From positions 1-52,418 of the IMG/VR virus record IMGVR_UViG_3300036846_000061: a stretch of DNA of 52,418 bases. One strand, given 5' to 3'. Source of the stretch: a virus. This document shows, one piece after another, positions 1-52,418 of this stretch; the stretch's first letter is position 1; each line of letters begins with the position of its first letter. Both the position numbers and the translations under genes were made by a program. The notes beneath the pieces are model-generated. The model ran no database searches, was not told where the DNA came from, and saw nothing but the letters and a program-made list of their open reading frames with translations.

Positions 1-176
1 GGCAAGCCGGAAATGTTGACATAGTAGATGGTCCGTGGGTCCGGGATTACTTGAAGGAAATGGCTGCGTTTCCTGAAGGTGATCATGATGATTATGTCGA
101 TGCTAGTAGTGGTGCCTTTCTTGAGTGCGTATCTGGTGCTTCTGCTTATGAACGTTATTTGGCCCTATCGTCATGA
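1..176 (+). CDS. terL: Terminase large subunit, 3' end (continues from 51076-52418)
   Basis: This is the C-terminal end of the packaging ATPase/nuclease that starts at 51076. The reading frame (codons beginning at base 3) continues without a break from the right end of the window, because bases 1-127 repeat 52292-52418. The joined protein is 463 residues. This piece carries the last acidic nuclease motif (HDDYVDA), typical of the RNase H-like terminase nuclease domain. The stop TGA at 174-176 overlaps the next start by four bases (ATGA). Confidence 0.93.
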   Translation, partial: QAGNVDIVDGPWVRDYLKEMAAFPEGDHDDYVDASSGAFLECVSGASAYERYLALSS

Positions 177-382
177 CAGATACTTTTATTATTGATCCTA
201 ATAACATTACTGTTGTTTCTAGAATAGAAATGACAAAGATGAATTGGCTTACCTTTATGCCTTGTGGTATTAGAATTAACACAGAGACAGGCGAGGTTGT
301 TATACCTGAAAGTTTGTCTTTGAATGAAGCTTCATTAGCATTCTGGAATAATATACATCGTGTTGCTGGTGGATTTTACTAA
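173..382 (+). CDS. Hypothetical protein, 69 aa
   Basis: A small soluble protein of unknown function between terminase and portal. The start ATG at 173 overlaps the terL stop (ATGA) and its stop overlaps the next start (TAATG), so it is translationally coupled on both sides, which supports it as a real gene. No motif was recognised. Its place suggests a role in packaging or head assembly, but that is inference only. Confidence 0.75.
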   Translation: MTDTFIIDPNNITVVSRIEMTKMNWLTFMPCGIRINTETGEVVIPESLSLNEASLAFWNNIHRVAGGFY

Positions 383-462
383 TGAATACTAGTGTGGTTA
401 TATTCTTTCAAGGATTATGCACAGTGGTATTAATCTTTGTGATAATGGGCGCGACTAGATGA
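382..462 (+). CDS. Single-pass membrane microprotein, 26 aa
   Basis: A very short reading frame starting MNTSVVIFFQ and ending MGATR. It is nearly all one hydrophobic segment (residues 4-22) with a basic C-terminus. The start overlaps the previous stop (TAATG) and the stop overlaps the portal start (ATGA), the same coupling seen at its neighbours, which is the main argument that it is translated. Function unknown. A random hydrophobic frame is the alternative. Confidence 0.55.
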   Translation: MNTSVVIFFQGLCTVVLIFVIMGATR

Positions 463-1898
463 ACCAGATTAGACGCCAAGATGGTTATGCTAACTTACTA
501 TCTGGACTAGGCGTTCCAGGTCTAGATCGCACATCCACTACCTTCCAAACAAGTAGTAATTGGATGGGTCGTGGTCTGACTCGTTACTGGACACAAAGGT
601 TTAATGCTTATGAACTAACTAATTTGTATATCACTAGTGGACTAGCACAAAAGATAGTAGACAAGCCCGCTGATGACTCGTTTCAAAGAGGTGTTCATAT
701 AGAGAATGATGAAGATGAATTAATGATTGCTGAATATGATAGACTTGCAGTATTGACTAGAATGGCTGATGCTATTAGATGGTCGCGTTTATATGGAGGC
801 GCAGCACTTATACTTATAGCCCAAGATGGAGGTGACTTTAGCGATCCACTCAATCTAGACAATCTAGATATGATCAATGAAATCAAAGTATATGACATAA
901 TGAGTATACAAGGAACTGGCAAATACTATACTGATGATAGCGATCCAGATACATTCGGAAAGATGGAGTATTACAACATTACTCCGCCAGAAGGACAGTC
1001 TTTTGAGATACATGAAACTAGATTAATACCAGTTCCTGGCGAGCCTTTGCCTCCAAATATGGTATATTTTAATCGTATACATTGGGCTGGTAGATCAGTA
1101 TTGGAGGCTTGTGCTAAGGATATTGGACGCTATGAGCGTGGACTAGATTGGTCAGAAAGGTTACTTGAGCGTAAGCAACAAGCAGTATATAACATGTCTG
1201 GTCTTGGCGAGATGATGGCCAATGGCGATGATGCTATGGTTGTTAGACGTATCAATATGGTCGATCAGGTTAGAAGCAATCTTAACTCTGTTGTAGTAGA
1301 CAAAGATGATGTATATAATGTTTTGAGTCCAGGCATCGATGGAACTCAGCCCGTTATTGAAGAGTTTAAGACAGCACTAGCGGCATCTTCTGGCTTCCAA
1401 GTAAACATGTTATTTGGTCAATCAACAAAAGGATTAAACCAGACTAATGCTGGTGATCTTGAGTCCCATTACGTAATGGTAGCTCATATACAAGAGGTAA
1501 TAGCTAGACCAGCATTAGAAAAGCTCACCTCTATACTATGGCTACAGAATGGACTAAAGAATGATATCCCAGATGATTGGGAAATCAAATTCAATTCTCT
1601 ATGGGTGCCTACTGATAAGGAGAATGCCGACAAAGAATTGGTAGAAGCGCAAGCAGAGAATATGGAAGTAACAACATTGATGACTCTTGTTAGTAATCAA
1701 ATTATGACTCCAGAGGAAGTGCGAGAGATTGTTGTAGACGAATACTATGGCGACTATGAATTTAGCACTGATCTGCCTACATTCCCTGAGGAGCTAAACT
1801 ATAGCGCCAATGTAGATGTAACGCAGATGGATGTGCCTATTGATAATGCTGGTGGCAATCCCGCGCCAGGAGTAAATCCACAGGTTCCGGTAAGATAA
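459..1898 (+). CDS. Portal protein, DUF1073/HI1409 family
   Basis: This 479-residue protein resembles the DUF1073 (HI1409-like) portal family. Such proteins form the dodecameric ring at the capsid vertex through which DNA is packaged and ejected. The N-terminal third has the family's conserved run (ITSGLAQKIVDKPADD, then RWSRLYGGAALIL near residue 110). Length and place, directly after terminase and before the head morphogenesis gene, fit. The C-terminus is Pro/Gly-rich, and the CGCCAGGAG motif at 1864 encodes an APG there. Its stop TAA overlaps the next start. Confidence 0.88.
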   Translation: MNQIRRQDGYANLLSGLGVPGLDRTSTTFQTSSNWMGRGLTRYWTQRFNAYELTNLYITSGLAQKIVDKPADDSFQRGVHIENDEDELMIAEYDRLAVLTRMADAIRWSRLYGGAALILIAQDGGDFSDPLNLDNLDMINEIKVYDIMSIQGTGKYYTDDSDPDTFGKMEYYNITPPEGQSFEIHETRLIPVPGEPLPPNMVYFNRIHWAGRSVLEACAKDIGRYERGLDWSERLLERKQQAVYNMSGLGEMMANGDDAMVVRRINMVDQVRSNLNSVVVDKDDVYNVLSPGIDGTQPVIEEFKTALAASSGFQVNMLFGQSTKGLNQTNAGDLESHYVMVAHIQEVIARPALEKLTSILWLQNGLKNDIPDDWEIKFNSLWVPTDKENADKELVEAQAENMEVTTLMTLVSNQIMTPEEVREIVVDEYYGDYEFSTDLPTFPEELNYSANVDVTQMDVPIDNAGGNPAPGVNPQVPVR

Positions 1899-2101
1899 TG
1901 GCAACTTTCGAACAAGAACCACTATTGCAATTCTTTGATATTGGTCACCTCAGAGAAGATTTGCAATTGGTTTCCGCACCATTCGCTGAGTTGGCAAATC
2001 GTATAGTAGATACATTGCCGCGTAATCCAGAACGAACTACTGCTATTCGTAAGTTGCTTGAAGCTAAGGACTGTGCAGTAAGAGCAAAGTTGTATAGATG
2101 A
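1898..2101 (+). CDS. Acb2/Tad1-like predicted anti-CBASS cyclic-nucleotide sponge
   Basis: This 67-residue protein has the pattern of the Acb2/Tad1 hairpin-domain family: FFDIGHLREDLQLVS near residue 12, then LPRNPERT and IRKLLEAKD and a C-terminal AVRAKL. Characterised Acb2 and Tad1 proteins bind cyclic oligonucleotide signals and so block CBASS or Thoeris defence. The length is close to the bare domain. It sits between portal and head morphogenesis genes, a place where this family is often found in phages, and overlaps both neighbours (TAATG upstream, ATGA-type downstream). The family call is by motif memory. Ligand binding is inferred. Confidence 0.72.
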   Translation: MATFEQEPLLQFFDIGHLREDLQLVSAPFAELANRIVDTLPRNPERTTAIRKLLEAKDCAVRAKLYR

Positions 2102-2958
2102 AACGACGTAAGAAAATTGTTCCGATGAAGTATCCTCATAGTATTGAATATGAGTATCGGCGCAATTTGCGTTGGCTAAATGCTCAGATGCGAAAGGCAG
2201 TAAAGCATTATCTTCACCCTGTTGTTGAAACTGCTACCGCTGAAGTTACTGATACGTCTCACCCTGCTGGTGGGCATATTAGACAAGATGCTTGGCAAGA
2301 TGACCTCTATAAAGCTATGGATAATATAGCGAAAGATATGGTTGGGCCGACTAACGCAACTATCAAAAGATCATCATCAATACCTATAAAGGTGAATTCA
2401 TACAATAAAGCAGAATGGAAGAAACTGATACGCTCGCAATATGGTGTTAATCCTACTGCTGAAGACCCTGCTGCCTATGCTGATCTAATGGAACACTGGG
2501 CTTTCAATAATGCTGCTCTTATAAAAGACATACCGATTAAGACTATGAAGCAAATAGCGGACATGACTACTGAAGCTCTAATGAGTGGACAAACACAAGA
2601 AGATTTGTCAGATGACATCTACAATATATTTGATGATCGTTTGGACGTTACTGATAGTCGTTGCGATCTTATCGCCAGAGACCAAGTAGCGAAACTGAAT
2701 GGCAAACTTACTAGTGAAAGACAACAAGATATTGGTGTTGATAGTTATGTATGGCGAACTGTTGGAGATGAACGAGTAAGAGAAGCACACGCAGAGGTAG
2801 ATGGACAAACATTCCAATGGGGTAATCCGCCAGGAGATACTGACTTTAATGAACCTGGTGAAGACTATCAATGTCGTTGCTGGGCCGAACCAGTATTGCC
2901 TGAGGCTATGTCAGTAGAAGCTTCATTACTCGATGAAGAAGAAATGGTGGATGCGTAA
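2098..2958 (+). CDS. Head morphogenesis protein, Mu gpF / SPP1 gp7 type
   Basis: A 286-residue minor capsid protein of the phage Mu F-like family, made in small numbers and needed for head assembly or infectivity. The C-terminal half shows the family signature: ARDQVAKLNG (about 195-204), RTVGDERVREAHAEVDG (about 220-236) and the Cys-rich end YQCRCWAEPV (about 260-269). The start overlaps the Acb2-like gene by four bases. The N-terminus is strongly basic. Gene order portal, then F-like, then protease is standard. Confidence 0.85.
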   Translation: MKRRKKIVPMKYPHSIEYEYRRNLRWLNAQMRKAVKHYLHPVVETATAEVTDTSHPAGGHIRQDAWQDDLYKAMDNIAKDMVGPTNATIKRSSSIPIKVNSYNKAEWKKLIRSQYGVNPTAEDPAAYADLMEHWAFNNAALIKDIPIKTMKQIADMTTEALMSGQTQEDLSDDIYNIFDDRLDVTDSRCDLIARDQVAKLNGKLTSERQQDIGVDSYVWRTVGDERVREAHAEVDGQTFQWGNPPGDTDFNEPGEDYQCRCWAEPVLPEAMSVEASLLDEEEMVDA

Positions 2959-3134
2959 TGACTCTTCAAACTGAAGAAAGCAAAGATGAATTAATTGGTA
3001 AGATGCGCGCAGTGTTAGTGCAGTGTTATGATCAATTTCGTTTCTATGAGCAAGAGCATATTAGGAAAGGTTCTTTTGAGAAATCAGCGACTAATGCTAA
3101 GTTTGCTATAATGTGTTCTGAGGTGTTGAAGTAA
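2958..3134 (+). CDS. Hypothetical protein, 58 aa
   Basis: A small helical protein starting MTLQTEESKDELIGKM. Its start overlaps the previous stop (TAATG at 2956) and its own TAA at 3132-3134 overlaps the next start. Amino-acid composition (alternating charged and hydrophobic residues, helix-like) and tight coupling support a real gene. Similar short proteins occur in head modules of related phages, but no function is known. Confidence 0.7.
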   Translation: MTLQTEESKDELIGKMRAVLVQCYDQFRFYEQEHIRKGSFEKSATNAKFAIMCSEVLK

Positions 3135-4225
3135 TGGTAACACGATATGATGTTATTGCAGTAAAGGCTGAAGTATCCAAGGAAGGTTGGATACGTGATA
3201 GGCCAGTCATTACTAGATCAGGCATCTTTGAATATAGAACCGCAGACGGAAAGATCAGAAAAGAATACAGGCCTGATAGTGAAGTATTCTCGGATACAAG
3301 TCTTGCTACGGCTAATGGGATACCTGTTACTGATAGCCATCGTGGTTTGGTTGACAGTAAGAATGTTGATGGCATTATCGGAACAGTTACCAGTAATGGC
3401 ATTAAAGATGAAGCCAATGTTTTGGCAGATGTTATCATCCATAACCCGTCACGTCTAGGCGACAAGCGTGAATTGTCTCTTGGTTATGAATGTGACATCG
3501 ATGAGACGCCAGGAGAATATAACGGTCAACGATATGATTGTGTACAAAAGAATATAATATACAATCACCTCGCGGCTGTAAAGAAAGGACGTGCCGGTAA
3601 TGCTAGACTGAGGCTTGACTCTAACGATGCCATTATTGGCACTTTTCAAATGGAGACACCTATGGAACCTACCACTAAGCTCGTTACAATTAGGCTCGAT
3701 GGCATCGACTATCAAGCCTCGCCTGAGATCAGTAATGCTTTGAATAAAGAGCGGGAAGCATTGGCTGCTCTACAGAAACGATTTGATACTGTAGAGGCTG
3801 AGCGTGATACGCTCAAAAGCACTACTGCAAACTTTGATAAAGAACTTAAGGCTGCGCGCGAGGCTGGTCGCGCTGTCGTCAAAGTTAGGCTTGACCTTGA
3901 AGATGTAGCTCGTCAGCATAAAGTAAAGTTTGATGACGATGATACTGATCAAGTAATCAAGACTAATGTTTTGGGCAAGCTTCGTCCAGAACTAAAGTTG
4001 GATGGTAAGTCAGAGGACTATATTGATTCTGCTTTCGATCTGACTATGGAAGCCAATAAAGATAAGCAAAAGAAAGTAGTCAATCAACTTTCTAGGTTTG
4101 ACAAAGCTGCACCTTCTGGCGATAATAATGTAACAGAAATGGGAGGTGCTGGCGCGGCTAGAGCGAGATACCTTGCTCGTTTGCGTGGAGAAAAGACTGA
4201 AGATGGCGGTGGTAAAGCCGCATAA
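3134..4225 (+). CDS. DUF2213 capsid maturation protease with scaffold-like tail
   Basis: This 363-residue protein matches the DUF2213 pattern in its N-terminal half: YDVIAVKAEVSKEGW, VTDSHRGLVD (about 75-84) and ELSLGYECDID (about 112-122). In this family the N-terminal part is a predicted prohead protease, with the histidine in TDSH and the serine in ELSLGY as likely catalytic residues. The second half, from about residue 190, is charged and coiled-coil-like (KEREALAALQKRF, KSTTANFDKELKAA), as expected for an internal scaffold. It lies just before the cement and major capsid genes. Confidence 0.82.
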   Translation: MVTRYDVIAVKAEVSKEGWIRDRPVITRSGIFEYRTADGKIRKEYRPDSEVFSDTSLATANGIPVTDSHRGLVDSKNVDGIIGTVTSNGIKDEANVLADVIIHNPSRLGDKRELSLGYECDIDETPGEYNGQRYDCVQKNIIYNHLAAVKKGRAGNARLRLDSNDAIIGTFQMETPMEPTTKLVTIRLDGIDYQASPEISNALNKEREALAALQKRFDTVEAERDTLKSTTANFDKELKAAREAGRAVVKVRLDLEDVARQHKVKFDDDDTDQVIKTNVLGKLRPELKLDGKSEDYIDSAFDLTMEANKDKQKKVVNQLSRFDKAAPSGDNNVTEMGGAGAARARYLARLRGEKTEDGGGKAA

Positions 4226-4257
4226 CTAGATTATAGTTTTGGTCAAGGAGTAAGCAA

Positions 4258-4800
4258 ATGAGTGATCGCGCTCAAGAACGTCGTGACGATCGGGCTGGCC
4301 CTGAGCAGCAGGCTTATCAGCCATATGACTCTGCTACTTTCTTTTCAGTTGGTTTTCCTGGAATGAAAAGTACAGCTATGGATGATAATGTCGAGAGTTG
4401 GCCTTGTGGAACTGAGTCTGATTTCGGAACCGTAGTGACTAAAACTGTTGGTCCTACTGGATCGCTTCTAGTAGAGAGTGGTGGCACTGGAGATGTTGCT
4501 GGCATCGCTCTACATGATCACATCATCGCTACATACGGTCATTACTCTCAAGGAATGGCCGTATCAGTAATGACTCGCGGTCGTGTATGGTGTGCAGTTG
4601 ATGGTGCTGGCACTGGAATTACTTATGGTGCTCCTGCCAGTTTCAATCCGGCAAACGGCAAACTAAGTGCTTCTGGAACTGCTGTTCCTAATTCATCGTT
4701 CAGAGGAATGGTGAATGGCTTCTACGATATGCTCACAGGAACAACAATTAATATTGTTGAGGTTGAGCTACACTATCCATTTGCTGTAGCAGGTCCGTAA
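4258..4800 (+). CDS. Capsid cement/decoration protein (DUF2190-like)
   Basis: A 180-residue protein rich in beta-type Gly/Thr/Val stretches with VAGIALHDHIIA and YSQGMAVSVMTRGRVWCAV near the middle, a pattern seen in structural cement proteins of this head type. Cement proteins sit on the outside of the expanded capsid and stabilise it. The strong ribosome site AAGGAG lies nine bases before ATG 4258. It comes right before the major capsid gene, the usual place. The N-terminal 20 residues are very hydrophilic. Confidence 0.7.
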   Translation: MSDRAQERRDDRAGPEQQAYQPYDSATFFSVGFPGMKSTAMDDNVESWPCGTESDFGTVVTKTVGPTGSLLVESGGTGDVAGIALHDHIIATYGHYSQGMAVSVMTRGRVWCAVDGAGTGITYGAPASFNPANGKLSASGTAVPNSSFRGMVNGFYDMLTGTTINIVEVELHYPFAVAGP

Positions 4801-4832
4801 TCCCATCAACCCTCAACTAAAGGAATAGACTA

Positions 4833-5825
4833 ATGCTTCCAAAAGATCATGTACACTATGACGAGGCTGATCTGCCTGGCGTCATGGACTTTGTTGAACG
4901 AAACTTCCGTGAAGATCAAATTGCTACGCAAGTCTCAGGACTATGGCTTGCGCAACAACTTGATTATATTAAGTCGCAGACATATGATCGTTTGCGTCCA
5001 GGAATGAACGCTGATCGTCTTGTTCCTGACGATACATCTACTCCAGAATGGGCCGAGACTATTACCATTCGTATGTTTGACATGGTTGGTATGGCTAAAG
5101 TAATTGCCAACTATGCAGATGATCTCCCGCGCGCAGACATTGCTGGAGCGGCTCTGAGTGTTCAAGTAAAGACACTTGGCGATAGCTACGGTTACAATGT
5201 AAACGAATTGCGCGCCAGTAGAGCCACTGGAGTTGGTCTTGATACTCGCAAAGCCGATGCTGCTAGGCGAGCAATGGATCTTAAGATTGCCAGTATTAAA
5301 TTGAAGGGAGACCCTGACTTTAACTTGTTTGGATTGTTTACTCATCCAAACGTTCCAGAGTATGTCTTCCCGCATCCTGGCGATTGGACTGCTCTAACTG
5401 GCGATCAAATCTATGAGAATTTGGTCGGCCTTGCCTCTGCTTATACTCAGCAGAACCTAGGTATCCATATCGCTAACTTTTTGGAACTGGCAACTAAAGC
5501 TTATATAGCTGCCACCTCTAAATTTGTTACTGGACCTGGTGGACTTCCCATTGCTGCTCTAAGCCTGTTCGTTGCTAACTTCCCAGGCATTACTGTAGAG
5601 CATATTTGGGAATGCACTAATGCTGGGCAAGGCGCAAATGCAGGTAAGGATGTTGCGCTATTGTATGAGCGTGATATTGGAAACCTCGCGCACGAATATG
5701 TGATGCCGTTCTCGCAGCTACCTCCTGATGCGCGCAATCTAGAGATTGTTACGGATTGCCTGGCCAGGAGCGCTGGTGTTCAAATCTATTATCCTCTGTC
5801 ATTACTGAAAGGCTACACAACCTAA
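4833..5825 (+). CDS. Major capsid protein, DUF2184 type
   Basis: A 330-residue protein resembling the DUF2184 (HK97-fold) major capsid family. Recognisable parts are FREDQIATQVSGLWLAQQLDYI near the N-terminus, DMVGMAKVIANYADDLPRAD (about 84-103), and a C-terminal region with YVMPFSQLPPDARNLE. It forms the shell of the icosahedral head. It has a good ribosome site (AAAGGAATAG) and follows the protease and cement genes, as in other phages with this module. Confidence 0.87.
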   Translation: MLPKDHVHYDEADLPGVMDFVERNFREDQIATQVSGLWLAQQLDYIKSQTYDRLRPGMNADRLVPDDTSTPEWAETITIRMFDMVGMAKVIANYADDLPRADIAGAALSVQVKTLGDSYGYNVNELRASRATGVGLDTRKADAARRAMDLKIASIKLKGDPDFNLFGLFTHPNVPEYVFPHPGDWTALTGDQIYENLVGLASAYTQQNLGIHIANFLELATKAYIAATSKFVTGPGGLPIAALSLFVANFPGITVEHIWECTNAGQGANAGKDVALLYERDIGNLAHEYVMPFSQLPPDARNLEIVTDCLARSAGVQIYYPLSLLKGYTT

Positions 5826-5826
5826 T

Positions 5827-6015
5827 ATGGCGGTTGTAGTAAACAACAGTGAGCGAGCAATAACTATAATTGATGTATTGGTCGCTCCTGGCATGCCAAC
5901 AGAACTACAGGATGAGCGACTAAATCATCCTGGGGTTCAGTCTCTGATGCATCAGATGACTGAGCGTAACGTGCCTGTTCTAGTAATAGTTGCAACTGAA
6001 AGGGACAATGTGTAA
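5827..6015 (+). CDS. Hypothetical protein, 62 aa
   Basis: A small protein beginning MAVVVNNSERAITIIDVLV. It is directly behind the capsid gene and coupled to the next gene by TAATG. The sequence looks like a short beta-rich fold, with hydrophobic strands at residues 2-5, 12-19 and 50-56. No family recognised. Probably a minor head component by position. Confidence 0.65.
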   Translation: MAVVVNNSERAITIIDVLVAPGMPTELQDERLNHPGVQSLMHQMTERNVPVLVIVATERDNV

Positions 6016-6620
6016 TGGCTACTTCTACTCCTGCTTTGATTGTTACTGGTGGTGGTGGACCTGATAATAGTTTGCCTGGTATTGGTAGTGGCGGTGGAAA
6101 TATAGATAATAGTTTGCCGCCACCTCCCGGCATTTGGCCGCCTCCAGTAGAGATTTGGCCGCCAGTTGTTCTTCCACCGGATTATCCAATGCCTCCTGGC
6201 AGCATTTGGCCTCCGGTTATAAATGTTGGTCCGATTCAACCTCCTCACGTTCCGCCTGGTGGACAAGTTCCGCCTCCAAGTGTAGGTGGTGGTCCTGCTC
6301 CTCCGCAACCTGGTCGGCCAACTCCGCCTGATCGTCCAGAGCAAGGTTTGCCACCGCAAATTGGTGGTGGACCAGTGTTGCCAAGTCCGAAATATCTAGT
6401 TGCTATCGTTGCAACAAGTTCTGATGGTGGACTTAAGGTAATTGGATATACTGTAGTGGATCCAAGCCTTAGTGTAGGTTTGCCATTGCCTGGTGGTCCT
6501 CCTGGCCATATTAGTGGTCAGCCACTTCCTCCTGGGCATGTTAGTGGCCAGCCTATTCCGCAGCCTAATCCTCCGCATGTAGGCGGTGGGCCCGCGCCTA
6601 CTCCTGAGCCGAAACGATAA
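6015..6620 (+). CDS. Pro/Gly-rich repetitive protein, 201 aa
   Basis: More than half of this protein is Pro and Gly, in loosely repeated blocks such as PPGIWPPPVEIWPP, VGGGPAPPQPG and PPGHISGQPLPPGHVSGQP. A short ordinary segment (KYLVAIVATSSDGGLKVIGYTVV, about residues 129-151) interrupts the low-complexity part. No signal peptide is seen. It may be an extended, disordered decoration on the head or neck, or an adhesive protein; the position after the capsid gene is the only clue. Translation of such Pro runs would probably need EF-P. Confidence 0.7.
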   Translation: MATSTPALIVTGGGGPDNSLPGIGSGGGNIDNSLPPPPGIWPPPVEIWPPVVLPPDYPMPPGSIWPPVINVGPIQPPHVPPGGQVPPPSVGGGPAPPQPGRPTPPDRPEQGLPPQIGGGPVLPSPKYLVAIVATSSDGGLKVIGYTVVDPSLSVGLPLPGGPPGHISGQPLPPGHVSGQPIPQPNPPHVGGGPAPTPEPKR

Positions 6621-6632
6621 TACAATACTATA

Positions 6633-6658
6633 CCGTGGGTCTAGAGATAGGCCCACGG
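6633..6658 (+). terminator. Strong 10-bp hairpin between two late genes
   Basis: CCGTGGGTCT (6633-6642) can pair with AGGCCCACGG (6649-6658), with one G-U pair and a six-base loop. It is the only long hairpin seen within the head genes and separates the Pro/Gly-rich gene from the PEP-CTERM gene. No T-run follows, so it could be an RNA-stability or processing element rather than an intrinsic terminator. Confidence 0.5.
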
Positions 6659-6689
6659 GACTACCCTATAGTTAACTTTGGAGGGGAAT

Positions 6690-7334
6690 ATGACTAAACT
6701 AGTTGCTATCGTTGTCGGCGCACTGGCCTTTCCTAGCTTTGCCTATGCTGTTCCTATCATTCAGTTTGCTCAAACCAGTGGCAGTAACACTATTACTGCT
6801 ACGGCAAATGCTGGTGATACGGCCACTACTATCTCTGGAACTGATGTAGCAGTAAATGTTGCTCAGAACCTCGGTGGCACTCTTGGCGCTGCCTTTCTTG
6901 ACTTGAATGCTACTAGCGTTGATAGTGCAGTAGCAGTAGGCACTGGTGCGGTCCAGCACTATAATGGAACGTTCTCAGTCTTTACTGGCGCTGGAATGAC
7001 AGGACTAAACCTTCTGTCTGGAGTGTTTACTGATGCCGCTCTTGGTGTTGGTGGCGCTCTCACTCTTGCTATCGGCGCACCTCCTGATACGCTTAACTTG
7101 ACGTCAGACGAAATTCCGGCAGCAGAACTAGTTAATCCAGATGCGGCTTCATTTGGTTTGACTAATGTTTCGCCGGCAATTAATATCGCTGGATCGACTA
7201 TCAATAGTTTTACTGCAACTGTTGCTGGTAATGTATCGTCGTCAGTAGCCGCTGTTCCTGAGCCTGCCAGTATCGCTCTGCTTGGTATGGGTATGCTTGG
7301 TCTTGGTATGCTTCGGTATCGGCGCCAGGAGTAA
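6690..7334 (+). CDS. PEP-CTERM exported protein
   Basis: A 214-residue predicted exported protein. The N-terminus MTKLVAIVVGALAFPSFAYA is a typical signal peptide with likely cleavage after AYA at residue 20. The last 26 residues (189-214) begin VPEPASIALLGMG and form a PEP-CTERM sorting signal: Pro-Glu-Pro motif, hydrophobic segment, then the basic end RYRRQE. In bacteria, exosortases act on such tails during export linked to exopolysaccharide. The middle is Gly/Ala/Thr/Ser-rich and low in Lys, as in other PEP-CTERM proteins. ATG 6690 is chosen because GGAGGGG lies just upstream. A host-derived accessory gene is likely. Codon use looks like its neighbours. Confidence 0.88.
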   Translation: MTKLVAIVVGALAFPSFAYAVPIIQFAQTSGSNTITATANAGDTATTISGTDVAVNVAQNLGGTLGAAFLDLNATSVDSAVAVGTGAVQHYNGTFSVFTGAGMTGLNLLSGVFTDAALGVGGALTLAIGAPPDTLNLTSDEIPAAELVNPDAASFGLTNVSPAINIAGSTINSFTATVAGNVSSSVAAVPEPASIALLGMGMLGLGMLRYRRQE

Positions 7335-7342
7335 TCCCACTA

Positions 7343-7855
7343 GTGTCTGAAGTAAAGACGCTGCCTGTAGAACCTCCACACTGGACAAGTGTGGAGGCTT
7401 TACTCCAACTGTTCTATCCCCAATTCTTTGACGAAACTAATGAGCAATATGTCGATCCAGCTATACTTCTACAGTTGGCGACATTGGCTGAAGAAACACG
7501 ACCGTGGTGTCTTCCTCCTGGCCAACAAGACTTAGCACAAGCAGCATTTACTGCATACTTAGTCTCATTACGTGGCGAGACTAGTTCTGGCGTAACTAAT
7601 GTTCCGACTATAGGGCCTATACAATCTGAGAAGGAAGGTGACATACAAGTAACGTATGCTGCTTCTACTACCAATACACAATCAGGAATGTCACAAAGAC
7701 CGCCATCCGACGCCTGGGATACTTGGAATAGACTATATATGCGTTGTGCTAAAGGTTCCATTATGACTCGCTTTGGCGATCCTTGTAGGTCTGCGCGAGC
7801 ACTAACTGATTATATAAATCCACTTGCATTTAATGTTTGGTATCCGATATGGTAG
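7343..7855 (+). CDS. Head-tail adaptor, DUF4054-like
   Basis: A 170-residue protein with the DUF4054 pattern: F/YPQF near residue 30, then helical AILLQLATLAEE, QAAFTAYLVSLRG, and a C-terminal DPCRSARAL. Members join the portal to the tail. The start is GTG 7343. The ribosome site is the AGGAG inside the CGCCAGGAG motif at 7323-7331, eleven bases upstream. The first neck gene after the PEP-CTERM insert. Confidence 0.7.
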   Translation: MSEVKTLPVEPPHWTSVEALLQLFYPQFFDETNEQYVDPAILLQLATLAEETRPWCLPPGQQDLAQAAFTAYLVSLRGETSSGVTNVPTIGPIQSEKEGDIQVTYAASTTNTQSGMSQRPPSDAWDTWNRLYMRCAKGSIMTRFGDPCRSARALTDYINPLAFNVWYPIW

Positions 7856-8295
7856 CATTTAAGGATAAAGATATGGGATGGAAAGAAATAGAATTGAATA
7901 TTAAACAACTCAAAGGACGCAAGGTCAAAATTGGTATAATGGGAAACGAAAGTGTCGAGGGCACCTCAGTTGTGGATTACGCTATCTATAATGAGTTTGG
8001 CACTCGCAATATTCCTAGTCGCCCTTTCATGGCTACCACTGCTGATAGATATAGAGATGCAACGGTTAAGGTTGCTGAAGCGATGGTTGGAAATGTTATA
8101 GACAGGAAGTATAATGTAGACACTATGTTGGCTAGACTTGGCGCTTGGTATCAAGCTAAGGTTCAACAAACAATACGAGATGCTAAAGAATGGGCTGTGC
8201 CTAATAATCCTGAAACTATAAAAGCAAAGGGATCAAGCTCACCTCTTATTGATACTGGAAGGATGGTAGGATCAGTAAGGTATGAAGTAGAATGA
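7849..8295 (+). CDS. Neck protein, HK97 gp10-like
   Basis: A 148-residue protein with the region VKIGIMGNESVEGTSVVDYAIYNEFGTRNIPSRPFM, close to the conserved core (YA..NEFGT...PPRPF) of HK97 gp10-like head-tail connector proteins. ATG 7849 overlaps the previous stop. A second ATG at 7873 has a better AAGG sequence upstream and could be the true start, giving 140 residues. It ends in an ATGA overlap with the next gene. Confidence 0.75.
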   Translation: MVAFKDKDMGWKEIELNIKQLKGRKVKIGIMGNESVEGTSVVDYAIYNEFGTRNIPSRPFMATTADRYRDATVKVAEAMVGNVIDRKYNVDTMLARLGAWYQAKVQQTIRDAKEWAVPNNPETIKAKGSSSPLIDTGRMVGSVRYEVE

Positions 8296-8705
8296 CAACA
8301 TCATTCCGTAAGTCATTCAAAGTATTGAGACGTAGCCTGGGCTATTGGGAGGAAGGTAGATACTTTCCATCAGATAATATTGGACTTCCTGAGCAAGTAA
8401 TGGCTACTGTTCAAATGCCATCTACTGGCGATATGATGAAAATAGAAGTTATGCCTTGGGGTAAGCGCGCGGCAAGATACATAAAGATATATACTGATAC
8501 TAGATTGAATTGTGTAAATCAACGAATTGCCAACACGCGCCAGGAGTATCCAGGAGACATCTTCTACTATGATGGTTCCGAATATTTATTGTTTGGTGAA
8601 GCTGACTTTACTATGTTAAGTCAAACTAGAAAGACCCAAGTATCTCATTGGCGTTATTATGCTTGCGAATTGATCGAGGGATCGAAATTGGAGATGATTA
8701 ATTGA
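8292..8705 (+). CDS. Neck or tail-completion protein, 137 aa
   Basis: A 137-residue protein starting MTTSFRKSFKVLRRSLG. No strong motif is seen, but the conserved-looking stretch IKIYTDTRLNCVN and the Tyr/Trp-rich C-terminus (VSHWRYYACELIEG) resemble neck proteins found between gp10-like and tail-terminator genes in phages with this sheath type. It is coupled to both neighbours by four-base overlaps. Confidence 0.6.
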   Translation: MTTSFRKSFKVLRRSLGYWEEGRYFPSDNIGLPEQVMATVQMPSTGDMMKIEVMPWGKRAARYIKIYTDTRLNCVNQRIANTRQEYPGDIFYYDGSEYLLFGEADFTMLSQTRKTQVSHWRYYACELIEGSKLEMIN

Positions 8706-9298
8706 TCCCTAATCTTTGGCAACTAACAGACTATACAGTTAATACTGTAGGCAAGAAAGGTGTCGAGGTTATCTGGTCGTATCAAAATGCAACTAGAATG
8801 GATAAGCCATACATTGTTCTAGACTATACAAATAATGATATTCCTGATCACGAATGGTATAGCGATGTCGATGTTGAGGGTAATAGAACACTAGCATCTT
8901 GGAGAAAAGCTACTGTAGATATGCAATTCTATTGTGGCCCTGACTCTATGAAGGTAGCTAATTATGTAGCTATGATGTTCTCTACTGAGAAGATATTAGA
9001 CAAAGAAATGGAACTAAATGTATCTGTAGGTAGTCGCTTGTTCTTTTCGCGTATGCCCGCTATGCTTAACAATTCACAATATGAAGAAAGAGCAATATAT
9101 CAATTTGATTTCTATTATACTGAAGAGCTAGAGGAATGGGTTAGCTGGATTGAAGCTACTGAAATTCACGGCGTATATACTGGTTCTTTGACCGAACTTA
9201 CTTGCGATGAACTAATTGATAGTGGACATATTACTGATTGGGATGAATATACTACTGGTTGGGATAATGGCGAAACAGTTTGGGACTATAAGGAATGA
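8702..9298 (+). CDS. Tail terminator / neck protein (LIC_12616-like)
   Basis: A 198-residue protein. The first 150 residues, with KPYIVLDYTN near residue 34, match the type of neck-terminator protein that precedes the sheath gene in DUF3383-sheath phages. The start is TTG 8702, which overlaps the preceding TGA by four bases (TTGA), an unusual start set by that coupling. The last 50 residues are acidic and Thr/Asp/Trp-rich, with two partly repeated blocks (ITDWDEYTTGWDNG). Confidence 0.62.
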   Translation: MIPNLWQLTDYTVNTVGKKGVEVIWSYQNATRMDKPYIVLDYTNNDIPDHEWYSDVDVEGNRTLASWRKATVDMQFYCGPDSMKVANYVAMMFSTEKILDKEMELNVSVGSRLFFSRMPAMLNNSQYEERAIYQFDFYYTEELEEWVSWIEATEIHGVYTGSLTELTCDELIDSGHITDWDEYTTGWDNGETVWDYKE

Positions 9299-10128
9299 CC
9301 AGTCTAGTAGACTTCAGTAAGCCCGAACAAGGCATGGCGCTTACTGCTGATGTGCGCAGTAATTTTGAAATTATATTCAATGAGATTAGCGCGCTTCAAG
9401 ATGCAATGGCACTCATACCACCTCCCAATGATGGACTAACTCAAGACGATGCTGACCTACGTTACTTGCAACTAACTGGCGGAATTGTAAATGGCACATT
9501 ACAAATAAATAGTCAGGGCGGTCTTAGTGTTGGCCCTGATACTATGAATACATTTAATCTTTATCCAGGATATGATCCTGCAACTAATCCAGCAGTATTA
9601 ATGGTGATGGGAGCGGCTGGCTTTTTAATTATGGTTTCTGGTCCTATAGCTGTAACTCACGATCCTGTTGGACCTATGGAGATAGCGACTAAACAATATG
9701 TAGATAACAATGCTGGACTGCCTTTAACTGGTGGCATACTTACTGGTCCTCTAACTATAAATTCTGATACTGATCCTACTCTATATCTGTCGAGCACAGG
9801 AGCCTGGCCAGGAGTAGTGTTAGATTGTGTCGCTGGACAAGGTGCTTATTTTTATGCATCTATAAATGGTCTGGCTCGTTGGAATATAAATTGGATCGGT
9901 GCTGGCGCTGAGACCGGTGCAAATGCCGGATCAGATATGAATATTAGTCGTTATGCCGATGATGGCTCGTTAATTGATATTCTATTTACAATTACTAGAG
10001 CAACGGGATTGATTACTATACTTGCTGATCCCATTGATCCTCTTGGAATTGCAACAAAACAATATGTAGATAATGCAGTGTTACCACTACTAACCAAGAT
10101 TGCCGAACTAGAAGCAAGGCTTCACTGA
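9295..10128 (+). CDS. Tail fibre-like protein, 277 aa
   Basis: The N-terminus (VDFSKPEQGMALTADVRSN) has a clear relative in the fibre at 21809 (IDWTKPIYGLPTTQSVRDN). It is followed by fibre repeat blocks with DADLRYLQLTGGIVNG and two copies of ATKQYVDN, also found in the spike/fibre at 16499. It ends in a short coiled coil (LLTKIAELEARL). It is probably an external fibre or a fibre tip. Its place between neck and sheath genes, away from the other fibres, is unusual. Confidence 0.75.
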   Translation: MTSLVDFSKPEQGMALTADVRSNFEIIFNEISALQDAMALIPPPNDGLTQDDADLRYLQLTGGIVNGTLQINSQGGLSVGPDTMNTFNLYPGYDPATNPAVLMVMGAAGFLIMVSGPIAVTHDPVGPMEIATKQYVDNNAGLPLTGGILTGPLTINSDTDPTLYLSSTGAWPGVVLDCVAGQGAYFYASINGLARWNINWIGAGAETGANAGSDMNISRYADDGSLIDILFTITRATGLITILADPIDPLGIATKQYVDNAVLPLLTKIAELEARLH

Positions 10129-10145
10129 TAACCAAGGAGTAACAA

Positions 10146-11318
10146 ATGGCTAATATTGATCGTATCGTCCAAGTATCTATCCAGTTGCGAACTGCTGGTA
10201 TCACTCAAGCAACGTTTAGTGATTTGCTCTTGTATGGAACCTTTACACAACCTGCTGGTGATACGGCTGTTGTGTATATTATTACTGATCCTGATGAGCT
10301 TTTGGATACATATGGTTGCGCAGCAACTGATGCTATCTATCAGGCAGCATTGGTATTTTTTAGTCAGATACCGCATCCTCCGCAACTCTATATTGGTTTC
10401 GATGCAGGATCGCCGAATATTGATGATGATCTTATGGCCATCAATGAAGAGAATAGTGATTGGTGGGCATTGTGTGATACTAAGCACGATGAGAATAGGG
10501 CACTTGATATTGGTAAATGGATTGAAGGGCACGAGAAGCTTTTCATTACTTGTTTGAGCGATCCTGATAATTCATCCGCAGCAGCTTCAGATACTACATC
10601 CGTTGCTCATCAACTTCAGCAACAGCAACTCTTTAGAACTGCTTGGTGGTTCGATCCTAATGTTGCGAACTTTCCTGATGTAGCTATCGCGTCCAAGAGC
10701 TTCACAAAATATCCTGGCCAGGAGACTTGGGCTAATCAGCGTTTGAGCAATGTAGCCTATAATTATATTTCTGAAACTGTTTTCAATAACCTCTATGCTA
10801 AGAATGGTAATACATTTGAGCCGTTCCGCAATATTGCCATTACTCAAAATGGTAAAGTTGCTGGTGGAGAATGGATTGATGTTATCAGGTTCCGTGATTG
10901 GTTGTGTGAAGAAATTAAGACACGTATCTTCCTGCAGCTTGTGGATAATCGTATTCCATATACTGATCCGGGCATTGCCATTATTAGAACCAGACTACAA
11001 CAAGCTCTTGACTTTGGTGTAACGCGAGGTGGTATTGCTCCGCCAGAGGTTAATGTAGATGGTGATCTGGTTCCTAGCTATACCATTGATGTTCCGCTCT
11101 CCCAGTCCGTTTCTGTCAATGATAAAGCTAATCGTATTCTGCGCGATGTATACTTTACAGCACGACTGGCAGGAGCCATTCATGTAGTAGAGATACAAGG
11201 TGTATTGACTTACGAAGCCTTGCCTGTAGCTACCCCCACTAGTGCAGTAAATGTGGCGATGGTAGCTGAACAGAATAGACGTGCTCTTATGGCCTCTCGC
11301 ACTAATGTTCGTGTATAA
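10146..11318 (+). CDS. Tail sheath protein, DUF3383 type
   Basis: A 390-residue protein resembling the DUF3383 sheath family. The N-terminus MANIDRIVQVSIQLRTAGITQATFSDLL and the following YGTFTQPAGDTAVVY are characteristic. It polymerises around the tail tube and contracts on infection, and is the main evidence for a contractile tail. The ribosome site AAGGAG lies eight bases upstream of ATG 10146. It is followed directly by the tube gene. Confidence 0.85.
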   Translation: MANIDRIVQVSIQLRTAGITQATFSDLLLYGTFTQPAGDTAVVYIITDPDELLDTYGCAATDAIYQAALVFFSQIPHPPQLYIGFDAGSPNIDDDLMAINEENSDWWALCDTKHDENRALDIGKWIEGHEKLFITCLSDPDNSSAAASDTTSVAHQLQQQQLFRTAWWFDPNVANFPDVAIASKSFTKYPGQETWANQRLSNVAYNYISETVFNNLYAKNGNTFEPFRNIAITQNGKVAGGEWIDVIRFRDWLCEEIKTRIFLQLVDNRIPYTDPGIAIIRTRLQQALDFGVTRGGIAPPEVNVDGDLVPSYTIDVPLSQSVSVNDKANRILRDVYFTARLAGAIHVVEIQGVLTYEALPVATPTSAVNVAMVAEQNRRALMASRTNVRV

Positions 11319-11330
11319 GGAGTAACATAG

Positions 11331-11771
11331 ATGGCGATGCGTTCATACAACTCTGCTAAAGTTGTAGTGATCTTCAATGGTTTCCAACTCTCTGGCTTTG
11401 CTGACGGCACCTTCGTAGGTATTGTGATGCAGAATGATGGCATCACCACTCAAGTGGGCGCTGATGGTGAAATTGCTAGGGCTGTTAATACTGATCGTCG
11501 CTGCACTGTCACGGTTACTCTTCAACAGACCTCGCCAGCAAACGACTTTCTTTCTACTATGTTTAGTGTTGATGTTCTTACTTGCGGTGGCAGAGTTGGC
11601 CCGATACTAGTTCAAGATCTTTGTGGCACCACATTGTTCGCTGCTTCCGAGGCTTGGATTGTTAAGCCTGCCGATGCCGAGTTTGGTAAAGAGATTACAA
11701 CTAGGGCGTGGGCTATTCATACCGGCGCACCAGGAACCTATAACATTGGCGGTAATGTTCTGAATTCATAA
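11331..11771 (+). CDS. Tail tube protein, DUF3277-like
   Basis: A 146-residue protein with the expected size and place for the inner tail tube, straight after the sheath gene. The pattern VVVIFNGFQLSGFADGTFV, then NDGITTQVGADGEIARAVN, matches the DUF3277 tube family. It has a good ribosome site (AAGGAGTAACATAG). Confidence 0.82.
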   Translation: MAMRSYNSAKVVVIFNGFQLSGFADGTFVGIVMQNDGITTQVGADGEIARAVNTDRRCTVTVTLQQTSPANDFLSTMFSVDVLTCGGRVGPILVQDLCGTTLFAASEAWIVKPADAEFGKEITTRAWAIHTGAPGTYNIGGNVLNS

Positions 11772-11780
11772 GGGGATATT

Positions 11781-12224
11781 ATGGCTCCGTCTCGCCACGA
11801 GTTCATATTGGACAATGGCAATAAGTTTTACATACGAAGATATGATGCCTTTCTATCATTGAGAATATTGGGAGATATCCAGAAACGATTTCTGGCCCCA
11901 TTTGTTCAAATGATAGAAACTAGAGGCGAACAAAGTAATGGAGAGGATCATTTTGGCCAAGCAGTAGATAAGCTATCACGCAATTTGGAAGGTGATAGTT
12001 TAGTTGATCTTGTAAAGAAAGTATTGCATCCAGACTATGTTACAGTAGCAATTGAAGGTGAGGAGCCAGAGAAGTTTGATGAAGGTATGTTGAATAGAGC
12101 TATTGGTGATGTTTCAGATGTTGTAGCTCTAGTGGTGGAGGTTTTGAAGTATAACTATACTGACCTTTTTACGCGAGGCAGAACCCTTATTGGACAGGCC
12201 CGAGAGAATATGGTAGTCCATTAG
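11781..12224 (+). CDS. Tail assembly chaperone, upstream frame
   Basis: A 147-residue mostly helical protein starting MAPSRHEFILDNGNKFYIRRYDAF, located between tube and tape measure genes, where tail assembly chaperones are always found. A ribosome site (AAGGGGA) precedes it. It ends at TAG 12222-12224, but the -1 frame stays open from 12164 to 12409, so a minor fused product is likely. Confidence 0.72.
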   Translation: MAPSRHEFILDNGNKFYIRRYDAFLSLRILGDIQKRFLAPFVQMIETRGEQSNGEDHFGQAVDKLSRNLEGDSLVDLVKKVLHPDYVTVAIEGEEPEKFDEGMLNRAIGDVSDVVALVVEVLKYNYTDLFTRGRTLIGQARENMVVH

Positions 12225-12409
12225 GCATTCTGCGAGATGATTTCGCTGAAGAACTATTAATCTGGAGACCTATAATGGATGGAATAGTAACATTAGCTGA
12301 AGTGAAATCTGGGGATGTCGATGTGATAGACTTAATGAAATTGAATGCTCTATTGGATATGCGGGCAGCGTTAGAACAACGCGCTGCTCAACCACCGCCA
12401 GGAGCATAA
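12164..12409 (+). CDS. Tail assembly chaperone, -1 frame extension
   Basis: This frame opens after a TGA at 12161 and ends at TAA 12407. It lies in the -1 frame relative to the upstream chaperone, the classical arrangement for a frameshifted G-GT type chaperone. The part after 12225 reads like a real protein (ILRDDFAEELLIWRPIMDG, then DVDVIDLMKLNALLDMRAALEQ). No perfect X XXY YYZ slippery heptamer was found; C CTT TTT at 12164-12170 is the nearest. Alternatively translation may start at ATG 12275, which has GGAG upstream. The end, PPPGA, is encoded by the CGCCAGGAG motif. Confidence 0.6.
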   Translation, partial: PFYARQNPYWTGPREYGSPLGILRDDFAEELLIWRPIMDGIVTLAEVKSGDVDVIDLMKLNALLDMRAALEQRAAQPPPGA

Positions 12410-12413
12410 GCAG

Positions 12414-14447
12414 TTGGCTGTTGTTCGTGAACTCATTACTATACTTGGAACTGAATTTGATCCGAAAGGTGTCCAAGAATATGAACGTGGTATTGGTAGA
12501 ATAAAGGATATTGCTCTTGAAGCTGCTGGCGCTATTGGTATTGTATTCTCAGTAGAAAAGATTGGCGAATTTATTGATGGGCTCCTAGAGAGCGGAAATG
12601 AAATCAAAAAGATTAGAGCACAAATAGAAAATGTTGCTCGGCCATTAGATGATGTCAATGCTGCGATGGATCGCACATTTGATATAGCTCAAAATATAGG
12701 AATAGCATATACAGGAGTAGCAGATACATTCAGAGATTTACTGCAATCTTCTAAAGATGCAAAAGTATCTCAGGAAGAATTGTTAGATGCTACTGAGAAT
12801 ATCTATAAAGCATTGAAGGTAGACAGGGCATCACAAGAACAAACTGACCGTCTATTTGCTATTATAAATCGTATTGATGTAATCGGTAAAGCCAGTCCAC
12901 GTATGATTGGTATGTTACAGAATACATCTATCTCATCAATGAGATTACTGGAGAGTTACTTTCATACAAATGAAGAAGGATTGAGAGCATTAGCTAAAAC
13001 AGGCAAGATTACTTTCGATGAATTTGTAAAAGCTATGGGGACTATGACCCCAGAGCTTCAAGAAAAATTTGGCAAGATACCGTGGACTATTGGTCGAGCA
13101 TGGATTTATACTCGTAACCAAATGGTATTAGCTGCTGCTGAATTTCTTAAGGTAACAAGATTATCTATTATACTTGGAACTGTTCTTAAACGATTGACAG
13201 ATGTTATAGTCAATATGTTTAAGGCTTTCTTTAATGCTATTGGCGGATTAAAGAATGCTATTGAAGTATTAGGTATTGCTATGGCTCTAGTTCTTGGGCC
13301 GAGAATGCTAGCCTATCTTATAGATATGGTCGCTTGGATGTGGAAGTTTACTGCTGCCAATTGGGCTGCTGTAGCTCCATGGGTTGCTATGGCTGCGGCT
13401 GTAGCGGCAGTAGCTATTGCTATTCAAGATTTAGTATATTGGATACAAGGTAAGCCAAGTCTTATTGGAACTTGGGTTGGTTCGTTCAAGGATCTAAAAT
13501 CTAACTTTGCAAATCTAGATATATTTGCAGGCTTCCGTGTCTTTGATGATTTGATGAAAGGTGATTGGAAGAAAGCAATAGATGATTTAGGTATAGCATT
13601 AACAAATACGAAAGCAATTGTATTAGAATTATTGGTTACAATAGGATTGGTAGGCGCTGCATTTGTTGCTTGGAACCTGTTAAAGTTTAGTGGTATCATT
13701 AGTGCTGTTAGAGGACTCACTAATGTTATTCGTGGAGCTAAGACAGAAATTGAAGGTGTAGGAAAAGCTGCTGAAGACCTAGGCAAAACTAAAGGTGTTG
13801 TTCCTGTTAAGACACCAGGACAAGGTGAATTATCAGTAGGTGGTGCTGGCCCTAGAGTTCCAACTAAGTTTGGGGGTGCTGCTGAGGGTGGATTAGGATT
13901 TGGAATTGCATTTGACTATGCACAACGAGAGGCAGAAAAGCGTCCTGCAATAAAAGCAGCAGAAGATAAACTAGCTGCGGATGCCGATGCTTGGTTACTT
14001 AAACATACTAGATATTTGAAATCGGGCTTAGGCAGAGCGGGTGAATATATTTGGGGTCCAGATAAGCCCAAGGAACAATATGGCCCGCCAGAAGTATATG
14101 GCCCGCCAAATCCAAGAATAGGTTTAGGAGCATCTATTGATCCTAAGACTGGCCGCTTCGGAACTCCTGGCGGAGGTGGCTTAGGCAGAGTTAAGTTTTC
14201 TGATTGGGATAAACCAGTTACTGCCATCTCGCCAGGAGCGATGGGAAAGCCTGTAGCTACTACCAATAATGATAATAAACAAATAACGTTCAATCAATCT
14301 AACTCGGTGAATGTGCAAGTCCAAGACGATGCTGGGCTCGCCAGTAGAATAGCGACATCCATTGGAAACTATGCTGGGGAGATGTTCAGTGGCATCGCAA
14401 GAGACTTGGGCAGGTCTAGTCCACGAACAGAAGCCGCAACTCAGTAG
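12414..14447 (+). CDS. Tail tape measure protein
   Basis: At 677 residues this is one of the largest proteins. It combines an N-terminal helical region (with EYERGIGRIKDIALEAAGAIGIV), several hydrophobic segments (about residues 283-300 and 320-342) and a Gly/Pro-rich C-terminal part. This is the make-up of tape measure proteins, which set tail length and enter the cell envelope. The start is TTG 12414; the CGCCAGGAG motif at 12396-12404 supplies the ribosome site nine bases before it. Confidence 0.85.
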   Translation: MAVVRELITILGTEFDPKGVQEYERGIGRIKDIALEAAGAIGIVFSVEKIGEFIDGLLESGNEIKKIRAQIENVARPLDDVNAAMDRTFDIAQNIGIAYTGVADTFRDLLQSSKDAKVSQEELLDATENIYKALKVDRASQEQTDRLFAIINRIDVIGKASPRMIGMLQNTSISSMRLLESYFHTNEEGLRALAKTGKITFDEFVKAMGTMTPELQEKFGKIPWTIGRAWIYTRNQMVLAAAEFLKVTRLSIILGTVLKRLTDVIVNMFKAFFNAIGGLKNAIEVLGIAMALVLGPRMLAYLIDMVAWMWKFTAANWAAVAPWVAMAAAVAAVAIAIQDLVYWIQGKPSLIGTWVGSFKDLKSNFANLDIFAGFRVFDDLMKGDWKKAIDDLGIALTNTKAIVLELLVTIGLVGAAFVAWNLLKFSGIISAVRGLTNVIRGAKTEIEGVGKAAEDLGKTKGVVPVKTPGQGELSVGGAGPRVPTKFGGAAEGGLGFGIAFDYAQREAEKRPAIKAAEDKLAADADAWLLKHTRYLKSGLGRAGEYIWGPDKPKEQYGPPEVYGPPNPRIGLGASIDPKTGRFGTPGGGGLGRVKFSDWDKPVTAISPGAMGKPVATTNNDNKQITFNQSNSVNVQVQDDAGLASRIATSIGNYAGEMFSGIARDLGRSSPRTEAATQ

Positions 14448-14533
14448 ATATTGTATAAGACATGGCATATCATATTCATCTACTAATTGTCCTCAGTGTA
14501 TACTCAATAAAACTACAATATGTGAGTTTATAA

Positions 14534-15154
14534 ATGGCTCTGTTTGGAGTGTTTCAAGCCCAACAGCAAAGTTACCTCGCGTATCTAGCACTAGACGTGC
14601 TCGTTACTGAGTCTGTCACTTTACCTAGTGATGTAACCAAGTATCCTATTGAAGATGGTGGTGGAGACTTTACTGATCATATAACCGCGCATAATGAAGA
14701 ACTTAAGATCAGCGGAGCTATATCATCAGCCACTAGTTTCGGAATGGAGTTTGGTCCGCTTTGTTATTCTAAATTGATCGATGCAGTAGAACAACTAAGG
14801 AAGATGCATAAGGAAAGGAAGACAGTAACAATAACAACTGGTCTTGGCCAATATGAAGATATGGCATTCACTGATCTTACTATAGAAAGATCAAACAATG
14901 CTACTACTGGCGGTCAATGGCTAACTATAAATGCTGGTCTACGTAAGATCATAAAGGTAACACTCAAGACTGCTGATCTACCACCAGAACAAAATGCTGC
15001 GTCTAGTGCAAAAGGTAAGATGGGAAAGACAAATCAGAAAGTGAGTAAGTCTACTGACACTACAACTCCTGGCGGGAGCTTAGCTTTGAATGGTGCTGAA
15101 AATTTGAAGGCTAAGACTGGCGTTAATGTTATCGGACCACAAAGTGGAATTTGA
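14534..15154 (+). CDS. Distal tail (Dit-like) baseplate protein
   Basis: A 206-residue protein. The first 150 residues, with ESVTLPSDVTKYPIEDGGGDFTDHI and a following HNEELKISGAISS, match the N-terminal domain of Dit-like tail proteins that link tube and baseplate hub. The C-terminal 50 residues are Lys/Thr/Ser-rich and probably disordered. It is the first gene after the tape measure, in the usual order Dit, plug, hub. Confidence 0.75.
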   Translation: MALFGVFQAQQQSYLAYLALDVLVTESVTLPSDVTKYPIEDGGGDFTDHITAHNEELKISGAISSATSFGMEFGPLCYSKLIDAVEQLRKMHKERKTVTITTGLGQYEDMAFTDLTIERSNNATTGGQWLTINAGLRKIIKVTLKTADLPPEQNAASSAKGKMGKTNQKVSKSTDTTTPGGSLALNGAENLKAKTGVNVIGPQSGI

Positions 15155-15155
15155 T

Positions 15156-15527
15156 ATGTTTGTTATTCCAGTTCAAGACTTGAATAGTCAATCTCTAGAA
15201 GTAGAACTAGATGGATTGATCTTTTATATTATTCTGAACTGGAATGATAGCGGACAATATTGGCATATGAGTATTCGCAACTCTACATTCGATCATCTAG
15301 TAGATGGCATATCAGTATCTGCTAACTATCCTTTGACTTGGCAATATAGATACTCCGATATGCCGCCAGGAGAATTGCAAGTGTTGACTGAATATTATAG
15401 AAGTGGACCTGTGCCTAGAGATGGTTTCAGCAGCGGACAATATCAATTAGTTTATCAAGAGTATGCTGATCTAGTTGCGCTTAATGTAATGCCTGAGTAT
15501 GGGGAGACTTCGCCAATTGTTATATGA
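15156..15527 (+). CDS. Baseplate plug protein (cyanophage Pam3 type)
   Basis: A 123-residue protein: MFVIPVQDLNSQSLEVELDG, then FYIILNWNDSGQYWHMSI and LTWQYRYSDMPPGELQV. This matches the small beta-rich plug protein described in simple contractile baseplates such as that of cyanophage Pam3. ATG 15156 directly follows the previous TGA. The tail end overlaps the hub gene. Confidence 0.7.
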   Translation: MFVIPVQDLNSQSLEVELDGLIFYIILNWNDSGQYWHMSIRNSTFDHLVDGISVSANYPLTWQYRYSDMPPGELQVLTEYYRSGPVPRDGFSSGQYQLVYQEYADLVALNVMPEYGETSPIVI

Positions 15528-16512
15528 TAGAACATATCGTTTGTTAGTTGGAAAGAAAGGTGAGACTCAAGGTATAGAGATCACAGACTCATTGCGTATT
15601 CAATTTGATATTGAAAAGACTGCTAAGAAAAATCCTAATAAGAGCACAATCAAAGTATATAATTTGAAGAAAGAAACAAGAGCAGAATTTGAAAAACCAG
15701 ATACTAGAGTTGTTTTATATGCTGGATATAAAGATGAAGCCGGAGCAATATTGATCTTTCAAGGTAATGTAAGTTATGCATGGTCAAAGAAAGATGGACC
15801 GGATATCATTACGGAATTTGAACTTGGAGATGGTGCTCAAGAAATCCGTGATACGACAGTATCAGTTGGTTACGGCAAAGGTATTAAATCAACTCAAGTT
15901 CTCAATGATGTCTCCAAACAGATGGGGTTGCCGTTAACATTACCCAATGACGCTCCCACTAGAGTATGGAATAATGGCCTATCATTTCATGGACCTGCTA
16001 GAACTTTGCTAGACAAAGTTACTAAAGGAACTGGATTGGAATGGTCTATACAGAATGGAAACTTGCAAGTAATAGAACATGGAATGGTAACAACTAGACA
16101 AGGAGTATTGATTGCTCAAGATAGCGGAATGATAGGTTCTCCTGAAAGGGAGCGATTGGCCAAAGCTCATACTCATGCTAAAGGAACAGGCAAGACTGTT
16201 GGTCAACCTATTATAGAGCCTGATTATGATGGCTGGAAAGTAAAGTCTTTGCTTATGCCTATGCTTAGTCCTGGTGACCGAATTAAGTTAGAGGCAATGT
16301 TTGTAAATGGGGTGTATAGAATAGAACAAATAAAACACAATGGAGATAGCGATGCTTCTGGCGATTGGCAATCAGAGTTAAGAGTTGTTGATCCTAGGAA
16401 ACCAATTAAAGATACTGCTTCTAAAGCAACTACCCAGAGAGGAACAATAAGCGATAACAGCGATGAGTTTGATATGGTAGATGAAGGAGTATTGCTCTAT
16501 GCTGCGGCTTGA
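15499..16512 (+). CDS. Baseplate hub protein (gp27-like)
   Basis: A 337-residue protein of hub type: early [22 protein letters not shown], then [17 protein letters not shown], and a C-terminal [26 protein letters not shown]. Such hubs sit below the tube and carry the spike. ATG 15499 lies inside the plug gene; the later TTG 15520 is another possible start. The overlap with the spike gene is 14 bases. Confidence 0.75.
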
Positions 16513-18730
16513 TTTAACAGAACTAATTGAGCAGCAAGTAGAGGTTCAACTTGGCAATACTCTAAACACGAGTATGCCTGCCAAGATCATTAGTTATAAT
16601 GCAGCAACAAATCGTGCTGTTGTAAAGCCTGTTTTGCCTAAGCGCCTAGCAAGTGAAGAGCCATTAGACTCACCACAAATTGTAGAAGTTCCAGTTGTAT
16701 TCCCTGCTTCTGGTGGTGGTAAAGCAAGTATGACTTTTCCACTTAAGCCAGGTGATGGAGTTATGCTATCTGTACAACAACGATCATTAGAAGGATGGTT
16801 GGACGGCAGAGAAACAATGCCGGATGATCCTCGGCAATTTGATCTTTCTGATAGTGTAGCCATCGCTGGTTGTCAGCCTTCTGGCATTGTGGGCGATCCT
16901 GACCACGTTGTTTTAAAATTTGATAAATGTACTGTTACTCTAACAAATGATAATAGTGTAGTAGTAGCAACGGAGAAGGCCAATATACTTGTAGACAAAG
17001 ATGGCAATATAACTCAGACAGCACAACAAGCTTATACTGTTACATCTAATGCGATTACTTTGGGCGGTCCGATGGGGGATCGCGCTGCGCCTCCAGGCAA
17101 TATACAAATTAACTCGCATCTAAACTTATCACAGCATCCTATAAATCCATGGGAAGCAACTCCAAAATCTTATGTTGATAGTATAGCTGGAAGTGGATTG
17201 CCAGGACCACCTGGACCGCAGGGCCCAGAGGGACCGCAAGGTGAAGTAGGTCCACCAGGGCCGACTGGCCCGCCAGGAGCAGATAGTACAGTTCCAGGAC
17301 CGCAAGGACCACAGGGTAATACTGGACCTGTTGGACCTAAAGGTGATACTGGACAACAAGGCCCAACTGGTAATACTGGACCGGAAGGCCCACAAGGACC
17401 AATAGGTGATACTGGTCCGCAAGGTCCACAAGGCATACAAGGTATACAAGGGGAAACTGGCGCTGATTCTACTGTTCCGGGTCCGGTTGGACCGCAAGGA
17501 CCAATAGGTGATACCGGACCACAAGGGCCACAAGGCCCACAAGGAGATACTGGGCCTCAAGGCCCACAAGGTATAATTAATGAAGCTCCAACAGATGGAC
17601 AGGCATATGGTAGAGACAATGCTGATTGGACACCAGTATTAAAACTAATTGGTGGGCAATTAAACGGTGCATTAACTATTGGCACTAATACTTTGGCTTC
17701 ACCTCTTGTATTGAATGGTGATGTAGGACAAAATCGCACTATTTGGTTTAATACTGCTGGGTCCGCGCGTTGGGAGTTTTCTGCTAATTCTGCTCCTGAG
17801 AGTGGCGGTAATTTCGGTAGTGATTTTCAAATTGGTCGTTACGATGATAATGGTTCTGGCATTGGATATATATTTGGTATTACTCGTAATACTGGACAAG
17901 TTTGGGTTGGTAATGGATTAAGTATGGGCAATAGCGTGATGTCCTCGCCCACTGACTTATCCCATCATTTATCAATGTATAGTGATAGCTATGGCATCAA
18001 CGTTACAGACAACACTATAAACTTTGTTGCTGCTGGTTATCTTACTTTTAGTGTAAGTCCAAATTATGCTTCGGTCCCTGGCCGTTTACATATTGATGGT
18101 GGGCTTGATTTTGGTGCTAGAGTTGCATCTGGCCCGACTGATGTAACACAGCATATTGCATTGTTTGATACTTCATATGGATTTAGCATTACTGGCGGCA
18201 CCTTAAATATAGTCAATGGTGGCAATACTTCTTTTTATAGTTATGGAGTTAGAGATGCACATATTGACTCTAATGGTTTAACATTAGATCGAGGGAATGT
18301 TCTTCTGCTTGGTGATCCTGGATTGCCATTACAGGCCGCAACGAAACAATATGTTGATACTAATCTTGGTAAATATTTGCCATTAATTGGTGGCGACCTT
18401 ACTGGCAATCTAGATATTTATTCTGCTGGTTTAAGAGTTTGGAATGGAACAATTTATGTTCAAAATGATTATGATGCTTATGTGGATATACAGGGGCCTG
18501 CTGGTGAGTTCTATTTTGGTGTAGATGCTACTGGCTTTTATCTTTATTGCGGAACATATGCATTACGATTTTCATCTGCTGATTGGCAATGGACATATTT
18601 AGCTCCAGTTATATTGTGGGCTGATCCTGTATTACCAATGGAAGCTGTAACAAAACAATATGTCGATGCTCTTGCTGCTAGAGTTGCAGTATTAGAGAAT
18701 GCTCACTCGCAATGGGACGTAGGAGTATAA
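16499..18730 (+). CDS. Baseplate spike fused to collagen-like and fibre domains
   Basis: A 743-residue chimeric protein. Residues 1-150 resemble the gp138/gpV-type central spike ([20 protein letters not shown], then [22 protein letters not shown]). About 233-358 is a run of Gly-X-Y triplets (GPQGPQG, GDTGPQG). The rest holds fibre repeat blocks related to those at 9295, including [14 protein letters not shown] and two ATKQYVD elements, ending in a coiled coil. ATG 16499 is chosen because GAAGGAG lies just upstream. A spike continuous with an adhesive fibre is unusual. Confidence 0.8.
17195..17575 (+). repeat. Collagen-like Gly-X-Y repeat coding region
   Basis: About 40 consecutive Gly-X-Y triplets, rich in GPQ, GPP and GDT, with two interruptions (GADSTVPGP). 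The DNA is accordingly repetitive (CCACAAGGCCCACAAGG-type units). Such runs form trimeric, collagen-like rods in phage fibres and often vary in length by recombination. Confidence 0.92.
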
Positions 18731-18733
18731 CCA

Positions 18734-19057
18734 ATGAGCACTATACAAATCTCTAACCAGACGCCATTCGGTGGTATGACCAATCGAATGATTGCTAGTA
18801 TTCTTAGTAACAATACTTCTATGCTTAGACTTAAGGAAGCTATTGCTACTGCTAATGCTGGTTATGAGGGAACTCCTGGCGCGCAATTTGAAGACCCACA
18901 AGGTTTGTTTGGAGTCAAAGCGGACCCAACTGCGCCAGGAGTAAGAGGCACAGATTATGCTTATGCTATGGATAGTTTGTCTTCAGTATGGGCAACATTT
19001 TGGGAAGCCGCTCAACCGTTCCTTAAACAACTAGACAATGGTGCTATGTCAATGTGA
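18734..19057 (+). CDS. Hypothetical baseplate-region protein, 107 aa
   Basis: A 107-residue protein beginning MSTIQISNQTPFGGMTNRMIA, between the spike and gp25-like genes. Two copies of the iterated motif lie within it, one in each direction (18873, 18933). No family was recognised. It is helical in the first 45 residues and ends with LKQLDNGAMSM. Confidence 0.65.
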   Translation: MSTIQISNQTPFGGMTNRMIASILSNNTSMLRLKEAIATANAGYEGTPGAQFEDPQGLFGVKADPTAPGVRGTDYAYAMDSLSSVWATFWEAAQPFLKQLDNGAMSM

Positions 19058-19066
19058 GATGATGCT

Positions 19067-19141
19067 ATGACATTTCTACTGATAATGCTCATAGTATTAC
19101 TTTTGTTTTGGTGGTTGGTGGAATCAGTTAGTTTAAGGTGA
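19067..19141 (+). CDS. Membrane microprotein, 24 aa
   Basis: A short frame, MTFLLIMLIVLLLFWWLVES, then VSLR: a single hydrophobic helix. It lies in the gap between the 107-aa gene and the gp25-like gene, next to a similar, longer membrane protein. Function unknown. Its start sequence MTFLLIML resembles that of the neighbour (MTLLLIIL), suggesting duplication. Confidence 0.5.
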   Translation: MTFLLIMLIVLLLFWWLVESVSLR

Positions 19142-19149
19142 GGTAAACT

Positions 19150-19326
19150 ATGACTCTACTACTGATAATACTTGTTATCATATTCTTGTTCGGTGGAGGT
19201 TATGGTTACCGAACAGGATATGTTACTGCATATAATCCAATAGGGATTATATTGATCATTATAGTTTTGCTATTGCTATTTAGCTTATTGGGTGGACCTA
19301 GATTTGGTTGGTGGGGCTATTGGTAA
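19150..19326 (+). CDS. Two-pass membrane protein, 58 aa (DUF3309-like)
   Basis: A 58-residue protein with two hydrophobic segments (residues 2-14 and 32-47), separated by a Gly/Tyr-rich turn (GGGYGYRTGY) and ending GGPRFGWWGYW. This make-up recalls the small DUF3309 proteins of bacteria. The ribosome site GAGGTAA lies just upstream of ATG 19150. The stop overlaps the next start (TAATG). Possible roles are lysis accessory or membrane effects, but there is no direct evidence. Confidence 0.65.
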   Translation: MTLLLIILVIIFLFGGGYGYRTGYVTAYNPIGIILIIIVLLLLFSLLGGPRFGWWGYW

Positions 19327-19736
19327 TGGCTAGTGATCTAGCATTGAATAGAGTAGATCACGATTTAGTGTGGCATGCTGTATCGGTCCCAGATGTAACA
19401 CAAGTTCAAAAGTATGAGATATGGCTTATAGATAGTGCAGATAAAGTAGCCCAACAAATCAAGATCAATCTATTATCGTTTCTTGGGGAGTGGTTCTTAG
19501 ATGATCGCTACGGAGTTCCATACCTGGAAGAAATACTCATTAAGAACCCTCGCATGTCAAGTGTTGAAACTATACTTAGGAATCATATTTCTTCTGTTCC
19601 TAACGTGCTTCGCATCACTAGCTTTGGTCTTGGTTGGGACCGCGCGTTGCGCACTCTTTCTGTGGAATTTGCCTGCGATACTGATTTGGGGCCCATCAAA
19701 GAAAGCGTAAAGTTGGAGGTGTTCCCTCGTGTCTGA
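19326..19736 (+). CDS. Baseplate wedge protein, gp25/W-like
   Basis: A 136-residue protein with the gp25-like core: ADKVAQQIKINLLSFLGEWFLDDRYGVPY (about 35-63), then a C-terminal VEFACDTDLG. Members join the wedge to the sheath and are conserved in contractile injection systems. ATG 19326 is preferred over an upstream TTG because it forms a TAATG overlap with the preceding gene. Confidence 0.82.
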   Translation: MASDLALNRVDHDLVWHAVSVPDVTQVQKYEIWLIDSADKVAQQIKINLLSFLGEWFLDDRYGVPYLEEILIKNPRMSSVETILRNHISSVPNVLRITSFGLGWDRALRTLSVEFACDTDLGPIKESVKLEVFPRV

Positions 19737-21195
19737 TATAGTTAATGTTGGCAATTATGGTCTATTGTCTACTGGATTTGCACGTATGCGCTTTCCAGAA
19801 ATTAGACAACAAATCATAGATACACTACAGCAAAAGACTGGAGTAACATTTGAAACCAGGACAGACTCAATCACAGGTCAATTCATTGATACGTTCGCTG
19901 AACGAGAAGCAACGTTATGGGAATTGGCTGAGGCTGTTTATCATGCTATGTATCCCAACTCTGCTACTGGCGTTAACCTTGATAATTCTGTTTCTTTCGC
20001 TGGTGTGAGAAGGCTATTTGCTGAACGGTCTACTGCTTGGTGCGCTTGTTATGGAGTTGAAACGACAGTAATTCCTGCTGGAAGTATTATACGCAATAAC
20101 TCTACACAAGACAATTTCTTGCTTGATAAGGATGTAACTATATCAAGACAAAGAACAATTGATGCTACTATGCAAGTAATGGATGCCATTGAAGGTAATC
20201 AATATTGGATTGAAATTGATACCTCTATGCATCTCTATATTGCTGTTGCGGGAGATACCACTACATCAATTGCAGAAGCATTATATGCCAAAATGCTTAG
20301 TCCTAAGTATGTAGTTTCAGCTGATGCCAATAACATTCGTATATATGGAATTGAGTCCATCCCTTTTGCTCTTCAAATGTCCACTAACATATCTCTTTTG
20401 CAAATAGGCACGCCAGGAGATTTCACAGCTGAAGCCTTCGGCCCAAATGATATATCAGTTAATAGTTTAACAACAATCGTTACAACTATGACTGGATGGA
20501 CAGGAGTTAATAATGTTGTTGAAGGACATATGGGTCGCAATTTAGAAACTGATGATGAACTTAGACTGCGATATGACAGAGGTGTATTTAGACTTGGCGC
20601 TACTACATTGGATGCTATACGATCTAACATTTTACAAAATGTTCAAGGTATTATGAATTGTCAAGTATATGAGAACCAAGAAGATACGGTTGATGCTGAT
20701 GGTAGACCTCCCCATAGTATTGAAGTAATTGCTTATGGTGGTAATCCAGAAGATATAGCTAATCAAATATGGTTATTGAAAGCGGCGGGTATTGATACCT
20801 TTGGCTCTGTTACTGTCAATATAATAGATAGTATAAATGTTCAACATGCCATTAACTTCAATAGAGCCACTCCAGTTTATATCTGGGTAAACATAGCAGT
20901 TTCACTTTACAATGAAGAAATATTTCCAGATAATGGTATTTCACTTATCCAAACAATTGTTACTAACACAGGTAATACTTTTGGAATTGGAAAAGATGTT
21001 ATAACTCAACGCTTCTATGGTCCGATCTATGCCGGTGTATCTGGAATAGGTAAGATGGATATTACAGTAGCAAAGATGTATGATCCTGATACCGCTCCGC
21101 AACCAACAGATTATACTGATCAAAATATACCTATATCGCCAAGAGAACTATCCACATTTATTGAAACTCATGTATCGGTATCTATTCTATCATGA
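19729..21195 (+). CDS. Baseplate J-like protein
   Basis: A 488-residue protein of the baseplate J family: GFARMRFPEIRQQIIDTLQQ at the start, GQFIDTFAEREATLWELAEAVYHAM (about 49-73), and EGHMGRNLETDDELRLRYD (about 265-283), the family's most recognisable stretch. Together with the gp25-like and the next protein it forms the wedge of the baseplate. The start is GTG 19729, eight bases inside the previous gene, with GGAGG upstream. Confidence 0.87.
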   Translation: MSDIVNVGNYGLLSTGFARMRFPEIRQQIIDTLQQKTGVTFETRTDSITGQFIDTFAEREATLWELAEAVYHAMYPNSATGVNLDNSVSFAGVRRLFAERSTAWCACYGVETTVIPAGSIIRNNSTQDNFLLDKDVTISRQRTIDATMQVMDAIEGNQYWIEIDTSMHLYIAVAGDTTTSIAEALYAKMLSPKYVVSADANNIRIYGIESIPFALQMSTNISLLQIGTPGDFTAEAFGPNDISVNSLTTIVTTMTGWTGVNNVVEGHMGRNLETDDELRLRYDRGVFRLGATTLDAIRSNILQNVQGIMNCQVYENQEDTVDADGRPPHSIEVIAYGGNPEDIANQIWLLKAAGIDTFGSVTVNIIDSINVQHAINFNRATPVYIWVNIAVSLYNEEIFPDNGISLIQTIVTNTGNTFGIGKDVITQRFYGPIYAGVSGIGKMDITVAKMYDPDTAPQPTDYTDQNIPISPRELSTFIETHVSVSILS

Positions 21196-21809
21196 GTGAT
21201 ACTCTTAATTTTCCTCACAACCACGCTGACATAGCATGGAACCATTTCCTCGCTCAACATTTCAACAAGGAGAATACTGAAGACTTTGTTAGATCATTCT
21301 ATCCTCCCATCAATGTACTTGATAAAGCATTATGGGATTTGTATACTAAGAGATGGATCGAAACATCTGAAGGTGCGCAATTAGATGGCTGTGGTTATAT
21401 TGTAGGTATAGCAAGAACAATTTCTAACTCTGTATATGGAGCATTCTTTGGATTTGTTACTCAAATAGCTGGTAGAGCATTTGGCGTAGCTAGAATGCGT
21501 CGCAAGGGAGAGCCTTGGTCATTTAGTTCTGTGCTTGGGGATACTGAATATAGAACACTCATCAAACTAAAGATTGCTTTGAATAATGGACATGGCACTG
21601 CTGAAGAAATAATGCAAGCCTATAATATGACTTTGAGTGTAACTGGAACTATAGTCAACGATACTGGTAATGCTAATGCTGATGTTATAGTCAATGATTA
21701 TATTCCTCCCAGTGATCCTAGGTCGCAACTATTTAATTACATGATACCCAAATCTGCTGGCATAAAACTTAACATTGTAACTCTAGCTGCGCCGCCAGGA
21801 GTAGAATAA
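21192..21809 (+). CDS. Baseplate/tail protein, DUF2612-like
   Basis: A 205-residue protein that follows baseplate J, the place of the DUF2612 or tail-protein-I type that links wedge and fibres. Matching parts are LDKALWDLYTKRWIETSEGAQLDGCGYIVG (about 44-73) and EYRTLIKLKIALNNGHGTAEEIM (about 119-141). It ends in APPGVE, encoded by the iterated motif, which also acts as ribosome site for the next gene. Confidence 0.78.
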   Translation: MSDTLNFPHNHADIAWNHFLAQHFNKENTEDFVRSFYPPINVLDKALWDLYTKRWIETSEGAQLDGCGYIVGIARTISNSVYGAFFGFVTQIAGRAFGVARMRRKGEPWSFSSVLGDTEYRTLIKLKIALNNGHGTAEEIMQAYNMTLSVTGTIVNDTGNANADVIVNDYIPPSDPRSQLFNYMIPKSAGIKLNIVTLAAPPGVE

Positions 21810-23059
21810 TGGTATCAGCAATAGACTGGACTAAGCCAATATATGGATTGCCTACTACGCAAAGTGTGCGTGATAACTTTCAAATAGCCAATGAAGAAAT
21901 ATCCGCGATACAAGAATTGTTGACTGGCGACTTAGGTTTCATTTCGCAAGGCGATGCTGATTTACGATATCTACAATTGATTGGTGGTGTGTTAACTGGT
22001 GATTTGACAGGACTTAGTATAGCTGGAAGCTATCTCTATTCATCGGGAAGTGTTGAGGCTGTTGGAACCGTTCAAGGATCTTATATTAATTCAACGGGCA
22101 ACGTTAATGCTGCTGGCGCTCATAATGGTGGTGCGGTAAATGTATCTGGTGAAGTAAGAGCGGGTGGCAGTATGATGGTAGCAAGTGGTACTATTTATGT
22201 TGCAGACAATTATACTTATTATAGTGGTCGCAATCCTTCTACTGGTAATTGGCAATGGGTGCAAGCAAATCAAGAATTAATGCACGTAGATACTGCTGGT
22301 GGTTTATGGAACCTTGGCAATTATTGGTGTAGCGGTCAGATAGACTCATCAGGTGGATGTCGTTCTAATAATGGAAGGTTAATGTCTATTGGTAGTAATA
22401 ATAATCCATCAGTTACTTGCTGGGATACTGCTATGGGTTATGCCATGGGTATGTGTATCCAGACTGGTAATGCTGGCGGTTTGTTCTTTGCTGGAATGGA
22501 TGGTGGTGGTAATGTAGCTGCTTGGTATGGATATATTGGTGCGGGTTCGGTCGGATGTAATAACGCTACAGTTTCTTTTACTAATTATAATGGTGCCTAT
22601 GGAATATTGTGGGGCGACAATGGCGCGATGTCCGTTCCAGGTTCGGCATGGAAACCTGGAGGCGGCTCGTGGGCTGATAGTTCTGATATAAGAATTAAAA
22701 CTGTTATAGGTGATTATACTTCTGGCCTCGATGAGATACTAGCGTTGCGTCCTATTCGTTATAATCTCAAAGACAACTGGCGCTTTATTGATGGTCGTAA
22801 TGCTGAAGTATTCAAAGACAATAAGCCTGCAATACAAACGCCGCATCAATTTGCAGTAGATGGAACTGAATACATAGGCTTTGTTGCTCAAGAATTAGAA
22901 ACTATAATGCCAGAAACAATCAAAAAGATGCCTGCTATAATTGATGATAAACTAGTAGATGATCTACGGATCGTAGACATTACTGCTGTGTCCTATGCCT
23001 TAGTCAATGCTGTAAAGACATTGCACGCTCGTATCGTTGGACTAGAAGCTCGTGTTTGA
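21809..23059 (+). CDS. Tail fibre with S74 chaperone domain
   Basis: A 416-residue fibre. The N-terminus IDWTKPIYGLPTTQSVRDN is related to the protein at 9295. The middle is Gly/Ser/Asn-rich with repeated SGSVEA-, STGNVNAAG-type units. The C-terminus from about 290 has the intramolecular chaperone pattern of peptidase S74 proteins: DSSDIRIKTVIGDY, LDEILALRPIRYN, IGFVAQELETIMPE. Such domains assist trimer folding and then cleave themselves off. The start overlaps the previous stop (TAATG). Confidence 0.85.
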   Translation: MVSAIDWTKPIYGLPTTQSVRDNFQIANEEISAIQELLTGDLGFISQGDADLRYLQLIGGVLTGDLTGLSIAGSYLYSSGSVEAVGTVQGSYINSTGNVNAAGAHNGGAVNVSGEVRAGGSMMVASGTIYVADNYTYYSGRNPSTGNWQWVQANQELMHVDTAGGLWNLGNYWCSGQIDSSGGCRSNNGRLMSIGSNNNPSVTCWDTAMGYAMGMCIQTGNAGGLFFAGMDGGGNVAAWYGYIGAGSVGCNNATVSFTNYNGAYGILWGDNGAMSVPGSAWKPGGGSWADSSDIRIKTVIGDYTSGLDEILALRPIRYNLKDNWRFIDGRNAEVFKDNKPAIQTPHQFAVDGTEYIGFVAQELETIMPETIKKMPAIIDDKLVDDLRIVDITAVSYALVNAVKTLHARIVGLEARV

Positions 23060-23090
23060 CGGCACTGACTACCAACCAAGGAGAAGAAGA

Positions 23091-23291
23091 ATGCCTGATA
23101 TTACTGTTAGTTTGCCACAAGATGATTGGATTAAGATACTTGATATGATAGCAGACTATCCTTTCAAGAGGGTGGCACCACTAATACAAACTCTACAGCA
23201 ACAACTAATTCCACAGATGCAACAACCTGGCCAACCACAAGTTCCGCAGCGGAATAACGGTGAGGCCCGCGCGCCAGGAGGAAACAACTAA
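23091..23291 (+). CDS. Hypothetical protein between two fibres, 66 aa
   Basis: A small protein MPDITVSLPQDDWIKILDMIA with a Gln/Pro-rich tail ending in RAPGGNN. ATG 23091 is chosen for the strong AAGGAGAAG upstream. The first 45 residues look like a helical protein; the last 25 are disordered. It could be a fibre chaperone by position, but nothing in the sequence proves it. Confidence 0.65.
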   Translation: MPDITVSLPQDDWIKILDMIADYPFKRVAPLIQTLQQQLIPQMQQPGQPQVPQRNNGEARAPGGNN

Positions 23292-23292
23292 T

Positions 23293-24891
23293 ATGTCAAC
23301 TTGGTGGGACCGTTTCAATCAAAGCTGGGCAGATACTGGTCCTCTTGACGATCCAACTCCTGCACAAGCAAATGTTGGTTGGGAGTATATTGGACAGGCC
23401 CCACCAACAGTTGAACAATTTAATAGTGTCCACCAATGGTGGGATAAGAAAGACAATTGGCTATTTGGTCAAATCTCTACAGTAATAACTAAAGCTAATT
23501 TGGTTCCGGTTGAGGGTGATCTTCTAACATTATGGGAAGCTATCAAATTTATATTTGAAGCTCCCAATGATGCTTATATCTATGCACGTGGACAATTAGG
23601 TTGGCATAGTGGCGGAACATTTAGTGGGGATATAACTGCTGGTATTATTACTGCTAGAGGCACTGTTAATGCTGCCTCTCATGTATCTGCTGGCGGTAAT
23701 GTTGTTGCTACTGGAAATGTTAACGCAGCAACATATTTAATATCAGGCACTGATGTTTATGTCGGCACAGTTCTTCATATTGGTGGTGGTGGTTCGCCGT
23801 GGACTATGTCAAGAGGTGGTGGATATCAAACTTCATATCATTCTACTGAATGGTATGAACAATATCAAGAGTCATCTGGTAATCGTATATGGGCTGGTAA
23901 TATTGGCGGTGGCGTCATAACTCTTATGCAATTGGCTGGCGGTAGTCTTTGGTGTGCTACTGATATTACTGCTAATAGAAATCTTGTTGCTGCTGGAACT
24001 GTTCAAGGAGGATATATAACTTCTACTGGCAATGTAAATGCTGGTGGGACTGTTACTGCTTCTGGTGATATAAATGCTAATGGCAGTATGATGGTGGGTA
24101 GTGGCATCACTTATGTTGCTTACAACTATGCATATTATAGTGGTCGGTCAAGTGATGGGGCCTGGAGATGGGTTGAGAATAACTCTCAAAATATGGAGAT
24201 GAATGCTGGTGGACGTTTGTGGATAAAACAAAATTTGAATTGCAGTCAAGCAATAGACTGGCGAGACAGTTCGTTAGCTGGCTGTTTCGGCACTACTCCT
24301 GGCGCTGCATTTAGATTTTATTCTGATGGCTCAGGCAATGCTTTCCAGCAACTAGGTGTTCAAGGTTGGGGAAGTATTATGAGTTATAATACTCAAATAT
24401 ATCCCACTGGTGGCGGCGCTTGGTCTTGTGATATTTATGGTCAAACTGCACAACATGGAAATTGTGCGGCAGCAGGATATCCTGGTTTATCAGATGCAAC
24501 TATTAAAACTAATGTTCACCCTTGGACTCCTGACTTAGATACAATATTGGGTATTGAAACGGTATCCTTTCAATATCGTGAGGACTTTATTAAAGAGAAA
24601 GGGGTTACTCATTATGGAGTAACTGCGCAACAAGTTAGAACTGTATTGCCTGAAGCTATAGTTACTTTGAAGATGGACACTACCACTAAGATTATGACTG
24701 ATCCTAACTCAGATGAAAAGTATGAGGACAATGGAACTAATGCGGTTAATATATTGGCAGTTGATTTGAACGTGGTAGTATATGCTTGCGTTAATGCAAT
24801 AAAACAATTATCTGCGAAAGTAGATGCTGCGTTAGGACCAAATCAAAATCCAGGACCATTGCCTCCAATTCGGCCAAATAAGGAAGCATAA
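23293..24891 (+). CDS. Second tail fibre with S74-like C-terminus
   Basis: A 532-residue fibre. The N-terminus is distinct (WWDRFNQSWADTGPLDDPTP), but residues 120-320 share repeats with the preceding fibre (AAGTVQGGYITSTGNVNAGG, GSMMVGSGITYVA). The C-terminus has SDATIKTNVHPWTPDLDTIL and YGVTAQQVRTVLPEAI, an S74-like chaperone. ATG 23293 has AGGAGG from the iterated motif upstream. Two adjacent fibres with shared repeats could recombine and so alter host range. Confidence 0.82.
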   Translation: MSTWWDRFNQSWADTGPLDDPTPAQANVGWEYIGQAPPTVEQFNSVHQWWDKKDNWLFGQISTVITKANLVPVEGDLLTLWEAIKFIFEAPNDAYIYARGQLGWHSGGTFSGDITAGIITARGTVNAASHVSAGGNVVATGNVNAATYLISGTDVYVGTVLHIGGGGSPWTMSRGGGYQTSYHSTEWYEQYQESSGNRIWAGNIGGGVITLMQLAGGSLWCATDITANRNLVAAGTVQGGYITSTGNVNAGGTVTASGDINANGSMMVGSGITYVAYNYAYYSGRSSDGAWRWVENNSQNMEMNAGGRLWIKQNLNCSQAIDWRDSSLAGCFGTTPGAAFRFYSDGSGNAFQQLGVQGWGSIMSYNTQIYPTGGGAWSCDIYGQTAQHGNCAAAGYPGLSDATIKTNVHPWTPDLDTILGIETVSFQYREDFIKEKGVTHYGVTAQQVRTVLPEAIVTLKMDTTTKIMTDPNSDEKYEDNGTNAVNILAVDLNVVVYACVNAIKQLSAKVDAALGPNQNPGPLPPIRPNKEA

Positions 24892-24894
24892 TGT

Positions 24895-25110
24895 GTGGAG
24901 CCATTCGACCCGCTCAAAGGTGCATTTATACTTATTGCCGCCCTAATATGTTTAGTAGCACTAACAAATCTACTCATATTTGCTGGTTGTGTTATGAAGG
25001 CAGAAACATTATGCACGAGACCAGTTAACATAGGTCAAGTGACGTTGGAATTGATTACTGCCATAGCAGTTCTGATAGCAGCACGTAAACCGCCAGGAGG
25101 TAACACATGA
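24895..25110 (+). CDS. Holin-like membrane protein, 71 aa
   Basis: A two-segment membrane protein: hydrophobic residues about 10-33 (FILIAALICLVALTNLLIF) and about 49-63 (LELITAIAVLIAA), with a basic, Pro-rich end. Size, topology and its place right before an endolysin fit a holin, which opens the inner membrane at the end of infection. The start is GTG 24895. An ATG at 24891 opens a different 45-aa frame without membrane segments and is less likely. The stop overlaps the endolysin start (ATGA). Confidence 0.72.
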   Translation: MEPFDPLKGAFILIAALICLVALTNLLIFAGCVMKAETLCTRPVNIGQVTLELITAIAVLIAARKPPGGNT

Positions 25111-25469
25111 GCTATATAGTTGAAGATCCACAACAGCATGAAGACAAAGTTATAGACAACGGACACTGTGTTCGTTTCTTGCAAGTTGCGGGTAAGGTTC
25201 CTCATACCTCTGAATGGAAAGCAGGTATGAAAGTAAAGAGTGCCATTATACCTACGGGAACTTGTATAGCTACATTTTCCGATGATGGTCAATATGAGAA
25301 CAGAACTGACGGTACTAGTCATTGTGCCGTATATTTAGGTCAAACTCCTGATGGTCTTATAGTTTATGATCAATGGCAAGGTCATCCAGTATCAATAAGA
25401 ACAATATGGTTCCGCAATGGGAAGTCTACTGCTGTAAATGATGGTGATCAATACTATGTTATTGACTAA
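25107..25469 (+). CDS. Endolysin, BPSL0067-like Cys/His amidase
   Basis: A 120-residue protein resembling the BPSL0067 family (NlpC/P60-CHAP-like fold). The likely catalytic Cys21 lies in DNGHCVRFLQ, and His72 in TSHCAVYLG, followed by YDQW (Asp88). PHTSEWKAG and PTGTCIATF also match the family. It would cut peptidoglycan peptide links. No signal peptide, so it depends on the holin-like protein just upstream. Its ribosome site is part of a CGCCAGGAGG motif. Confidence 0.8.
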   Translation: MSYIVEDPQQHEDKVIDNGHCVRFLQVAGKVPHTSEWKAGMKVKSAIIPTGTCIATFSDDGQYENRTDGTSHCAVYLGQTPDGLIVYDQWQGHPVSIRTIWFRNGKSTAVNDGDQYYVID

Positions 25470-25644
25470 GCAAAACCCGGTGCGCCCTAAGTATGATATT
25501 GAACTTCCCGGTGCGCAATCATACTCCGGCCAGGAACTTCGTTTAGCAGAAGTAAACGCTCTCTGGACGCGGGCGCACCGGGAAGTGCAAATATACTTAT
25601 AGAGGAAAAGATATATAGAGTAAAGTAACGATTACGTTACCCAA
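25470..25644. terminator. Convergent intergenic region with three-arm inverted repeat
   Basis: The late operon (+) and the early operon (-) meet here. ACTTCCCGGTGCGC (25503-25516) is exactly inverted at 25573-25586. A second left arm, CCCGGTGCGCCC (25476-25487), pairs with the same right side (25571-25582). The region can therefore form two exclusive long stems. A bidirectional terminator is the simplest reading; no long T-run is present. No gene is seen in it. Confidence 0.6.
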
Positions 25645-27087
25645 TCAAATATCTTCTGTCAAGAACCTTTGTATATCAATTATGCTACGGAAATATTGTG
25701 ACTTCATTTGTTTCGACTTCAACGCTAACAATAACCGATGATCTATAGTTCTTGGAACTATAATGTCATGATATGTTACTTTGTTCTCCTGGCCGATACG
25801 ATGGTTGCGATCCTCAGCTTGTATCCTGTCAGTAGATGACCATACATTACTATAGAATATTGTAGTTGAGGCTTCGTTCAATGTAAGCCCTGTGCCGCCA
25901 GAAGCAACAGTAATAACCAATGCTTTACATTCTGGTTCTTGGCGCCAGCGTTCTATTTCAGTGAGTCTCTGAGAGCCTTCGATCCGAGACGATACCCCTA
26001 CTGCCCGGATGCGTTTTGTAGCTAGCTCTGAAATAATTAGGTTAACGTCCATTATAAAGCGACAGAATATAATTACCTTACTAGAAGCATTCTCAACTAT
26101 CTCTGCAACTAGGCTAGCTCTATTGGACGGTATGATCTCTGTGGCTTTAGGATCATCGCTAGTATTGACATGACCGCATAATACTTGTTGTAACCGTATC
26201 ATCTTTGTTATTGCCATAGTTGCATCGACTAGTTGACCAGTCTTTAGTTCATATAATAGTTCTTGTTGTAGTTTGTTATAGATATGAGCTTGTTCCTTTG
26301 TCATATCTATTTCATTAGTGACATAGACTTTATCAGGTAAATCTAGACAATCTTTCTTGCGCTTCTGATACGCAAATGGAGCGATCCTGGAAGCTAACAT
26401 TTCCTCATTACGATATCCAACAATTTGTCTAAAGATTTGCCCACTCTTGATTTGTCTTTGATCCTCTATACAATACATACTCTTGAAAGCAGTATAGGAA
26501 CGTAATCCAATAATGTTTATATCAAGGAACCTAAATTGAGAGTATAGACCTTGTATACCTTCCTCTGCTTCTGTTCCTGTAGCTATGCGACGTATCTTGG
26601 TAAAATTGGCTAACTCTATTATTGCTTTTGTTCTTTGAGCAGTAGGATTTTTGATCTTATGACTTTCATCTATTGCCATATAGGTCATGCGCCGCGCCAG
26701 GAGTATTCGCTTGAGGTAGTTCTTGCCTCCTTCAGAAGACAAAGCTTCAATGTTCATTAGGAATACAAGTACTTTACCTGATTCCAATATAGCTTTAGTC
26801 TCTGCCTCTTTCTTTTCTATAGACATACCGGAACGCCATACTTGTATTCCCCATTTGTCATAGTTGGGAGGCCCATGTTTAAGAAACTCTGCCTTCCAAT
26901 TTATATGAACATTATTGGGCGCTATAATGACGACGCAATTGATCTCCTGGCGCTCTATCAGATTGACTACCTCGTGAACTATAATTGCACTCTTGCCTAC
27001 ACCCATCTCCATGAAGTATGCAAAGCCCGTTCTATAGTTTGCTTCTTGTATAGCTTCTTCTTGATGTTTATAGAGTGGCGGACTCAT
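25645..27087 (-). CDS. SNF2/DEAD-like DNA helicase
   Basis: A 480-residue superfamily 2 helicase/translocase. Motif I is MEMGVGKSA (about 26-34), motif II is DESHK (140-144), and the C-terminal lobe has VASGGTGLTLNEAS and QAEDRNHRIGQ (motifs V and VI), the SNF2-type hallmark. It is a single helicase core without extra domains. Phage SNF2-like proteins act in replication or recombination. The start ATG 27087 overlaps the preceding stop (ATGA), so it is preferred to an upstream codon. Last gene of the leftward operon. Confidence 0.87.
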   Translation of the reverse strand: MSPPLYKHQEEAIQEANYRTGFAYFMEMGVGKSAIIVHEVVNLIERQEINCVVIIAPNNVHINWKAEFLKHGPPNYDKWGIQVWRSGMSIEKKEAETKAILESGKVLVFLMNIEALSSEGGKNYLKRILLARRMTYMAIDESHKIKNPTAQRTKAIIELANFTKIRRIATGTEAEEGIQGLYSQFRFLDINIIGLRSYTAFKSMYCIEDQRQIKSGQIFRQIVGYRNEEMLASRIAPFAYQKRKKDCLDLPDKVYVTNEIDMTKEQAHIYNKLQQELLYELKTGQLVDATMAITKMIRLQQVLCGHVNTSDDPKATEIIPSNRASLVAEIVENASSKVIIFCRFIMDVNLIISELATKRIRAVGVSSRIEGSQRLTEIERWRQEPECKALVITVASGGTGLTLNEASTTIFYSNVWSSTDRIQAEDRNHRIGQENKVTYHDIIVPRTIDHRLLLALKSKQMKSQYFRSIIDIQRFLTEDI

Positions 27088-27506
27088 GGGTTCACCTTTA
27101 CTAGCCAAGATGGACAATAGACTTTGATTTCATTATTCATTATTTCAAATCTCACTTGTGTCGCTCTAATCATATTGACATTTGGTTCTGGCCAAAGAAC
27201 CTTATATGCTTCCAAGTATCCTAAATTCAAATGTATAATTTGTTTACCAACATTAGTTATATTGGCAATTAAACCACCAGGATCAGGTATCAAATATAAA
27301 CAAGCTTCATTACCTAATCCTTCTGCTACATGAAATCTTGCTTTATCATTCTCATTCTTTATGAATTGTAAACAAATATTTCTTGGAATGAAAATGTTTA
27401 GGACTTGCGAGCTTCCATGGCTGTTTATAGACATTAATACTCCTTTGTATTTATCTGGTCCTTTCCTAACATTATGTGTTATGATCTTGCGACTATAGTT
27501 ATCCAT
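27084..27506 (-). CDS. Hypothetical protein, 140 aa
   Basis: A 140-residue protein beginning MDNYSRKIITHNVRKG, in a coupled string between a DUF3820-like gene and the SNF2 helicase. Beta-strand-like hydrophobic stretches (VLNIFIPRNICLQFI, QIIHLNLGYLEAYKVLW) suggest a globular fold. No family recognised. Likely replication-associated by position. Confidence 0.68.
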   Translation of the reverse strand: MDNYSRKIITHNVRKGPDKYKGVLMSINSHGSSQVLNIFIPRNICLQFIKNENDKARFHVAEGLGNEACLYLIPDPGGLIANITNVGKQIIHLNLGYLEAYKVLWPEPNVNMIRATQVRFEIMNNEIKVYCPSWLVKVNP

Positions 27507-27865
27507 TATAGATGTTCTCCTGTCAATTCAAAGTAATCCTCGATGTCTCTCATCAAGAAGTTCCAAGTTGATTTGCCCTCGTCATCTAGTTGTGGGAACC
27601 ATTTATTGTGAACCCATCTTAGATAGCTTGGGTCTATGTCATCAAACTCCATACCTCTATGTTTACCAAAGGGCATAATTTTAGGTCTATGTTGTTGTTT
27701 TTGTTGTTGCGGTTGTGATTGAGGTTTACCATTTAGAATGTCGAAAGTTATACCACGCTTGCGCAATGAGTTAAAGAACATTACTGCAGCGTTCTGGATC
27801 TCGCCAACCTTAGCTCCAGGATCAAGAGCTAGTCTCATCATCTTTGTTTCGGTGTCAGTTAGCAT
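27506..27865 (-). CDS. DUF2786-like / DUF3820-like protein, 119 aa
   Basis: The first 40 residues (TETKMMRLALDPGAKVGEIQNAA) resemble the DUF2786 or related N-terminal motif. After a Gln-rich linker (QSQPQQQKQQ), the C-terminal half has MPFGKHRGMEFDDIDPSYLRW, the conserved GKH.G pattern of DUF3820, also found behind some phage DnaQ-type exonucleases. It may bind DNA or nucleotides. Start and stop overlap the neighbours (TAATG). Confidence 0.7.
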   Translation of the reverse strand: MLTDTETKMMRLALDPGAKVGEIQNAAVMFFNSLRKRGITFDILNGKPQSQPQQQKQQHRPKIMPFGKHRGMEFDDIDPSYLRWVHNKWFPQLDDEGKSTWNFLMRDIEDYFELTGEHL

Positions 27866-28137
27866 TATTTTTTACCTTTGTTATATGTTGTATAGTCATC
27901 TATTACGCCATGACGATATGCCCAGCTACCATCTTTAGCTCTAGTAATACCAGGCTTATTCTGGGGATCATATTCTGGAACCTTTGGCCATATCTTATCT
28001 CGTTTCTGTTCTTCTCTTTTAGTCTTGTTTTTATAATAATGAGCTAACACTCTATGATTAGTGCAACAATACTTTGCATTAGTAGTTCCCTTCATCTTAA
28101 AGAACTTATAACAATATTCACATTCTCCTATTCTCAT
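27865..28137 (-). CDS. Small zinc-finger protein, 90 aa
   Basis: The N-terminal half has CEYCYKFF (Cys6, Cys9), then KYCCTNHRVLAHYYK, a treble-clef-like zinc site of the C2-C-H type. Many Lys and Arg residues follow. It would bind DNA or RNA. The ribosome site AGGAG is well placed before ATG 28137. It is the first gene after the intergenic hairpin at 28155-28206, and so may start its own transcript. Confidence 0.72.
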   Translation of the reverse strand: MRIGECEYCYKFFKMKGTTNAKYCCTNHRVLAHYYKNKTKREEQKRDKIWPKVPEYDPQNKPGITRAKDGSWAYRHGVIDDYTTYNKGKK

Positions 28138-28154
28138 TTGTTTTTACTCCTACA

Positions 28155-28206
28155 GCCGTAAAATACTAGCCTCCTTACTAGCGCGCGTCTACTACTATTT
28201 TACGGC
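28155..28206 (-). terminator. Inverted repeat downstream of the polymerase gene
   Basis: GCCGTAAAATA (28155-28165) is inverted at 28196-28206, with a CTAG-containing loop. It lies between the stop of the polymerase gene (28246) and the start of the zinc-finger gene. It could end or attenuate the polymerase transcript or stabilise the downstream mRNA. There is no clear T-run. Confidence 0.45.
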
Positions 28207-28245
28207 CTATAGTCTCTCGACATTAGCGCCGTTAGCCTATAAGCC

Positions 28246-31038
28246 CTAGCTCGCGGACCCTAGGAACCTAAATCGGTCGATGTATACTCGCCTGCCTGAT
28301 CTTGCCATACCACCGAATATAAACCAATCGCCAATACTATGATCATTAAGTATTTGCAAACCTAATGATGGATACTTGAACCTTGATATAGTTGCATAGG
28401 CAGTGGCAGTATCATCCTCAATCAGTAAGTTTAGCCATTTATCCATCGGAACAACTACATTGTTACGCTGCACTAAGAACATAGTTTCATTAAGTGATCT
28501 TTCGTTTCGATGCACAATCTTTGCCATTAATGTAATTGGACCCTCATAGTTATCAGATAGGTCAATTAGGTCTTTGCGAGGTACATGAATGATATTATAC
28601 TTCTTTGGGTCCGAAATTACTTCAGCAAAACGTTTCCTGCCTTCAAATATGTTATCAAATGGAGTTGTTATTTCTTTCGGCCATTTATATGGAACTCTCG
28701 CAGCGCGCGCCAGGAGTATATCTTGAGCCTTACGGAAACCAATGCCCTTTATATTTACAAGACCGCCTAGGAACGATCCATCTGCATAGCTCCAAGTAAC
28801 ATCGCTCTTGTCTAGATCATAAGTAACAAATGGATAACCAGCACGATCCAATTCGCGCAAGTAACGTTTGATAGGTTCTTCAAATGATAAGTTTCTAATA
28901 TTGGCTAATGCAAACTCAATAGGATAGTGAGCCTTGAGTATACAACAAAAATAAGATAGCATACCATAAGCCACAGCATGAGACTTATTGAAAGCCCAAG
29001 ACCCCATTTTATTGACACTATCCCATATCCTCCTGGCCGTAGCCTCATCGATGCCCTGTGACATCGCACCAGTTCTAAACCTCTGCCAGAAACGATCAAA
29101 GTATTCAATACCAAAAGACTTAGACATAGCTTTGCGTAATGTGGAGGTATCTTCCCATGATAACAAACCAATCTCACGAACGCAATTCATAACTTGTTCT
29201 TGATAAACTATAACTCCATACGTGTCCTTAGTATAACGTTCCATAGATGGATGGATGTATTGGGCTTCTTGTTTGCCCATTCGTCGTTGGACCCACTCGT
29301 TACTGGCGCCAGAAGCGAATGGCCCTGGTCGAGCAAGAGCAGTAAGACAAGCTATGTCATCGAAACGATCTACAGTCAGTCTCCTGGCTAGGGTCTGCAA
29401 AGCTTGACCTTCAAACTGGAAGATACCGCAGAACTGAAACTTACGCAATACTTCAAAAGCTTTGTCATCATCTAAAGGATGATTTAGTAGATCACTATAC
29501 TTCCAACCTATAGCCTCTAGACAATCAGCAATTATAGTTAATGTCTTGAGACCTAGCGCATCTATCTTCATCAAATTGATTAGTTCGGCATCGTATTTGT
29601 CTATGTGAACTGTGTTAGTCTTTACATCCTTAGCTACATAATTGATAAGAGGCTCATTAGTTATAATGACACCGGCCGCGTGCTTACCAGTAGTATGTGC
29701 ATGGTTCTCTAGTTCTCCTGCAATAACCATAGCAGGATACTGTTCAATAAATCTTTGTCCAATCTCTAGTTCCTTGAACGTATCAAGAATACATAATCCT
29801 GCTCTTGAGTCTCCACTGGACCTCTTGAGCATTGAGTCCTTTAGTGCAATAGTATCATTGTCAGGTATCCTTAATGCTTTGGCTGCCTCTCCAATAGCTG
29901 ACTTGGGCTTATATCTTAGTATGGTTCCCAATCGCGCAACGTTCTCACTGCCATACTTATCTTGTATATACTCAAAGACCATTTCTCTTTTATTGTCTTG
30001 AAAGTCTATGTCAATATCCGGTAGATCATATCTAGTAACATCAATAAACCTTTCAAAGATAAGACCATGAGGGAGAGGATCAATATCAGTAATGCCAAGT
30101 AAGTAACACACGAGACTACCACAACTAGAGCCGCGAGCCGGTCCGACCAACATGTGTTGTTTAGCATATCGCACCATGTCTGTTATGACATAGAAGTAAT
30201 CATCATATCCTTTGTCGCTGATAAGTTTAAGTTCATAGTCTAGTCTGTCTTTGTATACTTGATTTAACTCTAGTCCACGGCTCCTGGCGCCCAAGAGACA
30301 CATATCTAGTAATGATATATCAGACTTATATTTGATATTAGTTGCAGTTTGTATAGTGGCATCACATTCTTCCGCTAGCTTGTCCGCCAGGAGAAAAGCT
30401 TGATCATCTATTTCCATTTCATTACGCAAACTCCATTCATCCATAATATACATAGGGGATGGTCGGTCATTGCGAAACTTCCTGGCCAATATTTGATAGA
30501 TAGAACGATCCTCTGCACTGATCATATAATTGTCAGATACTGCAACAATCTTTCCATCCTTTAGCAGCATACCTAATGTAGAAGGATGTCCCTCCCTATA
30601 TACGCGTGGCCCGATCTTAACGCCCTGTCCTAGACCTGAGTTACCTGAGAGTATAATGACATCTTTACTGAAACCATTAAGTCTTATGAAAGGTAAACGT
30701 AATATTGCATTGTAAGTATTCTCTGATGCTTCCTCTACAGCTGAGTATAGTTCTTTGAGTCCTGAATTAGTCTTGGCTATCAGTGATATCCAAAATATGT
30801 TTTGTCGCTTTTCACGAACATTTATATCTCTGACAAAAGCCATTTCGATCCCGAATAATGGCTTAATGCCGGCGGCTGTACATTGCTTAGACCATTGTAC
30901 ATGGCCGAATGTTGAGTTCTTATCAGTAATGGCCGCTGCTTGGCAACCTAGTTCTTGTAGTCTATTTATGACTTTGGGAATGGGCCCGTAGGCCCACCCA
31001 AATGAGAACTCAGTTCTTATCTTGAGTTGGGTCCTCAC
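28246..31038 (-). CDS. dnaE: DNA polymerase III alpha-type replicase
   Basis: A 930-residue family C DNA polymerase. The catalytic motif PDIDIDF is at 340-346 (Asp341, Asp343), preceded by GPARGSSCGSL (299-309), both diagnostic. A helix-hairpin-helix (NIKGIGFRKAQDILLARA) lies in the C-terminal third. It is shorter than the roughly 1160 residues of cellular DnaE and lacks much of the C-terminal part. The N-terminal PHP domain has lost its first metal-binding histidines (KIRTEFSFG in place of the usual HxHS), so it should be inactive. The start GTG 31038 has AAGGAG upstream. A DnaQ-like exonuclease is encoded two genes upstream. Confidence 0.93.
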   Translation of the reverse strand: MRTQLKIRTEFSFGWAYGPIPKVINRLQELGCQAAAITDKNSTFGHVQWSKQCTAAGIKPLFGIEMAFVRDINVREKRQNIFWISLIAKTNSGLKELYSAVEEASENTYNAILRLPFIRLNGFSKDVIILSGNSGLGQGVKIGPRVYREGHPSTLGMLLKDGKIVAVSDNYMISAEDRSIYQILARKFRNDRPSPMYIMDEWSLRNEMEIDDQAFLLADKLAEECDATIQTATNIKYKSDISLLDMCLLGARSRGLELNQVYKDRLDYELKLISDKGYDDYFYVITDMVRYAKQHMLVGPARGSSCGSLVCYLLGITDIDPLPHGLIFERFIDVTRYDLPDIDIDFQDNKREMVFEYIQDKYGSENVARLGTILRYKPKSAIGEAAKALRIPDNDTIALKDSMLKRSSGDSRAGLCILDTFKELEIGQRFIEQYPAMVIAGELENHAHTTGKHAAGVIITNEPLINYVAKDVKTNTVHIDKYDAELINLMKIDALGLKTLTIIADCLEAIGWKYSDLLNHPLDDDKAFEVLRKFQFCGIFQFEGQALQTLARRLTVDRFDDIACLTALARPGPFASGASNEWVQRRMGKQEAQYIHPSMERYTKDTYGVIVYQEQVMNCVREIGLLSWEDTSTLRKAMSKSFGIEYFDRFWQRFRTGAMSQGIDEATARRIWDSVNKMGSWAFNKSHAVAYGMLSYFCCILKAHYPIEFALANIRNLSFEEPIKRYLRELDRAGYPFVTYDLDKSDVTWSYADGSFLGGLVNIKGIGFRKAQDILLARAARVPYKWPKEITTPFDNIFEGRKRFAEVISDPKKYNIIHVPRKDLIDLSDNYEGPITLMAKIVHRNERSLNETMFLVQRNNVVVPMDKWLNLLIEDDTATAYATISRFKYPSLGLQILNDHSIGDWFIFGGMARSGRRVYIDRFRFLGSAS

Positions 31039-31339
31039 TTACAAAACTCCTTAGCTCCTGGTTTACTGGTATCATGGAAACATAGATATCTGCTAGTTCT
31101 AATAGCTGTCGTTCAATTTTCATTAGGTCTTGTAACACATTTATACTGAATTCTTTTACTCGTATGCATCTGTCTTTATGATCTTCATGCCAGAACTTAG
31201 GGTCGGTGTATGTTATGATATTCTTGACGCCTTGTAAAGACTGATCTATTGCTAGTCCTAATAATCTTGTTCTCCTACGGTTCTCAAATTCCTCCTGGCG
31301 CTTGTTCGCTGCATCTATCATTGACATAGGTTTCATCAT
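31010..31339 (-). CDS. Hypothetical helical protein, 109 aa
   Basis: A 109-residue charged, helical protein (MMKPMSMIDAANKRQEEFENRRR) between the exonuclease and polymerase genes, overlapping both (ATGA upstream; 29 bases downstream). Three helices are suggested, one basic. It could be an accessory linking exonuclease and polymerase, but this is a guess from gene order. Confidence 0.68.
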   Translation of the reverse strand: MMKPMSMIDAANKRQEEFENRRRTRLLGLAIDQSLQGVKNIITYTDPKFWHEDHKDRCIRVKEFSINVLQDLMKIERQLLELADIYVSMIPVNQELRSFVSEDPTQDKN

Positions 31340-31890
31340 GCCGATGGTCCTTCTGTCCATTGACGATTAACCATTTCTTTGTAGACGCGAACTAATGCTT
31401 TGGTATCAGCTTCTGCTCTATGAGCCTCTTCAAATGTAGCTCCAAATAATTCAAAGTATAAATTACTGAGAGACATGCGATGTCCTTTGACTTTCATAAT
31501 CTCCTCGACAGTACATACATTATTAGGAGGCCACGGGAAGTTTGTTACTTTGTTTATACGCTTGAGTTCATATTCTAATACATGCTTATCAAACTGTAGA
31601 TTATGTCCGACAAGTATAGATACATCAAGGAAGAAATTGGCTAGTTGTCTATAGTGTCCTGCAAATGGCTTTTGGTTCGCTACCTCTTCATCAGTAATAC
31701 CATGTATGTTAACTACCTCAAATGGTATTCGTATTGGTGGCTTAACTAATGTAGTGAGAATTGCTATGATGTCTAGATTATAATTGGTCTTTACACAAGA
31801 GACTTCTACCATGTACGGTTGTTGAGCTAGGTCAGCAGCCTCAATTGCCAGGAGCGATGTTGTTTCTATATCCATAAAGATTATGGGCAT
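31336..31890 (-). CDS. DnaQ-like 3'-5' exonuclease
   Basis: A 184-residue DEDD-family exonuclease. Exo I is MDIETT (Asp7, Glu9), Exo II is GHNLQFD (about 95-101) and Exo III is HRAEADT (His157, Asp162), giving the DEDDh set. It should proofread for the family C polymerase two genes downstream, as the epsilon subunit does. There is no polymerase-binding C-terminal tail like that in E. coli. GGAG lies upstream of ATG 31890. Confidence 0.9.
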   Translation of the reverse strand: MPIIFMDIETTSLLAIEAADLAQQPYMVEVSCVKTNYNLDIIAILTTLVKPPIRIPFEVVNIHGITDEEVANQKPFAGHYRQLANFFLDVSILVGHNLQFDKHVLEYELKRINKVTNFPWPPNNVCTVEEIMKVKGHRMSLSNLYFELFGATFEEAHRAEADTKALVRVYKEMVNRQWTEGPSA

Positions 31891-32174
31891 TCTTTTTCTC
31901 CATCCAATTCAAGTAACATAGTTGCATATACTGCTATATCTTCAAGATGATCTGGACTTGCTTCTATATAAAAATTGTTACAATATCGTGATAGTTTTGT
32001 TACTATATGGACTATAATACAGAACTTATTGAAACGATGTTTTGTTTCTAATTCTATTCCATTGGGGAATAATGCTTGAAGTATTGCTCCTGCTTCTTTA
32101 TAGCTGTCTCCATACTCTTTGTTTCTTTCTTCATATAGTTTTGCTAGTTCTATTAGTTGTTCTGCTGGTTTCAT
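31881..32174 (-). CDS. DUF6378-like phage protein, 97 aa
   Basis: A 97-residue protein with LAKLYEERNKEYGDSYKEAGAIL near the N-terminus and KLSRYCNNF, DHLEDIAVYATMLLE near the C-terminus, a pattern seen in DUF6378 and related phage proteins. The LEDIAVYA helix recalls MazG-type all-alpha pyrophosphohydrolases. It follows a MazG-like gene, so a role in nucleotide pools is plausible. Coupled by TAATG to the gene before. Confidence 0.7.
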   Translation of the reverse strand: MKPAEQLIELAKLYEERNKEYGDSYKEAGAILQALFPNGIELETKHRFNKFCIIVHIVTKLSRYCNNFYIEASPDHLEDIAVYATMLLELDGEKECP

Positions 32175-32650
32175 TAGTATTTCTTCCCTTCTGGCGCCAT
32201 ACGATTTTCTATTTTGTGATCCGCTCTCATCTGATTATAGCAGAACTTCTCAGCAAAACAAGTTCCAAGATTGAGTCGTAATCCTCCTGCCAAATCAAAT
32301 ATGCGTATAAGAGCGTCGGCCAATTCTACTGTCATTGATGCTTGTTCAGTTAGATGTTGGTCCTTTGCATCTTTGCGATGACCTTCCATTGCCTCGCTGA
32401 TCTCGCTATGTATAAGGCATAGTAATTCTCCTACATTGCGTTCCTTATCCCACCAGTTATTTGCCTTAGCAGCGCCGTGACAAAATGATACTAGGTTCTC
32501 TATCATGAGACCCATTTTGTAGTATGTATCGACAGTAACGATGAAACCATTGGTATCAGTATCTGTGAGCATATCATTATCCTGTTGTTGACTTTTAGCA
32601 AATCTTTCTACTATTGCCCATTCCTCTGGAGTAAAACCTTTTGGGATCAT
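32174..32650 (-). CDS. MazG-like nucleotide pyrophosphohydrolase
   Basis: A 158-residue protein with the all-alpha NTP pyrophosphatase pattern: GELLCLIHSEISEAMEGHRK (about 89-108) and ELADALIRIFDLAGG (about 123-137). The acidic E..E and D residues would bind Mg. It would hydrolyse NTPs or an alarmone. ATG 32650 is chosen because the AGGAG within the iterated motif at 32659-32667 lies eight bases before it. Without that, an earlier in-frame start would also be possible. It overlaps nothing and follows thyX. Confidence 0.78.
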   Translation of the reverse strand: MIPKGFTPEEWAIVERFAKSQQQDNDMLTDTDTNGFIVTVDTYYKMGLMIENLVSFCHGAAKANNWWDKERNVGELLCLIHSEISEAMEGHRKDAKDQHLTEQASMTVELADALIRIFDLAGGLRLNLGTCFAEKFCYNQMRADHKIENRMAPEGKKY

Positions 32651-32655
32651 TTCTA

Positions 32656-33402
32656 TTACTCCTGGCGGATTATGTCGAGATACTTCATTGCTGCCCAAGC
32701 TGCAGTTTCATTTTGAGACTTACCTGTTTCTTTAACCTCTTTGTCTAGTTGTCCCTTTAGATACTGAGCTAACTCTTGATGAGCTTCACTATTGCGAGGC
32801 ATAATAAACATTAGAGACCAAGGCCATACTTTCAATACAGCTTCAACCATTTGCTTTAATACTTCAGCGTATTCATCTTGAACTCTTGGAGTCATACGCT
32901 TCTTGACTAGATCAGAGAAGTTACGCAAATTGATCTTCATACAAATGTTAGTTAGAATATCTGTCGGCAATACTCCACGAGCATCTTCAGGCTTTACACC
33001 CATCTCAATTAGTTCACGATATGCCTCTGAAATATCATACATTGCCTCTCCATATCGCTCTTGGGCAGGAGTATTGTACTTAAATGATGGACCGGAATGA
33101 TATTCAAATCCGGTCATATTAACTATACGCATAGCCTGTTGAGCATAGCTCGCAGTTCTAGTGCGAACAAGCTGATGAGTAAAAGCTCGTGATACTCCTT
33201 CAATAACAAAAGTTATATCACAAAACTCCCAACTGCTAGGTATGGTTGTTGACATATACTTCAACTCGGCCATTTTCTTTTCTCGTGGCCAAGCTTTGAT
33301 TTCTTCTAAACCAGCAGGAGCCATTCGCAGTCTAGTGTTCTTTGTAAAGATAAGCAATTCAACGGCATCTTGCGTATAGGATATGAGAGTAACCTTAGGC
33401 AT
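32656..33402 (-). CDS. thyX: Flavin-dependent thymidylate synthase ThyX
   Basis: A 248-residue ThyX, which makes dTMP from dUMP using FAD and NADPH. The signature region is RTRTASYAQQAMR at 80-92, preceded by VIEGVSRAFTHQLV. Compared with the usual RHRxxSxxxxSxR, the His is Thr and the second Ser is Ala, a variation seen in part also in other phages. The rest (LPTDILTNICMKINLRNF, about 144-161) is normal. It has AGGAG upstream of ATG 33402. Its start overlaps the small gene before it. Confidence 0.9.
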   Translation of the reverse strand: MPKVTLISYTQDAVELLIFTKNTRLRMAPAGLEEIKAWPREKKMAELKYMSTTIPSSWEFCDITFVIEGVSRAFTHQLVRTRTASYAQQAMRIVNMTGFEYHSGPSFKYNTPAQERYGEAMYDISEAYRELIEMGVKPEDARGVLPTDILTNICMKINLRNFSDLVKKRMTPRVQDEYAEVLKQMVEAVLKVWPWSLMFIMPRNSEAHQELAQYLKGQLDKEVKETGKSQNETAAWAAMKYLDIIRQE

Positions 33403-33562
33403 TGTTCATCTCCTGTTCTACTTCAGTTATGGCAATATTGATGGTTTTTTCAGCAATCTCACCTGGAAATCGGTAAGCTCTCCATTCAGTCATTGTAATA
33501 ATTTTGGTAGATTGAAATGTTCTATCATCTTTAGTTTCGGAAACTACTATAAGTATTCTCAT
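33395..33562 (-). CDS. Hypothetical protein, 55 aa
   Basis: A small protein starting MRILIVVSETKDDRTFQ and ending EVEQEMNNA. A strong AGGAG precedes ATG 33562, and its end overlaps the thyX start by eight bases. Two beta-like strands and an acidic helix are apparent. Unknown function, but the tight fit to both sides supports translation. Confidence 0.72.
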   Translation of the reverse strand: MRILIVVSETKDDRTFQSTKIITMTEWRAYRFPGEIAEKTINIAITEVEQEMNNA

Positions 33563-33572
33563 GGTTCTACTC

Positions 33573-34490
33573 CTATGCTGGGAAGTATTGGTAGTGTCCT
33601 TGTCTTACTTGTCTTTGACTTATGAACCTACTGATGATATCTATATCTTTCATTACATCATCTAATAGTATCTGCCGCCAAGTAGCGTATCGTCCTAATG
33701 AATATACATTGAACTGATCAGTCGCCCAAAGTATAAACTTCTGGCGCTCATAATCGTCTATTGGGACTATCTTGCCATAATCTTGTTCTTTATGAAGAAC
33801 ATTAATATACTTGTTACCTTGTCCAAATAAAATGTCAATATACTTTTCAATAAATTGATGACCAGTCGGAACATTGCTAAATTCCATAGTCATCCTATTA
33901 CCAGTAATGCTAACTCTATAAGGTTCATGTTCTCCATATGGAACATAGAGCGTTTGATATACATTTACTCCTATAAGATCACAATTGATAGTCCATATCT
34001 TTCTAGTTTGGAATTCATGTCGATTTGGATAATCAAGTATACGCATCAAATCAGGCATGGGGATTGTGGAGATGATAGGTTGTTTAATGTCGGTTCCCCT
34101 AAGTAAACTCTCAGCATCACGCTCGTATTGTATATTGGTTCCAATGCTACATGTCGTGACCAAGTCGCTGGGTGCAATGTAGCGTGAAACATTGTCAGTA
34201 TTGGTAATAGATCGGCTGGAAACTCTACCAGTTGATTTGATAGAATAAGCATTATATTCGCGGATGGTTGGAGAATTTGTAATTGTTTCGTTTTCAAGTA
34301 AAACACCCTTATAAACAGTTACTTGTTTGAAGGGAACTCCAATTGCGTCTCCTACTATAGATGACCGAAAGCGCAATAATGCGCTATGATTATTAGGTAA
34401 GTCCTTTTGTCGTTCATATACTATAGGCTTCCAATTGGACATTCTCCTCGCGGCCAGGAGACCTGCTAAGCCTGCGCCGATGATTATCAT
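33573..34490 (-). CDS. FAD/NAD-binding oxidoreductase-like protein
   Basis: A 305-residue protein with an N-terminal Rossmann dinucleotide-binding motif (MIIIGAGLAGLLAARRM, GxGxxG) and a C-terminal SLGRYATWRQILLDDVM, recalling the GMC/UDP-galactopyranose-mutase-like FAD proteins. The substrate-binding middle is not recognisable. It lies two genes before thyX in the same transcript, so it might supply reduced flavin or take part in nucleotide or sugar modification. AGGAG precedes ATG 34490, and it starts directly after the previous stop. Confidence 0.72.
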   Translation of the reverse strand: MIIIGAGLAGLLAARRMSNWKPIVYERQKDLPNNHSALLRFRSSIVGDAIGVPFKQVTVYKGVLLENETITNSPTIREYNAYSIKSTGRVSSRSITNTDNVSRYIAPSDLVTTCSIGTNIQYERDAESLLRGTDIKQPIISTIPMPDLMRILDYPNRHEFQTRKIWTINCDLIGVNVYQTLYVPYGEHEPYRVSITGNRMTMEFSNVPTGHQFIEKYIDILFGQGNKYINVLHKEQDYGKIVPIDDYERQKFILWATDQFNVYSLGRYATWRQILLDDVMKDIDIISRFISQRQVRQGHYQYFPA

Positions 34491-34493
34491 TAT

Positions 34494-34979
34494 TCAACTC
34501 CTGGATTCAAACCATTCCCACTCCGGCTGATAGCCTTCCATCTTGTACATGTAACCTTGCAAGTATTTGTAAGGCCACATCTTTCCATATAGTTTCTGAT
34601 GTATTGCTTTCAATACATTTAGATGTTTACTTGATAGTCTAATATCATCAAAGTTTTTGTCGGCTATGTCGAGTAGATCACGTTCAATTTGACTGAACTG
34701 ACTACCTTTCTTTTTGGCTTCATAAAGAAAATCTTTGAACTTCATTACTTCAATAGGGTCTTGGATTAGATTATATGGAACCTTTTGTCCATATTTCTTG
34801 ATCCTTTCTTCCATTGACAATTCTTCATCTGGAACTTCATGCACATTCGATGTTTCTTCATAATCATCATGATATATAGTATCAATTTGTTTCGCCATTG
34901 TATCTAGTCTAGCTTCAAATCTATCAAGCCTATCCAATAGTTCTTTTGCAAGATTGAGCGGAATATAAGTATTGTTCAT
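34494..34979 (-). CDS. Hypothetical protein, 161 aa
   Basis: A 161-residue charged helical protein. The first 40 residues can form a coiled coil (LAKELLDRLDRFEARLDTMA). The C-terminal part (SSKHLNVLKAIHQKLYGKMW) is basic. It has a good AGGAG upstream of ATG 34979. No family recognised. It lies between an SSB-like gene and the FAD protein. Confidence 0.68.
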   Translation of the reverse strand: MNNTYIPLNLAKELLDRLDRFEARLDTMAKQIDTIYHDDYEETSNVHEVPDEELSMEERIKKYGQKVPYNLIQDPIEVMKFKDFLYEAKKKGSQFSQIERDLLDIADKNFDDIRLSSKHLNVLKAIHQKLYGKMWPYKYLQGYMYKMEGYQPEWEWFESRS

Positions 34980-35158
34980 TTTACTCTCCTATGTTAAGTG
35001 GGCGCGACCATTCTTAACCTATTATCATTACCCAGGGCAGTTTACCCACCGCAATAATGTTGAATAACCATGGAAGGGGGCACTATTGCTTAGGGAGAAT
35101 GGTCATGTCGCCATGCGCGCCCGTCATGTGGAGGCACACCCCTGGAACCCCTAATCAA
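34980..35158 (-). other. Intergenic region with 9-bp inverted repeat
   Basis: About 180 bases without a gene. GACCATTCT (35006-35014) is inverted at 35096-35104. The loop contains several runs of C and G (plus-strand GGAAGGGGGCACTATTG). A small structured RNA, or a leader for the following operon part, is possible. No clear promoter was found. Confidence 0.35.
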
Positions 35159-36010
35159 TTAGAATGACGGGATTTTGTCACCAGCAAGATCATCTTGAGG
35201 CTGTTCCCAATTATCCTGTTGTACACTACCTTCCAGGAAATGTTCTTGCAGCAGTATAGCCTGCTTAAAGATATCATTGCCTTTCGGTAGGTCTTGTGTT
35301 CTTACATGCATATTATCTTTGTTTACATACTTTACAATCTTGGGAGACCACCAAGACTGTCCTTGCATATTCCTCACCAAATCTAGCGTCAACTTGTATG
35401 AGAAGTAATAGAACGGCGGAGTAATGGTTTGACCATTACTCATTTTGATCCTGGTCTGTGTCAACATCGTCGCCAGGAGGTTAGCTGCACGATTACCTGT
35501 GCTTCTCAAGTTGAAGAAGCTAGGGTCAGTATCACCAGTCTTAGGGTCAATATCAAGAATGAGGAATGACCTCTGCTTATCAATATAGTGTTGATCCCTA
35601 GTAATAGGATTGAGAGCGTCGCGCTGAGCAGGCTCGCACAGAGCCTTCCAACCTTCATCTGAGCCCCAAATCTTTACAAGACCACTACCAGGATTATTAG
35701 AAGCCCATTCAATAGTCTGTTTCTGATGCCCAATAACGACGATGATCATTCCCTCCTGGCCAGGAGTCAATTTGTTACTCGCAGTATTGTAGAACATGCC
35801 CGGCTTAGCACCATCAATATAGGCATTACCTCCCTCCTGAACCTCAGGATTAAGTGGCTGTAGTATCTTTAGGCGCGGAACAACTTGCTCATTACGTTCA
35901 AACTTAGTATTCTTCTCGGCCAACTTGGCCAGCATTTCCTCTTCTGCAGTAAGTTGAACAGGCAGTTGCTCGGAAGAAGCACTGTCTTGACGAACTACAC
36001 GCTTTGCCAT
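35159..36010 (-). CDS. Single-stranded DNA-binding-like protein
   Basis: A 283-residue protein starting MAKRVVRQDSASSEQLP. It has an OB-like beta-rich middle (GMIIVVIGHQKQTIEW, SFLILDIDPKTG) and a C-terminal Gln/Asp-rich tail that ends DDLAGDKIPSF. The acidic, IPF-like end resembles the protein-docking tail of bacterial SSB. The family is not certain. Its place with replication genes supports the call. Good AGGAG ribosome site before ATG 36010. Confidence 0.5.
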   Translation of the reverse strand: MAKRVVRQDSASSEQLPVQLTAEEEMLAKLAEKNTKFERNEQVVPRLKILQPLNPEVQEGGNAYIDGAKPGMFYNTASNKLTPGQEGMIIVVIGHQKQTIEWASNNPGSGLVKIWGSDEGWKALCEPAQRDALNPITRDQHYIDKQRSFLILDIDPKTGDTDPSFFNLRSTGNRAANLLATMLTQTRIKMSNGQTITPPFYYFSYKLTLDLVRNMQGQSWWSPKIVKYVNKDNMHVRTQDLPKGNDIFKQAILLQEHFLEGSVQQDNWEQPQDDLAGDKIPSF

Positions 36011-36019
36011 TTTGCTCTC

Positions 36020-36520
36020 CTACTCTATTACAGTGATATTGTAGCGGAATACATTGAAGATGTCTTCAGGGATCACCATATGGTTCCTTTCCATTTCCTT
36101 TCCCCAGGCATTGAGAGTTTGATAATGTATATCTTTCTTGACTATATACTCTATGCGTAAATTGTCTAGTGTTTCTTTAATCTCTGGTAGACGCTGATTA
36201 CCTTTGCCTAATGAAATGTCAATCATGGTCTTGACCATTCCTCCATGGCCATGTTCAGTTAGCCATTGATCAGCCAACTCCATACGATCTTGTGGTGGAC
36301 GTTGCAAAGTAAGAACAGGCTTGACTGCAATAGTAAAGCCACTAGATAGGTCAAATTTATTGAGACCGATACCGGCCATTAACATTGGAAGATCAACAGA
36401 GGATATTTGTTTTAGTTGATCTTTCTTTACTCTCAATTCATCTTCTAACGATGCTATTTGCTTTTCAATCTTTACCATTTCAGATGCTAACTTAACTATA
36501 TTTTGTATACTGTCTGACAT
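36020..36520 (-). CDS. Hypothetical coiled-coil protein, 166 aa
   Basis: A 166-residue protein. Residues 8-42 form a clear coiled coil (VKLASEMVKIEKQIASLEDE). The rest is mixed. ATG 36520 is chosen for AAAGGAAAGG directly upstream. It is likely co-transcribed with the SSB-like gene, ten bases away. Function unknown. Confidence 0.7.
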   Translation of the reverse strand: MSDSIQNIVKLASEMVKIEKQIASLEDELRVKKDQLKQISSVDLPMLMAGIGLNKFDLSSGFTIAVKPVLTLQRPPQDRMELADQWLTEHGHGGMVKTMIDISLGKGNQRLPEIKETLDNLRIEYIVKKDIHYQTLNAWGKEMERNHMVIPEDIFNVFRYNITVIE

Positions 36521-36616
36521 ATCCTTTCCTTTTGAGTAGTGGGAGATGGCCTCCTGCCAGAAACCACCTCCCCAGGAACATACACGAGCACTCACCCGAC
36601 CATCGGGCGAAACGAG

Positions 36617-36644
36617 AGTATAGCGGCTCGCGCGGGAAAGTAAA
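36617..36644 (-). promoter_or_regulatory. Putative sigma70-type promoter
   Basis: On the minus strand TTTACT (36644-36639) and TATACT (36622-36617) are spaced by 16 bases, upstream of the 166-aa gene and the SSB-like gene. The -35 region is part of CCTCTTTACTT, an 11-mer that occurs again before the terminase genes (50696-50706). It lies in a 137-base gap between genes, a reasonable place for a promoter. Confidence 0.5.
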
Positions 36645-36657
36645 GAGGTGCTTTTCG

Positions 36658-36960
36658 TTACTCTTTGGTTTCTTTTATATTGTCTATTCTTATCTGATAT
36701 CCATACCTTTCACATAACAATTCTGCTAGTTCATAACAACCAGCATCTAACCATCTAGTTACTGGCGATATTTGTTTAGTTCTGCCTTTTAGTTCCATTT
36801 GTCTAACAGCTTCATGCGTTGTATTTAGGTTCTCACCAATTTCTCTTAGTGTGATCCCTAAATCACGCACTCTTGCTATTGCTTTATATTTTTCCCAAGC
36901 TGCTTGTCTCCTGGCGAGATTATCTGGAACTAATTTCCTCCATTGATCATAAGCTGTCAT
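36658..36960 (-). CDS. HTH DNA-binding protein, sigma region 4-like
   Basis: A 100-residue protein with a helix-turn-helix (about residues 33-52: DLGITLREIGENLNTTHEAV, then RQME), similar to sigma-factor region 4 or LuxR-type motifs. The N-terminus is basic and helical. It is probably a phage transcription regulator and could act on the promoter-like site that follows it or on the leaders upstream. AGGAG lies before the start. Confidence 0.7.
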   Translation of the reverse strand: MTAYDQWRKLVPDNLARRQAAWEKYKAIARVRDLGITLREIGENLNTTHEAVRQMELKGRTKQISPVTRWLDAGCYELAELLCERYGYQIRIDNIKETKE

Positions 36961-36970
36961 TCCATTGCTC

Positions 36971-37978
36971 CTATTCTTTAGGCACTATGTAACCTGCTCT
37001 AGTAGACTTGAACTGTTCACGCATCTCTGGAGTAGCCTTCACCAGAGTATCATTTATGAACGTTCTTTCCCCAGTCTTATAGTGACGCCAATGTCCCATT
37101 CTTATATGTGCAACAGGACTAGCGTGATGTCCACCTTGACTAGTATGTCTATCGTGCGGAGAACGGAGGAATGTTGTTATGTATTCCTCACTCCGCACTT
37201 TTGTATAGGGCGGTATTATTGGTTTCTTGTTCTTGAGGCGAGCCTTGTTAAGTTTATCATTAGCTCGTATTGTTTCTTTAGGTATGCCCCTAGTATTGAG
37301 TAGCAATAGAGCAACCATAAACGGCTCTATTACATTGGCCGCTGCTGCTTCCATAGCAGCACGTGGGCCTTCCTCAAGACCAACTTCTTTAGCATAACTA
37401 TCCCAGAAACGTTGCGGGAAACGAAACTGTACTGGCGCTACATTACAAGCATAAGCTCTACCTGGCTCCAATTCAACATTAGCCATAAATCTTGCTCTGT
37501 CGCCTACACCTAGTATTATCATGTCTTTTACTTTGAAAGGCTCTATAGATACAATCTCAAAGTCGCAGGCAATAGCCTTTCCATCTATTGGATACGGATG
37601 CACCAGATATATAGAACAAGAAGCTTCTTGGCCAAACTTCTCATCTATTATTGGATCGCTCCAAGTATGGAAGAATATCCAAGGTGTAGTAAACGGATGA
37701 CCTAATGCTCCTTCAAGATATAGTTTACTTGCTCTAGCACTTTGTTTCTTGATAAATTCATTAGGCCAGTGACCAAAATCAAAGAACTTTCCTGCAGATA
37801 CTGCTTCGGAAAGCATATCTACAATAGTGTCCAGTTCTCTTGGAGATGGCATGTGATCTATTTCAGTTCCTGGTCCTGAACCTAACATTCCCGCTAGTGC
37901 TAGATCACGAAACTTCGCAGGAGTAATGCTAGTGACATGTACATCACTAGCATTGGTCTCCCATACATACTTTTCCAT
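36971..37978 (-). CDS. Conserved hypothetical phage protein, 335 aa
   Basis: A 335-residue soluble protein. The C-terminal region HASPVAHIRMGHWRHYKTGE, then RTFIND, looks highly conserved and His/Arg-rich, the kind of stretch found in related phage and prophage proteins of unknown role. ATG 37978 rather than 37987 is chosen by alignment with the repeated leader (CTAGAAAGGA then ATG). It is the largest gene of the leader-controlled set. Confidence 0.7.
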   Translation of the reverse strand: MEKYVWETNASDVHVTSITPAKFRDLALAGMLGSGPGTEIDHMPSPRELDTIVDMLSEAVSAGKFFDFGHWPNEFIKKQSARASKLYLEGALGHPFTTPWIFFHTWSDPIIDEKFGQEASCSIYLVHPYPIDGKAIACDFEIVSIEPFKVKDMIILGVGDRARFMANVELEPGRAYACNVAPVQFRFPQRFWDSYAKEVGLEEGPRAAMEAAAANVIEPFMVALLLLNTRGIPKETIRANDKLNKARLKNKKPIIPPYTKVRSEEYITTFLRSPHDRHTSQGGHHASPVAHIRMGHWRHYKTGERTFINDTLVKATPEMREQFKSTRAGYIVPKE

Positions 37979-38086
37979 TGTTTCCATTCCTTTCTAGGCC
38001 GTATATACGGAGCGTATATACGCTCGTAGATACCCAGCAGTGCTGGCGGAATAGGCGCCAGGAGTAAATGTCCTGGGCCCATTCCG
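37979..38086 (-). promoter_or_regulatory. Two-hairpin leader, copy 1, with two CGTATATACG palindromes
   Basis: On the minus strand, GGAATGGG (38085-38078) pairs with CCTATTCC (38055-38048) around a motif copy (38056-38064). A second hairpin CCAGCACTGCTGG follows (38046-38034), then two palindromes CGTATATACG (38013-38022, 38000-38009), and CTAGAAAGGA as ribosome site. It begins at the stop codon of the upstream gene. The same order of elements is found before four other genes. Confidence 0.78.
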
Positions 38087-38299
38087 TCAAGATTGCGGTA
38101 AATACATTAATCCTTTCACCGTTACATTAAAGTAAGCAGGTAATGGATTACCTTTGCCGTATACTTTAACTTGCAAAGTTAGTTCATTTACAATAGACAC
38201 TTCAAGCCTTTGATCTCGCAACTGAAACTCTTTAGTATTAGATAAAGCGTGATGACAAATGTTTCGTATCAATAGCTTTTCTGGATTAGGTTTCCTCAT
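38087..38299 (-). CDS. Hypothetical protein, 70 aa
   Basis: A small protein beginning MRKPNPEKLLIRNICHH, likely a short beta-rich fold (LEVSIVNELTLQVKVYG). It follows the 74-aa zinc-ribbon gene by two bases. GGAG lies upstream of ATG 38299. Unknown function. Its stop is the first base of leader copy 1. Confidence 0.65.
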   Translation of the reverse strand: MRKPNPEKLLIRNICHHALSNTKEFQLRDQRLEVSIVNELTLQVKVYGKGNPLPAYFNVTVKGLMYLPQS

Positions 38300-38301
38300 C
38301 G

Positions 38302-38526
38302 CTATTGTTCTCCATCGTGACCGACTGGTTTGGGCTCTTGTATTGTATAAGTCAATATGGCATTGTCATCATTCATATCTGTTATCCATCCTTTTACTGC
38401 AGGATAACAGAACTTGCCACATTCAGGACAATACATCGGTAGTCTTGGATTAACCCAACATAGTAATACATGACAACAATCCATATTCAATAATCTGAAA
38501 TGGACACGTTGCATTTCCTTAGGCAT
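38302..38526 (-). CDS. Zinc-ribbon-like protein, 74 aa
   Basis: A 74-residue protein with CCHVLLCW and YCPECGKFCYP, two knuckles suited to bind zinc. The N-terminus MPKEMQRVHF overlaps the preceding gene by eight bases. ATG 38526 has GGAG upstream. It could act as a small adaptor or inhibitor of a host protein. No family recognised. Confidence 0.65.
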   Translation of the reverse strand: MPKEMQRVHFRLLNMDCCHVLLCWVNPRLPMYCPECGKFCYPAVKGWITDMNDDNAILTYTIQEPKPVGHDGEQ

Positions 38527-38779
38527 ATTTGGGCTCCAGTTTACCTTCAACCAAGTAAGATACATCAGCGATCTTGTATTTATACTTCACTCCCTTATTG
38601 GTAGAATTATGATGGATGCCTATTTTGGTAAGCATTAGACCACCAGGCATTACAACAACATCAGGAGGCGAGTCAACCCACCTCAAGTTCACCAATTCTA
38701 GTTTATGTTGAAGTTTATCGGATGGCTTCGCTGATGGATCTTCAACGATGAGGGTGAATACCACCATATTGTCTTCCAT
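38519..38779 (-). CDS. Hypothetical protein, 86 aa
   Basis: An 86-residue protein MEDNMVVFTLIVEDPSAKPS, beta-rich, with the conserved-looking TKIGIHHNSTNKGVKYKY near the C-terminus. The start ATG 38779 directly follows leader copy 2; a longer frame reaching into the leader is rejected since the leader is noncoding in other copies. No family recognised. Confidence 0.68.
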   Translation of the reverse strand: MEDNMVVFTLIVEDPSAKPSDKLQHKLELVNLRWVDSPPDVVVMPGGLMLTKIGIHHNSTNKGVKYKYKIADVSYLVEGKLEPKYA

Positions 38780-38862
38780 TGTTCCGTCCTTTCTAGACCC
38801 AGCATCAGTGCTGGCGGAATAGGCTACCAGGGTTATTCTCCTGGCGCCCATTCCGTCAAGAC
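38780..38862 (-). promoter_or_regulatory. Two-hairpin leader, copy 2
   Basis: Same element as copy 1: GGAATGGG (38854-38847) pairs with CCTATTCC (38823-38816) around a motif copy (38838-38846), then the hairpin CCAGCACTGATGCTGG (38814-38799), then CTAGAAAGGA before ATG 38779. CCAGG and CCTGG within the first hairpin extend its stem. No CGTATATACG is present here. Confidence 0.78.
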
Positions 38863-39036
38863 TCATACCGATGGTCTATGCATCTTATCGTTGACTTGAG
38901 TAATTTCATCCAAGTCTAATCGTTTTATTTCAAGTTCTAATTCTTTGATCTTTTGATCTTGTTTCTTTACAATCTTCTCTAGTCGCTTCAATCTTTCCGA
39001 TAGCGTAGGTTGTTTCTTCTGTGGCGGCTTCCTCAT
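38863..39036 (-). CDS. Coiled-coil microprotein, 57 aa
   Basis: A 57-residue basic protein MRKPPQKKQPTLSERLKRLE with a continuous coiled coil (residues 12-45, with KDQ.IKELELEIKRL heptads). AGGAG lies six bases before ATG 39036. Its stop is directly followed by leader copy 2. It probably forms a dimer and could bind nucleic acid with its basic N-terminus. Function unknown. Confidence 0.72.
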   Translation of the reverse strand: MRKPPQKKQPTLSERLKRLEKIVKKQDQKIKELELEIKRLDLDEITQVNDKMHRPSV

Positions 39037-39047
39037 TATTGCTCCTG

Positions 39048-39473
39048 TTACTTGACGTTAAAGTCCAGTAGCATACGCATTAATGACTTCGCTTGTTCAA
39101 TAGGTAGTGTAGCATTGAATTGTATCTGAGCCGTATTGTCGTTCAATATCTTGAAGAACAAAGGATCAGGTTTAGATTGAACTTGCCTAATCTTTCCAGG
39201 ACTATACTTGACGATTGCAGTTGAACGTGCCAACGACTTTGCTTCCTTTGGCATTAGCATTGTTTCTGTAACGCCAAAGATTTGGCATAGTTTCTTGCGA
39301 AACTCTTTTGTTGGCGCTGTTGTAGCTTTCAACCAAGGATATACTGTTGTGCGAAGCCTATCTATGCCCAACAATTCATTGAGTTGCATTACTGTCATAT
39401 CGCGCTTACTCATTTCACTTCTTATTAGTGAAGCGATATGAGCATACTCTGGCTTAACTTTAGCTGTTGCCAT
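39048..39473 (-). CDS. Cro/CI-type HTH regulator
   Basis: A 141-residue protein with an Xre-type helix-turn-helix (about 17-70: MSKRDMTVMQLNELLGIDRL, then TTVYPWLKATTAPTKEFRKK). The C-terminal half is not a peptidase-like CI domain, so it resembles a simple repressor. It is a candidate to bind the CGTATATACG palindromes around it. Its start is two bases after the previous stop. Confidence 0.75.
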   Translation of the reverse strand: MATAKVKPEYAHIASLIRSEMSKRDMTVMQLNELLGIDRLRTTVYPWLKATTAPTKEFRKKLCQIFGVTETMLMPKEAKSLARSTAIVKYSPGKIRQVQSKPDPLFFKILNDNTAQIQFNATLPIEQAKSLMRMLLDFNVK

Positions 39474-39474
39474 G

Positions 39475-39750
39475 TTACGCGACCTTACCTTTGATGAGCC
39501 TGAAGCGACTCACCACTGGCGTCTCACTCTTTTGCACTAGAGTATACCAAGCATCGCGATAAGCGACAGTTATAGTTTTGAAGCCATACTTATGCTTATC
39601 GCCCTGCTTAGAGGTCCAACACCATCCGGTCAGCATACGCAACTCATCCTTACCTCGATGATCGTTCCATCGCTTGGTCTCAGCTACATTGATGTAGTAT
39701 ATACGTGCTACCGCATCAACATCAGCAATTATGTTACTTGGTAACCACAT
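39475..39750 (-). CDS. Hypothetical protein, 91 aa
   Basis: A 91-residue basic, Trp-rich protein starting MWLPSNIIADVDAVARIYYI. The stretch TGWCWTSKQGDKHKYGFKT is strongly hydrophilic. It follows leader copy 3. The leader-aligned ATG at 39757 opens only a seven-codon frame (MENVVTK), so ATG 39750 starts the gene. No family recognised. Confidence 0.65.
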   Translation of the reverse strand: MWLPSNIIADVDAVARIYYINVAETKRWNDHRGKDELRMLTGWCWTSKQGDKHKYGFKTITVAYRDAWYTLVQKSETPVVSRFRLIKGKVA

Positions 39751-39869
39751 TTTCCATTGCTCCTGTCCTTTCTAGGCTCCAGCACTATCACTGGCGGAAT
39801 AGGCCACCAAGATGTTACTCTCGGCGCCCATTCCGTAAGCGATAGTATAGCGCGTTCTTAGCTCGCAGT
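39751..39869 (-). promoter_or_regulatory. Two-hairpin leader, copy 3
   Basis: GGAATGGG (39834-39827) pairs with CCTATTCC (39803-39796). The hairpin CCAGTGATAGTGCTGG (39794-39779) follows, then CTAGAAAGGACAGGAG before the start. The inner sequence GGCGCCGAGAG has lost the iterated motif, but the opposite arm changed to TCTTGG, so pairing is kept. Confidence 0.75.
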
Positions 39870-40175
39870 CTAGCTGCTACAGTCTTCATAGCCAGCATTA
39901 GGCTCTTTTGTTGTCCAAGTATTGTCCACACGATTACAGGCAAATACTGTGAAGTTCGTATCATCCATTATAATGATACGATCTATATCATCATTAGCGA
40001 GACTATAAGATACAGCCTGTAACGCAGTCATCATATCTGCGTTCTTTACAGTATACTCATAGGCTCCGTCCAGATGATATAGAACAACAGAGAAGGTATC
40101 AGGCATATTGTTCTCCAACCAATATTGTACTGCCCACGGAACGATTGAGTTATGATGTTTCGTCCAGCGGCTCAT
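39870..40175 (-). CDS. Hypothetical protein, 101 aa
   Basis: A 101-residue protein MSRWTKHHNSIVPWAVQYWL, with a beta-alpha-beta look (FSVVLYHLDGAYEYTVKNAD, IDRIIIMDDTNFTVFAC). ATG 40175 overlaps the preceding gene's end by 26 bases and is preferred to an upstream extension. It may be a small regulator; no family recognised. Confidence 0.65.
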   Translation of the reverse strand: MSRWTKHHNSIVPWAVQYWLENNMPDTFSVVLYHLDGAYEYTVKNADMMTALQAVSYSLANDDIDRIIIMDDTNFTVFACNRVDNTWTTKEPNAGYEDCSS

Positions 40176-40326
40176 CGTGCCAGTAATTAGGGTCCGTGTG
40201 GACATCGTCACGAAACATCTTAGCTTTGCTAGGCCAGCAAGCCTCGCAGGCGAAACAAAGAAAGATTTGTCGCGCATCATAATGTGGTGTGCGATGTAGC
40301 TTGCTCCCACAATTACATTCGTCCAT
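40150..40326 (-). CDS. Cys-rich microprotein, 58 aa
   Basis: A 58-residue protein MDECNCGSKLHRTPHYDARQ with CNC, then FLCFACEACWPSK: five cysteines in pairs, a likely zinc site. ATG 40326 directly follows leader copy 4. The frame could be read further upstream through the leader, but that part matches noncoding leader sequence elsewhere. Confidence 0.68.
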   Translation of the reverse strand: MDECNCGSKLHRTPHYDARQIFLCFACEACWPSKAKMFRDDVHTDPNYWHDEPLDETS

Positions 40327-40414
40327 TGTTCCTGTCCTTTCTAAGCCCAGCACATCGCTGGCGGAATAGGCGGCCAGAAGTATTCTCCTGGCGCCCATTC
40401 CGTTAGCCTTGCTG
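40327..40414 (-). promoter_or_regulatory. Two-hairpin leader, copy 4
   Basis: GGAATGGG (40401-40394) pairs with CCTATTCC (40370-40363), with a long inner stem of GGCGCCAGGAG against CTTCTGGCCGCC. The second hairpin CCAGCGATGTGCTGG is at 40361-40347, then TTAGAAAGGACAGG before ATG 40326. The upstream part (AGCAAGGCTAACGGAA) is shared with copy 5. Confidence 0.78.
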
Positions 40415-40486
40415 TTATGTCTTCCAAATTAACCAAAGAGCAAGTAACCCTATGGCTAGCACTGCAACCCAATTTATACTGATCAC
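40415..40486 (-). CDS. Single-pass membrane microprotein, 23 aa
   Basis: A short frame: V(M)ISINWVAVLAIGLLALWL, then IWKT. The GTG start overlaps the stop of the preceding gene by four bases (GTGA), the standard coupling in this genome, and the product is one clean membrane helix with a Lys at the end. It ends exactly where leader copy 4 begins. Function unknown. Confidence 0.6.
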   Translation of the reverse strand: MISINWVAVLAIGLLALWLIWKT

Positions 40487-40701
40487 AACTCATACTCGTC
40501 ACAGGGTTCATATGCATCATCGTGAATAGCGAATGGCTCCATGCCTTGCTCTTCACGTTTGATGTTGATTATGTTCATACAATTTCTGCACACAGGCTCT
40601 TTCTCACCAGTAAGTGCACGTGTTGATGGCACTCGCACTGGATTGAAACTGAACTGCTGACGACAGCAGACACAGTAACCCATACAAAACACATATCCCA
40701 T
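40483..40701 (-). CDS. Zinc-ribbon-like protein, 72 aa
   Basis: A 72-residue protein with two Cys knuckles: CMGYCVCC (residues 6-13) and CRNC (38-41), typical of a small zinc ribbon. The tail is acidic. ATG 40701 directly follows leader copy 5. A host-interaction role is conceivable. No family recognised. Confidence 0.7.
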   Translation of the reverse strand: MGYVFCMGYCVCCRQQFSFNPVRVPSTRALTGEKEPVCRNCMNIINIKREEQGMEPFAIHDDAYEPCDEYEL

Positions 40702-40881
40702 TGTTCCTGTCCTTTCTAGATCGTAATTGACTCCCACACTTTGTTCTCAAAAGAGCCCAATCCCATATTTGGGGACCATTGGGTAAAGCGTGGTCATAAC
40801 GTCAATCCAGCAGAACGCTGGCGGAAAGCGTATATACGCTAGTATATTCGATCGTATATACGCTTTCCGTTAGCCTTGCTG
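40702..40881 (-). promoter_or_regulatory. Two-hairpin leader, copy 5, variant with CGTATATACG in the stem
   Basis: Here the first hairpin is rebuilt: GGAAAGCGTATATACG (40823-40838) and its exact inverse (40853-40868) give a 16-bp stem that holds two CGTATATACG palindromes. The second hairpin CCAGCGTTCTGCTGG (40821-40807) and CTAGAAAGGACAGG remain, but about 65 further bases (40740-40806) lie between them. A stem kept in spite of changed sequence points to RNA structure. Confidence 0.75.
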
Positions 40882-41160
40882 TTATCCTGCATCTTTTAAG
40901 TATGAATTAACCAAGTCATCTGCGAAGCTAGTCGCATCCGCTCCACGATACTCACCGCTATGATGGATTAGATACTCGACAAAATTGTCTTCATCCTTTT
41001 CCATCACAACGATATAATAGAGCGGATTGTTCTTATCAGGCGACAAATCGAACGTCATCCTGGTAAGACTGATCGCATCATCGAGCGATCCACGCCAGCC
41101 CCAATTGCCTTGGTTCTCAATTGGATAGTCGCAGATGAACTCTGTGAGTTTATATTCCAT
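40882..41160 (-). CDS. Hypothetical protein, 92 aa
   Basis: A 92-residue acidic protein starting MEYKLTEFICDYPIENQGNW, with an alternating beta/alpha pattern (NPLYYIVVMEKDEDNFVEYL). ATG 41160 forms a TGATG overlap with the gene before; an in-frame GTG lies three bases earlier. AGGAG precedes it. Unknown function. Its stop touches leader copy 5. Confidence 0.68.
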   Translation of the reverse strand: MEYKLTEFICDYPIENQGNWGWRGSLDDAISLTRMTFDLSPDKNNPLYYIVVMEKDEDNFVEYLIHHSGEYRGADATSFADDLVNSYLKDAG

Positions 41161-41348
41161 CACACTCTACTCCTGCGAGCGAAAGTGCGCGGTGCCTTGA
41201 CTTCCCTCAGCATTCCGATAGCTTGATCAAGATGGTAATATGTTTCCTCAATTGGCGAATGCATATGGATATTAGTAACATTGCCAATTTCGTTCTTGAT
41301 CTTGCAAAGGGCATCAAGCCATGCCTCTTTCTGTTCTTTAGTCACCAT
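41160..41348 (-). CDS. Hypothetical helical protein, 62 aa
   Basis: A 62-residue protein MVTKEQKEAWLDALCKIKNE, helical, with basic end APRTFARRSRV. It follows a leader that keeps the ribosome site (TTAGAAAGGAATGG) but not the two hairpins. Unknown function. Confidence 0.68.
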   Translation of the reverse strand: MVTKEQKEAWLDALCKIKNEIGNVTNIHMHSPIEETYYHLDQAIGMLREVKAPRTFARRSRV

Positions 41349-41481
41349 TGTTCCATTCCTTTCTAAGCTTGTGCTTTCCTCTGCGTTAGGGACTGGGAAC
41401 CCGGTATATACTCGCGTATATACGCCGCATTAAAGCTAGAGCGCCAGGAGTTATATTTGTTCTCCTGGCGCTCTATGCAAG
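41349..41481 (-). promoter_or_regulatory. Divergent leader with CGTATATACG and 13-bp motif hairpin
   Basis: AGAGCGCCAGGAG (41438-41450) is exactly inverted at 41462-41474, a 13-bp stem with an 11-base loop made of two motif copies, right behind the stop of the 163-aa gene. It is a likely terminator or 3' end. One CGTATATACG lies at 41415-41424, and TTAGAAAGGA precedes ATG 41348. Confidence 0.7.
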
Positions 41482-41973
41482 TTACGCAGTGGCCTCTGTA
41501 GTAGCGGTCTCTGCGACCACAACCTTGGCCTTTGCGCGGGCACGCTTAGCCTTTGCCCTCTCAGCCATCTGCTCAGGCGACAGCCAAAAGCCAAAGTCAG
41601 TATGGTCGGCCATATTCTTAGTCGGTCGATTATAGTTCAGAAGAGCGGCTGTAGGCTTCAGCGCCTCAGTCTCCACCAAATCCTTTTTGGTTTGGCGAGC
41701 CTGCTTCTGCGTCTTATGAGACGAATGAAGAGTGATGGAGTGGTTATCCACACCATACTTACGAATGGACTCCAAAATCGGGGAGTGATAGGCGCCGAAA
41801 TTGACGTCCTTAGAGCAGGCATTCAGGCCAGTCACAAACGCTTTTGGCGTTACGCTACGGACCGAAATGAACCTGCCACCTGTCTTCAGGTTGCGAACGA
41901 TGAGAATGCTGTAATCGTAACCATTCTCCATAGCTGCGAGAACAGAAGCATTCACGGTGTCGAGGTTATGCAT
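41482..41973 (-). CDS. GIY-YIG-like or related phage protein, 163 aa
   Basis: A 163-residue basic protein. The stretch HSPILESIRKYGVDNHSITL, then QARQTKKDLVETEALKPTAALLNYNRP resembles the second half of GIY-YIG-type endonucleases (KYG..N, later E, then LN), but the GIY-YIG strands themselves are not clear. The end is Ala/Lys-rich (AERAKAKRARAKAKVVVAE), like a nucleic-acid-binding tail. ATG 41973 follows CTAGAAAGG. First gene of the small-gene series. Confidence 0.5.
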   Translation of the reverse strand: MHNLDTVNASVLAAMENGYDYSILIVRNLKTGGRFISVRSVTPKAFVTGLNACSKDVNFGAYHSPILESIRKYGVDNHSITLHSSHKTQKQARQTKKDLVETEALKPTAALLNYNRPTKNMADHTDFGFWLSPEQMAERAKAKRARAKAKVVVAETATTEATA

Positions 41974-42057
41974 AATATGTAGCCTTTCTAGGTTTGGGTC
42001 TGCGTTTTGTTTTCTGGGCTTCCCACCAGCACGTATATACGAATGTATAGACGCGGC
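41974..42057 (-). promoter_or_regulatory. Leader of the 163-aa gene with CGTATATACG
   Basis: It holds CTAGAAAGG just before the start and one palindrome CGTATATACG (42032-42041), followed by a degenerate copy (GTATAGACG). The two-hairpin element is missing. The gene starts after a long gene-free region, so the first promoter of this operon part may lie here or upstream. Confidence 0.55.
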
Positions 42058-42957
42058 CGCATTAAACAACGTGTACAATCCCGCCAATGGCTACATACAC
42101 GCTGCCCCTAGAAAGGAACAACGGATCATCCAGCGGTATATGGGAAAGTATATACGCATCCATATTCGCTCGATGTAGACCAGATTAACTATATATCATA
42201 CTCACATACCGGCTTGCCGCCCTAGGGGCGCGTATCCTGCCCGCTCTAGTGGCTTCCCGTATGCTTTCGTATATACCGTTTCAAAGAATGGCGGATGTAA
42301 GGAAAAATCGGCCTAGGCGCGACCCAACTAGCTGGTCTGGGCTGGCGCTTTCGTCTAGCGCGCCAGGCAATCTTGACGATTACCTGCCCTTATCGCTTCC
42401 CTGACTACCCTGGCGGAACCTAGTGGGTTCCTATGGGCGCCTAGGCTCTAGCGCCTAGCCTAGTGGCCTACCCTACGGGGAGGCGCCTAGGCGACGCTAG
42501 GGAAGCTCTAGAGGTGCCCTACGCGGGCGCCTCCGAGCCTCCGAGATGTCCTATTCTCCTGTCAAACAACGCGAGCAGAAATTCGTTACGGCCCCGATCG
42601 GGCTGCCCTCTAGACCACCGATCTAGGGATAGTCTAGCCTATCCCATCTTGGAAGTAAAGCCCAAACTTATGGGGTTCAGTCTTTTTATTTAGACGGTCT
42701 CAAGGACCGCTCCTGGCGCCAGGAGGAAAAGACCTGCCATTTCCTGGGCCTAGGATGCATGCTAGGGTGGTTCTAGTCTTGGAAGGCTAGGGTTATGCAG
42801 CCCGAAACACGTTCGCGTTTGTTCTCCCCCTGTTCCCGTTACGTTCTGCCCAATGATTTCAATGACTTACGGGCCATGAACGCTAAATTTTTGGTAATCT
42901 GTAACGCAGGCTACTGACTGGTAGTTCTCTGTTTGTTCTCGTTTGATGACCAAAAAT
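42058..42957. other. Gene-free, CTAG-rich region (about 900 bases)
   Basis: No convincing gene is seen on either strand. The region is GC-richer than the rest and has about 20 CTAG sites between 42180 and 42800, many as CCTAGG or GCCTAGGC (for example 42441-42500). It includes a 16-bp palindrome of the iterated motif (42710-42725). It could hold an origin, a site for DNA partition or recombination, or a long leader RNA for the small-gene operon. A small frame at 42463-42693 has odd, Arg/Pro-rich content and was not accepted. Confidence 0.6.
42710..42725. repeat. Perfect 16-bp palindrome of two motif copies
   Basis: CTCCTGGCGCCAGGAG is two CGCCAGGAG copies in opposite orientation, sharing two bases. 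It lies in the gene-free region. A related 14-bp palindrome, CTCCTGGCCAGGAG, is inside the SSB-like gene (35753-35766). Confidence 0.9.
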
Positions 42958-42983
42958 ACTCCTGGCGCCGAAGCGCCAGGAGT
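42958..42983 (-). terminator. Intrinsic terminator built from two motif copies
   Basis: On the minus strand ACTCCTGGCGC, loop TTCG, then GCGCCAGGAGT: an 11-bp perfect stem with a UUCG tetraloop, followed by ATTTTTG. This is a model Rho-independent terminator eight bases after the stop of the 171-aa gene. It shows that the iterated motif can be used in pairs as a terminator. Confidence 0.9.
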
Positions 42984-42991
42984 TGATTAGC

Positions 42992-43507
42992 CTATTGGAC
43001 TTGCTTACGTCCATACTTGAGTTTAAGCTTTTTGTCCTCAGTCTCAATGGCCTTAATGAGACCATTCCTTACATCGTCCAATTCCTGAGCATCTTCCGCG
43101 TTGTAGGTCGATGTTCTGGAAATTATACCGGCTCGCCTCTCAAACTTAGTCTTGTATTTTGCAGGATCATTACGCATCAACATTTGCTGATACTCTTTGA
43201 GAGGCTCAAAGTATAGTCGCGTTTCAGTATTAGTTGTGGATGTAATGACAACCAACTCATGATAGTTTCTGAGATAGTTCACCCATTTAGTAAATGCCAA
43301 TTTCAATTCCTTGGCATCATCGGTTATTTTGTAGTGCTTCCAATCTATTGGAAGATGATCGTATTTTCCAAAATCTTCTGGAAGCACTCCTGGTTCGTCT
43401 ATAGCAGCATCTTTGAATCTTTCTAGAGTGGACTTTGAATTCACTCTAGGCTTCAACTTATCTGTTATATTCTTCCAGGGAGTTAGGCGAACATACTTTG
43501 GCATCAT
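42992..43507 (-). CDS. Hypothetical protein, 171 aa
   Basis: A 171-residue charged helical protein MMPKYVRLTPWKNITDKLKP with a basic C-terminus (LKLKYGRKQVQ). The central part (EYQQMLMRNDPAKYKTKFERR) looks helical. It follows the 262-aa gene by eight bases, and an intrinsic terminator lies after it. No family recognised. Confidence 0.7.
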   Translation of the reverse strand: MMPKYVRLTPWKNITDKLKPRVNSKSTLERFKDAAIDEPGVLPEDFGKYDHLPIDWKHYKITDDAKELKLAFTKWVNYLRNYHELVVITSTTNTETRLYFEPLKEYQQMLMRNDPAKYKTKFERRAGIISRTSTYNAEDAQELDDVRNGLIKAIETEDKKLKLKYGRKQVQ

Positions 43508-43515
43508 ATTCTCTT

Positions 43516-44304
43516 TCAGTTATGTCCGATAAGTAAAGATGTGATTTGTGTATTTTGGGTTTGTGCTCCTTTCTTTCTCAATGGACAAGGACACAGGGCA
43601 CTAAGTATCCCCATGTATTGTTTAATGAGCCGAAGCTCATTCATCACCATTGATGGAAGTTCAACTTGTCGTTCCATCAATTCTGCTAAATCTTGATCTT
43701 TACCTTGCATACCCAAAGTGGCTCTTTTCAAGCTTCTAGATATGAGAGATAAAGAACCCAATAAAGCAACTTGAGCCTTGGAGTCCAATTCCTCTTTTGA
43801 GGGAGGAATATTGGGCTTGCGCCTATTGATATGGACTGGCTCTGGTGATGCCTTGCTTTTAGCGTAGTCAGACAAGTTTTTGGTAGATGCTTTAGGCTCT
43901 TTGACTTTCTCTTCAAACTCAGCCTCAGGAATACTAGCAATGCGCTCCCATTTATGAGCTTGATCCTTATGGATTTTGTTACGATCCATTGCTGTTCGTT
44001 TCGACTCCGCGCTAAGTCGCGTCGAGCGATCTAGCGCGGCTTCGTAACGACTATTGGTGGTTTTGGCTTTAGGCAATTTCGCCAATAACTCACCAGCCTT
44101 ACGTTCAGCACGCAATCTTATTTCGCGAGCCATACGTTCGTTTTCGTGGTTTTTAGCTTGCTGACTATACTTTTCAAGAGCAATAGCTTTGTCACGTATG
44201 TCCTTTACTTCATCGACACGGTGACATTCAACTATTGCAGAACACATTTTCTCATACAATAACACACCAGTGTTATCGGACACAACCTCAAGTTGTGTTA
44301 CCAT
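43516..44304 (-). CDS. Conserved phage protein of the 'EVKDIRDKA' type, 262 aa
   Basis: The N-terminal region HRVDEVKDIRDKAIALEKYS, then AREIRLRAERKAGELLAKL, is known to me from many alphaproteobacterial and phage proteins of unknown function. Next is an SAESKRTAMDRNKIHKDQAHKW-type stretch that looks like DNA-binding helices (related to ParB-like or phage replication regulators). ATG 44304 with AAGGAG upstream is preferred over GTG 44313, which overlaps that ribosome site. First gene of the leftward strand. Confidence 0.65.
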   Translation of the reverse strand: MVTQLEVVSDNTGVLLYEKMCSAIVECHRVDEVKDIRDKAIALEKYSQQAKNHENERMAREIRLRAERKAGELLAKLPKAKTTNSRYEAALDRSTRLSAESKRTAMDRNKIHKDQAHKWERIASIPEAEFEEKVKEPKASTKNLSDYAKSKASPEPVHINRRKPNIPPSKEELDSKAQVALLGSLSLISRSLKRATLGMQGKDQDLAELMERQVELPSMVMNELRLIKQYMGILSALCPCPLRKKGAQTQNTQITSLLIGHN

Positions 44305-44683
44305 TTTAGTCACTCCTTATTCACATATTACAAAGAACACCAAAATCATCAACTATATAGTTATTTCTCTTGCAGCAGACAATCTTGGGTAGGCGCGTCT
44401 AGGCCGAATAAGCTAGTTCCCTATTCGTTCCCTAGTATAGCCGATTTCGGCGGCCACGTCTAGTCCAGCCGTATATTATATTGTTACGTAACGATCACAT
44501 TTCAATCAAGTATATACTTCAGTCAATACTGATACTCGTATATACCGGAATTGTTATTGTTTCATATCTTCTTGACATGACCCCTAGACGCGGGCACCGA
44601 TCTAGGCTAGGCTCTAGGGGTGGATCGGAACTGCCATAAGCCGCTCTACATTGATCTTTGACAATAGAATGAAGGAACATAGA
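44305..44683. promoter_or_regulatory. Divergent intergenic region (378 bases)
   Basis: The leftward and rightward early operons start from here, so promoters in both directions are expected. ACCCCTAGA (44580-44588) is inverted at 44613-44621. There are about eight CTAG sites, and half-sites GTATATAC and CGTATATACC at 44510-44550. TTGACA at 44572 and 44658 could be -35 boxes, but no convincing -10 partner was found. Confidence 0.5.
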
Positions 44684-45619
44684 ATGTCGCGAGCAAAGTC
44701 AAGACGTGATAGGAGTAACACGAAAGTGAGTGAACATAATGTGCAAGGTGTGCCTTTCAATGCGCAGGTTCCTCCTGGCGCCCAAGATGCCTCTGCTACA
44801 GAGCATTTTACAACGCCAGAGACCACCAATGAAGACTTCGCAGTTGATATCGGTGAGGAACACCCCAAGGAAGGTGCAGAGTATCCAGCGTCCCAAGTAA
44901 CGGATGAGGCTACTCATAAGGCACAAGTTGATGCTGAGGCTGAAGCTCGTGTAAAGCGTGCTAAGGCTGTAAGCAGCCCGCGTCGTTTGACTGAGCGGGA
45001 GAAGCAAGCTGTTGGAGTATTGCTTAGTTTGGATATTCTGAAAACCTCTGACAGTATAACGGATGTTGAAATTCCTCTCGACCATGTGCCTGAGAATATT
45101 CGGGCATCATTCTTTGAAGTTGGGAGCGAACGTAACATCTTCCAGCGTGGGATTGCATCACCAGTATATGGTGGTGAACCCAAAACTATCGTGGGCCTTA
45201 AGTTGACCGAAATTGGTATGCATCTCTATGGACTCAAGACTAGTCCAAAAGAGAAGAAAGCCAAGGAACCTAAGGTTGCAGGTGAGGCTAAGGCTCCTGG
45301 CCGGCGCTCCACTAAGTATCACGATGGTCTTAAGCTGAAGATGATCTCTGAAAATCCCAGGCCTGTTGGCACTATGGGATACTTTTCTTGGCAACTATAC
45401 AAAGATGGTATGACCTATAGTGAGTATATGGGTATCAAGGATTTTCCTGAGAGCTACTCTGCGAGAACTGGCGAGAAGTTCCGTGGCCCTGGACTTAATC
45501 ATTGGTCTTGGGACCTAGAACACGGCTTCACTGGTCTATATCACGCGGACCAGCCTGAGAAGCTGGAAGATGGTAGTGACAATCCTAAGTATTGGGCGGT
45601 CAATAACAATCCTCGCTAA
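44684..45619 (+). CDS. Hypothetical basic protein, 311 aa
   Basis: A 311-residue protein. The first 100 residues are disordered and charged (MSRAKSRRDRSNTKVSEHN). About 90-200 has a winged-helix look (LTEREKQAVGVLLSLDIL). The C-terminal third is conserved-looking (KLKMISENPRPVGTMGYFSW, FRGPGLNHWSWDLEHGF). ATG 44684 follows GAAGGAAC. As first gene of the rightward operon it could be a regulator. No family recognised. Confidence 0.7.
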   Translation: MSRAKSRRDRSNTKVSEHNVQGVPFNAQVPPGAQDASATEHFTTPETTNEDFAVDIGEEHPKEGAEYPASQVTDEATHKAQVDAEAEARVKRAKAVSSPRRLTEREKQAVGVLLSLDILKTSDSITDVEIPLDHVPENIRASFFEVGSERNIFQRGIASPVYGGEPKTIVGLKLTEIGMHLYGLKTSPKEKKAKEPKVAGEAKAPGRRSTKYHDGLKLKMISENPRPVGTMGYFSWQLYKDGMTYSEYMGIKDFPESYSARTGEKFRGPGLNHWSWDLEHGFTGLYHADQPEKLEDGSDNPKYWAVNNNPR

Positions 45620-45626
45620 TACAATA

Positions 45627-45659
45627 ACTCCTGGCGTTCTAGTTGTGGGCGCCAGGAGT
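45627..45659 (+). terminator. Motif-pair hairpin after the 311-aa gene
   Basis: ACTCCTGGCG (45627-45636) and CGCCAGGAGT (45650-45659) form a 10-bp stem with a 13-base loop, eight bases after the stop. No long T-run follows (ATTACG), so termination may be partial. It is the same construction as the terminators at 42958 and 41438. Confidence 0.7.
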
Positions 45660-45674
45660 ATTACGATGCAAATT

Positions 45675-45710
45675 CTATATTATAGATGAGTATAATCCTC
45701 TATAATATAG
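45675..45710 (+). promoter_or_regulatory. AT-rich inverted repeat before the 198-aa gene
   Basis: CTATATTATAG (45675-45685) is inverted at 45700-45710, around TGAGTATAATCC, which holds a TATAAT box. The ribosome site GGAGAG and ATG 45726 follow. A promoter overlapped by an operator is a likely reading. Confidence 0.5.
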
Positions 45711-45725
45711 GAACTGGAGAGAAAC

Positions 45726-46322
45726 ATGCGGCCAGATCGTTTGTTTGGTGGCCTACCTCCCAAACGACCATTGATAAGTCTCGATGCTATTGTTGAAGAT
45801 TGGCAAATGAGATTCATTAATGGTGATGCCAAGAAGTATCGTGATACTGTAGTTGATTACTGCATAAAAGCTTCCTCTTTTGAAGAGGCAGTATGGCGAG
45901 CTTGCAAGTGCCGTAATGAACAAGGCAAAAAGCACAATCATCAAAGTAAGGTTCAAGATCACGTATTGAATACTTGGGCTAATGTAATCATTGCAGATAC
46001 AGACGAAACAAAGCTTACTAATTTTGATGAATTGTTCGATCATCTAGAGACATTATTGATATGGGGTATCGGCCCAGTTACTCATTATGATGTGGCTACG
46101 AGAATTGGAGCATACCTCAAGTTGGAACCAGAACAACTCTATTTACACGCTGGCGTTCTTGACGGCTGGAAGCTATTACATAAGCACAAGATTAAATGGC
46201 CAATTAGAGTTCCAAGAGACTTCTGGCCCGCAGAACTGCGTTCATTACCTGCGGATCAAGTTGAAGATTTACTGTGCGCCTACAGGACGTTCCTCAATCC
46301 AACAGTAGTAAAGGAAATATAG
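45726..46322 (+). CDS. Hypothetical protein, 198 aa
   Basis: A 198-residue protein MRPDRLFGGLPPKRPLISLD. The region LLIWGIGPVTHYDVATRIGAYLKLEPEQLYLHAG (about 111-144) resembles a helix-hairpin-helix followed by helices, as in DNA glycosylase or structure-specific DNA-binding proteins. No catalytic motif seen. Stop overlaps the next start. Confidence 0.68.
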   Translation: MRPDRLFGGLPPKRPLISLDAIVEDWQMRFINGDAKKYRDTVVDYCIKASSFEEAVWRACKCRNEQGKKHNHQSKVQDHVLNTWANVIIADTDETKLTNFDELFDHLETLLIWGIGPVTHYDVATRIGAYLKLEPEQLYLHAGVLDGWKLLHKHKIKWPIRVPRDFWPAELRSLPADQVEDLLCAYRTFLNPTVVKEI

Positions 46323-46519
46323 TGGAAATAACAATGTTACTAGTCAAGGAGACTAGAAACTTTCTAGTTTATGCTCAAACTAATAATGATCAAAATGCAT
46401 TAGACGATGTTGATGCTATTGTTATGAAATGGTATTTGAGGAAGAGCGACTTCAATGACTTCCCAGAATTGATTACTGTCACAGTACAACCCAAGGAGAG
46501 CGAGAATGGAACTGACTGA
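46322..46519 (+). CDS. Hypothetical protein, 65 aa
   Basis: A 65-residue protein V(M)EITMLLVKETRNFLVYAQT with a likely beta-alpha-beta fold. The start GTG 46322 shares a base with the previous TAG (TAGTG), with AAGGAAA upstream. A later ATG at 46334 is possible. It overlaps the next gene by 14 bases. Function unknown. Confidence 0.65.
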   Translation: MEITMLLVKETRNFLVYAQTNNDQNALDDVDAIVMKWYLRKSDFNDFPELITVTVQPKESENGTD

Positions 46520-46691
46520 GAAGATGATCAGAAACCTATTCGATGCAATTGCCGAGATGGTTAATGCCGATGGGTCTTGGAAGGATAAACAATACGTGAT
46601 ACTAAATCAAGCTGATGAACAAGATAAGATTTGGTTAGCAGAATTTGCTAATTGGTTCGTTGATCTTGATGAGGAGAATGATGATGACTAA
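46506..46691 (+). CDS. Hypothetical acidic protein, 61 aa
   Basis: A 61-residue protein MELTEKMIRNLFDAIAEMVN ending in a strongly acidic tail (DLDEENDDD). AAGGAG lies upstream of ATG 46506. The acidic, small, helical nature is common to DNA-mimic inhibitors, but there is no proof. It overlaps the next gene by eight bases. Confidence 0.66.
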   Translation: MELTEKMIRNLFDAIAEMVNADGSWKDKQYVILNQADEQDKIWLAEFANWFVDLDEENDDD

Positions 46692-46899
46692 GTATGTTGT
46701 AGATATTAATGGAACGTTTACTGCTGTTGTAAATGTTGAAATTGATGCTGATGTTGTAAAGGATGAAACTGAAGAGGACATCGAACAAATGATATATGGT
46801 CTAGCCGAGAAACAATTAAATGAGATGTTAGATAAGAATGATTTAAGTCTTGTTGATAATATAGAATTGGAGTGTATAGATAATGTAGAAATAGACTAA
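46684..46899 (+). CDS. Hypothetical acidic protein, 71 aa
   Basis: A 71-residue very acidic protein MTKYVVDINGTFTAVVNVEI, then many Asp/Glu (VKDETEEDIEQMIYGLAEK), ending NVEID. The third of three successive ATG codons is taken because GAGGAG is then seven bases away. It could be a DNA mimic or a calcium-dependent protein, but nothing specific is seen. Confidence 0.63.
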   Translation: MTKYVVDINGTFTAVVNVEIDADVVKDETEEDIEQMIYGLAEKQLNEMLDKNDLSLVDNIELECIDNVEID

Positions 46900-47174
46900 A
46901 CATCAAAGATACGTTCTGACCACTGGCGCCAGGAGCGAACGATCCTTTGTCCTTTGGGCGTAAGGATTATTCCTCCTGGCGTCAAGTCATTAAACTCAAT
47001 GGCTATCTCACGATAGAAATTGAAACGTTTCTTTGTTTCTTCCCCAAATATACGTTCTATATTGTTGTTTGATATTGTTTCATTGTTTTCATGCATCCAT
47101 TCAATCGTGCATAACATCCATAAGTATATGGCTTTGTCAACGGCAGTTATGGTATGCTGTCTAGCTCTTAACAT
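46896..47174 (-). CDS. Hypothetical protein on the opposite strand, 92 aa
   Basis: A 92-residue protein MLRARQHTITAVDKAIYLWM, encoded opposite to its neighbours. It has a helical first half and a C-terminal GIILTPKGQRIVRSWRQW that recalls a winged-helix end. Two motif copies lie inside it (46927, 46972). No clear ribosome site was found. It converges with the acidic gene, so the pair may be a small control circuit. Confidence 0.55.
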   Translation of the reverse strand: MLRARQHTITAVDKAIYLWMLCTIEWMHENNETISNNNIERIFGEETKKRFNFYREIAIEFNDLTPGGIILTPKGQRIVRSWRQWSERIFDV

Positions 47175-47253
47175 CAACTATAAGAATATAGTTTACGCGC
47201 GGCTCGATCCGCGCTACTATTACTATTCGTCGCTGATTGAAGAAAAGACGCTA

Positions 47254-47297
47254 CCTGGTAGCGCAATACTGGGCTAAAGTATTGAGTTACTACCAGG
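47254..47297 (+). promoter_or_regulatory. Two-part hairpin upstream of the primase gene
   Basis: CCTGGTAG (47254-47261) pairs with CTACCAGG (47290-47297), and CAATACT (47264-47270) with AGTATTG (47278-47284), giving one long, slightly interrupted stem in the 5' part of the primase mRNA. GAGGGAGG at 47318 is the ribosome site. Could be an operator, an attenuator or an RNA-stability element. Confidence 0.6.
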
Positions 47298-47331
47298 CAG
47301 CGGACATCAATCCTTTGAGGGAGGAAACGCG

Positions 47332-48348
47332 ATGTCAGCTAGTATATATAGTAGTTCCGACGAAAACACTAGAGATGATTTTATAGCGCCTAATAATATT
47401 ACCGTTTGCCGATCATATAGTACCAAACTTATACTTTGTAAAACAGTATATCCTAGCTCTGAAGTTGCCTACGACAATGTCAAATACTACAATTTTTTCA
47501 ATAGACCAGTTCAACATCTCCAGGATTTATTTGAACTAATCAAGTATCTCCTGGCGCGCCCACAATGCTGTGTCATTCGTGGTGTATGCGTAGATGATAG
47601 CAAGCCAAAACAACGACGACTACTGTATGATGATAGAGAAAGTGGTGAGCACGCTACCGTTATTGAACAAGATCAAAATTGGTTCGCACTAGATATAGAT
47701 GGATATGGTGTGTCGTCTGGTGATTTGAAACTTGATGCGAACAAAGTTCTCCTGGCGCTCGGTCTCTCTAATGTAGAGGCTTTTGCCATTCCTAGCGCTG
47801 GTTACTTGAGAAAGCCTGGTATTCATATCAGGCTGTTTTTATGGAACTCAGTGCGTGTGAGTTGTCTAGCTCTCAAGAAACATTTTAGTAGTGCAAAAGG
47901 CATAGTAGATACAGCGTTATTTGGGCCGGTCCAGCCTATCTATACCTCGCGCCCGAGATTTATAGGGTGTAGCGATCCTTGTGAGAAATGGTGGACATGG
48001 ATCTCTGGTGAGGCTCAACATACTAATGTGCCGCCGAATTATAGTGAACGTGGAAGGTCAGAGAAACGATATACAGCAAAACAAGCAGAATCATTTCTAG
48101 CAGCTACTGTTAGGAAGATGGAGAACATTGAGGTTAAGACTAGACATAATTGGTTACTAAGAGAAGCAATATTATATGGGCAATTATGTAGTCAAGGTTT
48201 ATTAGATGATGAAGATACTAAACAACAATTATATAGTGCAGCTGGATATTATTGGCATGGTGATAGAAGAAAGGATATGGAAACTATAGTTGACGGAATG
48301 AAGCGCGGATACCAACAAATGGAGGGGAACAATGACAGCGAGTTCTGA
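47332..48348 (+). CDS. PrimPol-like (archaeo-eukaryotic type) primase
   Basis: A 338-residue protein with the AEP-type motifs: FALDIDGYG (118-126; Asp121 and Asp123 as the DxD metal site), KPGIHIRLFLW (161-171; His165), and SRPRFIGC near residue 204 (basic third motif). It would make primers for the phage replicase. The C-terminal 100 residues are helical. The downstream VapE-like helicase overlaps it by 17 bases, a common primase-helicase pairing. The iterated motif encodes LLAR and LLAL within it. Confidence 0.78.
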   Translation: MSASIYSSSDENTRDDFIAPNNITVCRSYSTKLILCKTVYPSSEVAYDNVKYYNFFNRPVQHLQDLFELIKYLLARPQCCVIRGVCVDDSKPKQRRLLYDDRESGEHATVIEQDQNWFALDIDGYGVSSGDLKLDANKVLLALGLSNVEAFAIPSAGYLRKPGIHIRLFLWNSVRVSCLALKKHFSSAKGIVDTALFGPVQPIYTSRPRFIGCSDPCEKWWTWISGEAQHTNVPPNYSERGRSEKRYTAKQAESFLAATVRKMENIEVKTRHNWLLREAILYGQLCSQGLLDDEDTKQQLYSAAGYYWHGDRRKDMETIVDGMKRGYQQMEGNNDSEF

Positions 48349-49894
48349 TTTAGATGATCTTATTATACAATTGAATGAACGCGACTCAGTTGATGCTAAA
48401 GAAAAGTTTTTGATTGAAGAACATCCAGAATTCATACTATTATTAGTAGAGCTATACAAAGAAGATTTACAAGAACATCAAAACTATTACGACAGAATAC
48501 TAGACTCATTTCTAAAGGTTAGAGGCAAGACTGCTTTTAAGAAAACACTTGATAATCTTCTTGATAATGTATTGAAGAAAGAACATAAATCAAAACTTGA
48601 AGAATTTAGCAATGCTGATTTCTCTAAGCTAGCAGTAAGTAAATCTGGACCGTTACCGACGCCAGACAATTATTATCAAATACTTCTGGCGGCCAAACGT
48701 ATTAAAATGGTTCATGACGAAATGACTGCGTATCCTTACTTTACTCAAATGATGTGGGATACAATTGATCGACCATTAATGCTACCTAATGATGGCACTC
48801 AATACTATAAATATAATGATTTCATGGAAACTGATTTGAAATGTGTATTGAATAGATATGTATATCCAGCAGAAATTAGTTTTACTGCTCTAGATGATGC
48901 TGTGTGGAAAACAGCTAGGCATAATAATGTTGATTTCTATAAGAAATGGATGTTAAGTTATGAAGATCAATATGATGATACTGTGGATCATTTCAGTATT
49001 AATAATTGTTTTGCTATCAAGTATTTAGGTGCGCCTCAAGAGCAATGGAGTTGCACTTGGGCTCGTGTATTAATGATGTCTCTAGTTCAAAGATGTTTAG
49101 AGCCTGGATGTCATCAGAGATATTATTTTGTAATCGAGGGAGAACAAAATATTGGAAAGACTAGGTTCTGTAGAATGCTTGTTCCTGATCAGTGGTATAT
49201 AAGTCACGCACTATCATCGAGAGAAGACATTGCAGACTTTTATAGACATATATATGATAAGGCTGTAGTTGAATTCGCAGAACTAGGAGGCACAGATAAA
49301 GCCTCCATTAATCTATTCAAAAGAGTTGTTACTGAAACTCATTCAGTATATAGACGAATGAGAGTTAATGATGTATCCTATTTTGCTAAGCGTAACATTA
49401 TTATATTGACGACAAATGAGAATACATATTTGAGAGATGCTTCTGGCGATACTCGCGCGATGATACTAAAGTCTGAATTAGCTCAAAACCAATTTATGAA
49501 TTTGGAAGGATTTGAAAAGGAATTTCCTCAGATATTAGCTCAAGCAATACGTATGTATAGAAATGGAATAAGTTGTTTTCTTAATCGAGATGAATTTGAA
49601 GCGCAAAAGGAACAAACTGATAAACGTGATGTTACATTCTCTTCTGATGAATACGAATTGGTTTGTGATTTCTTTAATGATGCGAATCAATTAGAGATAT
49701 GTAAAGAGAACGGTGTATATTTAGATTTGATTTATACTCACGCTCAAGTAAGTTGGGATATGATGAAACCAGAATTGATGAGGAAAGCGAGAGCATTTGG
49801 TGCTGCTTTAGTTAAATATGGTTTTAGTAGGCACGACAATAAAGCTAGATTGATTGATGGTAAAATACGCAAAGTATGGTATTGGAAACAATAG
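48332..49894 (+). CDS. VapE-like replicative helicase/ATPase
   Basis: A 520-residue protein of the virulence-associated E (VapE)-like P-loop family. Walker A is GEQNIGKT (270-277), Walker B-like is AVVEFAELGG (about 307-316), and the sensor is NIIILTTNE (about 353-361). The N-terminal 250 residues are helical. Such proteins act as DNA helicases with a primase, here the one just upstream. No DnaB-type helicase gene is present, so this is probably the replicative one. GGAGGGG ribosome site. Confidence 0.85.
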   Translation: MTASSDLDDLIIQLNERDSVDAKEKFLIEEHPEFILLLVELYKEDLQEHQNYYDRILDSFLKVRGKTAFKKTLDNLLDNVLKKEHKSKLEEFSNADFSKLAVSKSGPLPTPDNYYQILLAAKRIKMVHDEMTAYPYFTQMMWDTIDRPLMLPNDGTQYYKYNDFMETDLKCVLNRYVYPAEISFTALDDAVWKTARHNNVDFYKKWMLSYEDQYDDTVDHFSINNCFAIKYLGAPQEQWSCTWARVLMMSLVQRCLEPGCHQRYYFVIEGEQNIGKTRFCRMLVPDQWYISHALSSREDIADFYRHIYDKAVVEFAELGGTDKASINLFKRVVTETHSVYRRMRVNDVSYFAKRNIIILTTNENTYLRDASGDTRAMILKSELAQNQFMNLEGFEKEFPQILAQAIRMYRNGISCFLNRDEFEAQKEQTDKRDVTFSSDEYELVCDFFNDANQLEICKENGVYLDLIYTHAQVSWDMMKPELMRKARAFGAALVKYGFSRHDNKARLIDGKIRKVWYWKQ

Positions 49895-49908
49895 TTTGTA
49901 GTTAATTA

Positions 49909-50090
49909 GGTTAGCGAAATGAATATGTAAGTCGCTGAAATCGTTATATTTTATCATTTCGCTAACCGTATTAACCGATTAACTGTTATACTATATCAAA
50001 ACTAAAATACAAAAGGGGTTTTTTTTTCTCTAAACCGTTATAAGGACGGATTTTAGGTTAGGTTAAGTTATACGGTTAAGATAACGAATA
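49909..50090. other. Putative replication origin, AT-rich with repeats
   Basis: A 14-bp inverted repeat GGTTAGCGAAATGA (49909-49922; inverse 49954-49967) is followed by several TTAACCG-like units: TAACCGTAT (49963-49971), ATTAACCGATTAACTG, AAACCGTTA, GGTTAGGTTAAG, and the inverse ATACGGTTA (50070-50078). A run of nine T lies at 50019-50027. AT-rich DNA with such repeats, directly after the primase and helicase genes, is typical of an origin. The hairpin and T-run could instead serve as a terminator. Confidence 0.5.
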
Positions 50091-50125
50091 TGTCTAAATA
50101 GAAGTGCCGCCAGGAGAACCCACTT

Positions 50126-50593
50126 ATGTTAGAGAAAGACCTAGCAAAAGAGTTTAATGATTTGTTCAAGGAATATCAGATATGGACCCCATCCAACCGC
50201 ACTGGAGGATGGCCAGACAAGGGTGTTCAAATCAATAACTCTAGAATGATTTGGTTTGAACTCAAAATTATAGAGTATAGATTAGGCTCTCCAACATTTA
50301 AAGTTTCTGAACTAACTGCCGATCAAGCAGCCTGGTTAGCTAAATGGCAAAGATCAGGAGGCTTTTGCTTTTTGTTTCTTGGCTTTGTAGACTATAATAA
50401 CAACATAACAAAGTATGGAATATTGAGATGTGGTAATTGGAATACATGGTTAGGTGTTCCAAAACACGCAATTAGAATTGATCAACTTGTTCACTTCACA
50501 GAAGACAAATATGATATATACAAATGGTTTAAGGATTTGTTTGTTCCTCAATCTACCAGAGCTAATTCAGACAAGAACGGAATAGAAACTTAG
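50126..50593 (+). CDS. PD-(D/E)XK-like nuclease, 155 aa
   Basis: A 155-residue protein with GGWPDKGVQI (about 27-36) and MIWFELKIIE (about 41-50), the PD...(D/E)XK pattern of VRR-NUC or Holliday-junction-resolvase-like phage nucleases. It is preceded by the motif CGCCAGGAG at 50108, ten bases from the start. It could resolve DNA branches before packaging. It is separate from the late operon by a hairpin. Confidence 0.72.
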   Translation: MLEKDLAKEFNDLFKEYQIWTPSNRTGGWPDKGVQINNSRMIWFELKIIEYRLGSPTFKVSELTADQAAWLAKWQRSGGFCFLFLGFVDYNNNITKYGILRCGNWNTWLGVPKHAIRIDQLVHFTEDKYDIYKWFKDLFVPQSTRANSDKNGIET

Positions 50594-50731
50594 CGTATAT
50601 ACGCATCGTATATACGATGATAGTTTCGTTAGAAACGAAACTAAATAAAGGAGAACGACATAGGAACGATAAACTTTTCGCGTGCCGATCGTTTTTCCTC
50701 TTTACTTCCAAATTGCAATCGTATATACGCG
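50594..50731 (+). promoter_or_regulatory. Late-operon control region
   Basis: Three CGTATATACG palindromes (50594-50603, 50607-50616, 50720-50729), a perfect hairpin TAGTTTCGTT-AGA-AACGAAACTA (50621-50643), and CCTCTTTACTT (50696-50706), which also occurs at the putative promoter near 36.6 kb. TTTACT and TATATA are 15 bases apart. AAGGAG at 50648 has no standard start codon after it. The region most likely drives terminase and the late genes. Confidence 0.6.
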
Positions 50732-51076
50732 GTGATACCGTTACTTTTGCATAACCAAATGCCTGATGGGTTCGATCCTCATGTAGAGCTAGAGCGTATC
50801 TACACTCTCGCAGAAGCTATGCGAGCTTGTAAACAACGCATCCCTGTAGTAATGGCACAGATGGATGCGGCTTTAGCAGACCCAGAGACTGCAATAGCAG
50901 ACAAGTTTCGTATATGGGATATGATCTGGAACCGTGCTTATGGGAAGCCGCGCCAGACAGTATACATTAATGACGAGACTAGTGCGAACCAAAGTTCTAG
51001 TCGTGTCAAAGTATATCTTCCAGACAATGGCCGCGTAACAACTCCTGTCAAAGTTATTGATAGCGAGGCGGCATAA
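50732..51076 (+). CDS. Probable terminase small subunit, 114 aa
   Basis: A 114-residue protein just upstream of terL, with helical MPDGFDPHVELERIYTLAEA and a conserved-looking KFRIWDMIWNRAYGKPRQ. The place and size suggest the DNA-recognising terminase subunit, but no clear HTH is seen. The start is uncertain: GTG 50732 or ATG 50759, neither with a ribosome site. The only AAGGAG lies six bases before an in-frame ATA at 50660. The stop overlaps the terL start. Confidence 0.6.
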   Translation: MIPLLLHNQMPDGFDPHVELERIYTLAEAMRACKQRIPVVMAQMDAALADPETAIADKFRIWDMIWNRAYGKPRQTVYINDETSANQSSSRVKVYLPDNGRVTTPVKVIDSEAA

Positions 51077-52418
51077 TGTATGATGGATTTGATACTGACT
51101 CTGATCTAAGACCGCAACCAGGTCCACAAGAACAATTCTTGTCTACTGCTGCCGACATAGCTATATATGGAGGTGCCGCTGGAGGTGGTAAGACTTATGC
51201 TCTACTGCTTGAGCCTTGTCGTCATATTGATAATGCTGACTTCGGCGCTGTCATATTTCGTCGCGAGGCTGTTCAAATCACTTCTGAAGGAGGTTTGTTC
51301 GACACCAGTTTCCAAATATACGAGCGTATAGACGGCACTCCAAGACAAAGCCCATATAAGATGTGGACGTTTACTAGTGGCGCCACTATAACGTTCAGCC
51401 ATCTTCACAATAACCACGATGTAAATGACTGGCAAGGATCACAAATCCCGCTCATTGGATACGACGAACTCACCCATTTTACTGAACAGCAATTTTGGTA
51501 TATGTTGTCCCGCAATAGGTCGATGTGTGGTGTTCGACCGTATATACGTGCGACATGTAATCCTGATGCTGACTCTTGGGTTGCTGATTTGGTGTCTTGG
51601 TATATTGATCAAGATACTGGTTATCCTTTGCCCGATAGGTCTGGCATCATACGTTATTTTATTAGAACAGACGACAAAATGATTTGGGCAAATACGCGCC
51701 AGGAGTTACTATGTAAGTTCCCTGGATCACTGCCGAAATCATTTACATTCATCCCTGCTACTCTTGAAGACAATGTTATTCTAAACAATCAAGACCCAGA
51801 CTACCGCGCTAATCTAGAGATGATGACTAGAGTAGAACGCGAGCGTCTGTTACACGGTAATTGGAAGATTAAACCTACAGCTGGTTCTTACTTCCCACAG
51901 ACTTGTATAAATATAATCCCAGCCGAACCTACCGATGTAAAGGTTTGGATTAGACGTTGGGATTTGGCAGCTACAGAGCCCAGTGAAGTTAGTCCATCGC
52001 CTAGTGCTACCGCATCAGTGTTAATGGGTCGCAGAGAGAATGGCAGATTTGTTATTGCTGATGGGATTAATATACGGCGTAACGCTTCTGTGGTGCGTGA
52101 TATATTGTCTGCTACTGCTTCACAGGATCGAAGCAAGTATAGGCGAGTTACAACAGTCGTGCCACAAGATCCAGGACAGGCTGGAAAAGATCAGTCAGCA
52201 TCTATCATCGCTTTCCTCGCAGGTTATAAGGTTAAATCTATACGAGAAACAGGACCCAAGATTACTAGAGCAGAACCTTTGTCTGCCCAATGGCAAGCCG
52301 GAAATGTTGACATAGTAGATGGTCCGTGGGTCCGGGATTACTTGAAGGAAATGGCTGCGTTTCCTGAAGGTGATCATGATGATTATGTCGATGCTAGTAG
52401 TGGTGCCTTTCTTGAGTG
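51076..52418 (+). CDS. terL: Terminase large subunit (5' part; ends at 176)
   Basis: The packaging motor. Walker A is GGAAGGGKT (residues 32-40), Walker B is LIGYDELTHF, motif III is RATCNPD. The nuclease domain shows RRWDLAAT (first Asp), VPQDPGQAGKD, and HDDYVDA at the end. It is open to the right end of the window and continues at base 3 of the left end, giving 463 residues. A headful or cohesive-end packager cannot be told apart by these motifs. ATG 51076 overlaps the stop of the small subunit (TAATG). Confidence 0.95.
   Translation, partial: MYDGFDTDSDLRPQPGPQEQFLSTAADIAIYGGAAGGGKTYALLLEPCRHIDNADFGAVIFRREAVQITSEGGLFDTSFQIYERIDGTPRQSPYKMWTFTSGATITFSHLHNNHDVNDWQGSQIPLIGYDELTHFTEQQFWYMLSRNRSMCGVRPYIRATCNPDADSWVADLVSWYIDQDTGYPLPDRSGIIRYFIRTDDKMIWANTRQELLCKFPGSLPKSFTFIPATLEDNVILNNQDPDYRANLEMMTRVERERLLHGNWKIKPTAGSYFPQTCINIIPAEPTDVKVWIRRWDLAATEPSEVSPSPSATASVLMGRRENGRFVIADGINIRRNASVVRDILSATASQDRSKYRRVTTVVPQDPGQAGKDQSASIIAFLAGYKVKSIRETGPKITRAEPLSAQWQAGNVDIVDGPWVRDYLKEMAAFPEGDHDDYVDASSGAFLE
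52292..52418. repeat. 127-base terminal overlap with bases 1-127
   Basis: The last 127 bases are identical to the first 127 and lie inside terL, whose frame runs on without a break. This is the mark of a circular assembly (an overlap of k-mer length) and not a biological terminal repeat, since it splits a gene. The unique genome is 52,291 bp. Confidence 0.93.

Follow-up and report, generated by a model that had tools for sequence, protein, structure and literature searches.

The gene at positions 6690-7334 of the window, by which we mean the whole stretch of viral DNA analysed here (52,418 nucleotides), encodes a PEP-CTERM protein. Judged from sequence, the gene is probably phage cargo (a 'moron') for an exosortase-dependent surface protein; we put the probability that export, handling by a host exosortase and a surface role hold jointly at about 0.7.

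The PEP-CTERM protein and its two signals

The open reading frame lies on the + strand, starts with the ATG at 6690, ends with the stop codon at 7332-7334 and specifies 214 aa. A ribosome-binding site, GGAGGGG, can be read from the sequence at 6680-6686 (+), where TGGAG is kept in four aligned relatives. The N-terminus, MTKLVAIVVGALAFPSFAYA (6690-6749, +), is a Sec-type signal peptide with AYA at its end and without a lipobox; based on sequence reading and a simple hydropathy rule applied across all full-length members of the family, a signal-peptide-like start is present in every one of them. The C-terminal tail, VPEPASIALLGMGMLGLGMLRYRRQE, contains the sorting signal, which consists of VPEP, a hydrophobic helix and a basic end (7251-7325, +); Gram-negative bacteria direct proteins to the cell surface by signals of this type. 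PF07589 matched the protein with 26.7 bits (E 5.6e-6; gathering cut-off 20.7), and TIGR02595 gave 25.1 bits in the genome search and 21.1 bits for the protein alone (cut-off 16); the two models had no match in 14 control genomes. The preliminary description had regarded both signals as intact, and the scores above the cut-offs of both models, together with the Sec-type start, bear it out. A tail that arose by chance is excluded because the homologues retain it. With a tail scored by curated models and an N-terminal signal peptide, the product is a PEP-CTERM protein.

The mature domain (6750-7247, +) is beta-rich. The AlphaFold2 model, built on a 58-row alignment with a mean pLDDT of 88, consists of a signal helix, a barrel or sandwich of antiparallel beta strands at residues ~21-185 and a C-terminal helix at residues 193-213. 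Foldseek returned no hit at E ≤0.001, the best VIA-align Z was 8.7, for small barrels at background level, and neither PDB nor BFVD held a structural match above background. The mature domain had no NCBIfam family match, and the window protein had no match in PHROG and so does not belong to a known kind of virion protein. The predicted fold is compatible with a surface role and says nothing beyond that.

Among 58 diverse members, the only invariant columns are G111, D115, S139, G180, E191 and P192. The PEP motif has E191-P192 as its core, preceded by Pro in 46 of the 58; in all 58, the EP is followed by a hydrophobic helix and no fewer than two basic residues. Compared with its nearest full-length relatives, the gene had a dN/dS of 0.12, 0.18 and 0.23; comparison with a fragment gave 0.08, and the capsid, protease and neck genes yielded 0.06-0.36 in the same comparisons. 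The gene is thus under strong purifying selection. EP aside, the tail and the signal peptide evolve faster than the mature domain; in the close relative L002, the tail is degenerate ahead of the EP (ASEPAG) and is not reported by Pfam.

Genome and upstream region

The window begins and ends with the same 127 bases (1-127 and 52292-52418), as in a circular assembly, and the TerL gene is split over the circular join. Because of the identical ends, the window is probably a complete genome of ~52.3 kb, which makes the absence of a gene from it meaningful. The preliminary description had placed the PEP-CTERM gene inside head-neck genes, and the flanks agree: the slot has a major head protein on its left (4833-5825, +; phrog_264, E 7.5e-70) and neck genes on its right (7343-8295, +), with phrog_302 at 7343-7855 and Neck1 phrog_222 at 7837-8295.

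The intergenic region ahead of the gene contains a hairpin with an 11-bp stem (6633-6658, +; RNA fold -26.8 kcal/mol, z -3.9). It occurs once in the genome and is conserved in four relatives, L114, L115 and L122 among them, and the stem in L114 carries a compensating double change from C-G to G-C. The hairpin might be a processing site or an attenuator, and its conservation suggests that the PEP-CTERM gene may be expressed separately from the preceding gene. No promoter signal above chance was found near the gene, and the intergenic region ahead of it gave no match to a sigma-54 site such as has been reported for PEP-CTERM genes of hosts.

As clues to the host, the window has no tRNA genes and a GC content of 41.5%, which does not point to Acetobacteraceae. 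Elsewhere in the window, a 749-aa protein of the baseplate region (16481-18730) has a long collagen-like Gly-Pro-Pro repeat, and a 930-aa protein (28246-31038, - strand) resembles, by eye, the alpha subunit of bacterial DNA polymerase III.

Absence of a phage exosortase

The window genome has no PF09721 exosortase match, so that the statement of the preliminary description that the phage encodes none holds for a genome that is probably complete. No exosortase scored above cut-off in 47 viral records either. A phage-borne enzyme was rejected, the sole trace being a sub-threshold fragment on the L013 contig. All three bacterial genomes with full-length relatives of the protein do have an exosortase; the single one that was examined proved to be exosortase A (XrtA; 291 bits, cut-off 208). 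In Rhodopila's family the enzyme was found in 53 of 150 genomes. These findings fit the use of a host enzyme. The identity of the protein, the lack of a phage exosortase and the selection on both signals together make host exosortase use the best reading.

A large and mostly viral family

PEP-CTERM models were also searched in viral records, a check that had been proposed for phage genomes at the outset, and 39 of 47 scored above cut-off. Relatives of the window protein in IMG/VR numbered 16 in one scan, 112 by profile and at least 131 contigs by a wider profile. Among 84,980 bacterial and archaeal genomes scanned, only two had relatives, both Rhodopila MAGs; the contrast between viral and cellular numbers is rough because the two kinds of scan used different peptide patterns. 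Of 200 genomes from Rhodopila's family, two had full-length matches and many more matched by the tail alone; among 398 genomes from its phylum, a full-length match occurred in one (E ≤1e-12), namely the seed genome itself. The first reading concerned one odd gene; the protein family is large and mostly viral. Homologues were absent from the cultured phages of INPHARED (queries, the window protein and L008) and from the plasmids of PLSDB, and two partner families likewise had no homologue in INPHARED.

The Rhodopila copies lie in conserved chromosome, next to genes resembling smpB and dapA, and the neighbours of a third cellular copy are ordinary cellular genes; a prophage origin of the cellular copies was rejected on these grounds. 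On the tree, the root of which is not known, the Rhodopila copies fall inside a (starred) clade that is otherwise viral.

Changing slots and repeated gain

The phages nearest the window share a common order of virion genes, and the PEP-CTERM gene occupies at least four slots within this fixed order. The capsid-neck slot is used in the window, L114-L118, L125, L129 and L150, the gap from TerL to portal in L151, L167, L176 and L085, and the gap from protease to decoration genes in L135; in L097, L216 and L222, the gene precedes those for the terminase. On the L228 contig it is distant from the virion genes. In L194 and L210, PEP-CTERM proteins whose mature domain is different fill such slots. 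L189 has a capsid protein that shares 79% identity with that of the window; its capsid-neck gap is 200 bases long and empty, and no PEP-CTERM match was found anywhere in the 35-kb contig. Presence or absence among close relatives at a flanked slot, as here, is the mark of a moron.

A single acquisition in the window's lineage was rejected (delta lnL 152.5 against one clade), and the lineage label changes six times on the tree; the gene has been gained repeatedly. When the window is counted together with the contigs of ≥30 kb whose capsid identity is ≥57%, a PEP-CTERM gene is present in 12 of 15, and the three without one are incomplete. None was found in 19 long contigs whose capsid identity is 42-50% (Fisher p 8e-7 for 12/15 versus 0/19, uncorrected for relatedness), nor in cultured Rhizobium phages whose TerL is 50% identical.

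Other phage types and recurrent partners

Relatives also occur beside other packaging and head genes. TerL belongs to phrog_2 in L158, to phrog_9 in L134 and L145, and to phrog_38 in L156, which has the head protein phrog_9953; the portal types are phrog_12 (L134), phrog_1216 (L126) and phrog_156 (L161, L164). Tandem arrangements with another PEP-CTERM protein, unrelated in its mature domain, occur in ~15 loci. Further PEP-CTERM proteins with unrelated mature domains were seen at L143:8027-8725, L158:2663-3355, L091:6691-7383, L139:2652-3353 and L173:10687-11394, and one of these five is present in 15 viral contigs.

Two further kinds of protein recur near the gene. The right-handed beta-helix-like protein, found in 16 loci including L173:8024-9196, has no PHROG or Pfam match and may act on polysaccharide. 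The Pro-rich protein recurs in 15 loci, including the window (6015-6620, +), and has DN(S/T)LPG repeats and a conserved core like FLVAI/VIGYTVVDPSL, without a signal peptide. It lies near the PEP-CTERM gene in the unrelated phages L083, L084, L095, L122, L123, L132, L153 and L161.

Discussion

In the model of the exosortase system, a signal peptide directs export, the C-terminal helix holds the protein with the PEP motif on the periplasmic side, and the protein is handed over to exosortase (PMC1569441). One host PEP-CTERM protein holds exopolysaccharide on cells (PMC9850573). For the host, late expression, processing, location and benefit of the phage protein, we infer a course along these lines. 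The gene would probably be transcribed late, together with the surrounding virion genes. Its product would cross the inner membrane by Sec and lose the signal peptide, and the C-terminal helix would retain it so that the PEP motif faces the periplasm, where an exosortase of the host, the phage having none, would process it. The beta-rich domain would then reach the outer surface or the exopolysaccharide matrix. Displayed near the time of virion assembly, it could reduce adsorption or alter the matrix; most likely, the altered surface of the infected cell would lower further adsorption, or the binding of exopolysaccharide would be changed.

Part of the first reading of this gene stands, namely a PEP-CTERM protein without a phage exosortase, whose signals are under selection. 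Its suggestion that the protein may decorate virions has become less likely because export is expected, the gene changes slots and non-homologous PEP-CTERM proteins substitute for it. Under that alternative, the protein would sit in the capsid or neck and its tail would be a mere membrane or assembly anchor. The position of the gene, flanked by capsid and neck genes both in the window and in its close relatives, speaks for it, but the signal peptide in every full-length member would divert the protein from capsid assembly in the cytoplasm, the same virion genes occur in relatives that have the gene in other slots or lack it, and unrelated PEP-CTERM proteins take its place; we regard virion decoration as improbable. 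An exported cargo protein with a plain C-terminal anchor, whose site of action would be the inner membrane or the periplasm, independent of exosortase, for instance by blocking DNA entry of a second phage, is unlikely but deserves a little more weight. A signal peptide and a transmembrane helix would suffice for it, and the inner membrane is where many known exclusion proteins act. In such a protein, however, the EP that is invariant ahead of the helix in 58 diverse members would be superfluous, and the unrelated replacement proteins carry it as well.

The export signal, the beta-rich, presumptively periplasmic domain and the C-terminal transmembrane helix also match the plan of a u-spanin, a lysis or envelope protein tethered to both membranes, in which case the likeness to PEP-CTERM would be incidental. 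U-spanins, such as T1 gp11, require an N-terminal lipobox cysteine, whereas the window protein has a PEP motif and no lipobox, and no lipobox cysteine stands at the cleavage sites of the 58 members. The lone pattern match, in L084, has its cysteine within the hydrophobic core of the signal, with an AYA site downstream. Since the invariant EP and the PF07589 scores indicate exosortase, and some genomes have two different proteins of this kind, we think a u-spanin very improbable. Accidental host DNA or a misassembled contig might be considered because PEP-CTERM proteins are normally bacterial and Rhodopila has chromosomal relatives. We give this next to no credence: it is refuted by synteny and selection, as several independent contigs share the same flanks and the gene is under purifying selection, and the cellular copies are rare and lie within an otherwise viral clade.

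Compared with the PEP-CTERM proteins of the EpsH/XrtA system (TIGR02595/PF07589), the window protein has the same succession of signal peptide, unrecognisable middle, PEP motif, helix and basic end, but it is encoded by a phage without an exosortase and its mature domain is mainly viral. In the papers that we found, the EpsH/XrtA-system proteins are described as bacterial genes, and a search of 5.39 million open-access papers, phage and prophage papers included, gave no account of a phage-encoded one. The flocculation protein PepA (NF033554; Zoogloea, Aquincola) is alike in its kind of tail and export plan; homology to it was rejected, as NF033554 gave 45.2 bits against a cut-off of 80 and no match without the tail. 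Known phage morons that alter the surface include lipoproteins such as Llp of T5, and seroconversion and exclusion genes. Like these, the window gene is an extra gene, set amid virion genes and variable in place and presence among close relatives; we know of no surface-altering moron that takes the PEP-CTERM/exosortase route.

Returning to the reading as exosortase-dependent cargo, we lean somewhat toward the broader view that several unrelated phage groups use swappable PEP-CTERM proteins, often two per genome, to commandeer the host exosortase and rebuild the surface of the infected cell. Relatives occur in more than 100 viral contigs of several unrelated kinds, and these phages therefore probably redecorate infected cells by means of the sorting machinery of their hosts. 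Exosortase systems are widespread among Gram-negative bacteria from the environment, and the roles of their substrates are mostly obscure. Provided that phages gain and exchange such substrates again and again, sorting to the surface through exosortase would be a target of virus-host interaction. The phage copies also offer compact, selected substrates from which to learn what this enzyme delivers and to what place.

Follow-up and report, generated by a model that had tools for sequence, protein, structure and literature searches.

An apparently new two-state leader RNA in the intercistronic slot of self-cleaving ribozymes in a group of phages

The leader array on the minus strand

The window (the complete stretch of 52,418 nucleotides analysed, viral record IMGVR_UViG_3300036846_000061) carries five related leaders on its minus strand between 37979 and 40890, each of them preceding a gene. 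From 5′ to 3′, the order of elements is the stop codon of the upstream gene, a strand a (a variable part P0, UUG and an invariant A), a stem 1, a strand b (C-CAG-P0′), a strand c (CUGG) and the RBS module CUAGAAAGGAAUGGAACAAUGG. There are two alternative partners for strand b: pairing with strand a gives one long irregular hairpin, pairing with strand c gives stem 1 followed by hairpin 2; these leaders are therefore called here two-state RNAs. A covariance model, R1, retrieves all five with E-values of 2e-6 to 9e-14, these copies being themselves part of its training set. Two further leaders of the array (41436–41373 and 42068–41992, minus strand) are twister ribozymes and lie outside the two-state family. 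No gene of the array had a Pfam match above cut-off. The features are as follows:

38034–38105, minus: copy 1 (R1 match at 38090–38034, fold and hand parse); strand a ends with TTGA 38090–38087, stem 1 38086–38047, hairpin 2 CCAGCACTGCTGG 38046–38034
between hairpin 2 of copy 1 and its RBS, minus: extra GTATATAC hairpin
37988–37997, minus: RBS module CTAGAAAGGA of copy 1, preceding the 335/338-aa gene (start 37978 or 37987)
38799–38880, minus: copy 2 (R1 match at 38859–38799, a:b pairing, fold); strand a CATCGGT...TTGA to 38856, stem 1 38855–38815, hairpin 2 38814–38799
38787–38796, minus: RBS module CTAGAAAGGA of copy 2, gene 38779–38519
39779–39850, minus: copy 3 (R1 match at 39839–39779, a:b pairing, fold); in strand a, ACTATCGCT 39846–39838 pairs with AGTGATAGT, CTTA 39839–39836; stem 1 39835–39795, hairpin 2 39794–39779
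39766–39775, minus: RBS module CTAGAAAGGA of copy 3, gene 39750–39475
40347–40420, minus: copy 4 (R1 match at 40406–40347, a:b pairing, fold); strand a CAGCAAGGCTAA to 40403, stem 1 40402–40362, hairpin 2 40361–40347
40335–40344, minus: RBS module TTAGAAAGGA of copy 4, gene 40326–40150
40807–40890, minus: copy 5 (R1 match at 40873–40807, a:b pairing, fold); strand a CAGCAAGGCTAA to 40870, replaced stem 1 40869–40822, hairpin 2 40821–40807
40720–40806, minus: additional folded insert of copy 5, located 3′ of hairpin 2 and 5′ of the RBS, with ATTGAC...GTCAAT arms
40710–40719, minus: RBS module CTAGAAAGGA of copy 5, gene 40701–40483
41373–41436, minus: Twister-P1 ribozyme in the same slot as the two-state leaders, before gene 41348–41160
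41992–42068, minus: Twister-P1-like ribozyme in the same slot, before gene 41973–41482

A first-pass annotation had described these leaders as two hairpins repeated before five small genes. All five copies are present on the minus strand, the stem GGAATGGG/CCTATTCC is common to copies 1–4 and copy 5 indeed has a different stem 1, of about 17 bp (CGGAAAGCGTATATACG/CGTATATACGCTTTCCG). Other parts of the description need adjustment: the gene behind copy 1 encodes 335–338 aa and is not small, hairpin 2 reads CCAGC..GCTGG in four copies but has CCAGT in copy 3, and the CTAGAAAGGA before the start is replaced by TTAGAAAGGA in copy 4. Likewise, a unit start at the upstream stop holds to within 3–15 nt for copies 1, 2, 4 and 5, whereas in copy 3 the stop precedes stem 1 by 37 nt. 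Copy 4 follows a mini-ORF of 23 codons (read by eye).

Covariation and two mutually exclusive pairings

Thirty-five copies of the two-state RNA were collected from 12 virus records. Two-sided changes occur at 10/10 base pairs of stem 1, which can have any sequence that pairs, and at 4/5 of hairpin 2. In a 24-row alignment, 99.3% of the cells are paired (versus 88.6% after shuffling and no more than 48.7% when the structure is slid) and 10 of the 13 pairs have two-sided changes, a result matched in 0/500 shuffles. Each of the five window copies folds better than 200 dinucleotide shuffles (z from −6.1 to −7.3). The conserved RNA structure initially proposed from five copies is thus strongly upheld in this larger set, and a recent duplication without constraint is ruled out by the compensatory changes over 24–26 distinct rows.

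Hairpin 2 has a second partner, the strand located just 3′ of the upstream stop codon, and this pairing shows copy-specific covariation. For 23 non-redundant copies, the energy of the a:b duplex is −10.5 with its own partner versus −7.5 with permuted partners (z −6.4, 0/100,000). The UUG:CAG pairs of this helix change on both sides; since hairpin 2 and a:b have strand b in common, this covariation alone is not independent of b:c, and it is the permutation test on P0 that provides independent support for the a:b helix. Because strand b can pair with either neighbour, the RNA has two mutually exclusive and nearly isoenergetic folds: a:b minus b:c is −1.3 kcal/mol on average and 26/35 copies lie within 4, these energies being model values for naked RNA. 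The minimum-energy fold of copies 2–5 is one extended hairpin, not two hairpins; given the a:b pairing, the two-hairpin picture, both hairpins of which covary, is incomplete. An H-type pseudoknot between P0 and the loop of hairpin 2 was also considered and is disfavoured relative to exclusive folds because, in several copies but not all, P0′ enters strand c or the linker would be only 0–1 nt.

The base preceding stem 1 is an A in 26/26 distinct rows. It faces a C, with which it cannot pair, and in most copies it is not accounted for by the stop codon. It is the only invariant unpaired base of the two-state RNA, unlike the situation in known ribozymes. The leaders might be passive hairpins, neither cut nor switching, that guard message ends or delay nucleases, as their folds are very stable and the sequence of stem 1 is free provided that it pairs; such a role would explain neither the covarying a:b helix nor the invariant A and is considered improbable.

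G-U pairs are frequent (16/24 rows at one pair of stem 1, and U-G in 13/24 at one a:b pair). On the opposite strand they would become C-A and could not pair. Their retention on the transcribed strand argues against a DNA-level element, either a recombination cassette site or a protein-binding palindrome, which the modularity of the gene plus leader units and the palindromic stems could evoke. Integron attC sites likewise sit behind stop codons. No R″ RYYYAAC / R′ GTTRRRY box pair was seen by eye in the parsed copies, leading to rejection of an attC-like site, and no integrase was found among the window proteins scanned. With a fixed RBS following the element and RNAs as the other occupants of the slot, a DNA-level role appears highly improbable.

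The termination role envisaged in the first-pass annotation is not supported, because the hairpins are followed by N-CUAGAAAGG without any U-tract and neither stem 1 nor hairpin 2 of any copy is called as an intrinsic terminator on the minus strand; this reading was rejected. A leader peptide starting at the ATG of GGAATGGG was also discarded by eye, as it is in frame with the gene only in copies 2 and 4, is stopped in copy 3 and lacks its ATG wherever stem 1 is replaced.

A slot shared with self-cleaving ribozymes

The slot preceding the near-invariant RBS module CTAGAAAGGAATGGAACAATGG is occupied by a two-state RNA, a twister or a hammerhead, twister being found twice in the window. Among 83 RBS-type sites from 15 records, the leaders comprise 35 two-state RNAs, 24 of twister type and 9 of hammerhead type, according to sequence rules supported by separate searches. 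Twister-P5 exceeds the Rfam cut-off in 11/16 records, and eight leaders in the slot possess the three stems and the CUGAUGA/GAAA core of hammerheads immediately 5′ of the RBS module. In a search of 141 bases, the window leader 41373–41436 scores 36.4 bits (E 6.5e-7), less than the Rfam gathering threshold of 67.2, and it aligns with leaders of relatives. The leader 41992–42068 scores 24.1 bits (E 0.16) and aligns with the leader of a homologous gene in L034, which reaches 43.1 bits.

The two-state RNAs belong to neither class. A twister was recognized by a covariance match including the UAAYGC, CCAAGCCC and GCAGAG strands; in the window and its relatives, two-state copies have no match to RF03160 or RF02684 at E up to 10, whereas their neighbours match. 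The hammerhead core (CUGAUGA and GAAA, three stems, UH cleavage site) was found in none of the 35 copies. No curated Rfam family reached its gathering threshold in the window or at the two-state sites of relatives, in agreement with the earlier proposal of an undescribed family. On the basis of these searches, the two-state RNA is apparently new, with a smaller chance that it is a new ribozyme class.

Homologous downstream genes have different leader classes in different phages. The nine members of the CRI-SF gene family are preceded by a two-state RNA (four), a twister (two), a hammerhead (one) or another leader (two), and the MGYV-CC family has one of each of the three classes, the two-state RNA being that at 40715 of the window. 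Homologues of the copy 5 gene (40701–40483) have a hammerhead-type leader in L007 and a twister-type one in L039. Gene and leader thus behave as modules, as the cassette arrangement proposed at first implied. Since the slot is shared and homologous genes differ in class, the two-state RNA and self-cleaving ribozymes are most likely interchangeable alternatives. Neither this sharing nor the a:b pairing was part of the first-pass annotation.

In viral contigs, a stringent pattern search retrieved this RNA in one phage group only, that of the window. A loose pattern yielded at least 80 stretches there, those outside the group looking like chance matches when stem 1 was inspected. In the genome collection, the exact RBS module is absent and the three matches to the stem pattern have neither hairpin 2 nor the RBS. 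Searches for relatives gave none through the 338-aa gene and 26 loci through the DNA polymerase; among named phages there is no near DNA match and the DNA polymerase is at most about 40% identical.

Proposed processing, possible switching and known counterparts

Twister (RF02684 for P5, RF03160 for P1) and type III hammerhead (RF00008) share with the two-state RNA the slot, the RBS module, the gene families and a compact folded form that separates the upstream stop from the downstream RBS. Given this shared slot, the likely function shifts from the generic protection or timing first suggested to intercistronic processing and insulation. We propose with moderate confidence that the two-state RNA is a transcribed intercistronic leader, evolutionarily exchangeable with self-cleaving ribozymes, whose a:b duplex is cut to give insulated messages. 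During synthesis of the polycistronic message, a:b would form a long imperfect duplex, which would be cut as twister and hammerhead leaders would cut themselves. Strand b, freed from a, would then pair with c, so that the downstream message would start with a stable 5′-terminal hairpin, immediately followed by a strong standard RBS. Each gene would thereby be expressed as its own insulated message irrespective of its upstream neighbour. The arrangement suggests that the phage may cut one long message into separate single-gene messages. Beyond the observed structure, both pairings, the common slot and the exchange between homologous genes, we infer a cleavage and its site, a cutter and an effect on stability or translation. 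A host enzyme resembling RNase III is favoured as the cutter over the RNA itself.

Several features weigh against this processing model: the same slot need not imply the same chemistry, there is only one invariant unpaired base, unlike in known ribozymes, and additional folded segments separate hairpin 2 from the RBS in some copies. Furthermore, the two folds may instead serve a ribosome-controlled switch, as the upstream stop lies within strand a in most copies; of the 30 copies with an upstream frame of at least 45 codons, 27 have this stop 3–15 nt before stem 1. A ribosome terminating there would mask strand a, leading to b:c and one state of the RBS, whereas in the absence of upstream translation a:b would form and give the other state, without any cutting. 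The mutually exclusive helices of near-equal energies fit such translational coupling. However, no sequence is dedicated to pairing with the RBS in either state, ribozyme units too start right at the upstream stop (by eye) without needing such a role, and a ribosome sensor does not predict exchange with ribozymes before homologous genes; the switch is rather unlikely.

Self-cleavage by the two-state RNA can also be considered, the a:b fold with its invariant A opposite C beside stem 1 forming a small active site. The slot and downstream gene families shared with two known self-cleaving classes, and an A that is unpaired in all 26 distinct rows and mostly not due to the stop codon, would fit a new ribozyme class. 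Nevertheless, very few unpaired bases are conserved, no ribozyme family matches even at E up to 10, and pairing with the final G of hairpin 2 offers another explanation for the facing C. Lacking either core and any Rfam match, and having only helices a:b, b:c and stem 1, the two-state RNA is a candidate for self-cleavage, an explanation that we consider unlikely.

For the processing model, known systems offer partial parallels. Phage T7 has RNase III processing sites between its early genes; like them, the a:b fold is a long irregular intergenic hairpin predicted to yield shorter messages, and T7 sites are not known to have an alternative b:c hairpin. The put antitermination RNA of the HK022 type acts on RNA polymerase through a pair of adjacent hairpins and allows terminator read-through. 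The two-hairpin fold recalls it, but the two-state copies precede many single genes and are swapped with ribozymes. The SAS/ESAS of cluster K mycobacteriophages are conserved sequences of unknown function before the starts of many gene families, about half of them with an upstream inverted repeat (PMC3203893). In the parts of that report considered here, the repeat is imperfect and of 17 bp, mostly with a 4–13-bp spacer, the consensus before the starts is GGGATAGGAGCCC, and neither ribozymes nor an alternative helix are noted (PMC3203893). The two-state leaders differ in sequence, and their module is CTAGAAAGGAATGGAACAATGG. The plastid intercistronic expression element is a small element between genes that gives stable translatable monocistronic messages and whose cleavage was shown in vivo (PMC2230500), but it comes from plant plastids and is unrelated in sequence. 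The small HDV-like theta ribozymes of gut phages have been proposed to process RNA in tailed phages (PMC10879173); unlike the two-state RNA, they have an HDV-like fold and are linked to tRNAs.

The functions of hammerheads and twisters in living systems have been described as largely speculative (PMC5408937). Because an undescribed RNA and ribozymes of several classes are found in one slot, with one RBS and homologous genes, these phages offer a concrete testable case for intercistronic processing and insulation of phage genes, and class exchange provides a genetic test in which known ribozymes in front of one gene serve as the reference for an RNA of unknown action. In the synthetic insulator RiboJ, a hammerhead and a 23-nt hairpin precede the RBS, and cutting gives a uniform 5′ end bearing the hairpin (PMC6206723). 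The two-state RNA is most likely an intercistronic processing and 5′-end-defining leader, a natural counterpart of this widely used part. RiboJ was engineered from sTRSV (PMC6206723), whereas the phage leaders are natural, arrayed and, for the two-state RNA, devoid of a known catalytic core.

The leader array and its covariation

The window is a single IMG/VR virus record of 52,418 bases, and its genes from ~44.3 to 25.6 kb lie on the minus strand. The leader array, made up mostly of small genes, lies between a non-coding stretch (~42.1–42.9 kb) and the replication genes, which include those for a DNA polymerase, a helicase, an exonuclease and Pam3-like proteins. When read as RNA, all five leaders (copies 1–5, numbered from the low coordinate upward) show a stem 1 with hairpin 2 right next to it and, ahead of the start, the module C/TUAGAAAGGA. 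By 6 to 7 standard deviations, they fold better than dinucleotide shuffles. On the minus strand, the 43–44 kb genes are followed by a strong terminator-like hairpin and its T-run (42983–42958), immediately before the non-coding region in which the array starts.

Related metagenomic contigs were collected via DNA polymerase relatives and pattern searches, and 35 copies from 12 records, window included, were parsed. In stem 1, taken over its ten outermost positions, 26 distinct rows show 93% pairing against 61% in shuffles (maximum 67%), and every one of the ten pairs has changed on both sides; pairing in hairpin 2 reaches 98.5%, and four of its five pairs have changed on both sides. A MAFFT alignment of 24 rows, whose independent fold and pair counts agree with this result, has 99.3% of its cells paired and two-sided changes in 10 of 13 pairs (shuffles 0/500); as the copies share ancestry, shuffles overstate independence, and the stronger tests are partner permutation and the slid versions of this alignment, none of which is more than 48.7% paired. 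The covariance model R1 was trained on copies that it then recovers, so that its search is a copy count and not independent proof. G-U pairs are frequent on the transcribed strand and would be C-A on the other, so it is the RNA that is under selection. The conserved RNA structure proposed in the first-pass annotation thus holds across the enlarged set: covariation persists with more copies, and the copies are not duplicates free of pairing constraint.

A second partner for hairpin 2

The earlier picture of stem 1 followed by hairpin 2 misses a further helix. The strand 5' of stem 1 (strand a) complements strand b of hairpin 2, each copy in its own way.

Pairing of strand a with strand b (contig and position of each copy)
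L012+1905: GUAAC with GUUAC
L006+485: ACUAUAG with CUAUAGU
L017+1401: AGCAC with GUGCU
L007+906: CUUGCC with GGCAAG
L038+6256: CUUGCA with UGCAAG
Window copy 3: ACUAUCGCU with AGUGAUAGU

A short UUG:CAG segment covaries too (UUG/CAA in L034, GUG/CAC in L017+726, UUA/UAG in L008+189). Over 23 non-redundant copies, the mean a:b duplex energy is -10.5 kcal/mol with the own partner versus -7.5 with permuted ones (z -6.4; 0/100,000 permutations). Strand b is common to the a:b helix and to hairpin 2 (b:c), and constrained folding makes the two almost equal in energy: they differ by -1.3 kcal/mol on average, and 26 of 35 copies stay within 4. When strand a is swapped among copies, this average moves to +1.2. 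The A immediately 5' of stem 1 is invariant (26/26 distinct rows) and lies opposite a C, with which it is unable to pair.

Thirty copies have an unambiguous upstream frame of 45 codons or more, and in 27 of these the upstream stop lies 3–15 nt 5' of stem 1; the outliers are at 21, 37 and 68 nt, and in the last (L011+960) a shorter frame ends, by eye, at the usual distance. Strand a therefore sits in the stretch that a ribosome would occupy as it terminates. Such a placement would suit a switch for translational coupling, a reading that we consider less likely than processing (see below). A tiny GTG-start frame with a single membrane helix (VISINWVAVLAIGLLALWLIWKT; by eye) at 40416–40490 (minus strand) ends 12 nt 5' of stem 1 of copy 4, and a similar mini-ORF precedes L011+960.

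A slot shared with self-cleaving RNAs

The RBS module, in its longer form CTAGAAAGGAATGGAACAATGG, is nearly identical among these phages. Immediately 5' of it lies, unit by unit, the two-state leader, a twister-P5, a twister-P1 or a type III hammerhead. Twister-P5 exceeds the Rfam cut-off in 11 of 16 records (best 56.5 bits); twister-P1 is under it, yet with E down to 6e-12 per record; eight type III hammerheads have three stems and a full core (Rfam E down to 7e-9). Two twister-P1 leaders stand at the head of the window array.

41436–41373, minus strand: twister-P1, 36.4 bits
42068–41992, minus strand: twister-P1-like, 24.1 bits, E 0.16, aligned with relatives

The L034 homologue of the gene behind the second has a twister-P1 leader of 43.1 bits. 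A census of 83 sites, with classes assigned by sequence rules, gives 35 two-state leaders, 24 twisters, nine hammerheads and 15 others, the last including window 41987 (twister-like), L039+10268 (an unparsed two-state leader), five opposite-strand elements and two chance sites.

When the downstream proteins are clustered, leader classes are seen to replace each other ahead of homologous genes. The nine members of the CRI-SF family have the two-state leader (four), a hammerhead (one), twisters (two) or others (two); in the MGYV-CC family the two-state leader (window 40715), a hammerhead and a twister occur once each; in the MA-VWI/MIWI family both the two-state leader and the twister occur. The 62-aa gene of the window has a twister leader and its L040 relative a hammerhead. 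The 338-aa gene has the two-state leader in 8/8 cases. A more distant phage (L023; polymerase 53% identical) carries one two-state leader, several twisters and diverged start modules. In the more distant phage record (L129, 2520–5230), twister-P5/P1 precede several small genes with another start module (CTAGTAAATGAA...AAAATG), so that the ribozyme-before-gene plan outlasts the RBS sequence. At L007 ~255–345, 5' of a homologue of the window 40483–40701 gene, the leader looks by eye like a hammerhead of type I (CUGAUGAGCCC..GGGCGAAAC..), for which Rfam gives weak support (E 0.004).

Possible processing and further elements

Since the two-state leader exchanges with self-cleaving RNAs, a shared end is suggested, namely a separate, 5'-defined message for each gene, and we give a processing role an even chance. 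The process could be viewed as follows: the cut would be made either by the RNA or by an enzyme like RNase III, and with a parted from b, b could pair with c and so cap the new 5' end, where hammerhead products would have stem I. The keeping of both pairings would follow from this capping. That the leader is itself a new ribozyme, one possible route to such processing, would fit the same exchange, and appears rather improbable beside the wider processing role.

Twister and hammerhead RNAs are frequently close neighbours, with functions termed speculative (PMC5408937), pistol ribozymes are located close to genes of phages (PMC6154101), and tRNA processing was proposed for theta ribozymes of gut phages (PMC10879173). 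Start-associated sequences of cluster K mycobacteriophages, about half with inverted repeats, are of unknown function (PMC3203893). With RiboJ, an engineered hammerhead plus hairpin placed ahead of an RBS, expression becomes both standardised and higher (PMC6206723). A literature search, with many subscription papers outside its reach, found no description of natural ribozyme-RBS cassettes in arrays.

Additional, unassigned leader classes before the same RBS comprise a long GAUCU...AGAUC hairpin interrupted by internal loops, another class of the form GCAUUUGCGGCC...CUUUGCCCGAU, and an RNA that resembles a pseudoknot (UGCUGG/CCAGCA together with UGAUCCU/AGGAUCA).

Sites of additional leader classes
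L033: ~9000–9100
L045: ~180–290 and ~1100–1205
L011: ~2120–2215
L034: ~4220–4312
L007: ~1480–1580

In several leader classes, GTATATAC palindromes lie within apical loops and also make up additional hairpins, as though inserted.

GTATATAC palindromes
Window: 38000–38030, 40829–40866, 41403–41425, 42032–42052
Relatives: in loops

CGCCAGGAG/CTCCTGGCG hairpins recur similarly in stem 1, in twister-P5 and 5' of hammerheads. On the opposite strand, window 42056–42126 (plus) has a stem, in which a conserved internal loop (AAUCCC / UAC) encloses a small GC hairpin, and then CCCTAGAAAGGAACAACGG; this element recurs in L033, L034, L035, L036, L037, L038 and L040, several relatives having ATG for ACG and sometimes a 4-codon ORF.
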